Of a DNA stretch of 64,000 bases, positions 1-64,000 are shown in pieces. Numbering within the stretch: the stretch's first letter is position 1; the number at the start of each line of letters is the position of its first letter. The stretch is from Microbacterium invictum (GTDB taxonomy: Bacteria; Actinomycetota; Actinomycetes; Actinomycetales; Microbacteriaceae). The stretch spans positions 3,162,001 through 3,226,000 of the forward strand of contig NZ_JACIFH010000001.1 in assembly GCF_014197265.1 (NCBI RefSeq). The letters run 5' to 3'. Under the pieces are notes generated by a model, which was not told the origin of the DNA, did not search any database, and saw only the letters and a list, made by a program, of their open reading frames with translations. Made by a program: the position numbers and the translations under genes.

Positions 1-110
1 TCAGCGAGTTCATCTCGTGGGTGCCCTCATAGGTGTATACCGCTCCGGCGTCGGCGAGGCGACGCGCGCGGTAACAATCGACACGGGCCGTCCGGTCAGG
101 ACCGCGACGA
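1..110 (-). pseudogene. C-terminal remnant of an acyl-CoA dehydrogenase, running off the window edge
   Basis: Read on the minus strand, this edge encodes LADAGAVYTYEGTHEMNSL and continues out of the window. The (V/I)YTYEGT.E.NSL signature is the conserved C-terminal segment of glutaryl-CoA-type acyl-CoA dehydrogenases. A full gene would need about 1.1 kb upstream on this strand, but only about 100 bases precede the divergently read ppsR, and those bases lose similarity after about 20 codons. It therefore looks like a truncated remnant. The identification rests on one short motif. Confidence 0.45.
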
Positions 111-244
111 CGAGAATTCTGTCATCACCGCAAGATTCGAGATTCTTGAACGGATGATCCGCTGAAGGAGTGCGGAATCAGCACATAGATTCAACCCATG
201 ACGGGATCTTCCGACCACTCTCACGCCAGCGAGGACGCGTCGGC

Positions 245-1102
245 ATGATCGACCGCGACGTCCCGATCGCGACCGGCGCCATACCGGCGCAGACGGCGAA
301 GCGACACGTCTACTTCGTGTCGGACAGCACCGGCATCACCGCCGAGACCGTGGGCAACGCGCTGCTGGCGAACTTCCCCGCCGTCGGGTTCATCCGGCGG
401 ACGATCCCGTTCATCGACACCGTCGAAGGAGCGCACAACGTCGTCCGCGAGATCGACGGCGTCAGCGCCGCGAACGGCCGGCCGATCGTCTTCACGACGG
501 TCAAGGCTGCGGCACTGCGCGAGGTGATCGCGGGGGCGGATGCCGAGATCATCGATCTGCTCGCCGGGCACCTCATCGAGCTCGAGCGCGCGCTGGGGCT
601 GACCGCCTCGGAGCAGCTCGGTCAGTTCCACAGCGTCGGCAACGTCGAACGGTACTTCGCCCGCATGCGCGCGGTCGAGTACGCCATCGAGCACGACGAC
701 GGCCAGAGCCGCCGCGCCCTCGACATCGCGGACGTCGTCATCATCGCGCCCAGCCGCTGCGGCAAGACCCCGACCACGATGTACCTGGCGCTGCAGTACG
801 GCCTGCTCGTGGCGAACTACCCGCTCACCGATGAGGACTTCCCCACCGACGGCCTGCCGAAGTGGGTCGCCCCCTACGCGAACCGGTGCTTCGGGCTGAC
901 GACCACTCCGCTGCGCCTGAGCCAGGTGCGACATGAACGGCGCCCGAACTCGACGTACTCGAGCCTCGAGCAGTGCACGCTCGAGCTGCGCCGCGCCGAA
1001 GACCTCTACCGGCGCAACCGCGTCCCCTTCCTGAACTCCTCGACGAAAAGCGTCGAGGAGATGTCCGCGGTCATCCTGCAGGCCATGCGCCCGCGGGCAT
1101 GA
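245..1102 (+). CDS. ppsR: PEP synthase regulatory protein (bifunctional kinase/pyrophosphorylase)
   Basis: Regulator of PEP synthase of the DUF299/PSRP family: it inactivates the enzyme by ADP-dependent threonine phosphorylation and reactivates it by Pi-dependent pyrophosphorolysis. The N-terminal segment [19 protein letters not shown] is family-typical, and a P-loop-like [19 protein letters not shown] lies about two thirds along. I chose ATG 245 (285 aa) because GAGGA sits 9 nt upstream and the protein then begins close to the conserved region. An in-frame GTG at 170 would give 310 aa, but its AAGGAG overlaps the start codon. The gene lies 34 bp upstream of its presumed target ppsA on the same strand, which fixes the role well. 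The P-loop has SRCGKTPT where many homologues have SRTSKTPT. Confidence 0.9.
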
Positions 1103-1136
1103 CTCACACTCCACACCACGAGCGAGGTATCACACG

Positions 1137-3521
1137 ATGAGCAGCATTGCATGGTTCGACGAGATCGGCATGGACGACCTCGCACAGGTCGGCGGCAAGA
1201 ACGCCTCGCTCGGCGAGATGGTGTCGCACCTGTCCGATCTGGGCGTCCGGGTGCCCGGCGGCTTCGCGACCACGGCAGACGCGTACCGGTCGTTCCTGGC
1301 GGCAGACGGCCTGTACGACCGGATCAAGGAGGCCGTCGAGCAGGTCGACACCGACGACGTGACCGAGCTCGCCCGGGTCGGCTCGCTCGCGCGCACCTGG
1401 ATCGAGCAGCAGCCGTTCCCGGCCGACCTCGAGACCGACATCCGCACGGCGTACGCGAGGCTGCTCGAGAACGACCCCGACCCCGAGGCGGTGACCTGGG
1501 CGGTCCGCTCGAGCGCGACGGCGGAGGACCTGCCCGACGCGAGCTTCGCCGGCCAGCAGGAGACCTTCCTCAATATCGGCGGCATCGACTCCATCCTGGG
1601 TGCGATCCGCAGCGTCTTCGCCTCGCTCTACAACGACCGCGCGATCGCCTACCGCGTGCACCACGGCTTCGAGCACCACGACGTGGCCCTGTCGGCCGGT
1701 GTGCAGCGCATGGTGCGGTCGGACGTCGGCGCCTCCGGCGTGATGTTCACCGTCGACACCGAGTCCGGCTTCGAGCGCGCCGTGTTCATCACGAGTTCGT
1801 ACGGACTCGGTGAAGCGGTCGTGCAAGGTGCCGTGAACCCCGACGAGTTCTACGTCCACAAGCCCTCACTGCGCGACGGCAGACCGGCGATCCTGAAGCG
1901 CTCGATCGGCGAGAAGGCGATCGCGATGCGGTATGCCGAGAACACCGACGTCGGCGGCAGCACCGTCTTCCGCGATGTGGATGCCGCAGATCGCGCCCTG
2001 TTCAGCATCACCGACGCGGAGGTCGAGGAGCTCGGCCGCCAGGCGCTGACCATCGAGGAGCACTACGGACGCCCGATGGACATCGAATGGGGCAAGGACG
2101 GCATCGACGGGCAGCTCTACATCCTCCAGGCGCGACCGGAGACGGTCGTCTCGCGCGACGACGGCAACGTCATGCGCCGCTTCGTGCTCGAAGAGCACAG
2201 CGAGGTCGTCGCCACGGGCCGCGCGATCGGGCAGAAGATCGGCGCCGGCCCGGTGCGCGTGCTGACCTCGATCGACCAGATGCGCGACTTCCAGACCGGT
2301 GACGTGCTGGTGGCCGATATGACCGATCCCGACTGGGAGCCGATCATGAAGCGCGCGGCCGCCATCGTCACCGACCGCGGCGGCCGCACCTGCCACGCGG
2401 CGATCATCGCGCGCGAACTGGGCATTCCCGCCGTCGTCGGCACCGGCGACGCGACGCACTCGCTCGCCAACGGCCAGGAGGTCACCGTCTCGTGCGCCGA
2501 GGGCGACGAGGGGATCGTCTACGCCGGGCGGCTCGCGTTCGAGCAGAAGGAGACCCATCTGGATCGGATGCCGGAAGCTCCCGTCAAGATCATGATGAAC
2601 GTCGGGACCCCCGACCAGGCCTTCGCGTTCGCGAAGCTGCCGCACAGGGGCGTCGGGCTCGCGCGGCTCGAGTTCATCATCAACCGGCAGATCGGCATCC
2701 ATCCCCGCGCTCTGCTGGAATTCGACACGCTCCCCGCGGAGCTGAAGGGCGAGGTGGCCGAGCGCATCGCCGCCTACCCCTCGCCGCGCGACTACTTCGT
2801 GAAGCGCGTCGCCGAAGGCGTGTCGATGATCGCCGCCGCCTTCGCCCCCGAACCGGTGATCGTGCGGCTCAGCGACTTCAAGTCGAACGAGTACGCCAAC
2901 CTCATCGGCGGCGACCTGTACGAGCCGCGCGAGGAGAATCCGATGCTCGGCTACCGCGGAGCGAGCCGGTACGTCTCGGCGGACTTCCGCGAGTGCTTCG
3001 ACATGGAATGCGAGGCGCTGCGGTTCGTGCGCGACGAGATGGGGCTGACGAACGTCCAGATCATGGTGCCGTTCGTCCGCACCGTCGGCGAGGCGCGGGC
3101 GGTGATCGAGCTGCTCGCCGAGAACGGGCTGAGCCGCGGAGAGAACGGGCTCAAGGTCATCATGATGTGCGAGCTGCCCAGCAACGCGGTGCTCGCGGAC
3201 GACTTCCTCGAGCACTTCGACGGCTTCTCGATCGGGTCGAACGACATGACCCAGCTCACGCTCGGCCTCGACCGCGACTCGTCGCTGGTCGCCGGCACAT
3301 TCGACGAGCGCGACCCCGCCGTGCTGCGCATGCTCTCGATGGCGATCGAGGCCTGCCGCCGGCAGGGCAAGTACGTGGGCATCTGCGGCCAGGGGCCGAG
3401 CGATCACCCCGACCTCGCTGAGTGGCTCGTCGAGCAGGGGATCGAGTCGATGTCGTTGAACCCCGACACGGTGGTCGAGACCTGGCTGCGCCTGGCGAAG
3501 CTGCAGCCGGCTCGCGCGTAG
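1137..3521 (+). CDS. ppsA: Phosphoenolpyruvate synthase
   Basis: Converts pyruvate + ATP + water to PEP + AMP + Pi, a gluconeogenic step in the cytoplasm. The 794 residues match the family length. The N-terminal nucleotide-binding domain has [13 protein letters not shown] near residue 17 and the [13 protein letters not shown] segment near residue 120. The phosphohistidine swivel domain carries [18 protein letters not shown], with the catalytic His at residue 420. The C-terminal PEP/pyruvate TIM barrel has [19 protein letters not shown] and [12 protein letters not shown], with the acid/base Cys near residue 750. It starts at an ATG preceded by GCGAGG and follows ppsR, so the two are probably cotranscribed and PpsR controls this enzyme after translation. 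Use of lactate, amino acids or other C3/C4 carbon would need it. Nothing is missing in the sequence. Confidence 0.96.
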
Positions 3522-3530
3522 CCGGCCGGT

Positions 3531-3560
3531 GGATGCCGCGGGCGCGAGGCCCCGGCATCC
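3531..3560. terminator. Hairpin between convergent ppsA and SDR genes
   Basis: GGATGCCG (3531-3538) pairs with CGGCATCC (3553-3560), and the stem can extend by GG/CC past one C-C mismatch. It lies between two convergent stop codons and has no T tract. It is probably a bidirectional transcription end. The arms are copies of the GGATGCC motif that recurs across the window. Confidence 0.6.
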
Positions 3561-3572
3561 CCTCGTCCGGAT

Positions 3573-4412
3573 TCAGTCAGCCGGGCGCCCGGTGAACTCG
3601 TCCATCGACGAGTAGACCTTGAACACGCGGTCGGCGACGAGGTCCCACACGCGCGTGGGCAGCACGCCCCGCAGCGCCATCGCGAGCTTCACCGTCCACG
3701 GGCGCAGCACCATCGGGGTGCCGCGCAGCATGCCGTGCCACGCCGCTCTGGTGGCCGCGCGCGGCGTCATGATCGGGGTCAGCAGGGGACCGCGCGCGCC
3801 GGCGAACATCCCCGTCGAGATGTACGAGGGGCAGAAGGTCGTGACGGCGATGTGCCGGTGACCGGATGCCACCAGCTCGAGCCGCAGGGAATCGCTCCAG
3901 CCGATGAGTGCCCACTTCGATGCCGCGTAGACGCTCATGTTCGGGTTCGCGAGGGTGCCGGCGGCGGACGCGATGTTGAGGATGCGGTGCGGGCGACCGG
4001 CATCCGCCATCATGTCGGGCAGGAACTGCCGGGTCAGCCACATCGCGGCGAGGGCGTTCACCCGCATCGTGCCCTCGATGTCGCGGACGTCGTCGTGCTC
4101 CCAGAACGGGGCGCCGCGGACGATGCCGGCATTGTTGATGAGGATCTGTGGTGCGCCGAGCTCTTCGCGCACCCGCGCGGCGCCGGCGCGGATCTCCTCG
4201 AGCTGCGAGATGTCGACGCGGTAGCCGCGCACATCGGCGCCCGATGCCCGCAGCTCGGTGACCTGCTCGTCGAGCGCGGCCTGGTCGATGTCCCACAGGG
4301 CGAGCGCGCGAGCGCCGGCGGCCAGCGCGCGGCGGGCGTAGAGTGCGCCCATGCCGCGGGCGGCGCCGGTGATCAGGACGGTCGCTCCCGCGACGGGGTT
4401 CCGGGTGGCCAC
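3573..4412 (-). CDS. Short-chain dehydrogenase/reductase
   Basis: Classical SDR of 279 residues, likely an NAD(P)-dependent oxidoreductase of unknown substrate. The cofactor motif TGAARGMG is at residues 15-22 and NNAG at 93-96. The catalytic set is Ser149, Tyr162 and Lys166 in SAAGTLANPNMSVYAASK. Asp41 and Asp43 after the second beta strand (LALWDIDQ) suggest NAD(H) rather than NADP(H) preference. The C-terminal part, with a hydrophobic stretch around VKLAMALRGVLPTRVWDLVADR, resembles SDRs acting on lipophilic substrates, but this is only inference. The gene lies downstream of the GNAT gene on the same strand, 62 bp apart, and could share its transcript. Confidence 0.85.
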   Translation of the reverse strand: MATRNPVAGATVLITGAARGMGALYARRALAAGARALALWDIDQAALDEQVTELRASGADVRGYRVDISQLEEIRAGAARVREELGAPQILINNAGIVRGAPFWEHDDVRDIEGTMRVNALAAMWLTRQFLPDMMADAGRPHRILNIASAAGTLANPNMSVYAASKWALIGWSDSLRLELVASGHRHIAVTTFCPSYISTGMFAGARGPLLTPIMTPRAATRAAWHGMLRGTPMVLRPWTVKLAMALRGVLPTRVWDLVADRVFKVYSSMDEFTGRPAD

Positions 4413-4474
4413 GATGATGCTCCTCGCGAACAGACGGGGGCGGGTGCCCCGGCATCCACCCCGATCAGGACGGC

Positions 4475-4981
4475 TCAGCGGACGAAACGGACCTCGGTCA
4501 GCGTCTCGCCCAGGAACGGCTCGGTGTGGCTGGCGCCGTCGAGCGTGAAGCCGTTGCGCTCGTAGAAGCGGTGCGCCCGCGGGTTGTCCTCGGCGACCCA
4601 GAGGTAGATCGGCTCGCCCTCGTCGACCGCGGCATCGAAGAGCTGCTTGCCCAGCCCGGTGCCGTGGTACGCGTCGAGAAGGTAGATGAAGTAGAGCTCA
4701 CGATGACGGGGGGCGTCGCGGTCACGCGCCGGGCCGGAGCCCACGAACCCGACGATCTCACCGCCTGCGAGCGCGGCGGACATCTTGAACTCGGGTCCCT
4801 GGACGGCCCAGTGGGTCCAGAGCTCGGCGAGGCGCTTGGGTGAAACCTTCTCCAGCGCCGCCGTGCTGATCAGGTGGTCATATGTCTCGTGCCAGCACGT
4901 CGCGTGCACGCGTCCGAGGGCCTCGGCGTCCACGTCGCGAACGGGACGGACGACGATGTCGGTCTGCAGTTCGGCTTCCAT
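4475..4981 (-). CDS. GNAT-family N-acetyltransferase
   Basis: Acetyl-CoA-dependent acyltransferase of 168 residues; the substrate is not predictable. The acetyl-CoA binding motif A region is LYFIYLLDAYHGTGLGKQLF (about residues 95-114), followed by the NPRAHRFYERNGF motif B, both typical of GNATs. I chose ATG 4981 (MEAELQTDIVVRPVRD) rather than longer in-frame starts because the protein then begins with the first beta strand, and because a -10 box TAGAGT lies 7 nt upstream, giving a leaderless message. The SDR gene follows 62 bp downstream. Confidence 0.85.
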   Translation of the reverse strand: MEAELQTDIVVRPVRDVDAEALGRVHATCWHETYDHLISTAALEKVSPKRLAELWTHWAVQGPEFKMSAALAGGEIVGFVGSGPARDRDAPRHRELYFIYLLDAYHGTGLGKQLFDAAVDEGEPIYLWVAEDNPRAHRFYERNGFTLDGASHTEPFLGETLTEVRFVR

Positions 4982-4988
4982 GGGGCCG

Positions 4989-4994
4989 ACTCTA
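4989..4994 (-). promoter_or_regulatory. Leaderless -10 box for the GNAT gene
   Basis: TAGAGT on the minus strand, followed by 7 nt and then the ATG at 4981. Transcription would begin at or next to the start codon. It supports the chosen start. Confidence 0.5.
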
Positions 4995-5231
4995 CGTCCG
5001 GCTTTTCGAAACGCGAAATCGAGGGTGGATGCCGGTGATTCCGGGTCTTTCGCGTGCCCGTCGGCGGCTCCGCAACCGGATTGAGGCGGCGACGACTCAG
5101 ATGTGTTGTGGTGACCGCGCGAAGTCGTGCACAGCCTCCTCCCCAGTTGCCTCGCATTCGCCGGAACCCAGAGTTCTCCACAGCGTGGTTTTCTGTGTTG
5201 ATCTGGCCTTATCGATGTCGGAGGCTGCAGG

Positions 5232-5237
5232 CACAAT
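5232..5237 (+). promoter_or_regulatory. Candidate leaderless -10 box for the DUF222/HNH gene
   Basis: CACAAT, 7 nt before ATG 5245. It is weaker than the TANNNT boxes elsewhere in the window but has the same spacing. It favours ATG 5245 over the in-frame ATG 5215, which has no such box or ribosome binding site. Confidence 0.4.
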
Positions 5238-5244
5238 CGAAGAC

Positions 5245-6657
5245 ATGAACGACATCGTGGCAGAGCTTCAGGGCGTGGAACGCGCCTTGGCTGCTGTCGC
5301 CTGCGACGCGGTGGCGGGCGACGCACTGCGTGCCCTGCGCGACGATGATCTGCTGCGCGTGATGTCTGCGGCCGGGGACGTGCTGCGCCGTGCCGAGGCC
5401 GTGCTGATCGCCTCGACCGCGCACACCGAAGAGCGCTCCGAGGCCGGCGTCGAGATCAAGCTGACGACGCGGTATGGATGTCGGAACACGAACGAGCTGG
5501 TCCAGCGCGCGACACTGGTATCGGCACAGCGAGCCGCCGAGGTCGTCAGATCCGCGCACGCCGTGCAGCAGCACACGATCTTCAGCAGCGGCGAGCTCGC
5601 GCCGGCGCAGTTCCCCCATCTCCGCGAGGCGCTGTCCGCGGGCGTGATCGGGCTTGACGGGATGTCCGCGATCGTGAGCACTCTGCGGGGTCCCGCAGCC
5701 GTGGCCGGGCACGAGGCCACGCTCGCCGCCGACATCGAGCTGGCTGCGGCGGCGCGCGGCGACGGCGATCGGCCGAAGCAGACCGCCGAAGAGCTCCGCA
5801 TCATGGCCAAGGTCTGGTCCGCCTTCCTCGACCCCGACGGCGTCGAGCCGACCGAGACGCGGGCGCTGCGCCGGCGTGGTCTCCGGATCGGGCGCCTGCG
5901 CGACGGTCTCGTTCCGACGGACGGGAACCTGCTGCCCGAGGTCGCTGCGCAGTTCCTGGTCATCCTGGACAGCATCAACAACCCCCGGGCCGATGTACCC
6001 GGGCCGCGCTTCAGCGAGCCCGGTTCGGACGAGCACGCCGCCGACGTCGGCGACCGCCGCACGGCCGCCCAGAAGCGGCACGATGCGTTGGCGACTCTGT
6101 TGAACAAGGCAGCCGAGTTCGGGGGTTTCCCCGACGTCGGCGGCACGCCGCCCACCCTCGTGGTCTCGGTCCGCGAAGAAGACCTCGTGGCGGGCACGGG
6201 GCACGCGTTCGTGCGCATCGGTGACGCTGAAGAGCCGGTGCCGATCGGAGTCGCCCGTCATTACGCGTGCATCGGCAACATCCAGCGCACGGTGTTCGAC
6301 GGCGCCGGGCGCATCGTCGGACTGAGTATCACAGGTCGCATCTTCAACGCAGTCCAGCGCCGCGCGATCATCGCGCGCGATGGCACCTGCATCATCCCCG
6401 GCTGCAACGTCCCGGCCTGCTGGGCCGAGATCCATCACGTGGTGCCCGCCGCCGAGGGGGGTCCGACCGACACGTGCAACGGCGTCCCGATCTGTTGGTG
6501 GCACCACCGCCATATCGATGACGGTCAGTGGCAGATCCGCATGCGCGACGGCGTGCCCGAGGTCCGGGGACCCTCTTGGTGGGATCCGCACCGACTCTGG
6601 AGACGGGCGTCGAAGTCATCTCTCCGCCTACGCGATCAGGTCGTGATGCAGCAGTAG
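5245..6657 (+). CDS. DUF222 domain protein with C-terminal HNH endonuclease motif (13E12 family)
   Basis: A 470-residue member of the actinobacterial 13E12/DUF222 family, usually present in several copies per genome. The long N-terminal alpha-helical DUF222 domain runs to about residue 350. The C-terminal HNH domain reads RRAIIARDGTCIIPGCNVPACWAEIHHVVP and then NGVPICWWHHRHID: two Cys pairs that could bind a structural zinc and the H-N-H metal site. The role in the cell is not established, and nuclease activity is inferred from the motif only. No cognate methyltransferase or mobile-element gene is adjacent. The start is ATG 5245; an ATG at 5215 would add ten residues. Confidence 0.85.
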   Translation: MNDIVAELQGVERALAAVACDAVAGDALRALRDDDLLRVMSAAGDVLRRAEAVLIASTAHTEERSEAGVEIKLTTRYGCRNTNELVQRATLVSAQRAAEVVRSAHAVQQHTIFSSGELAPAQFPHLREALSAGVIGLDGMSAIVSTLRGPAAVAGHEATLAADIELAAAARGDGDRPKQTAEELRIMAKVWSAFLDPDGVEPTETRALRRRGLRIGRLRDGLVPTDGNLLPEVAAQFLVILDSINNPRADVPGPRFSEPGSDEHAADVGDRRTAAQKRHDALATLLNKAAEFGGFPDVGGTPPTLVVSVREEDLVAGTGHAFVRIGDAEEPVPIGVARHYACIGNIQRTVFDGAGRIVGLSITGRIFNAVQRRAIIARDGTCIIPGCNVPACWAEIHHVVPAAEGGPTDTCNGVPICWWHHRHIDDGQWQIRMRDGVPEVRGPSWWDPHRLWRRASKSSLRLRDQVVMQQ

Positions 6658-6684
6658 GGCACCGCCGATGGCGGGAAGAGAGAG

Positions 6685-6690
6685 TATCAT
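6685..6690 (+). promoter_or_regulatory. Leaderless -10 box for the thioesterase gene
   Basis: TATCAT, 8 nt before GTG 6699. It supports GTG 6699 as the start, since no good Shine-Dalgarno sequence lies at the usual distance. Confidence 0.45.
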
Positions 6691-6698
6691 CGCCGCTC

Positions 6699-7259
6699 GT
6701 GAATGTATGGTGGCGGACCCTGCTGACGATCATGCGCGCCAAGGTCATGCTGCGGCGCCGAGGGCCTGTGCCACCGACCTCGGTGGGACGGATTCGACTG
6801 CGCACCCTGCCGACCGACATCGACCTGCTGCGCCACATGAACAACGGCCGCTATGCGTCGCTGTTCGACCTCGGCAGGTTCGATCTGCTGATCCGCACCG
6901 GCATCTGGGATGCCATGAACGCGAAGGGCTGGTACGCGGTCGTCGCCACCGAGACGGTCACGTTCCGCAAGTCGCTGCAGCTGTGGCAGCGCTTCACCGT
7001 CGAGTCACGGCTCTACGGTCATGACGACAAGGCGGTCTACCAGATCCACCGCGCCGTCGTCGACGGTGAGGTCTACGCCGAGATGATCGTGCGCGCGCGG
7101 TTCCTGCGCCGCAGCGGCGGGGTGGTCCCGATGGAGGAGCTGTTCGAGGCGCTCCACCGTCCCGACGACCTCCCGCCCCTGCCGGAGTGGATCGCAACGT
7201 GGGTCGAAGGCTCGTCGCTGCCGTCGACGAAGGCACCCGCGCCCAGCCTCTGGGAATAG
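6699..7259 (+). CDS. Hot-dog fold thioesterase-like protein (4HBT/THEM6-like)
   Basis: A 186-residue protein. The segment TDIDLLRHMNNGRYASLFDLGR (about residues 39-60) matches acyl-CoA thioesterases of the 4HBT_2/THEM6 type, where DxDxxxHMNNxxY marks the hot-dog active-site region. FTVESRLYGHDDKAVYQIHR then continues the beta sheet. Likely role: hydrolysis of an acyl-CoA or handling of an acyl thioester; the substrate is unknown. A GTG at 6699 is chosen from the TATCAT box 8 nt upstream. ATG 6732 is an alternative that would remove 11 residues. It lies 41 bp after the DUF222 gene but probably has its own promoter. Confidence 0.75.
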   Translation: MNVWWRTLLTIMRAKVMLRRRGPVPPTSVGRIRLRTLPTDIDLLRHMNNGRYASLFDLGRFDLLIRTGIWDAMNAKGWYAVVATETVTFRKSLQLWQRFTVESRLYGHDDKAVYQIHRAVVDGEVYAEMIVRARFLRRSGGVVPMEELFEALHRPDDLPPLPEWIATWVEGSSLPSTKAPAPSLWE

Positions 7260-7347
7260 ACCTCGGGGAATCCACCCGTCGGACGACACTCGTCGGATGA
7301 CGTCCCTGGGATGAGACCGCCGGGATGAGGTCGCTGGCGTATCGCGC

Positions 7348-7353
7348 TACGGT
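7348..7353 (+). promoter_or_regulatory. Leaderless -10 box for the membrane protein gene
   Basis: TACGGT, 6 nt before GTG 7360. Confidence 0.45.
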
Positions 7354-7359
7354 GAAGCC

Positions 7360-8757
7360 GTGATCGCCATGCTGACGCGGACGGGCCGGGTCCTCGCCGC
7401 GCACTGGCCGGCGCTGGCGGCGTGGTTCCTGGCCGGCATCGTGGCCCGCTACATCGTGATCCAGATCGCCGGCTATGTCGGGGCGTACACCGCGATCGGC
7501 GGCCTGCTCCTCCTGCCGCTCGCGGTCCTGGCACGGCTCATCTCGTTCGTCGCGATGTTCCTGGTCGTCCGCGATGGGCTGACCGAGCTCCAGTCGATCG
7601 CCCCCAGGCCCGTGGATGCCGCGGCGCGGCGTCGCTCGTTCCTCGACGCGCTGCTTGCCGGCATCCTGCCCTTCTTCGCCTTCTATGCCGCGTGGAAGCT
7701 GCTCAATCAAGACGTCATCGCCTACATGGCGCGCGGCCTCGAAGTGCAGCAGGGGATCATCTGGGAGACGGTCCTCAGCGGTGGGGAGTTCGTCCGGGAC
7801 GGCACGATCGACGACCTCACGCTGGGTCCCGTCACGATCATCATGATCGTGGTCGCCTTCGCGGGACGCACCGCCTATCGCAAGTACCAGGCCCGGTTGC
7901 CCAAGGTGCTGGGCCTGGTGGCGGTGTACCTGGAGACCGTCTGGGTGTTCCTGTCGGTGATCGTGATCTCGCAGTTCTTCGGCAGCATCGAAGGGTGGGT
8001 GAACCAGCGACAGGCGATGGTCTGGCTGGGCGACCTGCGCGAAGGGATCTCGAGCGCTGTGGCGCCGCTCGGCATCCTCTGGGACGGCATCGAATGGCTG
8101 CTCGGGGAGGCGGGCGGCATCATCCTGCTGCCGGTCGCGTGGCTCACGATCGCCGGCGTGATCTACGGACAGGCGGTCGCGGCCCAGGCACCGCGACTGA
8201 CCGGACGGCTCGTGGACCGGGCGCGCAACCGCTACACGACCACACCCGGGTGGCTGCGGCGCCGGATGAACGACATCGGCAGGGAACTGACCGGGCGCCT
8301 GCGCCCCATCGGCAACGCCGTCGTGCTGATGTGGCGGGCGGGTCCGCTGCTGATCGCCACGTACGTCCTGCTCTACACCGTCCTGCTCGGACTCGAGTCG
8401 GTCCTCAGCATCGGTCTGACGCGTCTCGTCGGACCGCGGGACCTCGAGACGTTCTGGGCGATCCTGACCCCGGTGATCATGCTCGCCGTGCCGCTGGTGC
8501 TCGAACCGATCCGGATGTCGCTCGTGGCCTCCGCCTATGACGTGACGCTCCAGTCGCTGCCCCGCGGGGAGGCGATCGAAGTGATCGCCGAAGCGGCCGA
8601 GGCCGCGGAAGGCGCCGAGCCGGTCGCGTCAGTCGAGATGCACACGCAGGAAACGCGGGGCCTCGCCGACGACGAACAGGTCGACGAAGAACGGACCGGT
8701 CGCGTCGTCGGGGACGAGGAACGGGGTCGCGATGGTGTACGGCCCGGTGGCCAGTGA
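7360..8757 (+). CDS. Polytopic membrane protein of unknown function
   Basis: I do not recognise a family. The 465-residue protein has at least seven hydrophobic segments, including ALAAWFLAGIVARYIVIQI near residue 19, LLLLPLAVLARLISFVAMFL near residue 49, ILPFFAFYAAWKLL near 98, VYLETVWVFLSVIVISQFF near 190 and LLIATYVLLYTVLLGL near 330. It is an integral cytoplasmic-membrane protein with a charged C-terminal tail. The last 43 codons lie antisense to the 3' end of the converging gene 8629-9147. That tail is rich in D, E and R (DDEQVDEERTGRVVGDEERG), unlike the rest, and could be a read-through extension after loss of an original stop near 8629. GTG 7360 is preceded by a -10 box; ATG 7369 is an alternative. 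Confidence 0.7.
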   Translation: MIAMLTRTGRVLAAHWPALAAWFLAGIVARYIVIQIAGYVGAYTAIGGLLLLPLAVLARLISFVAMFLVVRDGLTELQSIAPRPVDAAARRRSFLDALLAGILPFFAFYAAWKLLNQDVIAYMARGLEVQQGIIWETVLSGGEFVRDGTIDDLTLGPVTIIMIVVAFAGRTAYRKYQARLPKVLGLVAVYLETVWVFLSVIVISQFFGSIEGWVNQRQAMVWLGDLREGISSAVAPLGILWDGIEWLLGEAGGIILLPVAWLTIAGVIYGQAVAAQAPRLTGRLVDRARNRYTTTPGWLRRRMNDIGRELTGRLRPIGNAVVLMWRAGPLLIATYVLLYTVLLGLESVLSIGLTRLVGPRDLETFWAILTPVIMLAVPLVLEPIRMSLVASAYDVTLQSLPRGEAIEVIAEAAEAAEGAEPVASVEMHTQETRGLADDEQVDEERTGRVVGDEERGRDGVRPGGQ

Positions 8758-9147
8758 ATCGCATCCGCTCGGGCGATCGCGGTCATACCAGCGCAGGGAT
8801 GCGTCCACACTCCACTCGCGCTGAGCGCCGCCCTGCTCATGGAGACTCAACGGCAGGCACGACGGCGGCGTCGTCGTCGTCGGCGCGACCTCGACGGTGA
8901 CCAGGAACGCGCGCGCTCCCTCCGGAACTTCGAGCCCCTCGGCTGTCAGAGGCGCGATGTCCGCACCCCCGAACTCCGCTCCCGCATAGGTCGTGCGCTC
9001 GCCCGACGCGACCTCGACGGGCATGGAGGCCCGAAAGCCGTAGTACTCCCGCCACTCATTGCCACCGACCACGAGCACCGTTACGGGCACGAGCACCACA
9101 AGTGCGGCCAGCGCCGCGGCGTTGCGGCGCCACCACCCGCGCCTCAC
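8629..9147 (-). CDS. Membrane-anchored exported protein, unknown function (third gene of trio)
   Basis: A 172-residue protein with a short cytoplasmic MRRGWWRRN start, one transmembrane segment (AALAALVVLVPVTVLVVGG, residues 10-28) and an extracytoplasmic domain. The domain shows alternating beta-strand pattern (AFLVTVEVAP, FFVDLFVVGEAPRFLRVHL) and resembles in outline the other two proteins of this operon and, loosely, DUF4352-type extracellular sandwiches. No catalytic motif is seen. It starts with GTG, overlapping the stop of the previous gene (GTGA), so it is translationally coupled. Its 3' end overlaps the converging membrane-protein gene by 129 bp, which is unusually long. Function unknown. 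Confidence 0.65.
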   Translation of the reverse strand: MRRGWWRRNAAALAALVVLVPVTVLVVGGNEWREYYGFRASMPVEVASGERTTYAGAEFGGADIAPLTAEGLEVPEGARAFLVTVEVAPTTTTPPSCLPLSLHEQGGAQREWSVDASLRWYDRDRPSGCDSLATGPYTIATPFLVPDDATGPFFVDLFVVGEAPRFLRVHLD

Positions 9148-9782
9148 GGCCGGCTCCAGTCCGGCTCGGCGATCTCAGCATCGGACTCATGGGGGAGTGT
9201 GGTCAGATCGAGCTGGAGTTCGATGACCGAGTCGAGCCGGTCATCGTCGGACAGCCCGAGTCGCAGGCGAGCGGTGGCCGCGCCGGCATCGTCGAGGATG
9301 TCTTCGGGCAGCTCGTACGCGAGACCACCGGACTGATCGAGCCCGGTCGCCAGACCGATGCGGCGCATGGACACCGGACGGTCGCTGGCCGAGAACGTGC
9401 GCTCACCGACCACGAGATCGACGAGGTTCAGGTGCACCCCCGTGTCGGAGTCGAGCGAGCGCGCCTCGAGGTCGACCACCAGCCAGGTGCCCTCGGCCGA
9501 CCACAGCGCGCGGCTCTGCGCCGCCGAGCGACCGGTCGCACCCTCGGACATCCGGGGGTTCGTCACCGTCAGCGCCATGTTGCGGCCGGTCGCCTCCGAG
9601 CCGAGCGTCGCCGCCACCGGAAACGGTGCGGACGCGGCGTCGTCCGGCGGTGTGATCGCGGCGACACCCCAGGCCGCGACGAGCATCGCGCCCGCTGCGG
9701 TCCATGCCGCCCAGCGCTTCACGGCGACACCCCGGCGCGTCGCGGCATCCGCCGTCTCACGAGTCCACCCCGGCGCCGACAT
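9144..9782 (-). CDS. Membrane-anchored exported protein, unknown function (second gene of trio)
   Basis: A 212-residue protein with a transmembrane segment near residues 25-45 (WAAWTAAGAMLVAAWGVAAI) followed by an extracytoplasmic beta-rich domain (MALTVTNPRMSEG, GTWLVVDLEARSLD). The domain pattern is a strand, then NP or similar, then a WLVVDLE-type strand, and it recurs in both neighbours, suggesting an ancient triplication. The start ATG lies 26 bp inside the upstream gene and its stop overlaps the downstream GTG, so the three form a tightly coupled operon. No family name, catalytic residue or binding motif is recognised. It could sense or bind something at the cell surface. Confidence 0.65.
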   Translation of the reverse strand: MSAPGWTRETADAATRRGVAVKRWAAWTAAGAMLVAAWGVAAITPPDDAASAPFPVAATLGSEATGRNMALTVTNPRMSEGATGRSAAQSRALWSAEGTWLVVDLEARSLDSDTGVHLNLVDLVVGERTFSASDRPVSMRRIGLATGLDQSGGLAYELPEDILDDAGAATARLRLGLSDDDRLDSVIELQLDLTTLPHESDAEIAEPDWSRP

Positions 9783-10497
9783 CGGTGGCGACCACGGTCA
9801 CCGTCGCCCCGACCACCGGGTCGTCCCAGTAGCGGCCGGCCAGAACGGTGGAGCCGGTGAACATCGTCTGGTCCGTCAGCACGACCGTGATCTCATCGCC
9901 TTCGTGATAGGCGCCGGCATCCACCCGCCACGCGATCGCCAGCTGCGCCGGAACGCCCGGCTGCAGTCGGGGCCCGTAGGTCTGATCGTCCATCCGGGCG
10001 ATACCGGACGGGGCAGCCACATCCAGGCCGTCGATGGTGATGAGTTCGGCCAGCGAGTCCGTGCCGTTCGTGCCCTGCGGCTGATCCCACGTGTTCGTCG
10101 CCGTCGCGATGACCACGAGCGCACGCGTGCCTTCCTCGGCCGAGACACCCGCTTCGCTCAGGTCGTCGATGAGCACGACCCGCTCGACGGTCACGGCGAA
10201 CTGCGGGCTCGTGTGGGTGTCGCCGGCGACGAGCCGCGGAGGCTCGACGACCTCCTCCGCAACCGCGTTGAGCCCACCGAACGCCGCCGTCACAGCGAGG
10301 AACAGGCCCGTGCCGATCGCGGCGAACCACTTCGTCGGCACGCGATCCGAAGCCTTGCGCAGCCTGCCGAACACGTTGCGTCGTGCGGCGCCCGGCCCCG
10401 AACCGACAGGCGGGGTGCCGTCGGCGCGCGGTGAGGTGTCCGTCGCCGCTGAGATCGACGTCGCCGCGGCGGCGGGGGCCTTCTCGGGCGTGCTCAC
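9757..10497 (-). CDS. Membrane-anchored exported protein, unknown function (first gene of trio)
   Basis: A 246-residue protein. An Ala/Pro/Ser-rich N-terminal 45 residues is followed by a basic stretch (RRNVFGRLRKASDR), a transmembrane segment (WFAAIGTGLFLAVTAAFGGL, about residues 57-76) and an extracytoplasmic domain with FAVTVERVVLIDDL and ALVVIATATNTWDQP, the same strand pattern as the two downstream proteins. It starts with GTG 10497, only 36 bp from the divergent putA start, so the two promoters must overlap. The function is unknown; proximity to putA is conserved only if shown in other genomes, which I cannot check. Confidence 0.65.
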   Translation of the reverse strand: MSTPEKAPAAAATSISAATDTSPRADGTPPVGSGPGAARRNVFGRLRKASDRVPTKWFAAIGTGLFLAVTAAFGGLNAVAEEVVEPPRLVAGDTHTSPQFAVTVERVVLIDDLSEAGVSAEEGTRALVVIATATNTWDQPQGTNGTDSLAELITIDGLDVAAPSGIARMDDQTYGPRLQPGVPAQLAIAWRVDAGAYHEGDEITVVLTDQTMFTGSTVLAGRYWDDPVVGATVTVVATDVGAGVDS

Positions 10498-10521
10498 CCG
10501 CCCAGCCTATGAGGCCGGTCG

Positions 10522-10527
10522 TAGGCT
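10522..10527 (+). promoter_or_regulatory. Leaderless -10 box for putA
   Basis: TAGGCT, 6 nt before ATG 10534. No recognisable -35 hexamer lies 17 nt upstream. Confidence 0.5.
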
Positions 10528-10533
10528 TGTCGC

Positions 10534-13500
10534 ATGTCGGACCCCTCGCACGACGTGGACCTGCCCGAACGCGCCGTGGAACTCGCCCGCCGCTGGGTCG
10601 AAGAGTCCGCCGACGCCGAAGTCGACCCGGCCGCCGAGCGCCTCGCGGGCGTGCTCAAGGATCCGAACGGGCTGCCGTTCACGATCGGGTTCGTCGACGG
10701 CGTCATGCGACCCGAGAGTCTCGCAGCCGCGGCATCCACTCTCCATCGCATCAGTGCGATCACCCCCGATTTCCTCCCGGCCCCACTGCGGGCCGCCGTG
10801 CGCGCCGGGGGAGCGATCGCCCCGGTCCTGCCCGCCCCGACCGTCCCGATCGCCCGCCGCGCGCTGCGCCACATGGTCGGTCACCTCATCGTCGATGCGC
10901 GCCCCGAGAAGCTCGGTCCCGCTCTGGCGAAGATTCGCGAGTCGGGCGCTCGCCTGAATCTGAACCTCCTCGGCGAAGCCGTGCTCGGCGAGAGCGAGGC
11001 ACTGCGGCGACTCGAGGGCATCCACGATCTCATCCGCCGCGACGATGTCGACTACGTCTCGGTCAAGGTCTCGGCGATCGTCAGCCGCATCTCGATGTGG
11101 GCGTTCGACGAGCTCGTCGACACCGTCGTCGAGCGCCTGGTTCCGCTGTACCTGACGGCCTCAGAGCGGGGTGTGTTCGTCAACCTCGACATGGAGGAGT
11201 ATCGCGATCTCGACCTGACGATCGCCGTGTTCACCCGGCTGCTCGACGATCCGCGCCTGCAGGGTCTCGAGGCCGGCATCGTGCTGCAGGCCTATCTACC
11301 CGACGCCCTGCCGGCACTGCGCGAGCTCACCGCGTGGGCGACCGGCCGCGTCGCTGCCGGCGGTGCCCGCATCAAGGTGCGGCTCGTCAAGGGCGCGAAT
11401 CTGGCGATGGAGCGAGTGGATGCCGTGATGCACGGCTGGCCGGTCGCGACGCACGCCACGAAGCTCGACGCCGACGCCGGCTACCTGCGCTGCCTCGACG
11501 AGGCGCTGCGGCCCGAGCACACCGCGGCGGTGCGGATCGGCGTCGCCGGGCACAACCTGTTCGACATCGCCTACGCCTGGCTGCTCGCCGGCGAGCGCGC
11601 GGTGCAGGGCGACATCGACGTCGAGATGCTGCTCGGCATGGCGCAGGGGCAGGTTCAGGCGGTCTCACGCGAGGTGGGCCCGGTGCTGCTGTACGTGCCG
11701 GTCGTGCGGCCCGAAGAGTTCGACGTGGCCATCGGCTACCTCGTCCGCCGGCTCGAGGAGAACGCGTCGAGCGAGAACTTCCTCGCTGCCGCCTTCGAGC
11801 TCGCCGGCAACCCCGAGTTGTTCGCCCGGGAGCGCGAACGGTTCCTGTCGTCGGTGAACCGGGCGAAGGACTCCGCGCTCCCGTCCCTGCCGAACCGCAC
11901 GCAGGACCGGGCGGCCGAGGCCGCCGACGACGCCGACCCGGATGCTCCCGCCGACGGACGCCGCTCGCGGCTGACCCGCACCGCCGCCGTACCGCCCGAA
12001 GACCTCACCCAGGCCGTGCTGGGCATCGCCCGTGCCGCCCACACCGACACCGACGAGGTGGTCATCGCCGCCGCAGAGCGGTTCGGCGGCGACGTTTTCG
12101 TCGAGACGGCCGTGTTCGCACGGCGCGAGGGCGGCGCGCGCGCCGTGGGCGCCCCCGGGTTCGCGAATGCGCCCGACTCCGATCCGGCACTGCCCGCGAA
12201 TCGCGGGTGGGCCCGCGACATCTTCGCGCGCATCGAGACCTCGCACGCGGGGGATGCCGTGATCGACGCGGCGCACGTCGAGAACGCCGAGGTCCTCGAA
12301 CAGGTCATCGTGCGCGTCCGTACCGCAGCTGAGAGCTGGGGCGCACGTCCCGCCGCCGAGCGCGCGACGGTGCTCATCGCGGCCGGCCATGCCCTGGCCC
12401 AGCGCCGCGCCGAGCTCATCGAGGTCGCCGCCGCGGAGACCGGCAAGCCCTTCGCCGAAGCCGACATCGAGGTCAGCGAGCTCGTCGACTTCGCGCACTA
12501 CTACGCCGCGACCGCGCGCGAACTCGACCGGGTCAGCGGTGCGGTGTTCGTGCCGTCTCGGGTCACCGTCGTCACGCCGCCGTGGAACTTTCCCCTCGCG
12601 ATCCCCGGGGGCGGCGTGCTCGCCGCGCTCGCCGCCGGCTCGGGCGTCGTGTTCAAGCCGGCGCACCAGGCGCGGCGGTGCGCCGCGGTGATCGCCGAGG
12701 CGCTGTGGGATGCCGGTGTTCCCCGCGACCTGCTCGCCCTGGTCGATCTGGGCGAGCGCGCGCTCGGCGAGACGCTCGTCTCGCATCCGGACGTCGACCG
12801 TGTCATCCTCACCGGATCGTGGGACACAGCGGCGCTGTTCCGCTCGTGGCGGCCCGATCTGCCGCTGCTGGCCGAGACCAGCGGCAAGAACGCCATCATC
12901 GTGACCCCCAGCGCCGACCTCGATCTCGCGGCATCCGACCTCGTCCGCAGCGCGTTCGGGCACGCCGGGCAGAAATGCTCCGCCGCATCGCTCGCGATCC
13001 TGGTCGGTCCGGTCGGCCGGTCGCGGCGCTTCGCACGCCAGCTCGTCGACGCGACGCGGTCGCTGCGGGTGGGACCGCCGTCCGATCCGCGCAGTGAGGT
13101 CGGGCCCGTGATCGACCCACCCCGCGGCAAGCTCGCCTGGGCACTGACCACCCTCGACGAGGGGGAGCAGTGGCTCGTGCCACCGCGCCTGATGGACAGT
13201 CCGCCCGAGTACGCCGGGCGGATGTGGAGTCCCGGCATCCGCGTCGGTGTCCGCGCCGGATCGCGGACCCACCTCGAGGAGTTCTTCGGCCCGATGCTCG
13301 GCATCATGCACGCGCCGTCGCTGGCCCACGCGATCGAGCTGCAGAACGCGGTGGCCTACGGGCTCACCGCGGGCCTGCACACACAGGACCCCGACGACCT
13401 CGCCCGCTGGCTCGACACTGTCCAGGCCGGCAATCTCTACGTCAACCGCGGCATCACGGGGGCGATCGTGCAGCGTCAGCCCTTCGGCGGCTGGAAGCGC

Positions 13501-14250
13501 TCGGCCGTCGGCGCCGGGGCCAAGGCCGGCGGGCCGAACTATCTCATCGGGCTCGGGTCGTGGCGCGCCTCGGGCGGTGCGGGCTCGTCGTCGACCCTGC
13601 ACCTGCGCGGCCTCGACACCCGCATCACGAGTGTCATCGAAGCGGCCCAGCCGACGCTGGGCTACGAGTCGTTCGAGTGGCTGCGCCGCGCCGCGCTGTC
13701 GGACGCCATCGCCTGGGACCGCGAGTTCAGCCAGGTCAAAGACGTGTCGCACCTCGCCGTCGAACGCAACCTCTTCCGCTATCGGCCCGTGCCGGTCGGC
13801 ATCCGCGCGACCGGCGGGGCGCAGTGGCAGGCGGTCCTGCGCGTCGTCGTCGCGGGCGTCCGGGCCGGGTCGGACCTGACCCTCAGCGCCCCGGTCGGAC
13901 TGCCGGCCACCGTCCGGCGTGCCCTCGGCGAACTCGATGTGCCCGTCTTCGTCGAGACCGATGAGGAGTGGCTCCAGCGCATGACCGTCGGCACCCCCGC
14001 GGCCGACGACGTCATCGAGCCCGCCCGGCGCTCCGATCGGGTGCGTCTGGTGGGGCCGGCCGATGCCGTCCGCGCGTTGCACGCCACCCTGGCACGCGCC
14101 GTCGACGGCGACCCCGACCTCGCGGTCTACGCGAATGAGGTCACCACGGCAGGGCGGCTCGAGCTGCTGCCGTTCCTGCACGAGCAGGCCATCGCCATCA
14201 CCGCGCACCGGTTCGGCAACCCCGACCCCTGGAGCGAAGCGGTCATCTGA
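10534..14250 (+). CDS. putA: Bifunctional proline dehydrogenase / L-glutamate gamma-semialdehyde dehydrogenase
   Basis: Oxidises proline to glutamate in two steps. The N-terminal FAD-dependent proline dehydrogenase barrel spans roughly residues 60-440 (NLDMEEYRDLDLT, KVRLVKGANLAMERV). After a linker of about 100 residues, the NAD-dependent aldehyde dehydrogenase domain spans roughly 560-1010: TPPWNFPLAIPGGG, catalytic base Glu781 in LLAETSGKNAI and nucleophile Cys815 in GHAGQKCSAASLA. The 1238 residues fit bifunctional PutA lacking the N-terminal DNA-binding domain, so it is not expected to repress its own gene. A C-terminal stretch of about 220 residues has no obvious motif. The start is supported by the leaderless TAGGCT box. 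Confidence 0.95.
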   Translation: MSDPSHDVDLPERAVELARRWVEESADAEVDPAAERLAGVLKDPNGLPFTIGFVDGVMRPESLAAAASTLHRISAITPDFLPAPLRAAVRAGGAIAPVLPAPTVPIARRALRHMVGHLIVDARPEKLGPALAKIRESGARLNLNLLGEAVLGESEALRRLEGIHDLIRRDDVDYVSVKVSAIVSRISMWAFDELVDTVVERLVPLYLTASERGVFVNLDMEEYRDLDLTIAVFTRLLDDPRLQGLEAGIVLQAYLPDALPALRELTAWATGRVAAGGARIKVRLVKGANLAMERVDAVMHGWPVATHATKLDADAGYLRCLDEALRPEHTAAVRIGVAGHNLFDIAYAWLLAGERAVQGDIDVEMLLGMAQGQVQAVSREVGPVLLYVPVVRPEEFDVAIGYLVRRLEENASSENFLAAAFELAGNPELFARERERFLSSVNRAKDSALPSLPNRTQDRAAEAADDADPDAPADGRRSRLTRTAAVPPEDLTQAVLGIARAAHTDTDEVVIAAAERFGGDVFVETAVFARREGGARAVGAPGFANAPDSDPALPANRGWARDIFARIETSHAGDAVIDAAHVENAEVLEQVIVRVRTAAESWGARPAAERATVLIAAGHALAQRRAELIEVAAAETGKPFAEADIEVSELVDFAHYYAATARELDRVSGAVFVPSRVTVVTPPWNFPLAIPGGGVLAALAAGSGVVFKPAHQARRCAAVIAEALWDAGVPRDLLALVDLGERALGETLVSHPDVDRVILTGSWDTAALFRSWRPDLPLLAETSGKNAIIVTPSADLDLAASDLVRSAFGHAGQKCSAASLAILVGPVGRSRRFARQLVDATRSLRVGPPSDPRSEVGPVIDPPRGKLAWALTTLDEGEQWLVPPRLMDSPPEYAGRMWSPGIRVGVRAGSRTHLEEFFGPMLGIMHAPSLAHAIELQNAVAYGLTAGLHTQDPDDLARWLDTVQAGNLYVNRGITGAIVQRQPFGGWKRSAVGAGAKAGGPNYLIGLGSWRASGGAGSSSTLHLRGLDTRITSVIEAAQPTLGYESFEWLRRAALSDAIAWDREFSQVKDVSHLAVERNLFRYRPVPVGIRATGGAQWQAVLRVVVAGVRAGSDLTLSAPVGLPATVRRALGELDVPVFVETDEEWLQRMTVGTPAADDVIEPARRSDRVRLVGPADAVRALHATLARAVDGDPDLAVYANEVTTAGRLELLPFLHEQAIAITAHRFGNPDPWSEAVI

Positions 14251-14288
14251 GCGGCAGACGGCGCGAGGGGAGCCGTTGCGGGCTGCGG

Positions 14289-14373
14289 GTTCGTCTCGCA
14301 GGAGATTCTCGCGATCCCGGGCGAGTCGACCCCCTGAACGTGGATGCCGGGGCGAAAGTCCTGCGACACGAAC
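14289..14373. repeat. 85-bp palindromic element, family 1, copy A
   Basis: The terminal arms GTTCGTCTCGCAGGA (14289-14303) and TCCTGCGACACGAAC (14359-14373) are inverted repeats matching at 14 of 15 positions. The centre contains GATCCCGGGCG and GGATGCCG. A second copy of the same 85-bp length is at 22502-22586, with shared arms, shared central ATCCCGGGCG and GGATGCCG. The element lies just after putA and upstream of the arabinan-locus promoter, so it may also end putA transcription. Confidence 0.65.
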
Positions 14374-14398
14374 GCACCGGCGCAGGACGTCCCGAGAC

Positions 14399-14410
14399 TA
14401 CAACGTTGTA
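14399..14410. promoter_or_regulatory. LacI-type operator upstream of the arabinan ABC operon (site 1)
   Basis: TACAACGTTGTA is a perfect 12-bp palindrome with a central CG, typical of LacI-family operators. It lies 20 bp upstream of the -35 element. Related sites are at 14477 and 23669, the latter in front of the LacI gene of this locus. Confidence 0.75.
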
Positions 14411-14429
14411 AATTTCTGGTCTCGAAGGC

Positions 14430-14459
14430 TTGACAGTGGCTCGACCGGCGATCCAGACT
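14430..14459 (+). promoter_or_regulatory. Promoter of the arabinan ABC/glycosidase operon
   Basis: TTGACA (14430-14435), an 18-nt spacer and CAGACT (14454-14459). The start point would be near 14466, giving an untranslated leader of about 89 nt that contains operator site 2. The promoter is bracketed by two operators, the classic layout for repression by a LacI-type protein. Confidence 0.6.
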
Positions 14460-14476
14460 GTTCACCACAACGCGTT

Positions 14477-14488
14477 TCCAACGTTGTA
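14477..14488. promoter_or_regulatory. LacI-type operator in the arabinan ABC leader (site 2)
   Basis: TCCAACGTTGTA, differing from site 1 in one position (C for A at the second base); the central AACGTTG is identical. It lies just downstream of the predicted transcription start. Confidence 0.7.
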
Positions 14489-14554
14489 ATTCATTCGGTC
14501 GGAGCAGACAGAACACCCGTGCGCCGACCACACAGCACACGAGAGGACCACGTG

Positions 14555-15889
14555 ATGAAGAAGTCACGGAAGCTGGTCGGTGCCGCCGCGATGCTCGCGG
14601 TGGGCGGCATGCTCCTGGCCGGCTGCGCCGGCGGGGGCGATGAGGGCGACGGAACCGCGCAACTCACGTTCATGTTCCGCGGCAGCGATGCCGAGAAGGC
14701 GGCGTACACGAAGGCCATCGAAGAATTCGAGAGCACGCGCGACGTCGACGTCAAGATCATCATGACGACGGCCGATGAGTACGCGACCAAGCTCAAGGCG
14801 GCCATCGCCGGCAAGCAGGTGCCCGACGTGTTCTACATCGACCCGGGCAGCGTGCAGGCGTTCGTGAAGACCGGCGTCGTGGCCGACATCACCGAGGCGG
14901 TCGAATCATCCGACGTGGTCGACCTCGACAACGTGTGGGCCTACGGCGTGGACAGCTACCGGTTCGACGGCACCACCCAGGGCAAGGGCGCCATCTACGC
15001 CCTGCCCAAGGACGTCGGGCCGTTCTCCTTCGGCTACAACAAGACGATGTTCGAGGAAGCCGGCATCCCGCTGCCCGACGTCGACGAGCCCTACACGTGG
15101 GACGAGTTCGTCGAGGTGTCGAAGCAGCTGACGAAGGACCTCGACGGCGACGGCAAGGTCGACCAGTGGGGCACCGGCCTGAACGTCGTCTGGAACCTGC
15201 AGCCGTTCGTGTGGTCCAACGGCGGCGACTGGCTCAACGACGACCGCACGAAGGTCACCGTCACCGACCCGGAGTTCGTCGAGGCGCTGCAGTGGTTCGC
15301 CGACCTGTCGAACGTCGACCAGGTCACCCCCTCGGCGGGCGACGCCCAGACGCTCGACACCTACCAGCGCTGGATGCAGGGCCAGATCGGGTTCTTCCCG
15401 GTCGGTCCCTGGGATGTCCCCACCTACCAGACGCTCGAATTCGACTGGGATCTGATTCCCTACCCGGTGGGCGCCACCGGTGAGACCGCGACCTGGACGG
15501 GCACGCTCGGCATCGCCGTGTCGAACTCGACCAAGCACAGCGACCTCGCCGCCGAGCTGGCGACGTACCTCAGCGCCGACCCGACGGCCCAGCAGATGCT
15601 CGTCGACGCGGGCGTGCAGATCCCGAACCTCATCGACATGGCCGACGAGTGGGTCGCCTCCTCGACCCTCCCGCCGGACAACAAGCAGGAGTTCCTCGAC
15701 ATCGTCAACGACTACGGTCGTGCGCTGCCGGCGAACAACACCTACAGCGCCGAGTGGTACGACGAGCTGTTCAAGAACATCCAGCCCGTGCTGGACGGTG
15801 AGCAGACCGCCGAGGACTACCTCGCCGACGTCGAGCCGCGCATGCAGGACCTGCTCGACAAGGCCAACGCCGACGCCGGAATCGGCTGA
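14555..15889 (+). CDS. Sugar ABC transporter substrate-binding lipoprotein
   Basis: Extracellular sugar-binding lipoprotein of a CUT1-type ABC importer, 444 residues. The signal peptide ends in the lipobox LLAGC with Cys24 as the lipidated residue. The SBP family pattern includes FMFRGSDAEKAAYTKAIEEF near the mature N-terminus and VPDVFYIDPGSVQAF, as in maltose/arabinooligosaccharide-type binding proteins. ATG 14555 follows AGAGGA by 7 nt; a GTG one codon upstream is possible. The gene heads an operon with two permeases and arabinan-degrading enzymes, so the ligand is probably arabino-oligosaccharides. No ATPase gene is in the cluster; such systems often use a shared MsmK-type ATPase encoded elsewhere. 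Expression is expected to be induced through the flanking operators. Confidence 0.88.
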   Translation: MKKSRKLVGAAAMLAVGGMLLAGCAGGGDEGDGTAQLTFMFRGSDAEKAAYTKAIEEFESTRDVDVKIIMTTADEYATKLKAAIAGKQVPDVFYIDPGSVQAFVKTGVVADITEAVESSDVVDLDNVWAYGVDSYRFDGTTQGKGAIYALPKDVGPFSFGYNKTMFEEAGIPLPDVDEPYTWDEFVEVSKQLTKDLDGDGKVDQWGTGLNVVWNLQPFVWSNGGDWLNDDRTKVTVTDPEFVEALQWFADLSNVDQVTPSAGDAQTLDTYQRWMQGQIGFFPVGPWDVPTYQTLEFDWDLIPYPVGATGETATWTGTLGIAVSNSTKHSDLAAELATYLSADPTAQQMLVDAGVQIPNLIDMADEWVASSTLPPDNKQEFLDIVNDYGRALPANNTYSAEWYDELFKNIQPVLDGEQTAEDYLADVEPRMQDLLDKANADAGIG

Positions 15890-15897
15890 CCGTGGAT

Positions 15898-15927
15898 GGA
15901 TGCCGGTGTCGCCCGGCACCGGCATCC
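15898..15927 (+). terminator. Intra-operon stem-loop after the binding-protein gene
   Basis: GGATGCCGGTG (15898-15908) and CACCGGCATCC (15917-15927) form a perfect 11-bp stem with an 8-nt loop, between the binding-protein and permease genes. Such hairpins commonly protect the upstream message and lower permease expression relative to the binding protein. No T tract follows, so it is more likely a processing or partial-termination structure. Confidence 0.65.
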
Positions 15928-15965
15928 ACCCCCGCCCCCTCCACTTCGACACCAAGGTCACGCAC

Positions 15966-16871
15966 ATGACGACGACGTCCGCCCCTCGCCGGTCCCGGCT
16001 CCACCGCAAGGAGCATCGGGCCGCCCTCGCCTTCGTGGCGCTGCCCGTCATCGGGTTCCTCGCCTTCGTGGGCTACCCGCTCGTGTTCTCGCTGTTCACG
16101 TCTTTCACGAAGTGGAACGGCCTCAGCGATCCAGTGCCCAACGGCATCGACAACTTCATGGAGATGGCCGGCGACCGCTACTTCTGGCAGTCGATGGGAA
16201 ACACGGTCTTCTACATGATCGGCATCCCGATCGGACTGGTGCTCGCACTCCTGCTGGCGCTCGCGCTCAACCGCAAGATGCGTGGCACGACCTTCTTCCG
16301 CACCGTCTACTACGTGCCGGTCGTCTCGTCGCTGGCCGCCGTCGCGATCCTGTGGCAGTGGGCCTACAACGGCGACTTCGGCCTGGTGAACCAGGTTCTC
16401 GCGGTCTTCGGCATCGACGGCCCCAACTGGCTGCAGAACGCCGACACCGCCAAGCCCGCGATCATCATCATGGCCGTGTGGAAGGGCCTCGGCTATTCGA
16501 TGCTCCTCTACCTCGCCGCACTCCAGTCGGTGCCGCCGCACCTGTTCGAGGCCGCTTCGCTCGACGGTGCCGGGGTCTTCCAGAAGTTCCGGCACATCAC
16601 CTTCCCGATGCTCAACCCGGTCACCTTCTTCCTCGTTGTCACCAACATCATCGGCGGCGCCCAGATCTTCATCGAGATCAACATCATGACGCCCACCGGC
16701 GGCCCGGAATTCTCGACCGCCTCGATCGTCTGGTACATCTGGCAGAAGGCCTTCAACTATCTGCAGATGGGCTACGCGACGGCCATGGCGCTCGTCCTCG
16801 GCGTGCTGGTGTTCATCGTCACCGCCATCCAGTTCCGGCTCAACCGCCGCTTCCAGTTCGCGATCGACTGA
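15966..16871 (+). CDS. Sugar ABC transporter permease (MalF-type)
   Basis: Integral membrane subunit of the ABC importer, 301 residues with six predicted transmembrane segments; the first is FVALPVIGFLAFVGYPLVFS near residue 23. The ATPase-contacting EAA loop reads EAASLDGAGVFQKFRHITFP, close to the family consensus EAAxxDGAxxxxxFxxIxxP. ATG 15966 follows the stem-loop. It is cotranscribed with the binding protein upstream and the second permease 8 bp downstream. The substrate is inferred from the cluster (arabino-oligosaccharides). Confidence 0.9.
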   Translation: MTTTSAPRRSRLHRKEHRAALAFVALPVIGFLAFVGYPLVFSLFTSFTKWNGLSDPVPNGIDNFMEMAGDRYFWQSMGNTVFYMIGIPIGLVLALLLALALNRKMRGTTFFRTVYYVPVVSSLAAVAILWQWAYNGDFGLVNQVLAVFGIDGPNWLQNADTAKPAIIIMAVWKGLGYSMLLYLAALQSVPPHLFEAASLDGAGVFQKFRHITFPMLNPVTFFLVVTNIIGGAQIFIEINIMTPTGGPEFSTASIVWYIWQKAFNYLQMGYATAMALVLGVLVFIVTAIQFRLNRRFQFAID

Positions 16872-16879
16872 GGCCCGCC

Positions 16880-17836
16880 ATGTCCCATCCCCTCACGACC
16901 AACGCCCCCGCCGTGCTCGGCACGGCCGTCATCGACGAAGAGACCGGCAGGCGACTGCTGCCGACCCGCCGCCGCAAGGCTCGCGCACCCCGCACCCGGC
17001 AGGCGAAGTCCTACCGCATCGCCAATGTGATCGTCACGATCGTGCTGGCCATCGGCGGGATCATCATGATCGCGCCGCTGCTGTGGACTTTCAGCACGTC
17101 GCTCAAGACCCGAGAGGCCGTGTTCGCCCTGCCGCCGCAGTGGATCCCCGACCCGATGGTCTGGGAGAACTACATCCGCGTGTGGACCGCCGCGCCGCTG
17201 GCCACCGGCATCCTGAACAGCATCATCGTGTCGGCCAGCGTCACGATCCTCGGCACGATCGCCTCGATGCTCGCGGCGTTCGCGTTCGCGAAGATGCGCC
17301 TCCCGTTCAAGAACGTCCTGTTCCTGGTGCTGCTGGCCGCGATCATGATCCCGTTCCCCACGATCATGATCCCGCAGTTCTCGATGTTCGCCTCAGCGGG
17401 CCTCGTCGACACCCTGTGGCCGCTGATCCTGCCCGGCGTGTTCGGCAACATCGTGATGGTCTTCTTCATCCGGCAGTATCTGGCGTCGGTGCCGGACTCG
17501 ATCATCGAGGCCGCCAAGATCGACGGCGCCGGCTACCTGCGCATCTTCTTCACGCTGATCTTCCCGGCCATCCGGCCCGCGATCGCGGCGCAGTTCATCC
17601 TGTGGTTCATGGCGGTGTGGAACGACTACCTCGCCCCGATCATCTACCTGAACTCGCCCGAGAAGCAGACCCTGCAGCTGGTCATCGCGAGCCTGAACAT
17701 GACCTACGCGAGCCAGACCGACTATCCGCTCATCATGGCCGGATCGTTCATCGCGCTGATTCCCGTGTTCATCGTGTTCGTCCTCTTCCAGCGTCAGATC
17801 ATCGAGTCGGTCGCCCTCACGGGAGCCAAAGGATGA
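16880..17836 (+). CDS. Carbohydrate ABC transporter permease (MalG-type)
   Basis: Second membrane subunit of the importer, 318 residues. A cytoplasmic N-terminal tail of about 50 residues, rich in R and K, precedes the first membrane segment (VIVTIVLAIGGIIMIAPLLW). The EAA loop reads EAAKIDGAGYLRIFFTLIFP. The C-terminus ESVALTGAKG is typical of MalG-type permeases. It starts 8 bp after the first permease, and its stop overlaps the next gene's start (ATGA), so translation is coupled to the cytoplasmic GH43. It pairs with the permease at 15966. Confidence 0.92.
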   Translation: MSHPLTTNAPAVLGTAVIDEETGRRLLPTRRRKARAPRTRQAKSYRIANVIVTIVLAIGGIIMIAPLLWTFSTSLKTREAVFALPPQWIPDPMVWENYIRVWTAAPLATGILNSIIVSASVTILGTIASMLAAFAFAKMRLPFKNVLFLVLLAAIMIPFPTIMIPQFSMFASAGLVDTLWPLILPGVFGNIVMVFFIRQYLASVPDSIIEAAKIDGAGYLRIFFTLIFPAIRPAIAAQFILWFMAVWNDYLAPIIYLNSPEKQTLQLVIASLNMTYASQTDYPLIMAGSFIALIPVFIVFVLFQRQIIESVALTGAKG

Positions 17837-19131
17837 CCGCCCCGACGTCCAGCGCCGACCCCGCCACGTGGGGGGCGCGCAACGCCCACGACCCGACGAT
17901 CGTGCGCGGCGACGACGGCATCTGGTACATGTTCTCCACCGACGCCGCCGCGCACCTGGACGACATCCCCGCCGGTGCCCACGTGCGCACCTCGCCCGAC
18001 CTGGTCGACTGGACGTTCGTGGGGACGGCGCTGGACGGGGTTCCGGATGCCGCGCGCGAGCACACCGGAGCGGTCGGCCTGTGGGCGCCCGAAGTGGTGC
18101 GCTGGCCGGAGGCCGATGATGCCCGTCGCTGGCACATGTACTACTCGGCGTCGTCGTTCGGGTCGCGCACCTCGGCGATCGGGCTGGCCACCGCACCGCA
18201 GCCGCGGGGACCGTGGACCGACGAGGGCATCGTCGTGGCCACCGCACACGATCACGACGGTCACAACGCGATCGACGCGGCCGTCGTCTTCGACCGCGAG
18301 GGCGCGCCGTGGCTCACCTACGGGTCGTTCTTCGGGGGAATCCACACGCTGCGTCTCGACCCGGCCACCGGGCGGGCGGCGAGCACCGCAGACCCCGGCA
18401 CCCTGATCGCCCGTCGTCCCTCCGCCGTCGACGGCGCGGTCGAGGGCGCGTACATCGACTACGACGCGGCGACCGGGCGGTATGTGCTCTACGTCTCGTA
18501 CGACTCGCTGTTCGACACGTACAGCATGCGGGTCGGCGTCGCTGCGCAGATCGAGGGCCCGTACGTCGACGCCACCGGGCTGCCGCTGCTCGACCCGGAT
18601 GCCGGCGACGCCGCGCGCGCGGGCACGAAGATCCTCGGCGGGCACCGGTTCCCGGGCGGCGCCGCGTGGATCGCCCCGGGGCACAACTCGGTCTTCCGCG
18701 ACGGTGAAGCCCGCTTCGTCGTCCACCACGTCCGCCGCGCCGACGATCCGTTCCAGCACGAGGCGCAGATCCGGCGGGTGCACGTCACGGCGTCCGGCTG
18801 GCCGGTCGTGTCGCCGCACCCGTTCGCCGGCTACGACGCCGAGGCGCTCGACGCGCCTCGCGCGGTGACGGGCCGGTGGCAGGTCATCCGGTTCGCCCCC
18901 GAGCAGGCCGGAGTCATCGACGCACGCCCGTTCGAGGTCACCGGTGCGCTGCGGTCTGCGGGTGAGGCCGTCGCCGGCGAGATCGTCGTGCACACCGGCG
19001 ACGGTGAGGTGCGAATGGATGCCGTGGTCTTCGGCGCCCACGACCCGGCGGCCGGCTGCGCGGTCCTCGCCTTCGGCGGGCTCGATGCCGACGGCGTGGT
19101 CTGGATCGGGTCGCAGGAGGTGGTCTCGTGA
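17833..19131 (+). CDS. Intracellular GH43 family glycosidase (arabinanase/arabinosidase)
   Basis: A five-bladed beta-propeller glycosidase of family GH43, 432 residues, without signal peptide, so it acts in the cytoplasm on imported oligosaccharides. The family's three acidic residues can be placed: the general base in NAHDPTIVRG (Asp20), the pKa modulator in NAIDAAVVFD and the acid in VEGAYIDYD. The layout and the GSFFGGI motif fit arabinan endo-1,5-alpha-L-arabinosidase-like members. The C-terminal 90 residues form an additional beta domain (GRWQVIRFAPEQAG). The start codon overlaps the permease stop. It pairs functionally with the GH51 enzyme downstream and the exported GH43 at 21365. Confidence 0.85.
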   Translation: MTAPTSSADPATWGARNAHDPTIVRGDDGIWYMFSTDAAAHLDDIPAGAHVRTSPDLVDWTFVGTALDGVPDAAREHTGAVGLWAPEVVRWPEADDARRWHMYYSASSFGSRTSAIGLATAPQPRGPWTDEGIVVATAHDHDGHNAIDAAVVFDREGAPWLTYGSFFGGIHTLRLDPATGRAASTADPGTLIARRPSAVDGAVEGAYIDYDAATGRYVLYVSYDSLFDTYSMRVGVAAQIEGPYVDATGLPLLDPDAGDAARAGTKILGGHRFPGGAAWIAPGHNSVFRDGEARFVVHHVRRADDPFQHEAQIRRVHVTASGWPVVSPHPFAGYDAEALDAPRAVTGRWQVIRFAPEQAGVIDARPFEVTGALRSAGEAVAGEIVVHTGDGEVRMDAVVFGAHDPAAGCAVLAFGGLDADGVVWIGSQEVVS

Positions 19132-19790
19132 ACGCCGAGTACGGCGGCTGGGCCGGCCGCATCATGGTGTGGCTGCGCGTCGTCTCGGCGCTGATCGTCG
19201 TCAACCTGCTCTTCGCGGCCGGCGTGATCGCGGGCCTCGTCGTGCTCGGCACCCTGCCCGCGCTCGCCGCGACCACGGCATCCCTCACCCGGCTCCGGGA
19301 CGGCGACAGCACCGGCATCGTCCGGTCCTTCGTCGCCGAGTACCGCCGGTCGTTCTGGCGGGCGAACCTGCTCGGAGTGCCCTTCGCCGCAGCTCTGCTG
19401 GTCGCAGTCGCCGATCTCGCGGTGCTGCCGCACCTGCCCGCCCAGTTCGGCGCGGCGCTGCTGGTCGTCTCGTGGGTCGTCCTCGCCTACGCCGCCGTCG
19501 CACTCGTGGCCGGGCTCGTCATCGAAGCGCGGTACCGTGACGGCATCCGCGCCACCAGGCGCTACGCCGTCTCGCTGCCCCTGGTCTCGCCCGCGATGAC
19601 CGTCGCGCTCGTCGTCACCCTCGGGGTGGTGGCATTCGCGCTCTCCGTGCTGCCCATGCTCGTCCCGCTCATCGGCGTCTCCGTCCCGCTGTACGTCGCG
19701 GGGTGGTTCGTCGACCACCGGCTCGCCCAGCTCGACCCCGAGCATCCGCACGCTCTTCAGCGCCCGCCGGTGGTGTCACCGGCGCACTGA
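19128..19790 (+). CDS. YesL-family (DUF624) membrane protein
   Basis: A 220-residue membrane protein of the YesL/DUF624 type, with about five transmembrane segments. The opening VSALIVVNLLFAAGVIAGLVVLGTLPALAATTASL and the following RLRDGDSTGIVRSFVAEYRRSFWRAN are characteristic of the family (hydrophobic hairpin, then a conserved F..YRR.FWRANL loop). Members are nearly always found next to CUT1 sugar ABC transporters, as B. subtilis yesL is beside yesO-Q, but their biochemical role is not established. It starts with GTG overlapping the GH43 stop (GTGA), so it is part of the same operon. Confidence 0.82.
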   Translation: MNAEYGGWAGRIMVWLRVVSALIVVNLLFAAGVIAGLVVLGTLPALAATTASLTRLRDGDSTGIVRSFVAEYRRSFWRANLLGVPFAAALLVAVADLAVLPHLPAQFGAALLVVSWVVLAYAAVALVAGLVIEARYRDGIRATRRYAVSLPLVSPAMTVALVVTLGVVAFALSVLPMLVPLIGVSVPLYVAGWFVDHRLAQLDPEHPHALQRPPVVSPAH

Positions 19791-19867
19791 CCGCGCGAAC
19801 GCACCGGGCCTGCGCCCGCCCCTACCTGCGGTGCTGCCCGCACCCCGCCCATGAAAGAAGGAACACC

Positions 19868-21368
19868 GTGACCACCGCACGCATCACCGTCGACTCCGAC
19901 GCCGTCGTCGCCCCCCTCAACCGGAGGATCTTCGGGTCGTTCGTGGAGCATCTCGGGCGCTGCGTCTACGACGGCATCTACGAGCCCGGCCACCCCACCG
20001 CGAACGAAGACGGCTTCCGCCTCGACGTCGTCGACCTGGTCCGCGAGCTCGGCTCGACCACCGTCCGCTACCCGGGCGGCAACTTCGTGTCCGGCTTCCG
20101 CTGGGAGGACAGCGTCGGGCCCCCGCGAGAAGCGCCCGGTCCGCCGTGACCTCGCGTGGCACGCGCTGGAGTCCAACCAGGTCGGCGTCGACGAGTTCGC
20201 CCGCTGGCTGAAGCTGACCGGCTCTGAGCTCATGATGGCCGTCAACCTCGGCACACGCGGAATCGAGGCGGCCCTCGACCTGCTCGAATACTGCAATCAC
20301 CCGTCCGGTACCGCGCTGAGCGATCAGCGCATCGCGAACGGCACCGCAGAGCCGCACGACATCCGCATGTGGTGCCTCGGCAACGAGATGGACGGCCCGT
20401 GGCAGACCGGCTACATGACCGCCGACGACTACGGCAAGATCGCCGCCCGCACCGCGCAGGCCATGAAGACCGCCGACAAGACCCTGGAACTGGTCGTCTG
20501 CGGGTCGTCGGGATCGATGATGCCGACGTTCGGCGACTGGGAGCGCACCGTGCTCGAGCACGCGTACGACCATGTCGACTACATCTCGTGCCACGCGTAC
20601 TACCAGGAGCGCGGCGGCGACCTCGATTCGTACCTCGCATCGTCGCTGGACATGCAGTACTTCATCGAGACGGTCGTGGCCACCGCCGATCACGTCGGCA
20701 ACAAGCTGCGCAGCTCGAAGAAGATCAAGCTCTCCTTCGACGAGTGGAACATCTGGTACCTCGACGAGCACCGTGAGTCGGACGAGGTGAACGACCAGTG
20801 GCGTTACGCGCCGCGGCAACTCGAGGACGTGTATTCGGTGGCGGATGCCGTGGTGCTCGGCAACCTGCTGATCACACTGCTGCGCAACCACGATCGCGTC
20901 GCCAGCGCCTCGCTCGCGCAGCTGGTCAACGTCATCGCGCCGATCATGACCGAACCGGGCGGCGACGCCTGGCGGCAGACGACGTTCTTCCCGTTCTCGG
21001 TCACCTCGCGCCTGGCGCGCGGCACTGTGCTGCGGCCCCGGATCGATGTCGGCACCTATGCGACGGCCGTGTACGGCGACGCGCCGCTGGTCGACGCGGT
21101 CGTCACCGCGGACGACGAGGGCGGCGCCGTGTTCCTGGTGAACCGCAGCCGCACCGAGTCCATCGAGGTCTCGATCGACGTCACCGCACTCGGGGCGGGC
21201 GCCATCGCCGAGGCGACGACGCTGTGGGACGAGGACGTCTACGCCAGGAACACGCTCGAAGACCAGGAGCGGGTGGGCCTCAAGCCGCTCGAGGGCGCCT
21301 CGCTCGCGGACGGGGTGCTGACGGTCACGCTGCCCCCGGTGTCGTGGTCGGCCATCGCGCTGTCATGA
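19868..21368 (+). pseudogene. GH51 alpha-L-arabinofuranosidase, frameshifted
   Basis: Releases terminal L-arabinofuranose from imported arabino-oligosaccharides. The N-terminal part (GTG 19868, after AGAAGGA) reads FGSFVEHLGRCVYDGIYEPG and STTVRYPGGNFVSGFRWEDS. The reading frame then breaks at a run of five C residues (20120-20124). Removing one C restores REKRPVRRDLAWHALESNQV and the rest of the family: acid/base Glu in WCLGNEMDGPW and nucleophile Glu in SFDEWNIWYL. The total length is 1501 bases, one more than 500 codons, and 499 residues is the usual GH51 length. Every other part is intact, so this is either a sequencing error in a homopolymer or a recent inactivation. The stop overlaps the next gene's ATG. 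Confidence 0.88.
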
Positions 21369-22408
21369 CCGGTGTGCGCCGTGGGCGGACAGGCCGCACA
21401 GCTCGCGGACGGATGGGTCGCGCCGCGCGCCCCCTGGCAGCCGGGGCGCTCGTCGTCGCGGTGCTGGGCGCGGCCGGCTGCGCGGCAGAGCCGGCGGCCG
21501 TGGAGCAGACCGGCGATGTGTACGTGCACGATCCGGCCTACGTGGCCGGGGCGGACGGCGAGCCGTCGTTCATCTACTCCACCGGCAACGGGCAGATCGC
21601 CGACGGCAACGTGCAGATCCGGCGCTCCGACGACGGCGCGTCGTGGGAGTACGTCGGGGAGGTCTGGGACACCAAGCCGGAGTGGCTCACTGAGGCGATC
21701 CCGGGCGTGGACAACCTGTGGGCGCCCGAGCTCTACGAGCACGACGGCACCTGGTACCTGTATTACTCGGCATCCACCTTCGGGAAGAACACGTCGCTCA
21801 TCGCGCTGGCCACCAACACGACGCTCGATCCCGACGACCCCGACTACGTGTGGGTCGATCAGGGCCCGGTGATCGAGTCGGCCGGCACCGACTTCAATGC
21901 GATCGACCCCGGCATCGCCGTGGACGAGGACGGCGTGCCCTGGATGGCGTTCGGTTCGTTCTGGAGCGGCATCCGCATGGTCGAGCTGTCGTGGCCGAGC
22001 GGTCTGCGTGCCGACGATGCCGAGCCGCTGCGCATCGCCGATCGGGGCAGCGGCGCCAACGCGATCGAGGCGCCCTACATCGTCTCGCGCGACGGCTGGT
22101 ACTACCTGTTCGTCTCGAAGGACTCCTGCTGCCGGGGCGTCGACAGCACCTACTGGATCACCGTCGGACGGTCGGAGTCGGTCACCGGTCCGTACGTCGA
22201 CGAGCAGGGCACCCCTCTGCTCGAAGACGGCGGCACGCTCGTCCTGCAGACCGACGGGACGCGCATCGGCCCCGGCGGCCAGTCGGTCTCGGCCGATCGC
22301 CTCGCGTTCCACTTCTACGACGCCACGATGGACGGCCAGTTCCGGCTGGGGCTGCTGCCGATCCGGTGGGAGGACGGCTGGCCGCGCGTGGAGTGGCCGC
22401 CGGAGTGA
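21365..22408 (+). CDS. Exported GH43 arabinanase lipoprotein
   Basis: An extracellular GH43 enzyme, 347 residues, that probably cuts arabinan outside the cell. The N-terminal Arg-rich segment and hydrophobic stretch end at VLGAAGC, a lipobox-like site with Cys39, so the protein is probably lipid-anchored. GH43 residues: Asp56 in YVHDPAYV, Asp in FNAIDPGIAVDEDGVPW and Glu in ANAIEAPYIV. VDNLWAPELYEHDGTWYLYYS and GSFWSGI are typical of endo-arabinanases. Translation is coupled to GH51 through ATGA. It complements the intracellular GH43 at 17833: outside cleavage, import, inside cleavage. Confidence 0.86.
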   Translation: MTGVRRGRTGRTARGRMGRAARPLAAGALVVAVLGAAGCAAEPAAVEQTGDVYVHDPAYVAGADGEPSFIYSTGNGQIADGNVQIRRSDDGASWEYVGEVWDTKPEWLTEAIPGVDNLWAPELYEHDGTWYLYYSASTFGKNTSLIALATNTTLDPDDPDYVWVDQGPVIESAGTDFNAIDPGIAVDEDGVPWMAFGSFWSGIRMVELSWPSGLRADDAEPLRIADRGSGANAIEAPYIVSRDGWYYLFVSKDSCCRGVDSTYWITVGRSESVTGPYVDEQGTPLLEDGGTLVLQTDGTRIGPGGQSVSADRLAFHFYDATMDGQFRLGLLPIRWEDGWPRVEWPPE

Positions 22409-22410
22409 CC

Positions 22411-22510
22411 CGTTTCGGCCGGTTCGGCCGATTCGGCTGGGTCGGCCGGTTCGGCTGGTTTGGCTGGTTCGGCCGGCTCGCTGGGTCGGCTGGGTCGGCT
22501 GGTTCGGCTC
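22411..22510. repeat. Degenerate 9-bp tandem repeat after the GH43 gene
   Basis: About eleven imperfect copies of GTTCGGCYG, beginning 2 bp after the stop codon region. The last copy (GTTCGGCTC) merges into the left arm of the 85-bp palindrome at 22502. The array may have grown by slippage from that arm. It is noncoding on the reading given here. Confidence 0.7.
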
Positions 22511-22586
22511 GCAGGATGCTTTCGGGATCCCGGGCGTGTCTCGGTCAGAGGACGGATGCCGCGGCGAGATGTCCTGCGACACGAAC
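22502..22586. repeat. 85-bp palindromic element, family 1, copy B
   Basis: Arms GTTCGGCTCGCAGGA (22502-22516) and TCCTGCGACACGAAC (22572-22586). Same length, same right arm and same central ATCCCGGGCG as copy A at 14289. It sits between the convergent GH43 and LacI genes, where it can also act as a bidirectional terminator. Confidence 0.65.
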
Positions 22587-22598
22587 GCCCGGTGATGC

Positions 22599-23612
22599 TC
22601 AGGCGGGCGGCGCCGACTCGCGCTCGAGGATCGTGAACTCGGCCAGCTTCAGCGTCGGGGGCTGGGTGTTGTCGATGCGCACGCGCTCGCGGAGGGTGTC
22701 GACGGCGGTGCGGGCGATCCAGTCGCGTCCGGGGTCGACCGTCGTCAGGGACGGGATCGAGTACTGCGCCTCGTCGAGCCCGTCGAAGCCCATCACGGCG
22801 ACGTCGTCGGGAATCCGCAGTCCAGCCTCCTGCAGTGCCCGCATCGCGCCGAAGGCCAGCGTGTCGTTGAGGGCGAAGACGGCGTCGAACGGAACGCCCC
22901 GGGCGATCACGTCGGCCATCGAGTGGGCGCCGTTCGCGCGGTGCCATTCGATAGACGGCCCGATCAGTGCAGGGTCGAACGGGATGCCGTTCGCCGCCAG
23001 CGCCTCGCGATATCCCTGCATGCGCAGCGCCGACGAGCCGATCACTTCGTCTTCGTGCGCGCCCACGACCGCGATGCGGGTGCGGCCGGAGTGGATGAGG
23101 TACTCGGTCGCCGCCCGCGCGGCCTCGACGTTGCGCATCGTGACGTGGTCGGTGGGACCGTCGAAGATGCGCTCGCCCAGCAGCACGAGCGGGTACCCGA
23201 CGTCGAGGTGGTCGACGTCCTCGGGCCCCATCTCGAGCGGGCTGAAGATGAGGCCGTCGGTCATCTTGCGCCGGGCGTTGGTGAGCACGCTGATCTCTCG
23301 GGCACGGTCGCCCGTGCCGGTCTGCTCGACGACGACGGAGAGTCCCGATGCCTCGGCGGCGGCGATGACGGCGGCGGTCAGCTCGGCGAAGTACGCCAGC
23401 GCCAGGTCGGGGACCGCCAGGCCGATGACGTTGGTGCGTCCTGAACGGAGGCTCCGTGCGGTGGGGTTCGGCGTGTATCCCAGCTCGGCGATCGCCTGCT
23501 CGACCTTCGTCCGGGTCGACGGGCGCACGTGCGGATAGTCGTTGACGACGTTCGAGACGGTTTTGATCGACACCCCCGCGAGGAGGGCCACATCGTGCAG
23601 TGTGGCAACCAT
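22599..23612 (-). CDS. LacI-family transcriptional repressor of the arabinan locus
   Basis: A 337-residue LacI/GalR-type regulator. The N-terminal helix-turn-helix reads TLHDVALLAGVSIKTVSNVV (residues 4-23) and is followed by the hinge helix region NPTARSLRSGRTNVIGLAV. The rest is a periplasmic-binding-protein-like effector domain, with VMGFDGLDEAQYSIPSLTTV near the C-terminus. ATG 23612 places the HTH at the very N-terminus, as in the family. An operator TATAACGTTGTA lies 57 bp upstream, in the divergent region shared with the oxidase gene, so it is probably autoregulated and also represses the ABC operon through the sites at 14399 and 14477. The effector is presumably arabinose or an arabino-oligosaccharide. 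Confidence 0.9.
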   Translation of the reverse strand: MVATLHDVALLAGVSIKTVSNVVNDYPHVRPSTRTKVEQAIAELGYTPNPTARSLRSGRTNVIGLAVPDLALAYFAELTAAVIAAAEASGLSVVVEQTGTGDRAREISVLTNARRKMTDGLIFSPLEMGPEDVDHLDVGYPLVLLGERIFDGPTDHVTMRNVEAARAATEYLIHSGRTRIAVVGAHEDEVIGSSALRMQGYREALAANGIPFDPALIGPSIEWHRANGAHSMADVIARGVPFDAVFALNDTLAFGAMRALQEAGLRIPDDVAVMGFDGLDEAQYSIPSLTTVDPGRDWIARTAVDTLRERVRIDNTQPPTLKLAEFTILERESAPPA

Positions 23613-23643
23613 GACCGTGTCCCGTCTCGCTGGATCTCCGTCC

Positions 23644-23649
23644 AGTCTA
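23644..23649 (-). promoter_or_regulatory. -10 box of the LacI repressor gene
   Basis: TAGACT on the minus strand, with TTATAC 18 nt upstream as a weak -35 that lies inside the operator 23669-23680. The leader would be about 25 nt. Confidence 0.4.
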
Positions 23650-23668
23650 GGCGTCCATCCTGCGCTTG

Positions 23669-23680
23669 TATAACGTTGTA
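23669..23680. promoter_or_regulatory. LacI-type operator between the repressor and oxidase genes (site 3)
   Basis: TATAACGTTGTA, one difference from the perfect palindrome at 14399. It is placed so as to control both the repressor gene (minus) and the oxidase gene (plus). Confidence 0.7.
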
Positions 23681-23763
23681 AACCGTGCGGCGCGCCCGCA
23701 CCCGCCACAATGGAGACATCGCGCGAAGGCACCGCGACACCGCAGACGAAAGGGGGCGCCGGC

Positions 23764-25005
23764 ATGCCGAGCCGTGAGCGCAACTGGGCCGGGAACACCG
23801 TCTACCGGGCCCGGGAGCTGCGGACCCCGGCATCCATCGACGAACTCGCCGGCATCGTGACGTCACAGCCTCGCGTCCGGGTCCTCGGCAGCCGGCACTC
23901 GTTCAACGACATCGCCGACACCGACGGCGTGCTCGTCTCACTGGTGTCGCTGCCGGGCGAGCCCGAGCTCGACGAGCCACACCGCCGCGTGCGCGTGCCC
24001 GGCGGCATCCGGTACGGCGAACTGGCGCCCTGGCTGCACGAGCGCGGCTTCGCGCTGGCGAACCTCGCGTCGCTGCCGCACATCTCGGTCGCCGGGGCCG
24101 TCGCGACCGGTACGCACGGCTCGGGGGAGCGGATCGGCTCGCTCGCGACGCAGATCGCGGGACTCGAGCTGCTCACTGCCGACGGCGCCCGGGTGCGGCT
24201 CGAGCGGGGCGATCCCGACTTCGACGGGGCGGTGGTGAGCCTCGGTGCCCTGGGCGTCGTCACCGCGCTCGAGCTCGATGTCGAGCCGGCATACGACATC
24301 GCCCAGACCGTGTTCGAGGGGGCGCGGTGGGATGCCGTGCTGGCAGACCTCGACACGCTCGAAGCCTCCGGTGACAGCGTCAGCCTGTTCACCACCTGGG
24401 GTGACGCCGATCGCATCGACCAGGTGTGGGTGAAATCGCGCGGCGCGGCGCCGGACCTCAGCGTGTTCGGAGCGGTGCCGGCGGACGGACCCCGGCATCC
24501 CATCCCCGGGATCGATGCCGAGCCGTGCACCGCCCAGCTCGGCGAGCCCGGCCCCTGGTTCGACCGGCTGCCGCACTTCCGGCTCGCCTTCACGCCGTCT
24601 GCCGGGGCCGAACTGCAGAGCGAGTACCTCGTGCCGCGCCGCGACGCCGTCGCCGCGGTCGAGGCGCTGCGCGGGCTGTCTTCCCGCATCGCGCCGCACC
24701 TGCTCGTGTGCGAGGTGCGCACGATCGCCGCCGACCGGCTCTGGCTGAGTGCGGCGTACGACACCGATGCGGTCGGCCTGCACTTCACCTGGCGCCTCGA
24801 CGTGCCCGCGGTCACCGTCCTGCTGCCCGAGATCGAGCGGGCGCTGCCGGCGTCGGCGCGTCCGCACTGGGGCAAGCTGGCCACTCTCGACGGTGCCGCC
24901 GTCACGGCCCGCTACCCGCGCTGGAACGATTTCGCCCGGCTGCGCGACCGGCTCGATCCGCAGCGCCGATTCGGCAACGCATTCCTCGAGCGACTGGGCC
25001 TGTGA
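23764..25005 (+). CDS. FAD-dependent alditol/sugar-lactone oxidase (AldO/ALO type)
   Basis: A flavin oxidase of 413 residues. The N-terminal FAD-binding PCMH domain has VRVLGSRHSFNDIADTDG, where His45 is at the position that carries covalent FAD in Streptomyces alditol oxidase, and SLPHISVAGAVATGTHGSG. The C-terminal ALO domain ends with ARPHWGKLATLDG and FARLRDRLDPQRRFGNAF. The family oxidises alditols (AldO) or sugar lactones such as D-arabinono-1,4-lactone with O2, making peroxide; the substrate here is not decided by sequence. ATG 23764 is chosen over ATG 23710 because AAAGGGGG lies at ribosome-binding distance. The shared operator suggests it is induced with the arabinan genes. Confidence 0.82.
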   Translation: MPSRERNWAGNTVYRARELRTPASIDELAGIVTSQPRVRVLGSRHSFNDIADTDGVLVSLVSLPGEPELDEPHRRVRVPGGIRYGELAPWLHERGFALANLASLPHISVAGAVATGTHGSGERIGSLATQIAGLELLTADGARVRLERGDPDFDGAVVSLGALGVVTALELDVEPAYDIAQTVFEGARWDAVLADLDTLEASGDSVSLFTTWGDADRIDQVWVKSRGAAPDLSVFGAVPADGPRHPIPGIDAEPCTAQLGEPGPWFDRLPHFRLAFTPSAGAELQSEYLVPRRDAVAAVEALRGLSSRIAPHLLVCEVRTIAADRLWLSAAYDTDAVGLHFTWRLDVPAVTVLLPEIERALPASARPHWGKLATLDGAAVTARYPRWNDFARLRDRLDPQRRFGNAFLERLGL

Positions 25006-25180
25006 GCGCAGGCGCCTATCTGGACTCCATGCAGGATTCCGGCGTCAACGAGAAACAAGTTATCTTTCTGGCGAGCTGAAAGAGTGCGGTCCACTATGTC
25101 TGTGGGGGCGCAACTGGGGAAGCGTCTGTAGAGCCCGTTCCAGCCGGCGGCCGCTCGACGACACACCGGGGGGAGTGTCG

Positions 25181-25218
25181 CTCCGGGGTTGAGGGAGATT
25201 CGTCCTTCGACCCCGGAG
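25181..25218. terminator. Bidirectional terminator hairpin between oxidase and TetR genes
   Basis: CTCCGGGGTTGA (25181-25192) pairs with TCGACCCCGGAG (25207-25218), a 12-bp stem with one G-U pair and a 14-nt loop, between convergent genes. The 175 bases between the oxidase stop and this hairpin show no gene that I can support. Confidence 0.6.
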
Positions 25219-25230
25219 GCCCCTTCCCCC

Positions 25231-25968
25231 TCAGGTGTCGGAGTTGTCGCTGTCCTGCGGCGCCTCGACCGGAGTCATGAACTCGTTGACGAGCGCGCGC
25301 ACGCCGAGCGCGAACAGCGTCCACTCGCCCTGCGGAGCCTCGTGCGACGCGTCGAACCGGTACGTGGGGTGGTCGATGCCCTCGACGGCGCGCACCGCGA
25401 ACCCTTCGCCCATCGCGGCCATCGCCTCGGTGAAATCGTGCAGGGTCAGCCCCGACTTCATCCGCAGGCCGTACGAGGCCATGAGATAGCCGTAGAACTC
25501 GGCGAACGCGTCGATCGACTCGCGATGCCGTTCGCGGCTGGCCTCCTTGAGCTCTGGCCAGGTGTCGGCGGCCGTGCGCAACGCGAGCGACACCAAGAAC
25601 TGCTGCGCGTCGCGCGCGTCATCCGGATCGCTCTGATCGAGCGCTGCGGTGCGCACATGCGCCAGAGCGGCAGCACGGATCACGTCGTCGCCCGGGGCGC
25701 CCGAGTCGATCAGCTGCTGCACGGCCTCGCGCGCGTAGTCGGCCGGACTGCTCAGCCGCAGCCGCACCATCGCGACGGCGAGGTCACGCTGATAGTCGGT
25801 CTGATCGGCCCAAAGACGGTAGGCGGCACCCGTGGTCAGACCCGCCTTGCGCAGGACTTCCTGCAGGCGGATGTGCTGCACGCCCGCGCTCACCCCGCGC
25901 TCGAGCAGCATCTGCATCCCGACGCGCAGCAGCAGCGCCCGCGTCTCTTCTCCTGTACGTCGCCCCAT
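25231..25968 (-). CDS. TetR-family transcriptional regulator
   Basis: A 245-residue protein. The N-terminal region RRTGEETRALLLRVGMQMLLERGVSAGVQHIRLQEVLRKAGLTTGAAYRLWADQTDYQRDLAVAM has TetR helix-turn-helix architecture: a leading helix, then an HTH ending in TTGAAYRLW, the position of the usual TxGALYxHF. The C-terminal ligand domain is unrelated to any family I know. ATG 25968 is chosen because it places the HTH as usual; a start at 26010 is possible. It is divergent from the arginine-catabolism pair, 173 bp away, and may regulate it or itself. The palindrome at 25992 is a candidate operator. Confidence 0.75.
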   Translation of the reverse strand: MGRRTGEETRALLLRVGMQMLLERGVSAGVQHIRLQEVLRKAGLTTGAAYRLWADQTDYQRDLAVAMVRLRLSSPADYAREAVQQLIDSGAPGDDVIRAAALAHVRTAALDQSDPDDARDAQQFLVSLALRTAADTWPELKEASRERHRESIDAFAEFYGYLMASYGLRMKSGLTLHDFTEAMAAMGEGFAVRAVEGIDHPTYRFDASHEAPQGEWTLFALGVRALVNEFMTPVEAPQDSDNSDT

Positions 25969-25991
25969 GCTCTTCCGTCCAACTCTCCCCA

Positions 25992-26008
25992 GAGAAATAA
26001 ATCTTCTC
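25992..26008. promoter_or_regulatory. Candidate TetR operator
   Basis: GAGAA-N7-TTCTC inverted repeat, 24 bp upstream of the TetR start and in the region shared with ddaH. It is short and AT-rich relative to its surroundings. Assignment is by position only. Confidence 0.35.
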
Positions 26009-26141
26009 ACTTCTCGGCGGAAATGGCGCGCGGATCGCTCTGGCCGCGTCTGGCAGAATGGATGCCGGCGTGCCCGAGTCGATGGCTCCCCAGCCCCGCC
26101 GGGCCTCTGGACAGCGTCCGCCGTCCCTCACGAGGAGCGAT

Positions 26142-27011
26142 ATGTCGACGCAGACCCTGCCGCAAGCCCACCCCCCGCGCATCCAGCAGCACCGCCGTTA
26201 TCTCATGTGCCGTCCCGAGCACTTCACCGTCAGCTACCGGATCAATCCGTGGATGGAGCCGGAGCGCCCGACCGACACAGCCAAGGCGATCGCGCAATGG
26301 GAGAAGCTGTACGACGCCTATGTCGCGCTCGGCCACGAGGTCGAGCTGATCGACCCGGTGCCGGGCCTGCCCGACATGGTCTACACCGCCAACGGCGGCT
26401 TCGTCATCGACGGTCGCGCCCTGGGAGTGAAGTTCCGCGTCGGCGAGCGTCGTGGCGAGGAGCGGCCCTTCATGGACTGGTTCGCCGCGCAGGGCTTCGA
26501 CGTCGTCGAGCCCTTCGAAGTGCAGGAGGGGGAGGGCGACTTCCTGCTCGTGGGCGAGACCATCCTCGCCGGCACCGGCTTCCGTTCGGCGGGCGACAGC
26601 CACCGCGAGGTCGCCGAGGTGTTCGACCGGGAGGTCGTCTCGCTGCGCCTGATCGATCCGCGGTTCTACCACCTGGACACCGCGATCGCCGTGCTCGACC
26701 CGGTCGAGGGCGCCGGCGGCGCCCTGCGGGCGAACATCGCCTACCTGCCCACCGCCTTCGACGACGCCTCGCAGCAGACGCTGGCCGAGCGCTTCCCCGA
26801 CGCGATCCGTGTGTCGGATGCCGATGGCGCGGTCTTCGGGCTCAACGCGGCCAGCGACGGCCGCAATGTCTTCATCTCGCCGCGGGCCACCGGCTTCGAC
26901 GCACAGCTGCGCGACCGCGGATACACCCCCGTCCACGTCGACCTGTCGGAGCTGCTGCTCGGCGGCGGTGGGATCAAATGCTGCACGCTCGAACTGAGAG
27001 GGACGCGATGA
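26142..27011 (+). CDS. DDAH-type guanidino hydrolase (dimethylargininase / arginine-modifying family)
   Basis: A 289-residue member of the guanidine-modifying superfamily. Characteristic are LMCRPEHFTVSYRINPWM near the N-terminus, DMVYTANGGFV, the His177 motif FYHLDTAIAVL and the C-terminal catalytic Cys in GGGIKCCTLEL (residues 280/281). Known relatives hydrolyse dimethylarginine to citrulline, or arginine to citrulline or ornithine. ATG 26142 follows GAGGAG. The stop overlaps the rocD start (ATGA), so the two enzymes are coupled: together they would convert an arginine-like substrate to glutamate semialdehyde. Which guanidino compound is used cannot be read from sequence; N-dimethylarginine dimethylaminohydrolase is the usual label. 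Confidence 0.82.
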   Translation: MSTQTLPQAHPPRIQQHRRYLMCRPEHFTVSYRINPWMEPERPTDTAKAIAQWEKLYDAYVALGHEVELIDPVPGLPDMVYTANGGFVIDGRALGVKFRVGERRGEERPFMDWFAAQGFDVVEPFEVQEGEGDFLLVGETILAGTGFRSAGDSHREVAEVFDREVVSLRLIDPRFYHLDTAIAVLDPVEGAGGALRANIAYLPTAFDDASQQTLAERFPDAIRVSDADGAVFGLNAASDGRNVFISPRATGFDAQLRDRGYTPVHVDLSELLLGGGGIKCCTLELRGTR

Positions 27012-28228
27012 CCACGCCCACGCTCGACACGACGACCATCCGCATCATCGACTCCGAAGATGCCCACGTCGCGCACAATTACTCGCCCCTGCCGGTGGTG
27101 GTCGCCCGTGGTGAGGGCTCGTGGGTCACCGACGTCGAGGGCAAGCGCTACCTCGACCTGCTGGCGGCGTACTCCGCCCTGAACTTCGGGCACCGGCATC
27201 CGGCCCTCATCGCCGCCGCCACCGAGCAGCTGGGCCGGCTCACGCTCACCAGCCGGGCGTTCCACAACGACAAGCTCGGCGATTTCGCCGCCGCGCTGGC
27301 CGAGCTGTGCGGCAAGGACCTCGTGCTGCCCATGAACACCGGCGCCGAGGCCGTCGAAACCGGCATCAAGGTCGCCCGGGCCTGGGCGTACCGCGTGAAG
27401 GGCGTCGCCGACGGCAAGGCGACCGTGATCGTCGCGGACGGCAACTTCCACGGCCGCACGACCACGATCGTGAGCTTCAGCGACGATCCGCAGGCCCGAG
27501 AGGACTTCGGCCCGTACACTCCCGGCTTCGTCTCGGTGCCCTACGCCGATGCGGCCGCCATCGAGGCCGCGATCGACGAGAACACCGCCGCGGTGCTGAT
27601 CGAGCCGATCCAGGGCGAGGCGGGCGTCATCATCCCGCCCGAAGGCTACCTGCGCGCCGTCCGCGAGATCTGCGACCGGCACCGCGTGCTGTTCATCGCC
27701 GACGAGATCCAGTCCGGCCTCGGCCGCGTCGGCACCACGTTCGCGTGCGACCGCGAAGGCGTCGTGCCCGACATGTACCTGCTCGGCAAGGCGCTCGGCG
27801 GCGGCATCGTGCCGCTGTCGGCCGTCGTCGCCGACGAGGACGTGCTGGGCGTGCTGCGCCCCGGCGAGCACGGCTCGACCTTCGGCGGCAACCCCCTCGC
27901 CGCGGCCGTGGGCCGTCAGGTCGTCGACATGCTGGCCTCGGGAGAGTTCCAGACCCGCGCACAGGCGCTCGGGGAGCACCTGGCCGCGGGGCTCGAAGAG
28001 CTCGTCGGGCACGGCGTGACCGCGGTCCGCGTCGCGGGCCTGTGGGCCGGCGTCGACATCGACCCGAAGGTCGGAACCGGGCGCCAGGTCGCCGAGAAGC
28101 TCCTGGGTCGCGGGGTGCTCGTCAAAGATACGCACGGCCAGACCGTGCGTATCGCCCCGCCGCTGGTCGTGCGCGCCACCGAGCTGGACTGGGCCGTCGA
28201 GCAGCTGCGCCTCGTGCTCGCCGGCTGA
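27008..28228 (+). CDS. rocD: Ornithine aminotransferase
   Basis: A PLP-dependent class III aminotransferase, 406 residues, converting ornithine + 2-oxoglutarate to glutamate-5-semialdehyde + glutamate. NYSPLPVVVARGEGSWVTDVEG and YLDLLAAYSALNFGHRHP are ornithine-aminotransferase hallmarks. NTGAEAVETGIKVARAWAY, LFIADEIQSGLGRVG and the PLP lysine in YLLGKALGGGIVPLSAV (Lys261) complete the active site. Its start overlaps the DDAH-type gene. The product glutamate semialdehyde is also the intermediate of proline breakdown, so the aldehyde dehydrogenase half of putA at 10534 can finish the pathway. Confidence 0.93.
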   Translation: MTTPTLDTTTIRIIDSEDAHVAHNYSPLPVVVARGEGSWVTDVEGKRYLDLLAAYSALNFGHRHPALIAAATEQLGRLTLTSRAFHNDKLGDFAAALAELCGKDLVLPMNTGAEAVETGIKVARAWAYRVKGVADGKATVIVADGNFHGRTTTIVSFSDDPQAREDFGPYTPGFVSVPYADAAAIEAAIDENTAAVLIEPIQGEAGVIIPPEGYLRAVREICDRHRVLFIADEIQSGLGRVGTTFACDREGVVPDMYLLGKALGGGIVPLSAVVADEDVLGVLRPGEHGSTFGGNPLAAAVGRQVVDMLASGEFQTRAQALGEHLAAGLEELVGHGVTAVRVAGLWAGVDIDPKVGTGRQVAEKLLGRGVLVKDTHGQTVRIAPPLVVRATELDWAVEQLRLVLAG

Positions 28229-28298
28229 CGTCCCGGCATCGGCTCGTCGGCTCGCGTCGAACGGCGCGCAGGCCGGGGCGGTGACGGGCACAGGGTCG

Positions 28299-28332
28299 AG
28301 CGCCGCGAGGAGCGCCCATACCTCCCGGCGCT
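28299..28332. terminator. Bidirectional terminator hairpin after rocD
   Basis: AGCGCCG-C-GAGG (28299-28310) pairs with CCTC-C-CGGCGCT (28321-28332) around a single C-C mismatch, loop 10 nt, between convergent genes. Confidence 0.6.
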
Positions 28333-28350
28333 CAGCACCGCGGCGGGACA

Positions 28351-29961
28351 TCAGGCGACGGTGACGCCGATCTGGTGCCACCCGGTCGCCCCGTCGGGCA
28401 CGACCGGCGCGTGCTCTCCGGTCTGCGTCTGGCCGCGGGCGTTGATCGCGCGGCAGCGCACCGTGTGCGTTCCGGTCGTCGCCGTCCACGGCATGCTCCA
28501 CTGCACCCACGTGTCGTCCGAGATCGCCGTGGCGAGAGTCGCCGGCATCCATTCGCCGTCATCGATCTGCACCTCGACCGCGGCGATCCCGACGTGCTGC
28601 TGCCACGCCACGCCCGCGACCACGGTGTCGCCGGCGGAGATCTGCCGGCCGCTGCGGGGCACGTCGATGCGCGACTGCAGCTTGATCGGCCCGCGCTCTG
28701 ACCAGCCGCGATCGGTCCAGTACGCCCGCGCGGCGTCGAACCGCGTGACCTGCAGCTCGGTGACCCACTTCGTCGCCGACACGTAGCCGTAGAGGCCCGG
28801 GACGACCATGCGCACCGGGAATCCATGCTCGGCAGGAAGCGGTTCGCCGTTCATCCCGACCGCGAGGATCGCGTTGCGCTCGTCGGTGAGCGCTTCGAGC
28901 GGGGTGGATGCCGTGAATCCATCGACCGAACGCGACAGCACCATGTCGGCGCCGGAGTCCGGCCCGGCCTGTCGGAGCAGCTCGCGGATCGGATAGCCGA
29001 GCCACACCGCGTTGCCGATGAGGGTGCCGCCGACCTCGTTCGACACGCATGCGAGGGTCGTGACGCTCTCCTGCAGCGGCAGCGCGAGCAGTTCGTCCCA
29101 CGTGATCACGACCTCGCGGGCGACCATGCCGTGGATGCGCAGCGACCAGGCGTGCGGGTCGACATCGGGCACCAGCAGGGCGGTGTCGATGCGGTAGAAC
29201 TCGGCGTTGGGGGTGATGACCGGTGCGAGATCCGGGATGCCGAGGTCCGCAGTCGCCGGGATGGGAGCCGCCGTCTGTGCGGGGCGGGGCAGGGCGATCG
29301 CCTCCCGCACGGCCGAGGCCGCCTGTCGCCCGGCCTGCAGGGCCCAGCCGCCGAGCGCGGCGATGACCCCGGCGCCCGCCGCGACCCCCGACCAGAGGAG
29401 GAACCCGCGCCGGTCGAGTCCGGTGCCCCGCTCGGCTGAGGCCGGATCGGGCGCGGCCGGCGCTACGTCCGGGTTCCCATCCGCCGGGTCGGCCCGGACG
29501 AACGGCGCTGCGTGCGCGGCAGCCCGTGCGCACCGCCGCGCGAGCGGGCCGAGCGCGGCCGCCGCCACCACGCCTGCCACCGCCGACGGGATCCACGCCA
29601 TGCCGGTCGCATCGGGGCGGGTCGAGGCGACGACCGCACCCACGAGGCCCAGCCCCACCACGAGCACGCGCCCCCACGGCGGCACCCGGACCTCGAGCAG
29701 CCCGGCGATCGCGGCGACCACGACGAGGACGACCACCACGCCGGCGATGAGCGCGAGCTTGTCAGCGGTGCCGAACAGGCCGATCGCGGCATCCTTCGCC
29801 CAGGGCGGGGCGAGGTCGATCAGTGCGGCGCCCATCGAGGCGATCGGGCTCGCGGTCGGCAGCGCGAGCGCCGCGACCAGTTCGCCCGCGCCCGCGCCGA
29901 GAGCGACCGCGGCCACCCCCGCCCAGGCGGAGGCGGCGACACTCGCAGACCTCGTCGCCAC
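28351..29961 (-). CDS. Membrane-anchored sulfite-oxidase-like molybdopterin oxidoreductase
   Basis: A 536-residue protein. Four or five N-terminal transmembrane helices (within residues 8-145) are followed by RRGFLLWSGVAAGAGVIAALGGWA, which resembles a Tat-type or further membrane segment. The catalytic domain then binds molybdopterin: PNAEFYRIDTALLVPDVDP, the Mo ligand Cys305 in VTTLACVSNEVGG, and MVVPGLYGYVSATKWVTELQ. A C-terminal Mo-co dimerisation domain ends the protein (DDTWVQWSMPWTATTGTHTV). The active site faces outside. The substrate is unknown; relatives include sulfite oxidase and YedY. It is a single gene with no cytochrome partner in view. Confidence 0.87.
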   Translation of the reverse strand: MATRSASVAASAWAGVAAVALGAGAGELVAALALPTASPIASMGAALIDLAPPWAKDAAIGLFGTADKLALIAGVVVVLVVVAAIAGLLEVRVPPWGRVLVVGLGLVGAVVASTRPDATGMAWIPSAVAGVVAAAALGPLARRCARAAAHAAPFVRADPADGNPDVAPAAPDPASAERGTGLDRRGFLLWSGVAAGAGVIAALGGWALQAGRQAASAVREAIALPRPAQTAAPIPATADLGIPDLAPVITPNAEFYRIDTALLVPDVDPHAWSLRIHGMVAREVVITWDELLALPLQESVTTLACVSNEVGGTLIGNAVWLGYPIRELLRQAGPDSGADMVLSRSVDGFTASTPLEALTDERNAILAVGMNGEPLPAEHGFPVRMVVPGLYGYVSATKWVTELQVTRFDAARAYWTDRGWSERGPIKLQSRIDVPRSGRQISAGDTVVAGVAWQQHVGIAAVEVQIDDGEWMPATLATAISDDTWVQWSMPWTATTGTHTVRCRAINARGQTQTGEHAPVVPDGATGWHQIGVTVA

Positions 29962-30008
29962 GGCCTCAGAGTACGCCCGCCGGTCGGCTGGCCCGCGGAC
30001 GGGCGGCG

Positions 30009-30149
30009 TCAGGCCGGCGGCGCGTCAGGGTCGAGCGTCGCGAGGGTGTCCTGCTCGACGGCGTTGTCCGCGTCCAGTTCTTCCTCAGTGGTCTCGTCGC
30101 CACCCAGCGGGGCGTCGTCGTCGGCGTCGGACGGTCGGTGATCGCTCAT
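30009..30149 (-). CDS. Small acidic protein, 46 residues
   Basis: Translation gives a 46-residue, very acidic protein (SDADDDAPLGGDETTEEELD and further D/E). The ATG at 30149 is preceded by a TACCGT -10 box with 6 nt spacing, matching the leaderless promoters elsewhere in the window. There is no recognisable domain; it is probably intrinsically disordered. It lies between the molybdoenzyme and the MFS genes, all on the minus strand. The function is unknown. Confidence 0.5.
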   Translation of the reverse strand: MSDHRPSDADDDAPLGGDETTEEELDADNAVEQDTLATLDPDAPPA

Positions 30150-30155
30150 GCGACC

Positions 30156-30161
30156 ACGGTA
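30156..30161 (-). promoter_or_regulatory. Leaderless -10 box for the small acidic protein
   Basis: TACCGT on the minus strand, 6 nt before ATG 30149. Confidence 0.4.
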
Positions 30162-30198
30162 GGCGCCGGGTACGCCGTGCGGTAGATGCGCGGGTGTC

Positions 30199-31530
30199 CT
30201 ACCGGTCGCTCGGCACGCGGATCGGCGTCGTCGCCGCGATCTCGTCGCTGAACTCCTCGGGCGGGGTGCGCACGACCCAGATCGGCTGGGTCTCGTCGAC
30301 GGTCAGCCGGAAGCGGTGTTCCGGATCGCGGTGCAGCCGGCCCGAGAACATGAGCCAGCCCAGCCCTATCGCGCAGGCGACCAGGCCTGCGACGCCCCCG
30401 AGCTGGATCGCCGCGCGCGGCCCGAATTGCTCGGCGACCCAACCGGCGATCGGCGCGCCGAACGGCGTCGACCCCATGATGACGGCCATGTAGACCGCCA
30501 TGACGCGGCCGCGCACGGCGACGTCGGTGGTGGTCTGCACATATCCGTTGGCGGTGGTCATCATCGTCACGGTGAAGAAACCGACCGAGGTCAGCAGGAG
30601 CGCGTAGAGCAGGTAGGTGGGCATGACCGACGAGACGAGGGATGCCACGCCGAACCCGCCGGCGGCGAACATGATCACGCGCATCCGGGCGCGCTCACGG
30701 CGGGCGGCCAGCAGCGCACCGGCCAGCGATCCGATGGCCAGCACCGAGCTGAGCAGCCCGTAGCCGTCGGCATCCCGCCCGAACTCGAGCGCCATCGTCG
30801 ATGCGAAGATCGGGAAGTTCATGCCGAACGCACCGACGATGAACACGATGACGAACGTCACCCGCAGGTCGGGCCGCCGCCAGACGTAGCGGAAGCCGTC
30901 GGCGATGCGCTGCGCCCCGGTGGCGCGCACGCGGGGGACGAGCTCGTCGGTGCGCATCATGAACAGGGCCACGAGCATCGCCAGGAACGTCGCGGCGTTG
31001 ATGATGAACACCCAGCCGGTGCCGACGACGACGATCAGCACGCCGCCGACGGCCGGGCCGATCAGGCGGGCCATGTTGAAGGATGCCGAGTTGAGCGCGA
31101 CGGCATTCGAGGCGTTCTCACGTGAGACGACGTCGGTCACGAATGCCTGGCGGGCCGGGCTGTCGAACGCGTTCGCAATGCCGAACAGCAGGGCGAACCC
31201 GAACATGAGCGGCAGCGTCATGACATCCATCAGCAGCAGCACGCCCACCGCGATGGCGAGCAGCAGCAGGACACCCTGGGTCGCGAACAGGATCTTTCGT
31301 CGGTCGAACCGGTCGGCGACCCAGCCTGTCGCACCTACCAGCACCAGCGGGGGACCGAACTGCAGCGCCATGGTCACACCCATCGCGGTCGCGTTGTTGT
31401 CGGTCAACTCGGTCAGCACGACCCAGTCCTGCGCGGTGGACTGCATCCACCCGCCGATGTTCGAGACGAGGGCGCCGATGAACCAGACGCGGTAGTTGAA
31501 CAGGCCGAGCGAGCGGAACATCGCCTTCAT
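30199..31530 (-). CDS. MFS transporter (MFS_3 / EntS-like exporter)
   Basis: A 443-residue secondary transporter with 12 predicted membrane segments. VADRFDRRKILFATQ is the conserved loop 2-3 motif A of the major facilitator superfamily, and DSPARQAFVTDVVSRENASNAVALNSASFN is typical of the MFS_3 (enterobactin/antibiotic exporter-like) group. It is a clear paralogue of the transporter at 39916, with long identical stretches. The start ATG 31530 has GGAGG 9 nt upstream. Its promoter contains a TTAGC-N3-GCTAA site also found at the MarR promoter of the paralogue, so the same MarR protein may control both. The substrate is unknown; drug or toxin export is an inference. Confidence 0.87.
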   Translation of the reverse strand: MKAMFRSLGLFNYRVWFIGALVSNIGGWMQSTAQDWVVLTELTDNNATAMGVTMALQFGPPLVLVGATGWVADRFDRRKILFATQGVLLLLAIAVGVLLLMDVMTLPLMFGFALLFGIANAFDSPARQAFVTDVVSRENASNAVALNSASFNMARLIGPAVGGVLIVVVGTGWVFIINAATFLAMLVALFMMRTDELVPRVRATGAQRIADGFRYVWRRPDLRVTFVIVFIVGAFGMNFPIFASTMALEFGRDADGYGLLSSVLAIGSLAGALLAARRERARMRVIMFAAGGFGVASLVSSVMPTYLLYALLLTSVGFFTVTMMTTANGYVQTTTDVAVRGRVMAVYMAVIMGSTPFGAPIAGWVAEQFGPRAAIQLGGVAGLVACAIGLGWLMFSGRLHRDPEHRFRLTVDETQPIWVVRTPPEEFSDEIAATTPIRVPSDR

Positions 31531-31554
31531 GCAACAGCCTCCATACGGGGAGAC

Positions 31555-31583
31555 AGTCTACCTCGTTAGCTTTGCTAAGTAAA
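31555..31583 (-). promoter_or_regulatory. MFS promoter with MarR-type operator in the spacer
   Basis: On the minus strand: -35 TTTACT (31578-31583), 17-nt spacer, -10 TAGACT (31555-31560). The spacer contains the perfect inverted repeat TTAGCTTTGCTAA (31566-31578). The layout is the same as at 41704-41732. Confidence 0.65.
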
Positions 31584-31595
31584 TTTCTCTTCGGT

Positions 31596-32630
31596 CTATC
31601 GAGGGATGCCGGCGGCCAGCTCCGCGAACACCTCGGCCGCCTCATCGAGCCGCGCCAGCGGTGCACCCTGCCCCGCCCACAGTGACTGCAGGTCACCGCG
31701 TCCGAGCCGGTTCGCCTCGGCGCGCAGCGCCCCGACGACCCAGCTCTGCGCGGGGAACGGCGCGATCGCGCCGCCGGACTCGATGGTCTCGATGAGGCGG
31801 TTGGCGACGCCGCGCGCGAGCCTTCCGGTCGCCGCGCGCGTGAGGACCGTGTCGTCTGCGGCGATGCGGCCGAGAGCTTCACGGTGGGCCGCGCTCGCGG
31901 CCGACTGCCGGGTGCGCAGGAAGGCGGTGCCGACCTGCACGCCCGCCGCGCCCAGCGCGAACGCCGCAGCGACGCCCCGCCGGTCGGCGATGCCGCCCGC
32001 GGCGATCACCGGCACGTCCACGGCGTCGACCACCTGCGGTACGAGCGCGAACGTCCCGACCAGCGAACGCTCGGCCTCGCCCAGGAAGCTGATGCGATGC
32101 CCGGCGGCCTCGAAGCCGCTCGCGACGACGGCGTCGGCGCCGGCGGCCTCGACCGCGCGCGCTTCGGCGACCGTGGTCGCACCGCCGACCACGCGGATCC
32201 CGCGGGCGTGCGCCGCGTCGACGACGTCAGGCCCCGGCATCCCGTACACGCAGCTGAGCACGGCCGGTCGCGCCTCGAGGATCGCCTCGAGATGTTCGTC
32301 GATGTCGACGAGGAACCGCTCGGGCTGCCCGGACGGCGCCGCGATGCCGAGCTCGTCGTACAGCGGCAGCGCCGCCTCGGCCGCTTGGGTCGTGTCGACC
32401 TGGCCGGGCCGTGCCTCATCGCCGATCGGGATCCACACGTTGAGCGCGAACGGCCGATCGGTCGCCGCCCGCAGCTGCGCCGCGGTCTCGGCGATGCGCT
32501 CAGCGCCGTAGCCGTACAGGCCGTACGAGCCGAGCCCGCCGGCGTTGCTCACGGCGGCGGTCAGCTCCACGGAGGACATGCCGCCGAAGGGGCCCAGGAC
32601 GATCGGAGTGTCGAGGTCGAGATGAGTCAT
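31596..32630 (-). CDS. Nitronate monooxygenase / NPD-family flavin oxidoreductase
   Basis: An FMN-dependent TIM-barrel protein, 344 residues, of the 2-nitropropane dioxygenase family, oxidising alkyl nitronates or acting as an NAD(P)H-flavin oxidoreductase. TPIVLGPFGGMSSVELTAAVSNAGGLGSYG is the N-terminal signature. DAVVASGFEAAGHR holds the family GxEAGGH-type active-site motif with His, and VIAAGGIADRRGVAAAFALGAAGVQVGTAFL binds the FMN phosphate. ATG 32630 (MTHLDLDTPIVLGP) is chosen over longer frames because it begins at the first strand. Its 3' end lies about 13 bp from the MFS operator. A role in nitronate detoxification is inferred from the family. Confidence 0.88.
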   Translation of the reverse strand: MTHLDLDTPIVLGPFGGMSSVELTAAVSNAGGLGSYGLYGYGAERIAETAAQLRAATDRPFALNVWIPIGDEARPGQVDTTQAAEAALPLYDELGIAAPSGQPERFLVDIDEHLEAILEARPAVLSCVYGMPGPDVVDAAHARGIRVVGGATTVAEARAVEAAGADAVVASGFEAAGHRISFLGEAERSLVGTFALVPQVVDAVDVPVIAAGGIADRRGVAAAFALGAAGVQVGTAFLRTRQSAASAAHREALGRIAADDTVLTRAATGRLARGVANRLIETIESGGAIAPFPAQSWVVGALRAEANRLGRGDLQSLWAGQGAPLARLDEAAEVFAELAAGIPR

Positions 32631-32689
32631 GGTTCCAGCATGCGCTCGTGCCGACCCCGGCATCCGTCACATTTCAGCGGGAATCGGAC

Positions 32690-32915
32690 AGATCTCTCGG
32701 GGCGCCCGCTGTACGCCGGGGCCGTCCGCCGCATGATGCTCGACGGGCTCGACGCCGACGGCGTGGACGATCTGGCGCGGCTGACCTACGGCATCCTGGC
32801 CCCGCTCGATCCCGATCGCCGGCTCACCGTGACCGCCGACGGACCGGAGTGCGCGGCCGATCCGGAGCCCGCCGCGTGCGCCGCCGACCCTCAGCCCGTC
32901 GCCGCACCATCGTGA
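32690..32915 (+). pseudogene. Possible remnant of a MarR-type regulator C-terminus
   Basis: The frame reads AVRRMMLDGLDADGVDDLAR and then LTYGILAPLDPDRRL, resembling the last helix pair of MarR regulators, but no DNA-binding domain or start precedes it within the 60 bases after the divergent NPD start. It is probably a decayed fragment, or a fortuitous frame; the evidence is a resemblance over about 40 residues. The following 182 bases (32916-33097) show nothing I can support. Confidence 0.35.
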
Positions 32916-33097
32916 CCTGACGAGCTCGTCCGCTGCGCTGACAACCCCCGCTGACTCACACCGCGAGCAGCTCCGGACTTTTGTCCTGTCAGATGACTCG
33001 TCGCCGGTGGCGGCGATGCGTGGCGCCGCTCGGACCAGTCGAGCCGCGCTCCGGAACCCTAGGCGCTATCGCCATCGACGCTGCCCCCGTCACGCGC

Positions 33098-34510
33098 TCA
33101 CCCGCGCGGCTCGTAGCGCTCGGGTGCGAACGCGGCGGCCACGGCGGCGCGGAGCGTCTCGAGCGTGGCATCCGGCCCGAACCAGCCGTGCGCGCGCGCC
33201 TGCACGAGCACGTTTCCCAGCGCGGTCGCTTCGACCGGCCCCGCCAGCACCGGCAGTGTGGACCGGTCGGCGGTCGCCTGGCACAGCAGTCGGTTCAGCG
33301 ATCCGCCGCCGACGATGTGCACGACGTCGATGGGGCGGTCGGCCAGCCGTCCGGCCGTGGCGACGGCGTCGGCGAACGCTTGCGCGATGCTCTCCACGAT
33401 GGTGCGCGTGAAGGCGGCGCGCGTGGCCGGCACGGCGGCACCCGAGGACTCGAGGACGGCGGCGATGCGCGCGGGCATGTCTCCGGGGGCTGACAGGCTC
33501 GGGTCGTTGGCGTCGAAGAGGGGGATGTCACCGGGGGTGGATGCCGCGGCATCCAGCAGCTCGGGCAGGTCGATCGACGCGCCGTCCTCGGCTTCCCACG
33601 CGCGCACCGACTCGCTCAGCAGCCACAGCCCCGTCACGTTGTGGAGGAAACGGACCCGGCCGTCGACGCCGCCTTCGTTCGTGAAGTTGGCCTCGCGGGC
33701 TGCGTCGGTGACCTGCGGGCGGTCGAGTTCGAGTCCCACCAGGCCCCACGTGCCGCACGAGATGTAGGCCGAGTCGGGGGTGCTGAGGGGTGCGGCGACG
33801 ACGGCGGAGGCGGTGTCGTGCGAGCCGACCACGATGACGTCGAGCTCGGCACCGATGTGCTCGGCGGCGGCACCGCGGATCGGGCCGAGGTGCGTACCCG
33901 GATCGACGAGGCGGGGGAGCAGCCGCTCCGGAATGTCGAGCGCATCGAGCAGTTCGGTGTCCCACGCGCCCGTGCGCACGTCGACGAGGCCGGTCGTGGA
34001 GGCGTTGGTGCGCTCGGCGACCTGGACGCCGGTGAGCAGGAACGCGACGAGATCGGGGATCAGCAGCGACGCGTCGGCGTCTGCGAGACCCCGATCGATC
34101 GCGTACTGGTACAGCGTGTTGAACGGCAGGAACTGCAGGCCGTTGCGGCGGTACAGGTCGGCGAACGGCGTGACGGCGTGCACCTTGCGCACGCCGTCGG
34201 CGCACCGCTCGTCGCGATAGTGGAACGGCTCACCGAGCAGGCGCCCGTCGCCGACCAGGCCGTAGTCCACGGCCCACGAGTCGATGCCGACGCTCGCGAT
34301 GGCCGGCTCGCGGGCGAACGCCTCACGGAGCCCATCGCCGATGTGGCGATACAGCGCGGTGAAGTCCCAGTGCAGGCCGTCCGGCCCCGCCACGGGACCG
34401 TTCGGGAACCGCGCGACCGGCTCGAGCCGCAGCTCGCCGTCGCCGACGTAGCCGATCATGACCCGGCCGCTGGTCGCACCCAGATCGACCGCGGCGACTG
34501 CGCGCGTCAT
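33098..34510 (-). CDS. rhaB: Rhamnulokinase
   Basis: ATP-dependent kinase of L-rhamnulose, 470 residues, FGGY family. The N-terminal phosphate-binding motif is AAVDLGATSGRVMIG, followed by GIDSWAVDYGLV. The second half holds IVVGSHDTASAVVAAP and the family signature SAYISCGTWGLVGLEL. Near the C-terminus lies IVGGGSLNRLLCQATAD. The start overlaps the rhaD stop (ATGA), so it is the last gene of the rhaM-rhaI-rhaD-rhaB operon. It makes rhamnulose-1-phosphate for the aldolase encoded just upstream. Confidence 0.95.
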   Translation of the reverse strand: MTRAVAAVDLGATSGRVMIGYVGDGELRLEPVARFPNGPVAGPDGLHWDFTALYRHIGDGLREAFAREPAIASVGIDSWAVDYGLVGDGRLLGEPFHYRDERCADGVRKVHAVTPFADLYRRNGLQFLPFNTLYQYAIDRGLADADASLLIPDLVAFLLTGVQVAERTNASTTGLVDVRTGAWDTELLDALDIPERLLPRLVDPGTHLGPIRGAAAEHIGAELDVIVVGSHDTASAVVAAPLSTPDSAYISCGTWGLVGLELDRPQVTDAAREANFTNEGGVDGRVRFLHNVTGLWLLSESVRAWEAEDGASIDLPELLDAAASTPGDIPLFDANDPSLSAPGDMPARIAAVLESSGAAVPATRAAFTRTIVESIAQAFADAVATAGRLADRPIDVVHIVGGGSLNRLLCQATADRSTLPVLAGPVEATALGNVLVQARAHGWFGPDATLETLRAAVAAAFAPERYEPRG

Positions 34511-36543
34511 CGCAGGAAGGCCGCGGCGACGCCCGAGTCGACCGGGATGTGCAGGCCCGTCGTGCGCGAGAGCTCCGGGCCGGTCAGCACGTAAACGGCG
34601 TCGGCGACGTTCTCGGGCACGACCTCGCGCTTGAGGATCGTGCGGTTCGCGTAGAACTGGCCGAGGTCCTTCTCTTCGACGCCGTAGGTGGCCGCGCGGT
34701 TGGCGCCCCACCCGGCGGCGAAGATGCCGGAGCCGCGCACGACCCCGTCGGGGTTGATGCCGTTGACGCGTACGCCGTGCTCGCCGAGCTCGACCGCGAG
34801 CAGGCGCACCTGGTGGGCCTGGTCGGCCTTCGTGGCCGAGTACGCGATGTTGTTCGGGCCGGCGAACACGCTGTTCTTCGACGAGATGTAGATCACGTCG
34901 CCGCCGAGCTTCTGCTCGATGAGCGCCTTCGCGGCGGCCTTGCTCACCAGGAACGAGCCCTTGGCCATGACGTCGTGCTGCAGGTCCCAGTCCTTCTCGG
35001 TGGTCTCCAGCAGGGGCTTCGACAGCGAGAGACCGGCGTTGTTGACGACCAGGTCGATGCCGCCGAACGCCAGCAGCGTCTGATCGATCGCGGCCTGCAC
35101 GCCGGCGGCATCCGCCACGTTCGCGGCCACGCCGATCGCGACGTCGGTGCCGCCGAGCTCTGCGGCCGCGGCCTGCGCCTTCTCGAGATCGAGGTCGGCG
35201 ACCACGACGCACGCGCCTTCGGCGGCGAGTCGGGTCGCGATGGCCTTGCCGATGCCCGAGGCTGCGCCCGTGACGAACGCGATGCGGCCCTGGTGCGTCT
35301 TGGGCTTGGGCATCCGCTGGAGCTTCGCCTCTTCGAGGGCCCAGTACTCGATGCGGAACTTCTCGGCATCCGAGATCGGCGTGTACGTCGACAGCGACTC
35401 TGCGCCGCGCATGACGTTGATCGCGTTGACGTAGAACTCGCCGGCCACCCGGGCGGTCTGCTTGTTCGCGCCGTAGCTGAACATGCCGACGCCGGGGATC
35501 AGGACGATGAGCGGGTCGGCGCCGCGGATCGCGGGGGACTCTGAGGTCGCGTGCGCGTCGTAGTAGGCCTGGTAGTCGGCGCGGTACTCGACGTGCAGCT
35601 CCTGCAGGCGCGCGATCTGCTCCTCGACGGTGGCCGATGCCGGCAGGTCGAGGATCAGGGGCTTGACTTTGGTGCGCAGGAAGTGGTCGGGGCAGCTCGT
35701 GCCCAGCGCGGCGAGTGCCGGCGCCTTGTCAGCGGCGAGAAAGTCCAGCACCGCATCGCTGTCGGTGTAGTGGCCGACCATGGGCTTGTCGGTGGACGCG
35801 AGCCCGCGGACGGTCGGCGCCAGCGCCGCCGCCCGGGCGTGCCGCTCGGCCTCGGGCAGCGCCTCGAAGCCGGCGCGCACGCCGCCGAACGGGTCGGCCG
35901 TGCCGTTGGCGGCGATGTACGCGGCGGCGGTCTCGATGACCCAGAGGCTGTTGGCCTCGGCATCCGCGCTCGTGTCGCCCCATGCCGTGATGCCGTGACC
36001 GCCCAGGATGCACCCGATCGCCTGCGGGTTGGCCGCCTTGATCTCGGCGATGTCCAGGCCCAGCTGGAACCCGGGGCGCCGCCACGGCACCCACACGACC
36101 TTGTCGCCGAAGATCTTCGCGGTGAGCTCTTCGCCGTCGGCGGAGGTCGCGATCGCGATGCCGCTGTCGGGGTGCAGGTGGTCGACGTGCGCGGCGTCGA
36201 CGAGGCCGTGCATCGCGGTGTCGATCGACGGTGCCGCGCCGCCCTTGCCGTGCAGGCAGTAGTCGAACGCAGCGACCATCTCGTCCTCGCGCTCGACGCC
36301 GGGGTACACGTCCACGAGTGCGCGCATGCGGTCGAGGCGCAGCACCGCGAGGCCCTCGGGCTTCAGCGTGCCGAGGTCGCCGCCCGAGCCCTTCACCCAC
36401 AGCAGCTCGATGGGCTCGCCGGTCACCGGATCGGTGTCGGTGCCCTTGGCCGACGTGTTGCCGCCGGCATAGTTCGTGTTCTTCGGGTCGGCGCCCAGGC
36501 GGTTGCTGCGCGCGATCAGCTCGGCGGCGGTGGAGTTGGTCAT
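34507..36543 (-). CDS. rhaD: Bifunctional rhamnulose-1-phosphate aldolase / short-chain dehydrogenase
   Basis: A fusion of 678 residues. The N-terminal class II aldolase (to about residue 420) splits L-rhamnulose-1-phosphate to DHAP and L-lactaldehyde, with zinc-ligand-type histidines in DAAHVDHLHPDSGIA and the NYAGGNTSAKG signature. The C-terminal SDR begins at GRIAFVTGAASGIGKAIA (near residue 425), continues with VVNNAGLS and YISSKNSVFAGPNNIAYSATKA (Ser, Tyr, Lys), and probably oxidises lactaldehyde to lactate. This fused form (RhaEW-like) is common in actinobacteria and bacilli. It is separated from rhaI by 178 bp holding two palindromic repeats, the only large gap in the operon. Confidence 0.93.
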   Translation of the reverse strand: MTNSTAAELIARSNRLGADPKNTNYAGGNTSAKGTDTDPVTGEPIELLWVKGSGGDLGTLKPEGLAVLRLDRMRALVDVYPGVEREDEMVAAFDYCLHGKGGAAPSIDTAMHGLVDAAHVDHLHPDSGIAIATSADGEELTAKIFGDKVVWVPWRRPGFQLGLDIAEIKAANPQAIGCILGGHGITAWGDTSADAEANSLWVIETAAAYIAANGTADPFGGVRAGFEALPEAERHARAAALAPTVRGLASTDKPMVGHYTDSDAVLDFLAADKAPALAALGTSCPDHFLRTKVKPLILDLPASATVEEQIARLQELHVEYRADYQAYYDAHATSESPAIRGADPLIVLIPGVGMFSYGANKQTARVAGEFYVNAINVMRGAESLSTYTPISDAEKFRIEYWALEEAKLQRMPKPKTHQGRIAFVTGAASGIGKAIATRLAAEGACVVVADLDLEKAQAAAAELGGTDVAIGVAANVADAAGVQAAIDQTLLAFGGIDLVVNNAGLSLSKPLLETTEKDWDLQHDVMAKGSFLVSKAAAKALIEQKLGGDVIYISSKNSVFAGPNNIAYSATKADQAHQVRLLAVELGEHGVRVNGINPDGVVRGSGIFAAGWGANRAATYGVEEKDLGQFYANRTILKREVVPENVADAVYVLTGPELSRTTGLHIPVDSGVAAAFLR

Positions 36544-36581
36544 TTCGGTTCCTTCGGGGTGCGCGGGGCTGGATTCGATCG

Positions 36582-36640
36582 GTTCGGCAGTCGCCTATGC
36601 ACAGTCCGCGGGGATGGCACTGTGCACGAGCGACTGCTGG
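36582..36640. repeat. Palindromic element, family 2, copy A
   Basis: The left arm GTTCGGCAGTCG (36582-36593) and CGACTGC (36631-36637) form the outer stem; TGCACAGT (36598-36605) and ACTGTGCA (36619-36626) form a perfect inner stem. It lies between rhaI and rhaD, in tandem with copy B. Confidence 0.7.
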
Positions 36641-36655
36641 GCGGGATGCCGGTTC

Positions 36656-36716
36656 GTTCGGCAGTCGTTTGGGCACGGTCGCCATTGGCGGGACTGTGCA
36701 CGAGCGACTGCCGAAC
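36656..36716. repeat. Palindromic element, family 2, copy B
   Basis: A 61-bp palindrome with perfect 12-bp ends GTTCGGCAGTCG / CGACTGCCGAAC, and an inner GCACGGTC / GACTGTGC stem with one G-U pair. It is arranged head to tail with copy A, 16 bp apart. It may modulate rhaD-rhaB expression relative to rhaI. Confidence 0.75.
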
Positions 36717-36721
36717 CGGCA

Positions 36722-37888
36722 TCAGGCGCCCCAGCCGGCCTGGGTGCCGCCGACGCGGTCGGCGGCGATCTGCTGCTGGTAGCCGGATGCCGCGTAAGCG
36801 GCCATCGGGTCGGCGGGAAGGCCGCGGGTCTCGCGCCACTGCGCCAGCTGCGGACGGACGTCGGTGTAGAACGCGTCCATCAGCACGGCGTTGGCCGCCA
36901 GCACGTCGTTCGCCTGCTGCGCCGCGTCGAGCGCGTCGTGGTCGATCAGCAGGGCGCGGGCCGTCATCTCCTGGACGTTGAGCACCGAGCGGATCTGGCC
37001 CGGGATCTTGTCTTCGATGTTGTGGCACTGATCGAGCATGAAGGCCACGTCGGGGTTGTTCAGGCCGCCGCCGCGGATGACTTCCGCGATGATCCGGAAC
37101 AGCTGGAACGGGTCGGCGGCACCCACGATGAGGTCGTCGTCGGCGTAGAAGCGGCTGTTGAAGTCGAACGAGCCGAGCTTTCCCAGGCGCAGCAGCTGCA
37201 TGACGATGAACTCGATGTTGGTGCCCGGGGCGTGGTGCCCGGTGTCGAGACACACCATGGCCTTGTCGCCGAGGGCAGCCACCTGCGCGTACGAGGTGCC
37301 CCAGTCGGGAACATCGGTGTGGTAGAAGGACGGCTCGAAGAACTTGTACTCGAGCACAAGACGCTGCTCGCCGGTCAGGCGCGCGTAGATCTGCTGCAGC
37401 GAGTCGGCCAGGCGGTCCTGGCGCGCGCGCATGTCGTTCTGGCCGGGGTAGTTCGAGCCCTCGGCGAGCCAGATCTTCAGGTCGCGCGAGCCGGTGGCAT
37501 CCATGATGTCGATGCACTCGAAGTGGTGGTCGATGGCCTTGCGGCGGATGCGGTCGTCGTGGTGCGTGAGGGCGCCGAACTTGAAGTCCTCGTCCTGGAA
37601 CGTGTTGGAGTTGACCGTGCCGAGGGCGACGCCGTGGTCTTCGGCGTGCGCACGCAGCTCGTCGTAAGAGTCGACCTTGTCCCACGGGATGTGCAGGGCC
37701 ACGCTCGGGGCGAGCGCGGTGTGCTTGTGCACCTGCGCGGCGTCGGCGATCTTCTCGAACGGGTCGCGCGGGGTGCCCTCGGTGGCGAACACGCGGAACC
37801 GGGTGCCCGAGTTGCCGAACGCCCAGCTGGGCAGTTCGATGCTCTGCTTCTCGAGGACGGAGAGGTGATCGGGGGACAGCGTCGTCAT
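36722..37888 (-). CDS. rhaI: L-rhamnose isomerase (P. stutzeri type)
   Basis: Interconverts L-rhamnose and L-rhamnulose, 388 residues. The protein belongs to the xylose-isomerase-like barrel group typified by Pseudomonas stutzeri L-rhamnose isomerase. Metal-binding residues are visible in LVLEYKFFEPSFYHTDVPDWG, VCLDTGHHAPGTNIEF, SFDFNSRFYADDDLIVGA and DQCHNIEDKIPGQ. ATG 37888 overlaps the rhaM stop. It is the second gene of the operon; the next gene downstream (rhaD) is separated by tandem palindromes. Confidence 0.94.
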   Translation of the reverse strand: MTTLSPDHLSVLEKQSIELPSWAFGNSGTRFRVFATEGTPRDPFEKIADAAQVHKHTALAPSVALHIPWDKVDSYDELRAHAEDHGVALGTVNSNTFQDEDFKFGALTHHDDRIRRKAIDHHFECIDIMDATGSRDLKIWLAEGSNYPGQNDMRARQDRLADSLQQIYARLTGEQRLVLEYKFFEPSFYHTDVPDWGTSYAQVAALGDKAMVCLDTGHHAPGTNIEFIVMQLLRLGKLGSFDFNSRFYADDDLIVGAADPFQLFRIIAEVIRGGGLNNPDVAFMLDQCHNIEDKIPGQIRSVLNVQEMTARALLIDHDALDAAQQANDVLAANAVLMDAFYTDVRPQLAQWRETRGLPADPMAAYAASGYQQQIAADRVGGTQAGWGA

Positions 37889-38235
37889 GATGTGCCTTCG
37901 TTCGTGGCGGTGAGTTGGTCGTGCAGGTTGAAGATCTCGGTCAGCGGTGTCGCGGCCTGATCGGGGCGTCCGCCGAGGCCGACGAAGAAGCGCCCCATCT
38001 CGGCTTCCCATCGGGCCGCGACGGTGGATGCCGCGAGGTACGCCTGGGCGGCTTCGTCGTCGTCGGTCTCGTAGTAGCCGAACAGCCGCCCGCCCTCGCC
38101 GAGGAACAGGGAATAGTTGCGCCGGCCGGAGGCCGCGATCTCGGCGAGCATCTCGGGCCACACGGGAGTGTGCCGGGCGACGTACTCGTCGAGCAGCTCG
38201 GGCTTGACCTGGAGTTGGAAGGCCACGCGGGTCAT
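37885..38235 (-). CDS. rhaM: L-rhamnose mutarotase
   Basis: A 116-residue protein interconverting the anomers of L-rhamnose. RVAFQLQVKPELLDEYVARHTPVWPEMLAEIAASGRRNYSLFLGEGGRLFGYYE is the conserved family core; the catalytic His is in RHTPVWPEM. ATG 38235 has GGAGAGAG at ribosome-binding distance, whereas a longer frame to 38313 would run into the operator. It is the first gene of the rhamnose operon and is divergent from the LacI regulator at 38381. Confidence 0.93.
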   Translation of the reverse strand: MTRVAFQLQVKPELLDEYVARHTPVWPEMLAEIAASGRRNYSLFLGEGGRLFGYYETDDDEAAQAYLAASTVAARWEAEMGRFFVGLGGRPDQAATPLTEIFNLHDQLTATNEGTS

Positions 38236-38257
38236 CGTCTCTCTCCATCGCGAGGGT

Positions 38258-38269
38258 TGAATCGTTTCA
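38258..38269. promoter_or_regulatory. LacI-type operator of the rhamnose operon
   Basis: TGAATCGTTTCA, a near-palindrome with central CG (reverse complement TGAAACGATTCA), located 22 bp upstream of the rhaM start in the divergent region with the LacI gene. A similar site is at 41773 in front of the rhamnogalacturonan lyase. A further ATAAT...ATTAT repeat (38269-38294) adjoins it. Confidence 0.65.
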
Positions 38270-38367
38270 TAATGCTGATACTCGAGATTATTCCGCCCCG
38301 CGTGCGCTGTCAAGCGGGGCGAGGGAAAACGCTATCCGAGGTGCCGTGGCATCTGCAACGATCCCGA

Positions 38368-38373
38368 TAGAGT
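38368..38373 (+). promoter_or_regulatory. Leaderless -10 box of the rhamnose LacI gene
   Basis: TAGAGT, 7 nt before ATG 38381. Confidence 0.5.
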
Positions 38374-38380
38374 TCACCGC

Positions 38381-39388
38381 ATGGCAGTGAGCGTGCGCGA
38401 CGTCGCCGAAGACGCGGGAGTGTCGGTCGGAACGGTGTCCAACGTGCTCAATCACCCGGCGAAGGTCTCTCCCGAGACGGTGTCGCGCGTGCAGGACTCG
38501 ATCGCCAGGCTCGGCTTCGTGCGCAACGACGCGGCCCGCCAGCTGCGCGCGGGACGCAGCCGTACGATCGGCCTGGTGGTGCTGGACCTGCGCAACCCGT
38601 TCTTCACCGAGGTCGCGCGCGGCGCCGAGCAGCGCGCTGCCGAGCGGGGACTGTCTGTGCTGGTCGCCAACAGCGACGACGATCCCGCCCGCGAAGACAC
38701 CCACCTCGACCTCTTCGAGCAGCAGCGGGCGTTCGGCGTGCTGATCACGCCCGTCGGTGACGACCTCGATCGCCTCGCGCGCATGCGCGAGCGCGGAGTG
38801 CCGAGCGTGCTCGTCGACCGCGAGTCGGCCGAGGGCGACGTCGCCTCGGTGGCGGTCGATGACGACGAGGGCGGGCGCCTCGCCGCCGCGCACCTGCTCG
38901 AGATCGGCCGTCGCCGGCTGGCGTTCGTGGGCGGTCCCGCCGCCATCCGCCAGGTCGCCGACCGCCTCGAAGGGGCGCGGGCGGCTGTCGCGGCACAGCC
39001 CGGCGCCACGCTCGAGGTCATCGAGCGGCCGGCGCTCACGGTGCTCGACGGGCGCGCGGCCGGAGAGGCGATCCTTGCCCGGCAGGCCGCCGACCGGCCC
39101 GATGCCGTGTTCGCGGCCAACGACCTGCTGGCCGTCGGCCTGCTGCAGGCATTCGCCATCATGGGCGGTGCCCGCGTACCCGAAGACATCGCCCTCATCG
39201 GCTACGACGACATCGACTTCGCGGCCGCGACCGTCGTGCCGCTCAGCTCGATCCGGCAGCCCGCGCGGCTCATCGGCGCGACCGCCGTCGACCTGCTGGT
39301 GGAAGAGATCGAGTCACCGGATACCGGGGGAAGCGCCGTGCGCTTCCAGCCCGAGCTGATCGTGCGGGAGTCGACGGTCGGGCGATAG
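38381..39388 (+). CDS. LacI-family transcriptional regulator of rhamnose genes
   Basis: A 335-residue LacI-type protein. The N-terminal HTH reads SVRDVAEDAGVSVGTVSNVL (residues 4-23), and the hinge is NDAARQLRAGRSRTIGLVVL. The effector domain has NPFFTEVARGAEQRAAERG and ends with IALIGYDDIDFAAATVVPLSSIRQP, the family's C-terminal pattern. It is divergent from the rhaMIDB operon, with a palindromic operator between them, so the inducer is probably rhamnose or an intermediate. A matching operator in front of the PL11 lyase suggests a wider regulon. A leaderless start is supported by TAGAGT. Confidence 0.9.
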   Translation: MAVSVRDVAEDAGVSVGTVSNVLNHPAKVSPETVSRVQDSIARLGFVRNDAARQLRAGRSRTIGLVVLDLRNPFFTEVARGAEQRAAERGLSVLVANSDDDPAREDTHLDLFEQQRAFGVLITPVGDDLDRLARMRERGVPSVLVDRESAEGDVASVAVDDDEGGRLAAAHLLEIGRRRLAFVGGPAAIRQVADRLEGARAAVAAQPGATLEVIERPALTVLDGRAAGEAILARQAADRPDAVFAANDLLAVGLLQAFAIMGGARVPEDIALIGYDDIDFAAATVVPLSSIRQPARLIGATAVDLLVEEIESPDTGGSAVRFQPELIVRESTVGR

Positions 39389-39409
39389 CCGGGGGCCGAG
39401 CGCCCCGTC

Positions 39410-39535
39410 TCAGGAATTGCCCGTGTCGGTGACGGGATCGAACACCGTCAGGCCGAGATCTCGGGCGACCGCGGCCATGTTCGCGTCGTGGGTGAGGACG
39501 GCCGGGTCCGCTCCGATCGCGGGATCCTCACTGGC
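39410..39535 (-). pseudogene. C-terminal remnant of a PIN-domain (VapC-like) toxin
   Basis: The frame reads DPAVLTHDANMAAVARDLGL and TVFDPVTDT before a stop. The pattern (L/V)THDA.(L/M)A.AAR.LG..V.DP is the C-terminal quarter of PIN-domain VapC toxins, including an aspartate of the nuclease site. There is no start codon or upstream part: the frame meets the zinc-finger gene's stop at 39528. It is probably a leftover of a toxin gene truncated when the zinc-finger gene came to lie here. The identification rests on about 30 residues. Confidence 0.4.
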
Positions 39536-39881
39536 CGGCCTTCTCGGCACACGGCACGCAGAGCTGGGCGAACGGCCGGATCGTGAGACGTGCGGCGGGG
39601 ATCGGCCGGCCGCAGTCCGCGCAGCGGCCGTAGGTCCCGGCATCCATCCGGCTCAGCGCGTCTTCGACCTGGCGAAGCTCGGCCTGCGCGGCCTCGGCGA
39701 GCCCGGTGAGCCGCGACCACTCGGCCGACAGCGTGACGCCCTCGGGATCATGCTCGTCGTCGGCAGGCTCATCGCGGTCACGGGTCAACTCGGCCAGCGC
39801 TGCGACCGCGGTCTCGGTGCGGGCGAGCGCCTCGGTGCGCAGCTCTTCGAGGCGCGTGCGCTGCGCCGCGTGATCGGCCAT
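39528..39881 (-). CDS. TraR/DksA-family zinc finger protein
   Basis: A 117-residue protein with an N-terminal coiled-coil pair (LEELRTEALARTETAVAALAELTRD and RLTGLAEAAQAELRQVEDALSRM) and a C-terminal four-cysteine finger, YGRCADCGRPIPAARL and FAQLCVPCAEKAG. This is the DksA/TraR zinc-finger layout. Members of this short actinobacterial group may bind RNA polymerase's secondary channel, but no regulatory target is known. It is downstream of an unrelated MFS operon with a 34-bp gap to the MFS stop and may have its own promoter. Confidence 0.85.
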   Translation of the reverse strand: MADHAAQRTRLEELRTEALARTETAVAALAELTRDRDEPADDEHDPEGVTLSAEWSRLTGLAEAAQAELRQVEDALSRMDAGTYGRCADCGRPIPAARLTIRPFAQLCVPCAEKAGQ

Positions 39882-39915
39882 CCGCTCACCCTACGCCCGG
39901 GATCAGCGGCCCGGA

Positions 39916-41256
39916 CTACCTGGCCGGGCGGGACGCGGCGTCCGGGATGCGAATCGGAGTCGTCTGGGCGACCTCGTCGCTGAACTCCTCGGGGGCGACG
40001 ATGGTGATCGGCCGGGTCTCGTCGATCGTCAGCGCGAACCGGCGTTCCTCGCTGCGGCGCAGCCGGCCCGAGACGAGCAGCCAGCCGAAGCCGACGGCGA
40101 ACGCCGCCAGGGCCGATGCGGCACCGAGCAGAATGGCCACGCGCGGGCCGAACTCCGCGGCCACCCAGCCGACGATGGGGGCGCCGATCGGGGTGCCGCC
40201 CAGCAGGATCGCCATGTACAGCGCGAGCACGCGGCCGCGCAGCGCCGGATCGGTCGTCGTCTGCACGTAGCCGTTCGCAGTCGTCAGAGTGGTCACCACG
40301 GCGAACCCGGTGAGCATGAGGGTGATCGCGTACAGCCAGTACGTCGGCATGAAGGCCGACACGATCGCGGCGGCCGCGAACATGCCGGTGCCCGCGATGA
40401 CCATGCGGATGCGCGCGCGGTCCCGCCGTGCCGCCATCAGCGCCCCGGCGAGCGACCCGACGGCCAGGATCGAGCTGAGCAGGCCGTAGCCATCGGCATC
40501 CTGCCCGAACTCGAGGGCCATCGTCGACGCGAAGATCGGGAAGTTCATGCCGAACGCGCCCAGCAGGAAGACCATGATGAACGCGACCATGAGGTCGGGT
40601 CTGCCGGCGACGTAGCGGAAGCCGTCGGCCAGCCGGGAGGCGCCGCGGGATTTCACTCGGGGGATGAGTTCGTGGGTGCGGATGAGTGCGAGCGCTGCCA
40701 GCATCGCGATGAAGGTGAGGCCGTTCACGAAGAAGACCCAGCCGGTGCCGACTGCGACGATCACCAGGCCCGCGGCGGCAGGGCCGATCATGCGCGCTCC
40801 GTTGAAGGATGCCGCGTTCAGCGCGACCGCATTGGACGCGTTCTCGCGGGAGACGAGGTCGGACACGAATGCCTGCCGGGCCGGGTTGTCGAAGGCCATC
40901 ACGAAGCCCAGGGCGAGGGCGAACGTGTACATCAGCGGCAGCGTCATCACGCCCGTCAGAAGCAGGATGCCGATGGTCAGGCCGAGCGTGAGCGAGACCA
41001 CCTGCGTGAGCATGAGGAGCTTCCGCCGGTCGAACCGGTCGGCCACCCAGCCGGTGACGCCGACCAGCAGCAGCGGCGGTGCGAACTGCAGGGCCATCGT
41101 GATGCCCATCGCACTGGCGTCGTTGTCGGTGAGCTCGGTGAGCACGACCCAGCTCAGGGCGGTGTTCTGCATCCACTGCCCGGTGTTCGACACGAGCGCG
41201 CCGATGAACCAGACGCGGTAGTTGAAGACCGACAGCGAGCGGAAGGTGGTGCTCAT
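39916..41256 (-). CDS. MFS transporter (MFS_3 / EntS-like), in operon with marR
   Basis: A 446-residue major facilitator with 12 predicted membrane segments. Motif A is VADRFDRRKLLMLTQ; DNPARQAFVSDLVSRENASNAVALNAASFNGARM and GTGWVFFVNGLTFIAML follow. It is paralogous to the transporter at 30199: long runs are identical or near-identical (FNYRVWFIGALVSN, WVVLTELTDN, MNFPIFASTMALEFG). The start ATG 41256 overlaps the MarR stop (ATGA), so the pump is translated with its repressor. The substrate is unknown; a MarR-controlled exporter suggests a response to toxic small molecules. Confidence 0.88.
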   Translation of the reverse strand: MSTTFRSLSVFNYRVWFIGALVSNTGQWMQNTALSWVVLTELTDNDASAMGITMALQFAPPLLLVGVTGWVADRFDRRKLLMLTQVVSLTLGLTIGILLLTGVMTLPLMYTFALALGFVMAFDNPARQAFVSDLVSRENASNAVALNAASFNGARMIGPAAAGLVIVAVGTGWVFFVNGLTFIAMLAALALIRTHELIPRVKSRGASRLADGFRYVAGRPDLMVAFIMVFLLGAFGMNFPIFASTMALEFGQDADGYGLLSSILAVGSLAGALMAARRDRARIRMVIAGTGMFAAAAIVSAFMPTYWLYAITLMLTGFAVVTTLTTANGYVQTTTDPALRGRVLALYMAILLGGTPIGAPIVGWVAAEFGPRVAILLGAASALAAFAVGFGWLLVSGRLRRSEERRFALTIDETRPITIVAPEEFSDEVAQTTPIRIPDAASRPAR

Positions 41257-41693
41257 TGCGCGGCCACCTGCTGCATGATGGCGGCCGCCCGGGTGATCAC
41301 GTCGCGCTGCTCCGGGGCCAGCGAGACGAGTGCCTTCTCGAGCCACGAATCGCGGCGGCGGACCGTCTCATCGACGACCTCGCGCCCGGTCTCGGTGATG
41401 CCGATGTTGACCTTGCGCCGGTCGTCAGGATCGGGGGTGCGGGTGATGTACCCCGACTCTTCGAGGCAGTTCACCGTGCGGTTCATCGATGGGGCCGACA
41501 CCCGCTCGCGCTCGGCGAGCTCGCCCAGGGTGTTGCTGCCGTGCACGGACAGCCAGGCCAGGACGGCGAACTGACCGTCGCTCATCCGGTCGATCGCCCG
41601 TTCGGAGCGCAGGCGGCGGGCGAGGCGGAAAGTCGCCATGCGGAACTCCGCGGCCTCGCGGGACAGGTCGGGCGCAGCGTCGGGAGTGTCCAT
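41253..41693 (-). CDS. MarR-family transcriptional regulator
   Basis: A winged-helix regulator of 146 residues. SDGQFAVLAWLSVHGSNTLGELAERERVSAPSMNRTVNCLEESGYITRTPDPDDRRKVNIGITETG contains the wHTH and the DDRRK wing typical of MarR proteins. It is the first gene of an operon with the MFS pump at 39916. The operator is predicted at 41715-41727 within its own promoter, and a matching site at 31566-31578 lies in front of the paralogous pump, so this protein could control both. The ligand is unknown. Confidence 0.9.
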   Translation of the reverse strand: MDTPDAAPDLSREAAEFRMATFRLARRLRSERAIDRMSDGQFAVLAWLSVHGSNTLGELAERERVSAPSMNRTVNCLEESGYITRTPDPDDRRKVNIGITETGREVVDETVRRRDSWLEKALVSLAPEQRDVITRAAAIMQQVAAQ

Positions 41694-41703
41694 GAGAATG
41701 CTT

Positions 41704-41732
41704 AGCCTAGCTCATTAGCGAGCCTAAGTAAA
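41704..41732 (-). promoter_or_regulatory. marR-MFS promoter with MarR-type operator in the spacer
   Basis: On the minus strand: -35 TTTACT (41727-41732), 17-nt spacer, -10 TAGGCT (41704-41709). The spacer contains TTAGCGAGCCTAA (41715-41727), matching the MFS-promoter site at 31566 in 10 of 13 positions. A half-matching TTAGCCTAGCTCA adjoins at 41702. Confidence 0.65.
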
Positions 41733-41772
41733 TCGACTCCAGTACCGCCCCAGCGTGATCGCGAGGGTGCGT

Positions 41773-41784
41773 TGACACGATTCA
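41773..41784. promoter_or_regulatory. Candidate rhamnose-regulator operator at the PL11 promoter
   Basis: TGACACGATTCA differs in one base from TGAAACGATTCA, the complement of the operator at 38258. It lies 10 bp upstream of the -35 element of the lyase gene. Confidence 0.55.
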
Positions 41785-41793
41785 CGGATGCCA

Positions 41794-41823
41794 TTGACAG
41801 CCCTCGTGATCTGCTCATAGGCT
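41794..41823 (+). promoter_or_regulatory. Promoter of the rhamnogalacturonan lyase gene
   Basis: TTGACA (41794-41799), an 18-nt spacer and TAGGCT (41818-41823), the closest to consensus in the window. The leader to ATG 41879 is about 50 nt and ends with AAAGGTGA as ribosome binding site. Confidence 0.65.
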
Positions 41824-41878
41824 CGTGGGCGGCGACTGGGGAAAGCGCATTCCGAAATCCGCGATCAAAGGTGAACGT

Positions 41879-44209
41879 ATGAGATCCCCTATCCGCACGA
41901 CCGTCATGGTGGCCGCCCTCGCGGCCGCTCTCATCGTGCCCGCGCAGGCCGCGCAGGCCGGCTCTCCGGGCCATGGGCATGGGCCCGGGCACGGCGGCTC
42001 AGCGTCGAGCCCGCAGCTCGAAGATCTCGATCGGGGTCTGGTCGCCGTCGGCACGGCATCCGGGGTCTTCCTCAGCTGGCGACTGCTGAAGTCCGAAGCG
42101 ACCGGCGCGAGTGAGACCGGGCTGACCGGCACCGACTTCGTCGTCTACCGCGACAACCGCAAGATCGCCACCGTCACCGACAGCACGAACTATGTGGATG
42201 CCGCGGGCTCGGCCGGCGCCACCTACCGCGTCGCGCCGGTGGTCAAGGGGCGCACCGGCAAGAAGAGCGACAGGGCCACGCCGCTGGACCAGTCCTTCAT
42301 CGACATCCCGCTGACGGCGCCCGCCGACGGCGTGACCCCCGCCGGCGAGGCCTACACCTACTCGGCCAACGACGCGTCCGTCGGCGACGTCGACGGCGAC
42401 GGCGAGTACGAGTACATCGTCAAGTGGGACCCGTCGAACTCGAAGGACGTCTCGCAGATCGGCTACACCGGCCCGGTGTTCCTCGACACCTACGAGCTCG
42501 ACGGCACGCTGCTCAACCGCATCGAGCTGGGCGTCAACATCCGCGCCGGCGCCCACTACACGCAGTTCCTCGTCTACGACTTCGACGGCGACGGGCGCAG
42601 CGAGACGATCCTGAAGACCGCGCCGGGCACGAAGTCCATCCGCTACAACGGCAAGGGCAAGGCGATCCGCGAGTCGTACATCACGATGCCGAAGGCCGAC
42701 CGCACGGCCGGCTACTCGCACGACGACGACTACCGGATGAGCGCCGACGACTATTACGACCACCTCGTCGAGATGTTCCTCGGATGGTCGGAGCGCGAAG
42801 AGGTCGTCTCAGGGCAGTGGCCGGCCACGCTCGAAGAGGCGTGGGGCACCGAGGTGACCCACGAGTACCCGCTGTCGCAGGCCGGCGCCGAAGAGCTCGC
42901 CGACTACTTCATCGACGTCTATGCGCCCTCACGCTCCGCCCGCAACGCGCTGCGTGACTTCGAGGGCTTCATCGTCGACGGCCCCGAATACCTCACCGTG
43001 TTCGACAGCGCCACCGGCAAAGAACTGCAGACGGTGCGCTACGAGCCCGGCCGCGACGACGACGGCCTGCTGTGGGGCGACTACGCGATGTCGCGCATCG
43101 AACCCGGCAACCGCGTCGACCGCTTCCTGTCGGGCGTCGCCTACCTCGATGGCGAGACGCCGTCGGCCGTCTTCGCCCGCGGCTACTACACGCGCTCCAC
43201 GATCGCGACCTATGACTGGAACGGCAAGAAGCTCACCCAGCGCTGGTTCGTCGACAGCGGGCACGTCCCGATGACGAACCCGTTCAACGACGGCCCGCAC
43301 GGCCGCGACGGCACCGACCCGGAGTACGGCACGATCACGACGCAGGGCTTCCACAGCCTGAGCTCGGCCGACGTCGACGGCGACGGCAAGCACGAGATCG
43401 TCTACGGCTCGGCGACGATCGACGACGATGGCGACCTGCTGTACTCGTCCTTCGACGTCATGCCCGAAGGCAGCGGCGACCCCGGGGCGCTGGCGCGGCT
43501 GGGCCACGGCGACGCGATGCATGTCGCCGACATCGACCCCGACCGTGACGGCCTCGAGATCTTCACCGTGCACGAGGGAGGAGCGTGGGCGCCGTACGGC
43601 ACGGCGCTGCGCGACGCGGCGACCGGTGAGGTCCTCTTCGGGGCGTACTCGGGTCGCGACACCGGCCGCGGGATGATCGGCGATGTCCGCAGTGATGTCC
43701 CCGGCATCGAGGTCTGGTCGTCGATGCCCGCCGGCACCGACGCGTCGGGCCTGCTGTCGGCCACCGGCGAGATCGTGTCGCCGGCCAATCCCGGCACCAA
43801 CATGTCGATCCGGTGGTCAGGGGATCTCACGACGCAGATCGTGAACGGTGCGCTCGAGGTCACCCCCACGATCGACGACTGGACCGACGGCACCGTGCTC
43901 ACGGCATCCGGAACCCTCACGAACAACGGGACCAAGGGCAACCCGTCCCTCGTCGCCGATGTGCTCGGCGACTGGCGCGAGGAGCTGCTCGTGCGCACCG
44001 CCGACTCGAGTGCGCTGCGCATCTACATCTCGACCGAGGTGACCGAGCACAAGCTGTACACGCTCATGCAGGACGTGCAGTACCGGGCCGAGACCGCCCG
44101 GCAGCAGACGACGTACAACCAGCCGGCGTACCCGTCGTTCTACTTCGCGTCGGACATGTCGTTCGCCGATGTTCCGCTGGCCGCCGCCAAGAAGGGCGGC
44201 ACGCGCTGA
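41879..44209 (+). CDS. Secreted PL11 rhamnogalacturonan lyase
   Basis: Cleaves the rhamnogalacturonan I backbone by beta-elimination outside the cell, 776 residues. A Sec signal peptide (MRSPIRTTVMVAALAAALIVPAQAAQA) is followed by a Gly/His-rich linker of about 15 residues. The beta-propeller core begins with LVAVGTASGVFLSWRLL. Repeated calcium-binding loops are visible: SVGDVDGDGEYEYIVKWDPSNS, YDFDGDGRSETILKTAPG, SSADVDGDGKHEIVYGSA. These, with GGAWAPYG and SIRWSGDL, mark family PL11 (YesW/YesX type). There is no sorting or membrane anchor, so it is freely secreted. The upstream promoter has a putative rhamnose-regulator site; it would supply rhamnose-containing oligosaccharides to the rha pathway. 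Confidence 0.93.
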   Translation: MRSPIRTTVMVAALAAALIVPAQAAQAGSPGHGHGPGHGGSASSPQLEDLDRGLVAVGTASGVFLSWRLLKSEATGASETGLTGTDFVVYRDNRKIATVTDSTNYVDAAGSAGATYRVAPVVKGRTGKKSDRATPLDQSFIDIPLTAPADGVTPAGEAYTYSANDASVGDVDGDGEYEYIVKWDPSNSKDVSQIGYTGPVFLDTYELDGTLLNRIELGVNIRAGAHYTQFLVYDFDGDGRSETILKTAPGTKSIRYNGKGKAIRESYITMPKADRTAGYSHDDDYRMSADDYYDHLVEMFLGWSEREEVVSGQWPATLEEAWGTEVTHEYPLSQAGAEELADYFIDVYAPSRSARNALRDFEGFIVDGPEYLTVFDSATGKELQTVRYEPGRDDDGLLWGDYAMSRIEPGNRVDRFLSGVAYLDGETPSAVFARGYYTRSTIATYDWNGKKLTQRWFVDSGHVPMTNPFNDGPHGRDGTDPEYGTITTQGFHSLSSADVDGDGKHEIVYGSATIDDDGDLLYSSFDVMPEGSGDPGALARLGHGDAMHVADIDPDRDGLEIFTVHEGGAWAPYGTALRDAATGEVLFGAYSGRDTGRGMIGDVRSDVPGIEVWSSMPAGTDASGLLSATGEIVSPANPGTNMSIRWSGDLTTQIVNGALEVTPTIDDWTDGTVLTASGTLTNNGTKGNPSLVADVLGDWREELLVRTADSSALRIYISTEVTEHKLYTLMQDVQYRAETARQQTTYNQPAYPSFYFASDMSFADVPLAAAKKGGTR

Positions 44210-44215
44210 GCTGAG

Positions 44216-44263
44216 CCACGCAGGAGGGCCGGGGATCGCGAGGTCGCCTGCCCTCCTGCGTGG
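44216..44263 (+). terminator. Terminator hairpin after the lyase gene
   Basis: CCACGCAGGAGGGC (44216-44229) pairs perfectly with GCCCTCCTGCGTGG (44250-44263), a 14-bp stem with a 20-nt loop. There is no T tract, as is common in high-GC actinobacteria. Confidence 0.8.
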
Positions 44264-44275
44264 GGCGCTGACCCC

Positions 44276-44281
44276 TAGACT
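44276..44281 (+). promoter_or_regulatory. Leaderless -10 box of the alpha/beta hydrolase gene
   Basis: TAGACT, 7 nt before ATG 44289. Confidence 0.5.
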
Positions 44282-44288
44282 CATCTCC

Positions 44289-45140
44289 ATGCCCGAGTAC
44301 ACCGATGCGTACGGCGTCGCGATCGTCTACGACGTCCACCCGGCGAAGACCGAGCCACGCGCCGTGGTGCAGCTGCTGCACGGTCTGGGTGAGCATGCCG
44401 GCCGCTATGGCGCGACCATCGACGCACTGACCGCTGCCGGGTACGCCGTCTACGCCGATGACCACCGCGGGCACGGGCGCACCGGCATGGCGCAGCACCG
44501 CGGCGACGCGTCGAAGCTCGGCCGCCTCGGAGCGGGCGGGCATCGGGCGGCCGTCGCGGCGGTGTGGCAGTTCACGCAGCTCATCCGCGCCGAGAACCCC
44601 GCTCGGCCGCTGGTGATCCTGGGGCATTCCTGGGGGTCGTTCCTCACCCAGATCCTCGTCAACGAGCACCCCGATGCCTACGACGCCGTCGTGCTGAGCG
44701 GCTCGGGACTGCGCACGCCGCTCGATCTCAACGCGGGCGACCTCAACCGGTCCTGGAAGGCGCCTGATGCGATGGGCACCGAGTGGTTGTCGTCCGATCT
44801 CTCGGTCGGGCGCGCGTTCCTCGACGACCCGCTCACGAGTACCGAGCGGATGGCGAAGCTGTTCGGGATCATCGACGGCGTGCGTGTGTACGGGCTCCCG
44901 CGCAAGAACGTGGGGCGTGACATTCCCGTGCTGCTCATGGTCGGCCGCGACGACAGCGTCGCGGGGCCGCGCAGCGTGCACAAGCTTGCCCAGGCGTACC
45001 GCACGCGGGCGGGCTTCACCGACGTGACGACACTGGTGTACCCGGACGCGCGGCACGAGATATTCAACGAGGTCTCGCAGGCCGAGGTCCGCGCCGACCT
45101 GCTGGCCTGGCTCGACACGCGGTTCCCCGCCCGCGCCTGA
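44289..45140 (+). CDS. Alpha/beta hydrolase (monoacylglycerol-lipase-like)
   Basis: A serine hydrolase of 283 residues. VVQLLHGLGEHAGRYGATIDALTAAGYAVYADDHRGHGRT is the Hydrolase_4 (monoacylglycerol lipase) signature with the oxyanion HG. The nucleophile elbow is GHSWGSF, the acid is in VGRDDSVAG and the His in YPDARHEIFNE. Trp replaces the more usual Met after the nucleophile Ser, as in some lysophospholipase-like members. The substrate is probably a lipid ester. It has no signal peptide. ATG 44289 is supported by the leaderless box, so it is transcribed separately from the lyase. Confidence 0.85.
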   Translation: MPEYTDAYGVAIVYDVHPAKTEPRAVVQLLHGLGEHAGRYGATIDALTAAGYAVYADDHRGHGRTGMAQHRGDASKLGRLGAGGHRAAVAAVWQFTQLIRAENPARPLVILGHSWGSFLTQILVNEHPDAYDAVVLSGSGLRTPLDLNAGDLNRSWKAPDAMGTEWLSSDLSVGRAFLDDPLTSTERMAKLFGIIDGVRVYGLPRKNVGRDIPVLLMVGRDDSVAGPRSVHKLAQAYRTRAGFTDVTTLVYPDARHEIFNEVSQAEVRADLLAWLDTRFPARA

Positions 45141-45178
45141 GACCGCGAGCGGCGGCATCCACTCGCCCGGTCCCGCCG

Positions 45179-45184
45179 TAGGCT
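45179..45184 (+). promoter_or_regulatory. Leaderless -10 box of the lipoate ligase gene
   Basis: TAGGCT, 7 nt before ATG 45192. Confidence 0.5.
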
Positions 45185-45191
45185 GGGGAGC

Positions 45192-46241
45192 ATGCACGGC
45201 GAGTACAAGGTTCCGGGCGGCAAACTGGTCGTCGTCGATCTTGAGACCCGTGACGGGAAGATCGCGGACTTCCACCTCGCCGGGGACTTCTTCCTCGAGC
45301 CGGACGATGCCCTCGCCGATATCGACGATGCCGTCAACGGCCTGCCCGTCGAGGCCGACGTCGCCACGATCGCCGCGGCGGTCCGCGCCGCACTGCCCGA
45401 GGGTGCCCAGCTGCTCGGATTCACGCCCGAGTCGGTGGGCACTGCCATCCGCCGTGCGCTCGTCACCGCCCCGGGATGGTCTGACTTCGAGTGGGAGATC
45501 GTGCACGAGAAGGCCGTCTCGCCGCGGATGAACCTCGCGCTCGACGAAGTGCTGACCGGTCGCGTCGGCGATGGGCGCCGCAACCCGACGCTGCGCATCT
45601 GGGAGTGGGACGAGTCCGCCGTCGTCATCGGGTCGTTCCAGTCGTACCGCAACGAGGTCGACCCCGAGGGGGCGCAGCGCCACGGGTTCGACGTCGTCCG
45701 GCGCATCTCCGGCGGCGGGGCCATGCTCATGGCCGCGGGCGCCATCGTGACCTATTCGCTGTACGTCCCGGCATCCCTCGTCGCGGGTCTCACCTTCGCC
45801 GACTCGTACGCATTCCTCGACGACTGGGTGCTGCAGGCGCTGCGCTCGCTCGGCATCGAGGCCACCTACCAGCCGCTCAACGACATCACCTCGCCGCAGG
45901 GGAAGATCGGCGGAGCCGCGCAGAAGCGCCTCGCCAACGGCGGGGTGCTGCACCACGCGACGTTGTCGTACGACATGGACGGCGCGGTGATGACCGACGT
46001 GCTGCGCATCGGCCGCGAGAAGCTGAGCGACAAGGGCACGGTGTCGGCGGCGAAGCGCGTCGACCCGCTCCGCAGTCAGACCGGCCTGCCGCGCGCGGCG
46101 ATCATCGAGCGGTTCATCGACACCTTCGCGAGGCTCTACGGAGCCGTCCCCGGCACCATCGCCGACGACGAGTACACGGAAGCCGAAGCCCTCGTCGAGT
46201 CGAAGTTCGCCACCGACGCGTGGCTGCACCGCGTCCCGTGA
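45192..46241 (+). CDS. Lipoate-protein ligase A family protein with N-terminal accessory domain
   Basis: A 349-residue ligase that activates lipoate (or octanoate) with ATP and attaches it to lipoyl domains. The first 85 residues (MHGEYKVPGGKLVVVDLETRDGKIADFHLAGDFFLEPDDAL) match the small LplB/C-terminal accessory domain of E. coli LplA, here at the N-terminus. The catalytic BPL/LplA domain follows, with RRISGGGAMLMAAGAI (the RRxxGGG site) and the lipoate-contacting lysine in SPQGKIGGAAQKR (Lys238). It is translationally coupled to the methyltransferase gene by GTGA overlap. The permuted order is known in actinobacteria and archaea. Confidence 0.85.
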   Translation: MHGEYKVPGGKLVVVDLETRDGKIADFHLAGDFFLEPDDALADIDDAVNGLPVEADVATIAAAVRAALPEGAQLLGFTPESVGTAIRRALVTAPGWSDFEWEIVHEKAVSPRMNLALDEVLTGRVGDGRRNPTLRIWEWDESAVVIGSFQSYRNEVDPEGAQRHGFDVVRRISGGGAMLMAAGAIVTYSLYVPASLVAGLTFADSYAFLDDWVLQALRSLGIEATYQPLNDITSPQGKIGGAAQKRLANGGVLHHATLSYDMDGAVMTDVLRIGREKLSDKGTVSAAKRVDPLRSQTGLPRAAIIERFIDTFARLYGAVPGTIADDEYTEAEALVESKFATDAWLHRVP

Positions 46242-47308
46242 GCGACACCGCGCACTCCATCGCCGGCACCCCGCGGGCGGAGCCGACCGCCCGCGCGGCG
46301 TCGGAGACCCCGCCCCTCGCGGCGACCGGGCACGTCGAGATCCACCACGGTGACAACCTGGCCGTGGCCGCGACCCTGGAGTCGGGTTCGTTCACCTTGA
46401 TCTACCTCGACCCGCCGTTCAACACCGGCCGCACCCAGTCACGATCGGTCGAACGCGCCGTCGCCGAGCGCACAGCAGCCCGGGATACCCCGGCTGCAAC
46501 CCCCGCCGCCGGTCCCGCCCGGTCCGGCGTCCCAACTCCTTCGATCTCGCACGTCGAAGCCTCGATTCGGCCCGAATCGGCCGATCTGGCACCGGATCGA
46601 AGGAGTTACGTCGCGGCCTCTCCGGAAGGCCCCGTCAAGCGCGGCTTCCGCGGCACCAGCTACGCCCGCCTCCGCGGCGACCTGCGGGTCTACGACGACC
46701 GGTTCGACGACTACTGGGACTTCCTCGAGCCGCGGCTGGCCGAAGCATGGCGGCTGCTCGCACCCGACGGCACCCTCTACCTGCACCTCGACTATCGCGA
46801 GGCCCACTACGCCAAGGTGCTGCTCGACGCCCTGTTCGGCCGCGACTGCTTCCTCAACGAGCTGATCTGGGCATACGACTACGGCGCGAAGTCCCGCAGC
46901 CGCTGGCCCACCAAGCACGACACGATCCTGGTCTACGTCAAGGATCCGAAGGGCTACTGGTTCGACTCCGAGGCGGTCGACCGCGAACCGTACATGGCGC
47001 CGGGCCTAGTCACGCCCGAGAAAGCCGCCCGCGGCAAGCTGCCCACCGATGTCTGGTGGCACACGATCGTGCCGACCGGCGGCCGCGAGAAGACGGGCTA
47101 CCCGACGCAGAAGCCCGAGGGCATCCTGCGGCGCATCGTCCAGGCATCCACCCGCCCCGGCGACCGGGTCCTCGACCTGTTCGCCGGCAGCGGCACGACC
47201 GGCGCGGTCGCGTCGGCCCTGGGCCGCGATGCCGTACTGGTCGACGACAACCCCGAGGCCATCGCCGTCATGCGCCGGCGCATACCGCACGCGAACGTCG
47301 CGGACTGA
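46238..47308 (+). CDS. Site-specific DNA-methyltransferase (N4/N6 type) with an inserted segment
   Basis: An S-adenosylmethionine-dependent DNA methyltransferase, 356 residues, starting with GTG overlapping the ligase stop. Motif IV comes first (LIYLDPPFNTG, near residue 57) and motif I last (DLFAGSGTTGAVASALGRD, near 313), the order of the beta class. Between motif IV and RGFRGTSYARLRGDLRVY lies an Ala/Pro/Arg-rich segment of about 65 residues not expected in the core. It contains residues 99-124, encoded by the palindrome at 46534-46607. No restriction gene is adjacent, so it is orphan. The recognition sequence is unknown; the insertion might affect activity, although the frame is open. Confidence 0.85.
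   Translation: MSDTAHSIAGTPRAEPTARAASETPPLAATGHVEIHHGDNLAVAATLESGSFTLIYLDPPFNTGRTQSRSVERAVAERTAARDTPAATPAAGPARSGVPTPSISHVEASIRPESADLAPDRRSYVAASPEGPVKRGFRGTSYARLRGDLRVYDDRFDDYWDFLEPRLAEAWRLLAPDGTLYLHLDYREAHYAKVLLDALFGRDCFLNELIWAYDYGAKSRSRWPTKHDTILVYVKDPKGYWFDSEAVDREPYMAPGLVTPEKAARGKLPTDVWWHTIVPTGGREKTGYPTQKPEGILRRIVQASTRPGDRVLDLFAGSGTTGAVASALGRDAVLVDDNPEAIAVMRRRIPHANVAD
46534..46607. repeat. 74-bp palindromic element inside the methyltransferase gene, family 3
   Basis: The outer arms AACTCCTTCGATC (46534-46546) and GATCGAAGGAGTT (46595-46607) are a perfect 13-bp inverted repeat. The centre CGATTCGG-C-CCGAATCG (46563-46579) is a second perfect stem sharing the same axis. It lies in frame, with no stop codon, in the extra segment between motif IV and the rest of the protein. 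Confidence 0.8.
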
Positions 47309-47320
47309 GCTGGCCGCGCT

Positions 47321-47849
47321 TCAGACCAGCGCGCGCACGGTCGCGTAGCCGTCGGAGGACACATCGGGGGTGGATGCCGGGGCCCCGAACACCCGGGTCG
47401 TGCCGGGACGCTGCGACCAGGCCGGCCAGCCCAGGCCATCGCCACGGACGAGCCCCACGGGCTGGCGGGCGTGCCCGAGGTGAAGCCGCCGCCGTGGATG
47501 TACACGAGCACCGGCAGGCCGGCCTCACGCTCGCCGGGCGGGGGGTGAAGACGTTGAGGTTCAGCGTCGCGTCGCCGGGCACGACCGGCTCGGGGATGAG
47601 GGTGTCGCCCGGATCGACGCGACACGGCGTGGGGCCGTTCGCGAGGGCGTCGAGCACGCCCTCCCACGGCTCCGGCGGCAGCGGCGCGGCGACTCGCCGT
47701 TCCCCGACGGGCGCCTGCGCGAACGGGATGCCGAGGAAGGCGGCGGATGCCACGGCGCGGCCGTGTGCGTCGACGCTCTCCCGCCAGCGGCCGCGGACGT
47801 GCCCGGGCGCGATGCGGATGACCGGATCCGGTCGGTCGGTCGCGGTCAT
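47321..47849 (-). pseudogene. Decayed type-B carboxylesterase
   Basis: ATG 47849 overlaps the TetR stop, and the first 100 codons read as a carboxylesterase: VASAAFLGIPFAQAPVGERR, PPEPWEGVLDALANGPTPC, GDATLNLNVFTP. A frameshift near 47540 then moves the family sequence to another frame (AGLPVLVYIHGGGFTSGTP, the oxyanion HGGG). The central 300 or so residues, with the catalytic GESAG serine, are missing. A third frame supplies the family's C-terminal type of sequence, WPAWSQRPGTTRVFGAPAST and then a stop at 47321. So it is an internally deleted, frameshifted gene of about 175 codons instead of about 500. It is not expected to make an active enzyme. Confidence 0.75.
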
Positions 47850-48502
47850 GTGTCGGCATTCCGTTCCTGGGGGCTCGGGAGGAGAAGCTCGAAGAGCGCC
47901 TCGAGCGTGGCGGCCATATCGACGTCGGGTTCCAGCATCCACTGCACCTGCAGGCCATCGGCCACCGCTTGGAAGATGCGGGCGATCGTGTCGGGGTCGA
48001 CCCGGTCGGTGATCTGCCCGATGGCCTGGCTGCGGGCGAGGACGGTGGCGAACACGCTGCGCAGGCTCGCGCCGCGCTCGACGAAGAAGCGGTGGGCCGC
48101 GTGATCGGGGTCGGCGGCGTCGACGGACAGCCGCGCGAACAGCTGTACGAGGCCCGGCACGTCGACGTTGTGGCGGATCACACCCACGTAACCGCGACGC
48201 AGCTCTTCGAGCTCGATCTCATCGGGGTGGGCGGCGATGCGGCTCCGGTCTGCGGTCAGGCCCGCGTCGGCCGAGTCGAGCTCGTCGCGCTTGCGGAGGA
48301 CCGCGGTGAAGAGCTCTTCCTTGCTGTCGAAATAGTGGAGAAGCCCGGCCTGGCTCAGGCCGACGGCATCGGCGATCTCCTTGACCGAAGCGCCGCCGAT
48401 GCCTTCGCGAGCGATCACCTCGAGGGCGCGGGTGAGGATCTCCTCGCGCTTGGCGATGCCCTTCGCGTAGGAACCACGGCGTCCCGATCGGCTGTCTGCC
48501 AT
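47846..48502 (-). CDS. TetR-family transcriptional regulator
   Basis: A 218-residue TetR-type repressor. The N-terminal HTH reads YAKGIAKREEILTRALEVIAREGIGGASVKEIADAVGLSQAGLLHYFDSKEELFTAVL, with the hallmark LLHYFDSKEELF. The C-terminal ligand domain has no recognisable subfamily. ATG 48502 (MADSRSGRRG) places the HTH as usual. It is divergent from the GH3 gene; a large inverted repeat at 48536-48558 between the two genes is its likely operator. Its stop overlaps the start of the carboxylesterase pseudogene, which was probably once its target. Confidence 0.88.
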   Translation of the reverse strand: MADSRSGRRGSYAKGIAKREEILTRALEVIAREGIGGASVKEIADAVGLSQAGLLHYFDSKEELFTAVLRKRDELDSADAGLTADRSRIAAHPDEIELEELRRGYVGVIRHNVDVPGLVQLFARLSVDAADPDHAAHRFFVERGASLRSVFATVLARSQAIGQITDRVDPDTIARIFQAVADGLQVQWMLEPDVDMAATLEALFELLLPSPQERNADT

Positions 48503-48535
48503 AGGAGAAGTAAACCGAACGACGCTTGATTTCTC

Positions 48536-48558
48536 AAAACCTAGTGGCATATGGTTTT
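48536..48558. promoter_or_regulatory. Candidate TetR operator between TetR and GH3 genes
   Basis: AAAACC-N11-GGTTTT, a 23-bp inverted repeat in the 94-bp divergent region. It would control both the TetR gene and the GH3 gene. Confidence 0.6.
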
Positions 48559-48596
48559 AACGCGGTGCCCCACGACGATCGCCTCGAAGGAGAGAC

Positions 48597-50894
48597 ATGA
48601 CAATCCCCGACATCTCGGAGCTCACCCTCGAGGAGAAGGCGTCGCTGACCAGCGGCGCGAGCTTCTGGTACACCAAGCCGGTCGAGCGTGCCGGTATCCC
48701 GTCGATCATGGTGACCGACGGTCCGCACGGGCTGCGCAAGCAGCGCGAGAGCGGTGACCACCTGGGACTCGGCGACAGCGTGCCGGCCACCTGCTTCCCG
48801 CCTGCGGTCGGGCTGGGATCGTCCTGGGATGTCGACCTCGCGCACCGGGTCGGCGAGGCGCTCGGCGCCGAGACCTCGATCGAGAACGTCGGCGTGCTGC
48901 TGGGCCCCGGTATCAACATCAAGCGCTCGCCGCTGTGCGGTCGCAACTTCGAGTATCTCTCCGAAGACCCGATCGTCTCGGGCGTGATCGGCGCCGCGAT
49001 CGTGAACGGCATCCAGTCGCAGGGCGTGGGCACCTCGCTCAAGCACTTCGCGGCGAACAACCAGGAACTCGACCGCATGCGGTCGAGTTCCGACATCGAC
49101 CCGCGGCCGCTGCGCGAGATCTACCTGCGCGGTTTCCAGCGTGTCGTGGAGGACGCCCAGCCGTGGACGGTCATGTGCTCCTACAACCGCATCAACGGCG
49201 TCTACGCGTCGGAGGATCCGTGGCTGCTGACGCAGGTGCTGCGCGATGAGTGGGGGTTCGACGGCCTCGTCGTGTCGGACTGGGGCGCCGTCAACGAGCG
49301 TGTTTCCGGCCTGGCGGCGGGGATGGACCTCGAGATGCCCGCCTCGGGCGGCGTCACCGACGCGCAGATCGTCACCGCCGTGCAGGACGGCGCACTCGAC
49401 GAGTCGGTGCTCGACACGGCCGCGGGCCGCGTGCTCGATCTGGTCCGCAAGGCGACCGCGGGTGCCGGCGCCGTCGCCGGCCCGCTCGATGTCGACGCCC
49501 ATCACGCGCTGGCCCGGGAGGCGGCCGGACGGTCGATCGTGCTGCTGAAGAACGACCCGGTCGACGGTGCGCCGGTGCTGCCGATCGCGAAGGACTCGTC
49601 GATCGCGCTCATCGGTGAGTTCGCACAGACGCCGCGCTATCAGGGCGCCGGATCGTCGATGATCAACCCCACCCGGCTGGACAGTGCACTCGACGGCATC
49701 CGGGCGCTCGCGACCGGCGCGGTGACCTACGCGCGGGGCTTCAGCACCGCGCTCGAGGTCGCAGACGACGAGGTCGCCGCGCTGCGCGACGAGGCGGTGG
49801 CCGCGGCATCCATCGCCGACGTCGCCGTGCTCTTCCTCGGACTCCCCGCCCGCCTCGAATCCGAGGGCTACGACCGCACCGACATCGACCTGCCCGCCGC
49901 CCAGCTGGATCTGGTCGACGCCGTGCTGGCGGCCAACCCCCGCGCCGTGGTCGTGCTGTCCAACGGCGGCGTCGTGGCGCTGCCGTTCACCGATCGGGTG
50001 CCGGCGATCGTCGAGGCGTGGCTGCTCGGGCAGGCCGGCGGCACCGCGACCGCCGACGTGCTGCTCGGCGACGTGAACCCGTCGGGCAAGCTCACCGAGA
50101 CGATCCCCGTGCGGCTGGAGGACAGTCCTGCCTACCTGGACTTCCCCGGTGAGTTCTCGCACGTCCGCTACGGCGAGGGCCTGTTCGTCGGGTACCGCTG
50201 GTACGACGCGCGGCGCCTCGAGGTGGCCTACCCCTTCGGTCACGGTCTGTCCTACACCACGTTCGCGTATGGAGATGCCTCGGCATCGGTGACCGGCGAC
50301 GGCGACATCGAGGTGCGGGTCGCCGTCACCAACGCCGGCGATCGCGCAGGGCGCGAGGTCGTGCAGGCGTACACGTCGCTGCCCGATGGGGTCGTGCAGC
50401 GTCCGGTGCGCGAGCTCAAGGCTTTCGCGTCGGTGTCGCTGGATGCCGGCGAGACCGGCGAGGTCGTGCTCACGGTGCGCCGCGCCGACCTCGCCTACTG
50501 GGACATCCGCGTCGACCGCTGGGTCGTCGAGGGGGGCCAGTACCTCGTCGACGTCGCCGCGTCGAGCCGCGACATCCGCGCCACCGTGCCGGTCGCAGTG
50601 AGCGGAGACGATGTCGTCCTGCCGTTGTCGCGCACCTCCTCGCTCGGTGAAGTCATGGCACACCCCATCGCCGGGCCGGTCGTGCACGCCGCGATCGCGC
50701 AGATGATGGGCGGCATGGACGGAGCCGCGTCGATCATGCCGGAGGGCGTCGACTTCACGAAGATGATGGAGTCGTTCCCCATCGGCCGGATCGGCATGAT
50801 GGCCTCACTCGGCGGCGGTGAAGACGGGGTGGATGCCGCGCAGATCGACGGCCTGATCGCGATGGCGAACGCGGGGCAGACTCCCGGGCAGTAG
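48597..50894 (+). CDS. GH3 family beta-glycosidase
   Basis: A cytoplasmic exo-beta-glycosidase, 765 residues, probably a beta-glucosidase or beta-xylosidase. The N-terminal barrel has TDGPHGLRKQ (substrate-binding DGP), GTSLKHFAANNQELDR and the catalytic nucleophile in GLVVSDWGAV (Asp228). The second domain follows with ATADVLLGDVNPSGKLTETIP, then a fibronectin-III-like domain (VTNAGDRAGREVVQAYTSLP). An extra C-terminal tail of about 90 residues is rich in Met and Gly and has no recognised fold. There is no signal peptide. ATG 48597 follows GAAGGAGAG. It is presumably derepressed when the divergent TetR protein binds its ligand. Confidence 0.92.
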   Translation: MTIPDISELTLEEKASLTSGASFWYTKPVERAGIPSIMVTDGPHGLRKQRESGDHLGLGDSVPATCFPPAVGLGSSWDVDLAHRVGEALGAETSIENVGVLLGPGINIKRSPLCGRNFEYLSEDPIVSGVIGAAIVNGIQSQGVGTSLKHFAANNQELDRMRSSSDIDPRPLREIYLRGFQRVVEDAQPWTVMCSYNRINGVYASEDPWLLTQVLRDEWGFDGLVVSDWGAVNERVSGLAAGMDLEMPASGGVTDAQIVTAVQDGALDESVLDTAAGRVLDLVRKATAGAGAVAGPLDVDAHHALAREAAGRSIVLLKNDPVDGAPVLPIAKDSSIALIGEFAQTPRYQGAGSSMINPTRLDSALDGIRALATGAVTYARGFSTALEVADDEVAALRDEAVAAASIADVAVLFLGLPARLESEGYDRTDIDLPAAQLDLVDAVLAANPRAVVVLSNGGVVALPFTDRVPAIVEAWLLGQAGGTATADVLLGDVNPSGKLTETIPVRLEDSPAYLDFPGEFSHVRYGEGLFVGYRWYDARRLEVAYPFGHGLSYTTFAYGDASASVTGDGDIEVRVAVTNAGDRAGREVVQAYTSLPDGVVQRPVRELKAFASVSLDAGETGEVVLTVRRADLAYWDIRVDRWVVEGGQYLVDVAASSRDIRATVPVAVSGDDVVLPLSRTSSLGEVMAHPIAGPVVHAAIAQMMGGMDGAASIMPEGVDFTKMMESFPIGRIGMMASLGGGEDGVDAAQIDGLIAMANAGQTPGQ

Positions 50895-50974
50895 CCGCGC
50901 GGAGCCGGCCGCGGGCGTGCGGCATCTGGGGCGGTGCGTCCGCCCGGATGTGCGTCGCGCCCCGGCCGGGCCCA

Positions 50975-50980
50975 TAGGCT
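50975..50980 (+). promoter_or_regulatory. Leaderless -10 box of the LLM oxidoreductase gene
   Basis: TAGGCT, 7 nt before ATG 50988. Confidence 0.5.
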
Positions 50981-50987
50981 TGCGATC

Positions 50988-51974
50988 ATGCGTTTCGGAA
51001 CCTTTATTCCCCAAGGCTGGCGTTTCGATCTGGTCGGTATCGACCCTGCTGACCAGTGGCACGCGATGTCGGCGCTCGCGCAGCGGGCCGACGCCGGGCC
51101 GTGGGAGTCGCTGTGGGTCTACGATCACTTCCACACGACCCCGGTTGCCTCGCAGGAAGCGACCCACGAAGCCTGGACGCTGATGGCCGCGTTCGCCGCG
51201 TCGACCAGCCGCATCCGCCTCGGCCAGATGTGCACGTGCATGGGGTATCGCAACCCCGCCTATCTCGCGAAGGTCGCGGCGACCGTGGACGTCATCTCGG
51301 GTGGCCGCGCCGAGATGGGAATCGGCGCGGGCTGGTACCAGCACGAGTGGGAGGCCTACGGCTACGGCTTCCCCGAGGCCCCTGAGCGACTCAAGATGCT
51401 GCGCGAAGGCGTCGAGATCATGCGCCAGGCGTGGACGACCGGCCAGGCCACCCTCGACGGCACCTACTACCAGGTGGACGGCGCGATCGTGCAGCCGCAG
51501 CCGCTGCAGGATGGCGGCATCCCGATGTGGATCGCCGGCGGCGGCGAGAAGGTGACGTTGAAGATCGCGGCGAAGTACGCCACGTACACGAACTTCACCG
51601 GCACGCTCGAGGAATTCGATCACAAGAGCGACGTGCTGCGCGGGCACTGCGACACCCTCGGGCGCGACTTCTCCGAGATCACCCGGTCGTCGAACTTCGA
51701 CACCATCGTCGGGGAGACCGAGGCCGACGCCGAGGATCGGCTGGCGGCCGTGATCGCGCGCGTGCGCCCGTTCGTGCAGGATGAGCACGCCGACCGCATT
51801 GAGCGCGGCATCCGTCGCTCCGACGGGTTCGGATCGGTCGAGCAGGTGACCGAGAAGCTCGCGCGCAAGGGCGAGCACGGGCTCGGGTACGCGATCCACT
51901 ACTTCCCCGAGGCGGCATACGACACTTCGGGGATCGAGCTGTTCGAGCGCGAGGTCATTCCTGCGCTGAGCTGA
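50988..51974 (+). CDS. LLM-class F420-dependent oxidoreductase
   Basis: A luciferase-like barrel protein of 328 residues. WESLWVYDHFHTTP, RLGQMCTCMGYRNPAYLAKVAATVDVISGGRAEMGIGAGWYQHEWEAYGYGFPE and PERLKMLREGVEIMRQ are family landmarks; the GxGAGW and EWEAYGY motifs fit the F420-dependent group common in Microbacteriaceae. The reaction is unknown. ATG 50988 (MRFGTFIPQGW) is the family-typical N-terminus and follows a leaderless promoter. The neighbour on the other strand is an alpha/beta hydrolase; no functional link is evident. Confidence 0.87.
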   Translation: MRFGTFIPQGWRFDLVGIDPADQWHAMSALAQRADAGPWESLWVYDHFHTTPVASQEATHEAWTLMAAFAASTSRIRLGQMCTCMGYRNPAYLAKVAATVDVISGGRAEMGIGAGWYQHEWEAYGYGFPEAPERLKMLREGVEIMRQAWTTGQATLDGTYYQVDGAIVQPQPLQDGGIPMWIAGGGEKVTLKIAAKYATYTNFTGTLEEFDHKSDVLRGHCDTLGRDFSEITRSSNFDTIVGETEADAEDRLAAVIARVRPFVQDEHADRIERGIRRSDGFGSVEQVTEKLARKGEHGLGYAIHYFPEAAYDTSGIELFEREVIPALS

Positions 51975-52023
51975 TCGCCGCGCCATCGCGCGGGTCGGCC
52001 GTGCGCGCCGCGGCATCCACTGT

Positions 52024-52983
<960 letters not shown>

Positions 52984-53004
52984 TCACATGTCGGTGCGAG
53001 GGTC

Positions 53005-53010
53005 TATCGT
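53005..53010 (+). promoter_or_regulatory. Leaderless -10 box of the YdeI-family gene
   Basis: TATCGT, 6 nt before ATG 53017. Confidence 0.45.
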
Positions 53011-53016
53011 TCGAGA

Positions 53017-53589
53017 ATGGTCGCCGCCTCTGCCAAGCCCGAGCTGCACGTTGACACGGTCGAGGAGTGGGAACGCTGGCTGGAGTCCGATCCGGGTCCT
53101 GACGGAGTGCGGTTGCGCATCCGTAAGGCGGCGTCGATCAAGCCGGGCATCACCTACGCGGATGCGTTGGACGTCGCGTTGTGCTTCGGCTGGATCGACG
53201 GGCAGAGGCAGTCGTTGAATGACGACTACTTCCTGCAGGTCTTCACACCGCGCCGGCCACGCGGGGTGTGGTCGAAGGTCAACATCGAGCACGCCGGCCG
53301 TCTGATTGAGGAAGGCCGCATGCGGCCTGCCGGCCACCGCGAGATCGACCTCGCGAAGGCGGATGGGCGGTGGGACGCCGCCTATCGTCAGCGCGACGGG
53401 GGAATCCCACCCGAACTCCAGGCGGCACTCGATGCCGACCCGGCGATCGCCGCCGCGTTCGCCGCACAGTCGGCGCAGAACCGCTTCTCGATGGCGTTCC
53501 GCGTGAGTAGCTTGAAGCGGCCGGAGACCCGTGCGGCCCGGGTCGCCCAATACATCACCATGCTCGAGCGGGGCGAGACGATCCACTGA
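53017..53589 (+). CDS. YdeI/OmpD-associated family protein
   Basis: A 190-residue protein. WERWLESDPGPDGVRLRIRKAASIKPGITYADALDVALCFGWIDGQ and YFLQVFTPRRPRGVWSKVNIEHAGRLIEEGRMRPAG are the characteristic N-terminal YdeI-like block. The C-terminal FSMAFRVSSLKRPETRAARVAQYITML is the usual family ending. Members are widespread and named after an E. coli protein linked to polymyxin or bacteriocin resistance, but no activity is established. Short leaderless promoter; convergent with galK. Confidence 0.87.
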   Translation: MVAASAKPELHVDTVEEWERWLESDPGPDGVRLRIRKAASIKPGITYADALDVALCFGWIDGQRQSLNDDYFLQVFTPRRPRGVWSKVNIEHAGRLIEEGRMRPAGHREIDLAKADGRWDAAYRQRDGGIPPELQAALDADPAIAAAFAAQSAQNRFSMAFRVSSLKRPETRAARVAQYITMLERGETIH

Positions 53590-53630
53590 ATTGACGCGCG
53601 GCGACGCGTGGGCTGGGGACAACCGGAAGC

Positions 53631-53656
53631 CCTGACGTGCGGCTGGTGCGTCCGCG

Positions 53657-53661
<5 letters not shown>
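53631..53661. terminator. Hairpin at the galK stop
   Basis: CCTGACG (53631-53637) pairs with CGTCAGG (53655-53661), with CGG/CCG extending the stem past a 2-nt bulge. It lies between convergent genes and overlaps the galK stop codon. Confidence 0.55.
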
Positions 53662-54858
<1,197 letters not shown>

Positions 54859-54862
<4 letters not shown>

Positions 54863-56034
54863 AGTTCGACCCCCTCGATGGCGGCGCGCAGGCGGTCGGC
54901 GGCGGTCTCGGGCGGGATGTCGCCGATCCACGCGCCCATTGCCGCCTCGGAGCCGGCGAGGTACTTCAGCTTGTCGGCCGCGCGGCGCGGGCTCGTGATC
55001 TGCAGGTTGAGTCGCACGGTGTCGCGGCCCACGTGGACGGGAGCCTGATGCCAGGCGGCGATGTACGGCGTCGGCGTTTCGTAGAGCGCGTCGATGCCGC
55101 GCAGCAGGCGCAGGTAGATCGGGGCGAGCTCGTCGCGCTCGTCGGCGGTGAGGGCCGCGAAGTCGGGCACCTGGCGGTGAGGCAGCATATGCACCTCGAT
55201 GGGCCAGCGGGCGGCGAACGGCACGAACGCCGTCCAGTGCTCGCCGCGCAGCAGCACCCGCGGACCCGACTGCTCGAAGTCGAGAATGCGGGCGAACAGG
55301 TCGGGGGCGGTCCGGTCGATGGAGTCGAGCAGACGGGTCGTGCGCGGGGTGATGTACGGGTACGAGTAGATCTGCCCGTGCGGGTGCTGCAGGGTCACGC
55401 CGATCTCTTCGCCGCGGTTCTCGAACGGGAACACCTGCTCGACCCCGGGCAGCGCCGACAGGGCTGCGGTGCGGTCGGCCCAGGCCTCGATCACGGTGCG
55501 GGCGCGCGTCACGGTCTGCGTGCCGAACGAGCCGGTGCGGTCGGGTGAGAAGCACACCACCTCGCAGCGGCCGACGCTCGTGCGGGTGTTGCCGAGGCCG
55601 AGGCGTTCGAGGTCTGCGAGACCGCGCGGGGGATCGGCGGCTTCGGGGACGTCGCCGGTCGCTGTGGCCAGCGCCGGGCCGAACGAGGGCGAGCGGTTCT
55701 CGAACACCGCGACGTCGTAGAGCGAGGGGATCTCGGACGGGTTGGTCTCGCTCTGCGGGGCGAGGGGGTCGAGCTCGGCCGGCGGCAGGAAGGCGCGGTT
55801 CTGGCGCGCGGCGGCGACCGAGATCCAGTCGCCGGTGAGGATGTCCTGCCGCATCGTGGCCGTGGCCGGTCGCGGGTCGAGGTCGCGGGCGTCGACGGCC
55901 CGATCGGGGCCGAGCGTCGTGCCGGGGTCATCGAAGTAGATCAGGTCGCGCCCGTCGGCCAGCCGCGCGGTGCGCTTGACGACGCCGGCGCCCAGGGCGA
56001 CGGGTTCGAGGTTCACGGTCGAGTTCGTGTTCAC
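54859..56034 (-). CDS. galT: Galactose-1-phosphate uridylyltransferase
   Basis: Exchanges galactose-1-phosphate with UDP-glucose, 391 residues. The catalytic HPHGQ is in TLQHPHGQIYSYPY (His219 being the second His). NRAFLPPAELDPLAP and EVVCFSPDRTGSFGTQ fit the family. The start is GTG 56034, supported by a TAGCGT -10 box 6 nt upstream: a leaderless message. A LacI-type operator (56028-56041) covers this start, so repression would block initiation directly. It is divergent from the LacI gene at 56102. Confidence 0.93.
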
Positions 56035-56041
56035 GTCAACA
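56028..56041. promoter_or_regulatory. LacI-type operator over the galT start
   Basis: TGTTCACGTCAACA, one of three related 14-bp sites with a central CG. It overlaps the galT start codon and predicted transcription start. The centre-to-centre distance to the next site is 30 bp. Confidence 0.7.
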
Positions 56042-56046
56042 CGCTA
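56041..56046 (-). promoter_or_regulatory. Leaderless -10 box of galT
   Basis: TAGCGT on the minus strand, 6 nt before GTG 56034. The operator reaches its edge. Confidence 0.5.
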
Positions 56047-56057
56047 ACCCACGCGTG

Positions 56058-56071
56058 TGTTATCGTCAACA
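56058..56071. promoter_or_regulatory. LacI-type operator at the galactose-regulator promoter
   Basis: TGTTATCGTCAACA, 31 bp upstream of ATG 56102. It overlaps a TATCGT -10-like box (56061-56066) for the regulator gene. Confidence 0.65.
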
Positions 56072-56101
56072 TGGCCGGCTTGATCGAAAGGTGTCTCCCA
56101 G

Positions 56102-57070
56102 ATGCAGCAACGGGTATCGATGGCCGATGTGGCCGCGGTGGCCGGCGTCTCGGGGCAGACCGTGTCGCGTGTCGTGAACGGCAGTCCCCGTGTCGATCCC
56201 GCGACGCGCCAGCGCGTCGAAGCGGCCATGGCGCAGCTGGACTACCGGCCCCACCGGGCCGCGCGTGCCCTGCGCACCGGTCGCACCGACACGATCGGGC
56301 TCATCGTCTCGACCCTCGCGACCGTGGGGAACTCGCGCATGCTCCAGGCGATCGCCGACGCCGCCGCTGAGCGAGGCTACGCACTCACCGTGGTCACCGC
56401 ATCGGGGGTGGATGCCGTGGCCTCGGGCTTCGCGACTCTTCGCGACCAGGGGGTCGACGGTGCCATCGTGCTGAACGAGGCCACCGTGGCCGCTCGAACG
56501 GTCGAGGTGCCGCCGGGGCTTGCGCTGGTCGTGGTGGACTCGCCCCCGGACGACCGGTTCGTCGTGGTGCAGACCGACCACGCGGCGGGTGCGCGACTGG
56601 CGGTGGAGCACCTGCTGTCGCGCGGGCATCGCACGGTCGCGCACATCGCCGGACCTGCCGACTCGTTCGCGGCCGCCGAACGCGAGCGGGGCTGGCGCGA
56701 AGCGCTCGCCGATGCCGGCATCGACGCGGGTGAACCGGTGCGCGGCGATTGGACCGCGGCATCCGGACACTCCGCCGCCACCGCCCTCCGACCCGACGCG
56801 ACCGCGGTCTTCGCCGCGAACGACCAGATGGCGCTGGGCGCACTGCGCGCGCTCGCCGAAGCCGGTCGCGCCGTGCCGGGAGACGTCGGCGTCGTGGGCT
56901 TCGACGACATCGCCGACGCCGCCGATTACCGCCCACCGCTGACGACGATTCGCCAGGACTTCGATGCCCTCGGCGCCGCCGCCGTGACGGCGCTGGTCGC
57001 GGCGATCGAGGGCACGGTGTCCGATCGGGTGGTTCTCACTCCCGCGCTGGTGACCCGCGCGAGCTCCTGA
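56102..57070 (+). CDS. LacI-family transcriptional regulator of galactose genes
   Basis: A 322-residue LacI/GalR-type protein. The HTH is SMADVAAVAGVSGQTVSRVVNGSPRV (residues 6-31), and the hinge region is HRAARALRTGRTDTIGLIV. The effector domain ends with VGVVGFDDIADAADYRPPLTTIRQDF, as in the family. It is divergent from galT-galK; the two operators in between, and a third before galE, indicate that it represses the gal genes and itself. The inducer is presumably galactose or a galactoside. ATG 56120 (MADVAAV) is a possible shorter start. GH95 follows 43 bp downstream with its own leaderless promoter. Confidence 0.9.
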   Translation: MQQRVSMADVAAVAGVSGQTVSRVVNGSPRVDPATRQRVEAAMAQLDYRPHRAARALRTGRTDTIGLIVSTLATVGNSRMLQAIADAAAERGYALTVVTASGVDAVASGFATLRDQGVDGAIVLNEATVAARTVEVPPGLALVVVDSPPDDRFVVVQTDHAAGARLAVEHLLSRGHRTVAHIAGPADSFAAAERERGWREALADAGIDAGEPVRGDWTAASGHSAATALRPDATAVFAANDQMALGALRALAEAGRAVPGDVGVVGFDDIADAADYRPPLTTIRQDFDALGAAAVTALVAAIEGTVSDRVVLTPALVTRASS

Positions 57071-57101
57071 GTCCCCGGATCACGCAGTCCGGGGTCGCTG
57101 A

Positions 57102-57107
57102 TAGCGT
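57102..57107 (+). promoter_or_regulatory. Leaderless -10 box of the GH95 gene
   Basis: TAGCGT, 6 nt before GTG 57114. Confidence 0.45.
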
Positions 57108-57113
57108 CGGGGC

Positions 57114-59627
57114 GTGGCTGACGAGACCCCCGACACACCCGCGGCGGCGGCGGTGACGGCACGGCCCCACCTGCGTCTGCGGGCCGATCGGTCGGCCGAA
57201 AAGTGGACCGATGCCTACCCCATCGGAAACGGCACGATCGGGGCGATGTGCTTCGGCGGTGTCGAAGCGGATCGCGTCCAGATCAACGATGCGACGTGCT
57301 GGTCGGGGTCGCCGACGACCGCGTCGGGCACGCGCCGCCGCAACGGCCCCACCCATCTGGCCGCGGCGCGGGAAGCCCTCGCCCGCGGAGATCTTGACGC
57401 CGCAGAGCAGGCCACCCGCAACCTGCAGGGCGGCTTCGCGCAGGCATATCAGCCGCTGGCCGACCTCTGGATCGGTCTCGACGGCCCTGCATTGCCGGGC
57501 GACGGCACCTCACCGGCATCCACCCCACAGGTCACGCGCGAACTCGACCTGCGCACCGCCATCGCCACGCACGAGTTCTCACTCGGTGGCCTCCACAGCC
57601 GCGCCGAGACGTTCGTCAGTGCGCGGAAGAACCTGTTGATCTCGTCGCGCACGTACAGCGAACCGTCCGACCTCTGGATCGAACTGACCACCCCGCACCC
57701 GGTCGTTCACCGCGAGGCCGGTGATCGCGGCCTCACGCTCGTCGCGCGCATGCCTGCCGACGTCCGCCCCGACCGGTCGGGCGCGCCCGACGCAGCCGCA
57801 TTCGGCCCCGACATCATCAGCTACGACGGGCCCTCGGTCACGGCGGCCGGCGTGCTCGTGGTGCACACCGATGGTGAGGCGAGCTTCGACGGCGAACGGC
57901 TGCGCGTCGCCGGCGCGACCGAGCTGCGCATCGGCGTCAGCACCAAGACAGACGCCCCCAGCACACCTCGTGGCCGGGGACTGCACGGCGGGTGGCGGAA
58001 ATCGATCTCCCTCGCGCGCATTGCCACCATGTTCGTCGAGCCGGTGTTCTACAACTCCCCGCGCGGCGCCGGCAACGACGTGCGCACCGAGCACATCGCC
58101 GACCACGCGCGCCTGTTCGATCGCGTCGAACTGCGGCTGGACTCACCGGGAGTGAAGCCGGGGGTGGATGCCGGTGCCGACACCCGCACGACCGAGCAGC
58201 GTCTGCGGGCTGTGGCCGAAGGCGCGGATGATCCGGATCTGGTCGCGCTGGCATTCCAGTACGGGCGCTACCTGATGATCGCCGGATCGCGGCCGGGCGG
58301 GCAGCCGCTGAACCTGCAGGGCATCTGGAACGAATCGGTGACACCGCCCTGGGGCGGCGGCTACACCGTGAACATCAACACCGAGATGAACTACTGGCCT
58401 GCGCACACGGCGAATCTGTCCGAGTGCGCCGAACCGCTCCTGCCGTGGCTCGGGCGGGTGGCCGTGACCGGCCAGCGGTGGGCGAAGCGCCTCTACCGGG
58501 CGCCGGGTTGGGTGATGCATCACAACAGCGACATGTGGGGCTTCGCCGGCCCGGTCGGCGCCGGGGTCGACTCGCCGTCGTGGTCGTTTTGGCCGATGGG
58601 CGGGGTGTGGATGGCCCGGCACCTGCTCGCCGACGCCGAGTTCACCGGTGATATCCGGCGGCTGCTGCGGGCCTGGCCGATCGCCTGCGGCGCCGCCGAG
58701 TTCGCCCTTGCCTGGCTGCAGCCACAGCCCGACGGCACGCTCGGCACCGCGCCGTCGACGAGCCCTGAGAACCTGTATCTCGACGCCGATGGGGTCGCGC
58801 GCGCGGTCTCGGAGAGTACGACGAGCGACATCGAGCTCGTCAGAGATCTCTTCGACGGCATCGTGTCGGTCGCTCCGCTCCTGCCGTACCGGGGTCCGGC
58901 CGACCTTGCCCTGATCGACCGCGTGTATGACGCCCGCGACCTGTTGCCGCCGACACGCGTGACCGCCGACGGGCGTATCGCGGAGTGGACCGGCGACCCC
59001 GTCGAGCAGGATCCGCGGCATCGGCACCAGTCGCACCTGATCGGCCTGTACCCGGGGCGCAGCATCACGGCCGAAACCCCGGAGCTGTTCGCCGCCGCCC
59101 GCCGTTCGCTGCAGGAACGCGGGCCGGAGTCGACCGGGTGGTCGCTGGCCTGGCGGCTCGCCCTGTGGGCGCGGTTGCACGACGCCGATGGGGTGGCCGC
59201 GACCGTGCGGCGGTTTCTGCAGCCGGCCGACGATGCCGCGCACGGGTCGGGCGAGGCGGGCCAGACCGGCGGTGTCTACCCCAGCCTCCTCTGCGCGCAC
59301 CCGCCCTTTCAGATCGACGGCAACTTCGGCTTCACCGCCGGGGTGACCGAGGCGCTGCTGCAGTCGCACGAACAGGACGCCCTGGGCATCCGCCTGCTGC
59401 GGGTGCTGCCTGCCGCGCCCTGGGCATCGGGCTCGGTCACCGGGTTGCGGGCACGCGGCGCGGTGACGGTCGACACCGCGTGGGCCGACGGCGTCGTGAC
59501 GAGCGTGCGCCTGCGTGCCGACCGTGCCGCGGCGCTGGAGGTCGTCGGTCCCGGGCTGGAGGCACAGCGGGTCGACCTGCAAGCCGGCGACGAGGTCTCA
59601 CTCGGCGACGCGAGTGCTCACTCATGA
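57114..59627 (+). CDS. GH95 family alpha-L-fucosidase / alpha-L-galactosidase
   Basis: An intracellular inverting glycosidase, 837 residues, without signal peptide. The N-terminal domain opens with the family signature AEKWTDAYPIGNGTIGAMCFGGVEADRVQINDATCWSGSP. The (alpha/alpha)6 barrel contains GIWNESVTPPWGGGYTVNINTEMNYWPAHTANLSEC, with the catalytic Asn/Glu positions, and FQIDGNFGFTAGVTEALLQS, with the catalytic Asp. A C-terminal beta domain follows. Known members release alpha-1,2-linked L-fucose or L-galactose from plant xyloglucan or pectin side chains. Located in the galactose locus, so alpha-L-galactoside use is possible. The GTG start is backed by TAGCGT. The last codons overlap a perfect 12-bp palindrome CACTCATGAGTG (59619-59630). 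Confidence 0.9.
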   Translation: MADETPDTPAAAAVTARPHLRLRADRSAEKWTDAYPIGNGTIGAMCFGGVEADRVQINDATCWSGSPTTASGTRRRNGPTHLAAAREALARGDLDAAEQATRNLQGGFAQAYQPLADLWIGLDGPALPGDGTSPASTPQVTRELDLRTAIATHEFSLGGLHSRAETFVSARKNLLISSRTYSEPSDLWIELTTPHPVVHREAGDRGLTLVARMPADVRPDRSGAPDAAAFGPDIISYDGPSVTAAGVLVVHTDGEASFDGERLRVAGATELRIGVSTKTDAPSTPRGRGLHGGWRKSISLARIATMFVEPVFYNSPRGAGNDVRTEHIADHARLFDRVELRLDSPGVKPGVDAGADTRTTEQRLRAVAEGADDPDLVALAFQYGRYLMIAGSRPGGQPLNLQGIWNESVTPPWGGGYTVNINTEMNYWPAHTANLSECAEPLLPWLGRVAVTGQRWAKRLYRAPGWVMHHNSDMWGFAGPVGAGVDSPSWSFWPMGGVWMARHLLADAEFTGDIRRLLRAWPIACGAAEFALAWLQPQPDGTLGTAPSTSPENLYLDADGVARAVSESTTSDIELVRDLFDGIVSVAPLLPYRGPADLALIDRVYDARDLLPPTRVTADGRIAEWTGDPVEQDPRHRHQSHLIGLYPGRSITAETPELFAAARRSLQERGPESTGWSLAWRLALWARLHDADGVAATVRRFLQPADDAAHGSGEAGQTGGVYPSLLCAHPPFQIDGNFGFTAGVTEALLQSHEQDALGIRLLRVLPAAPWASGSVTGLRARGAVTVDTAWADGVVTSVRLRADRAAALEVVGPGLEAQRVDLQAGDEVSLGDASAHS

Positions 59628-59633
59628 GTGCAG

Positions 59634-59864
59634 TCAGAGCTCCGCGCGGATATGTGCGTGCGATTCATCGACATCGTGCAGGACCGCAGAGCCGTCGACG
59701 GCCTCCTTCGCTCGCCGCAGAAGTTCAGTCTCCCACTCCACACCGACCGGAGCGCTCTCGTCGTCGGGCTGCACACTCAGCAAGAGTTGGTGGGCCGCCT
59801 CGATACGCTCATCGGCGGAGAGCTGCTTACCCGCTTCGATGTAGTCGGCCAGCTTCGGAGTCAT
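59634..59864 (-). CDS. Addiction-module antitoxin-like protein (orphan)
   Basis: A 76-residue protein resembling the putative addiction-module component family (Unstab_antitox): a helical N-terminus with LSADERIEAAHQLLLSVQPD and a C-terminal WETELLRRAKEAVDGSAVLHDVDESHAHIRAEL (HDVDE and HAxIRAEL are typical toxin-facing endings). Antitoxins of this kind usually precede a RelE/ParE-type toxin gene in the same direction. Here the downstream neighbour is the converging GH95 gene 6 bp away, so no toxin partner remains. It could be a solitary antitoxin. Confidence 0.75.
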   Translation of the reverse strand: MTPKLADYIEAGKQLSADERIEAAHQLLLSVQPDDESAPVGVEWETELLRRAKEAVDGSAVLHDVDESHAHIRAEL

Positions 59865-59985
59865 GCCCCGATTGTACGGCGGTGGCCCGACACGCGGGTG
59901 GGTTCATAGCAGAACCGTGCCTTCGGCTGGTGAGCGAAGACCCATTGCGCGGGTGCTGAGCATCCCGCCGGCGCGTTTGCCGCGC

Positions 59986-60639
59986 CTATGTCCGCGCCAC
60001 CCAGCGGGCAAGGCGGCGCACGATCTCGCGGTGCGACTCGGACTCGTATGAGCGCCCATCGTGCCCGAGCGCGTCGTACGCGACCCGGGCAGACCCGACC
60101 TCGCGGGTCCACATGAGCGGGTAGCGCACGCCCTCGTGCTCGTGGTCCGCCAGCACATCCGAGCGCCCGACCGACTGCAGGTTCGCGTACCGTTCGTCCG
60201 GCACCGTGAAGTCGCCGAGCCCGTCGGCCAGCGGGTGCCCGGGCAGCACGCGCACTACCGCGGCCTCTTCGAACGGCGGATGCATCGACACTCTCGGCAG
60301 CCACACCGCGCCCGTCAGCTGCGCCCATTCCGGGTAGCCCCGCAGACTCGCGGTCGCCGAGTGCAGGGCAAGGATGCCGAGACCTCGCGCCGTGGCATCC
60401 ACCAGCCCCTGCTGCGACGCCTCCGGCGCGGCGGCGACGTCATCCGCCCACGGGTCGCCCGCAGCGACGACGAGCAGGTCGACGCCGTCCAGCACGGTGA
60501 GGGCGTGGTCGACGTCCGGGTCGATGTCGACGTCCCACCCGTCGGCGGTGAGGATGTCGGCCACCCGGGCGCCGACCTGGGCGAACGGATGCCACGGGTC
60601 GGCGTACCGGCCCGTTCCCACCGCGATGAGCGCGCGCAT
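59986..60639 (-). CDS. ThuA-like domain protein
   Basis: A 217-residue ThuA/trehalose-utilisation-type protein with a class I glutamine-amidotransferase-like fold. VDLLVVAAGDPWADDVAAAPE and GLGILALHSATASLRGYPEWAQLTGAVW include the conserved HSATAS segment, and HPPFEEAAVVRVLPGHPLADGLGDFTVPDERYANLQ the usual HP-L-G...F-DE-Y pattern. The biochemical role is unknown. It starts one base after the galE stop (TGA-C-ATG), so it is translated with galE. The 119 bases between this gene and the antitoxin show no gene. Confidence 0.85.
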   Translation of the reverse strand: MRALIAVGTGRYADPWHPFAQVGARVADILTADGWDVDIDPDVDHALTVLDGVDLLVVAAGDPWADDVAAAPEASQQGLVDATARGLGILALHSATASLRGYPEWAQLTGAVWLPRVSMHPPFEEAAVVRVLPGHPLADGLGDFTVPDERYANLQSVGRSDVLADHEHEGVRYPLMWTREVGSARVAYDALGHDGRSYESESHREIVRRLARWVART

Positions 60640-60640
60640 G

Positions 60641-61618
60641 TCAGTCCGCCGCGCGGCGTGCTTCCCAGCCTGAGCGCACCATCTCGTCGACGGTGTACCG
60701 GTTCTGCCAGTCGAGGTCGCGGGCGGCGAGGTCGCCGGTGGCCACGATTCGGTCGGGGTCGCCCGGGCGGCGGGGCCCGATCTCGGGAGTGAACTGGATG
60801 CCGGTGGCGCGCACCATGGCATCCATGATCTGCTTCACGCTCAGCCCGTTCTGCGAGCCGAGATTGTAGGCCGGCTCGATCGGATCGCCGGAGGTCAGGC
60901 GCTGCGCGGCGACTACGTGCGCGGCGGCGATGTCGCCCACGTGCACGTAGTCGCGGACGTTCGTGCCGTCTTCGGTGTCGTAGTCGTCGCCGAAGATCTT
61001 CGGGGTCTTGCCGGCGATCAGCGCCTCGAACACCAGCGGGAACAGGTTGTGCGGGCTCGTGTCGTAGACGGCCGGGTCGGAAGACCCGACGACGTTGAAG
61101 TAGCGCAACGACGTGTGCCGCAGCGGCGCGTCGGTGCCGGCCGTAGCGATGGCCTGGTCGCGGATGAGCCACTCGCCGATGAGCTTCGACTCGCCGTAGG
61201 GCGAGGCCGGTCGCTTGGGCAGGTCTTCGGTCACGAGGTCGACGTCGGGCGTGCCGTACACGGCCGCCGATGACGAGAACACGATGTTCGTCACACCGGC
61301 ATCGGCCATCGCCTCGAGCACGACGCGGGTGCCCTCGACGTTCTGCGCGTACGTATGCAGCGGGCGCTGCACCGAGACGCCGGCGTACTTGAATCCGGCC
61401 ACGTGGATGACGCCTTCGACGCCGTGCTCGCGCATGGTCGCCGCGAGCAGGTCACGATCGAGGATCGTGCCCTGGACGAACGGGATGCCGGCGGGCACGA
61501 ACTCGGCGTGACCGCTGGAAAGGTCATCGATGACGACGGGGTCGATGCCCGCGGTGGCGAGCGCCCGGACGATGTGCGCGCCGATGTATCCGGCGCCTCC
61601 CGTGACCAACCAGCTCAT
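60641..61618 (-). CDS. galE: UDP-glucose 4-epimerase
   Basis: Interconverts UDP-galactose and UDP-glucose, completing the Leloir pathway with galK and galT. 325 residues, extended SDR. The NAD-binding motif is TGGAGYIGAHIVRAL (residues 5-19), and the catalytic set is in FSSSAAVYGTP (Ser) and SPYGESKLIGE (Tyr, Lys). SLRYFNVVGSSDP and NLGSQNGLSVKQIM complete the family. The start ATG 61618 follows GAAGGAG. A LacI-type operator lies upstream at 61636-61649, identical in type to those at galT. It is cotranscribed with thuA. Confidence 0.95.
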   Translation of the reverse strand: MSWLVTGGAGYIGAHIVRALATAGIDPVVIDDLSSGHAEFVPAGIPFVQGTILDRDLLAATMREHGVEGVIHVAGFKYAGVSVQRPLHTYAQNVEGTRVVLEAMADAGVTNIVFSSSAAVYGTPDVDLVTEDLPKRPASPYGESKLIGEWLIRDQAIATAGTDAPLRHTSLRYFNVVGSSDPAVYDTSPHNLFPLVFEALIAGKTPKIFGDDYDTEDGTNVRDYVHVGDIAAAHVVAAQRLTSGDPIEPAYNLGSQNGLSVKQIMDAMVRATGIQFTPEIGPRRPGDPDRIVATGDLAARDLDWQNRYTVDEMVRSGWEARRAAD

Positions 61619-61635
61619 GGCGCTCCTTCGTCGTG

Positions 61636-61649
61636 TGTTTACGTCAACA
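61636..61649. promoter_or_regulatory. LacI-type operator upstream of galE
   Basis: TGTTTACGTCAACA, the most symmetrical of the three sites. A TAGCAT -10 box on the minus strand (61649-61654) adjoins it, so the operator covers the transcription start, 18 bp upstream of the galE start codon. Confidence 0.7.
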
Positions 61650-61666
61650 TGCTAGCGCACCCCGTG

Positions 61667-63985
61667 TCAGCGGGCGACGGGCTGCCACGGGCCGCGGGCG
61701 CGGACGTGCACGGCGTCGAGGGACAGCAGAGCGGATGTGGTCGCGGCGAGGCGCTCGGCTGCGGTGGCCGGCAGTGCGATCGTCGAGCTGGATGCCAGGG
61801 GAAGCACGTGGAACGTTACCTCAGAGTCCGCCGTCACGCCCGCATCGGCGAGCGACACCGACCAGCGGGTGCCGTCCCAGAACCGGTCGTCCACCGGGCG
61901 CCCGTCCACCCGCAGTTGCGCGACATCGCCCGCCCAGTCGATCTCGAGCACGGCGTCCTGCCCCGGCTCGGCCGCCGACGCCGGCAACGGCAACCGGTAC
62001 ACGGCCGCCGCCTCTTCGAGCACCTCGGCGCTCGGGGCGCTGTGCCGCGGGCCCTGGAACCCGTAGTCGGCGGCGGCCGGCGCCGCAGCGCGCACCTCGG
62101 CCGGAACGATCTCCTCCCGCTGCGGGGCGGGGCCGCTCGGCACCACGCCGAGCCACGACCGCGTCGCCGGATCGTACGCCGAGACGGGCACGCCCGCCGG
62201 TCGCGCGTGCACGACCGGGTCGGCGCCCCAGGTCAGGTCGCCGGAACTCAGCAGCAGGCGCCGCGCCCCGGAATCCAGTTCCTGCACCCACAGCGGGGTG
62301 TCCGCCGGCAGCACCAGCACGTCGATGCCGCCCAGGCGCACCGGCGCGAGCCCGGGGGTCACCGAGCTGACCTTCCCGTCGACCGAGATGTCGGGGGCGA
62401 TACCGTCCGCGGCGACGAGTACGAGCGTCGGCACCGCGGAGGCAGGATCGCCCGCCACCGCAGGCAGCACGGTGACCGCCGAGGCGGTCGCCCAATCCAC
62501 CCTCGATCCGCCCAGCGACAGCCCGACCGGCCAGCGCGCCAGGGTGCCGGCCGGCACGGTGATCGGATGCGCCGGGAACTCGACGGCACCGGCATCCAGC
62601 TCCACACGCAACCGCACGCCGTGCGCATCGGCGACCTGCTCGTGCGGCTGATGGTGCGAGATGATCACGAACCCGGCGTCGCCGTCTGACCGCAGCGCCC
62701 AGCGCAGCGTCTCACGGTCGTCCAGTCCCGCGGGCCGCTCGTCGGGCAGTGACGAGGTCATGCCGCCGAGCAGGTCGCCGAACGCCGCGAGGAATGCGTG
62801 CTGCTCGCGCATGAGCGCGTACGACGACGCGCGATCTCCGGACTGGCCGATCGGGGCGTGGAAGTCGTAGCCGAGCTCGGGCATGTCGTTCGGGTAGCCG
62901 GTCGCATGCGACTCCTGCATCGCCGGGGCCGGATTCGTGCCGCCGACGTACATGAAGTAGCCCTGCCACGCCGACCCGTTGCCGATCTTCACGTGCGCGA
63001 GCGCCGCGATGTCGCGCCCCGTCAACACCGGGCGGCGGTGATAGGCGGTGGCCATGCCGCTGCCCAGCTCGCACGTCGCCGGCGGGAACCCGTGCAGGTC
63101 ACCGCGTGCACTCGCGGCCGGGGCGGCCGTGTCACCGGCATCCATCTCAGCGCTCGTGCCCGGTGTCCTGCCGGCATCTGCCCCATCGAGCGCGGCGCGC
63201 ACGTCGGCGCCCACGCCCGGGTCGTCCCAGTCGTGCGAGGGGAAGAAGTGCGCCCGGAAGGTGGGATGCCAGGGTTCGCCCGGGTCGACCCAGAAGCCGT
63301 CGGCGTATCCGCCGAACAGGGGGAATACTTCACCGTCGGGCAGGTCGGCGCCGCCCCAGCCTGTCGCGGTCCACAGCGGCGCGGCGATGCCCGCCTCGCG
63401 CGCGAGACGCTTCAGAGTGACCAGGTGCTCGGGCCGGTCGTACAGTTCGTTCTCGAGCTGGACGGCGATGACCGGTCCGCCCGGCTGCGCCCGGCCACCG
63501 AGTGCCGCGGCCAGCTGCGCGAACCACTCGCGGACCAGCTCCAGATACCGCGGGTCGTCGCTGCGGTGGGTGACATCGCCGTGCTGCGCCCAGTCGGGGA
63601 AGCCGCCGTTGCGGGCCTCGCCGTGCACCCACGGGCCGATGCGCAGCGCCACGTCGAGGCCGGCCGCCGCGCACTCATCGAGGAACGCGCCGACGTCGAG
63701 GTTGCCGTCGAAGTTCGCCACGCCGCGCTCTGGCGAGTGGTGCAGCCAGAACACGTACGTCGACGCGACGGTGATCCCGCCCGCCTTCAGCTGCTGCAGG
63801 CGTTCCCGCCACCGTGCACGCGGCAGCCGGCTGTAGTGGATCTCGCCGGATGCCGGCACCCACGGCACGCCGCCGCGCAGCAGGGCGCGGTCGGTGACCG
63901 TCAGGCCTCGGGCGGCTTCACCGGCGGCCGGCATGGGAGCGGGGACGGCCGGCTGGGACCAGCCGTGGTGGCTGACGGTCGGCAT
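61667..63985 (-). CDS. GH35 family beta-galactosidase
   Basis: A beta-galactosidase of 772 residues without signal peptide, hence cytoplasmic. The N-terminal TIM barrel begins LLRGGVPWVPASGEIHYSRLPRARWRERLQQLKAGGITVASTYVFWLHHSPERG, the GH35 signature. The acid/base is Glu180 in VIAVQLENELYDRP. The nucleophile Glu is probably in PPATCELGSGMATAYHRRP. WQGYFMYVGGTNPA and beta domains follow. The start ATG 63985 overlaps an upstream stop on the same strand (TGATG), so another gene of the operon, ending in VSGR, lies beyond the window edge; in such operons this is often a sugar ABC permease. It would cleave imported galacto-oligosaccharides to feed galK. Confidence 0.9.
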   Translation of the reverse strand: MPTVSHHGWSQPAVPAPMPAAGEAARGLTVTDRALLRGGVPWVPASGEIHYSRLPRARWRERLQQLKAGGITVASTYVFWLHHSPERGVANFDGNLDVGAFLDECAAAGLDVALRIGPWVHGEARNGGFPDWAQHGDVTHRSDDPRYLELVREWFAQLAAALGGRAQPGGPVIAVQLENELYDRPEHLVTLKRLAREAGIAAPLWTATGWGGADLPDGEVFPLFGGYADGFWVDPGEPWHPTFRAHFFPSHDWDDPGVGADVRAALDGADAGRTPGTSAEMDAGDTAAPAASARGDLHGFPPATCELGSGMATAYHRRPVLTGRDIAALAHVKIGNGSAWQGYFMYVGGTNPAPAMQESHATGYPNDMPELGYDFHAPIGQSGDRASSYALMREQHAFLAAFGDLLGGMTSSLPDERPAGLDDRETLRWALRSDGDAGFVIISHHQPHEQVADAHGVRLRVELDAGAVEFPAHPITVPAGTLARWPVGLSLGGSRVDWATASAVTVLPAVAGDPASAVPTLVLVAADGIAPDISVDGKVSSVTPGLAPVRLGGIDVLVLPADTPLWVQELDSGARRLLLSSGDLTWGADPVVHARPAGVPVSAYDPATRSWLGVVPSGPAPQREEIVPAEVRAAAPAAADYGFQGPRHSAPSAEVLEEAAAVYRLPLPASAAEPGQDAVLEIDWAGDVAQLRVDGRPVDDRFWDGTRWSVSLADAGVTADSEVTFHVLPLASSSTIALPATAAERLAATTSALLSLDAVHVRARGPWQPVAR

Positions 63986-64000
63986 CAGCGACCACTCACG

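Follow-up and report, generated by a model that had tools for sequence, protein, structure and literature searches.

The window (the whole 64-kb stretch of DNA that was analysed, C1:3162001-3226000 of the Microbacterium invictum genome) contains a DNA methyltransferase gene that carries a 74-bp palindromic element in frame within its coding sequence. The end of a lipoyl protein ligase-like gene (PF21948, window positions 45192-46241) overlaps the methyltransferase start. The features of the locus, in window coordinates, are the following.

46238..47308, + strand: host gene, DNA methyltransferase (N6_N4_Mtase, PF01555), GTG start
46433..46642, + strand: methyltransferase linker (residues 66-135), of variable length; in other species it holds elements from several families, in frame
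46534..46607, + strand: paired-arm palindromic element, 74 bp, one of 12 copies in the genome
46534..46546, + strand: left arm, AACTCCTTCGATC; at least one exact arm copy in 9 of the 12 own-genome elements
46547..46594, + strand: interior, 48 bp, fixed in length and nearly free in sequence among copies
46563..46579, + strand: 8+1+8 palindrome; other copies are without it
46595..46607, + strand: right arm, GATCGAAGGAGTT, the perfect inverse of the left arm
46608..46613, + strand: outer arm extension ACGTCG, common to other own-genome copies and absent on the left side here

A 74-bp sequence with perfect 13-bp inverted ends had been predicted at this place, encoding residues 99-124 of the open reading frame that starts with GTG at 46238; on re-checking, the ends, the length and the stop-free, in-frame reading were all correct. 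The 8+1+8 palindrome is also present, but it does not lie on the same axis as had been claimed, because its centre (46571) is half a base away from the axis of the element (46570.5). Six axes in the window have perfect arms of 12 bp or more (spans of 40-130), versus zero to six in 12 third-order Markov resamplings, and the window palindrome by itself is within chance for 64 kb. Recurrence was therefore tested first, and the element is significant because it recurs in the genome, not because of the palindrome alone.

A search of the own genome with the 74-bp sequence, as the original prediction had proposed, returned three full-length places (the element itself and two others at 75 and 76% identity), so that the element is not unique and belongs to a dispersed family. 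The 13-bp arm was found at 12 exact places and at 12 more with one mismatch (some of the latter without a partner arm), and its reversed control at none. A loose search for AACTCC..GGAGTT returned 13 forward matches versus one in the reversed control; the match at 2280898, which has no arms, was dropped and 12 copies were kept. Seven of these measure 74 bp, one 73 bp and four 86 bp, with common ends and near-random interiors. The proposal of a small palindromic repeat residing in frame in a protein gene is thus borne out, with 12 dispersed copies in this genome.

Two copies of the element frame a nuclease gene (C1:1690963-1691862), in the product of which a predicted Vsr/MTES_1575-type nuclease domain is joined to a probable AbiEi-like winged helix. 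The Vsr-type fold with its conserved acidic and His residues was recognised, the Pfam match being below the cut-off. As a known defence system the nuclease was rejected: the PADLOC matches (AbiEi, PDC-S37, Hhe) are all weak and partial, and no NCBIfam family was found for the protein. Its neighbours are an epimerase and an adenosine deaminase, the latter adjoining the nuclease in 52 of 113 loci, and no AbiEii toxin gene stands beside the nuclease in the own-genome and G152 neighbourhoods.

Nuclease homologues (E 1e-30) occur in 111 of the 149 sampled Microbacterium genomes. Judged by eye, some 26 of the 30 best loci have palindromes flanking the gene on both sides, with arms that differ by lineage, and most of 19 further loci are alike in their flanking palindromes. 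With the best 80 of 339 loci added from named genomes (nearly all Microbacterium), 129 loci were obtained; identical-protein reduction only, which leaves near-duplicate species counted, brought them to 113, and 111 of these have full flanks. One arm is common to both flanks (at most 3 mismatches over four 10-mers) at 81 of the 111 loci, compared with 0/222 resampled flanks, 0/81 windows about 1 kb further out and 39/333 mismatched locus pairs; a strict test for exact 9-mers gave 52/111 loci versus 0/1110 resampled, 0/81 distant and 351/12210 mismatched pairs. The own locus passes neither test, the arm of its upstream copy being a variant. At 77 of the 81 loci the two flanking elements differ in span by at most 2 bp, while spans range between loci from 62 to 105 bp; the interiors of the two are for the most part unrelated (median z 0.78; z above 3 in 13/81). 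Arm similarity tracks nuclease identity (Mantel r 0.52, 0/999 permutations): a common arm of at least 9 bp was found in 94% of 16 pairs at 70-80% identity versus 2.6% of 1063 pairs at 45-50%. Among the 29 best-scoring loci from other genera of the family, 15 score at most 3, a raw count in which one locus is still Microbacterium and three (L291, L296, L303) are doubtful. The nuclease with matching palindromes, the arms of which differ by lineage, is recurrent in Microbacterium and related genera.

In several genomes another nuclease gene lies about 17-21 kb away from the first, and where both have palindromes each gene has its own arm (L066/L096 in G152, L072/L098 in G017, L079/L101 in G103, L078/L102 in G018, L103/L104 in G007, L105/L106 in G102, L107/L108 in G059 and L070/L097 in G084). 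No palindromes were seen by eye at the second nuclease of G084, and no matched flanking palindromes at the second nuclease of the own genome (L095, G000:C1:371000-376500; 51% identity). At L075, L077, L083, L090 and L103, two or three tandem elements lie on one side of the nuclease, resembling BIME clusters.

Dispersed families were collected in the 149 genomes as pairs of exact arms over gap ranges. TTCGA arms gave 25 elements in six genomes, all of them 73, 74 or 86 bp long with 66-92 permitted; ACAACGTCGGC arms 12 elements in four genomes (77-79 bp); CCACGGA arms 31 elements in ten genomes, with a maximum of 10 per genome (73/74 or 85/86 bp); and GTATTCAGTCT arms 12 elements in five genomes (76 or 87-90 bp). 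The reversed arm patterns of all four families found no match in these genomes. TTCGA copies are present in G008, G017, G160 and G084, yet the nucleases of these genomes are framed by other arms, which counts against a one-to-one link between arm and nuclease. Integron attC-like sites were dismissed by eye on their core motifs, and a known RNA family was rejected after none of four loci gave a match at gathering score.

The Ala/Pro/Arg-rich stretch of the methyltransferase had been taken for an extra segment of this protein, which the comparison of orthologues did not confirm. Among the pattern-parsed orthologues within the 120 best of 8000 scored proteins, a linker is general and variable in length, measuring 42 to 117 residues between DPPF and RGDL (93 in the own protein; 39 fewer in the closest orthologue among those listed). 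The peptide of the element itself is confined to the own protein (1 of the 120 best). Linkers of other species also hold elements: of CCACGGA type in G160, of CCAC..GTGG type in G010, of TTCGA type in G008 and, in G167, one that shares its arm and its 100-bp span with a nuclease of that genome (L162). The linker arm is exactly the nuclease-flank arm of its own genome in 6 of 25 linkers versus 43/1100 cross-genome comparisons (8/25 versus 161/1100 at one mismatch). These matches within genomes were relied on because a loose palindrome test, positive in 23 of 41 parsed linkers (70 loci given), has a high codon-shuffle background (213/820). Some other linkers contain palindromes without any partner found. 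A methyltransferase-nuclease pair was not supported, the methyltransferase being found in 140/149 genomes (E 1e-60) versus 111/149 for the nuclease.

The spans of the palindromes are quantised. Among 138 distinct AACTCC palindromes (9-bp exact arms; some of the loci fetched by span-limiting patterns), 12 measure 63-64 bp, 104 73-75 bp, 17 83-86 bp, two 94-95 bp and three 128-130 bp, with none between, so that 135/138 lie near 63, 74, 85 or 95 bp; three control cores gave no palindromes in the same analysis. Of the palindromes at loci fetched by protein only, 110/112 fall into the first four classes. ATTCAG types (61-62, 71-72, 83-85) and AACTCA types (63-64, 74, 84-86, 94-95, one at 124) are stepped as well; GCAGG and CTCCGG types scatter more widely. 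The best single period is 11.0, periods from 10.6 to 11.3 are almost equal, and successive class means are about 10.5 apart. One turn of B-DNA also takes about 10.5 bp, so the two arms of an element most probably face the same side of the duplex. Steps of about one turn suggest a protein that bridges two arms on the duplex. Common ancestry of families could add to the clustering; the steps nonetheless recur with unrelated arms.

The interiors were compared in the 73/74-bp class only (20 TTCGA and 24 CCACGGA elements, the pair statistics being restricted to those of 74 bp, 12 and 24). Pairwise identity is 0.374 versus 0.319 shuffled for TTCGA and 0.376 versus 0.353 shuffled for CCACGGA. A conserved hairpin interior finds little support in these two families (mirror pairing z 1.7 and 1.9; mean single-stranded fold z -0.37).

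We consider it likely that the element is a cognate site of the AbiEi-like winged-helix/Vsr-fold nuclease encoded elsewhere in the genome, with phased arms, and that such sites spread by cut and repair. In the site, two inverted arms, each roughly 11-16 bp long, would sit on one side of the duplex, with a spacer of whole helical turns between them. The winged helices of at least two protein copies would bind the arms and bend or loop the spacer, and the Vsr-type domain would nick or cut in or near the site. AbiEi is described as binding paired inverted repeats and bending DNA (PMC7319586). Repair of the break would then copy sites elsewhere, mostly between genes and sometimes in frame in tolerant linkers, here that of the methyltransferase. 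The nuclease gene would be mostly static and vertically inherited while its arm specificity drifts, and the drift would leave each lineage with its own arm family and relics of older ones. Binding, looping, cutting, copying and mobility are inferred.

The strongest competing explanation, to which we give a small but real share of the probability, is that the elements are dispersed operators: the protein would be a regulator with a secondary nuclease domain and the elements a selected regulon, the arms of which change with the protein. AbiEi-type proteins are described as autoregulating through inverted repeats (PMC7319586), which favours this explanation. The proteins here differ from the AbiEi antitoxins of type IV toxin-antitoxin systems in the fusion to a nuclease domain, the lack of an AbiEii neighbour and the dispersed sites. 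Positions shared by species with different arms favour operators, e.g., an element between prpD and prpB that lies 15 nt past the stop codon, with 25 nt left to the following ATG, both in the own genome (G000, TTCGA) and in G010 (CCACGGA). Among 68 dispersed loci, 30 cross-genome pairs have a flanking gene in common (a raw count, three of the pairs only via ABC genes less than 50% identical), which points in the same direction, as does the retention of arms at the same locus: same-arm copies keep 11-13 of 13 arm bases, with interior identity from 0.54 to 0.80. Interiors are related, with 12-13 of 13 arm bases kept, in G071/G123 (z 10.4), G142/G014 (z 6.7) and G152/G084 (z 5.2), and unrelated in the same-arm pairs G071/G152 (z 1.0) and G090/G128 (z 0.5; arms 11-12/13); pairs with differing arms show no interior relation. 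Some sites have thus outlasted speciation, with the arms held.

The positions also speak against a regulon. A census with a simple codon-usage gene caller, which is error-prone (it placed a false gene over prpB at L064) and leaves out the nuclease-flanking and methyltransferase copies, assigned 43 of the 68 elements to intergenic regions, 20 to coding sequence and five to gene ends; 10 of the 43 intergenic elements lie between convergent genes. Seven of the 41 parsed methyltransferase linkers are shorter than 25 residues, which leaves no room for a 74-bp element. At a histidine kinase/response regulator locus (L321, L327, L058, L056:17344) the element shifts among three positions in four species: G090 and G128 have it within the regulator gene (in frame, between the receiver and HTH domains), G000 has it beyond the end of that gene, and G008 has it ahead of the kinase. 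In-frame cases in the genus comprise a LuxR-type response regulator, two DEAD-box helicases, an ABC ATPase and a CofC-like protein; in one helicase (L358, G160:C1:276700-282700) the element occupies the Arg/Asp-rich N-terminal region.

It is very improbable that the elements are MITEs of an ordinary transposon that escaped detection, with the nuclease as a frequent bystander or passenger. They are short and dispersed and have terminal inverted repeats and a free interior, as this explanation would have it, but matched framing of one gene family at 81/111 loci and lineage-specific arms are not expected of a bystander. Quantised spans are not known to be a property of MITEs. A chance palindrome or an ordinary part of the methyltransferase gene, compatible with a single 13-bp inverted repeat in 64 kb and with the variable linker of orthologues, is scarcely credible given 12 own-genome copies and exact arms at fixed spans in 6/149 genomes with no match to the reversed pattern.

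The likeness to Rickettsia palindromic elements that had been noted holds for the in-frame insertion and not for membership. Those elements are palindromic repeats lying in frame in protein genes (PMC10969869, available text), described as about 150 bp long with a conserved peptide, whereas the elements here measure 73/74 or 86 bp and, their interior being free, lack a conserved peptide. The elements here are paired with a nuclease, and no cognate nuclease is mentioned in the available text of PMC10969869.

The nearer parallel is the REPtron, for which the accessible portions of PMC3116915 and PMC8266576 report an enzyme gene that is mostly single-copy and gives no evidence of mobility, palindromes adjoining it and genome-wide, co-evolution of enzyme and palindrome, and a spacer of constrained length (71 bp for GI) between conserved ends. 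As in REPIN/REPtron (TnpAREP/RAYT) systems, the enzyme gene here is framed by its own palindromes and others are dispersed; the enzyme, however, has a Vsr fold, not HUH/Y1. RAYT/REPIN membership was rejected: PF01797 (HUH/Y1) gave no match in the own genome at E 0.001, the positive control matching in 5 of 14 named genomes, and neither GTAG nor CTAC borders any of the 276 sides of the 138 palindromes. In contrast to REPINs, the interiors seem to have little or no hairpin, the copies number about a dozen and not hundreds, and span steps of about a helical turn point to duplex and not single-stranded DNA. CGTC-tagged REPs, reportedly without a dedicated transposase, are palindromic and sometimes within genes, and form small hairpins with 8-9 bp stems and 4-5 bp loops (PMC3733652, as available). 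They and the TIRtrons (RAYT genes with terminal inverted repeats) share with the present elements palindromes that are in part intragenic, but CGTC lies within 8 bp of just 20/276 sides here, and neither Microbacterium nor Actinobacteria is named in the main text of PMC3733652, as far as that text was available. The working of the nuclease and its sites resembles that of REPIN/RAYT pairs with an unrelated enzyme; it is not a REPtron, differing in enzyme class, in tag and, probably, in hairpin and strand state.

No publication was found that links Vsr, the homing endonuclease I-Bth0305I or the MTES_1575 REase (PF18741) with palindromic repeats, or that describes the nuclease-plus-palindrome arrangement, in a search of mostly open-access literature. 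That the winged-helix/Vsr nucleases form a new class, with private phased two-arm sites that spread by cut and repair of the duplex, supply in-frame codons and follow a code shifting between lineages, and thus a separately evolved double-strand counterpart of RAYT/REPIN, is in our judgement an evenly balanced proposition. To our knowledge, HUH-type RAYTs are the only enzymes with such a link to dispersed bacterial palindromes. Here the partnership is seen with an unrelated nuclease family, in dozens of natural enzyme-site pairs with differing arms, on which the spread of palindromes and the co-evolution of a protein-DNA code become testable on duplex DNA. It also provides a lead to the function of a large family (Pfam DUF559/MTES_1575) and a route by which proteins acquire in-frame peptides. 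The nuclease open reading frame itself (L052:4964-5863 and others) often terminates within the downstream element, the left arm of which encodes the last residues of the nuclease (NSFD, NSS or NST).
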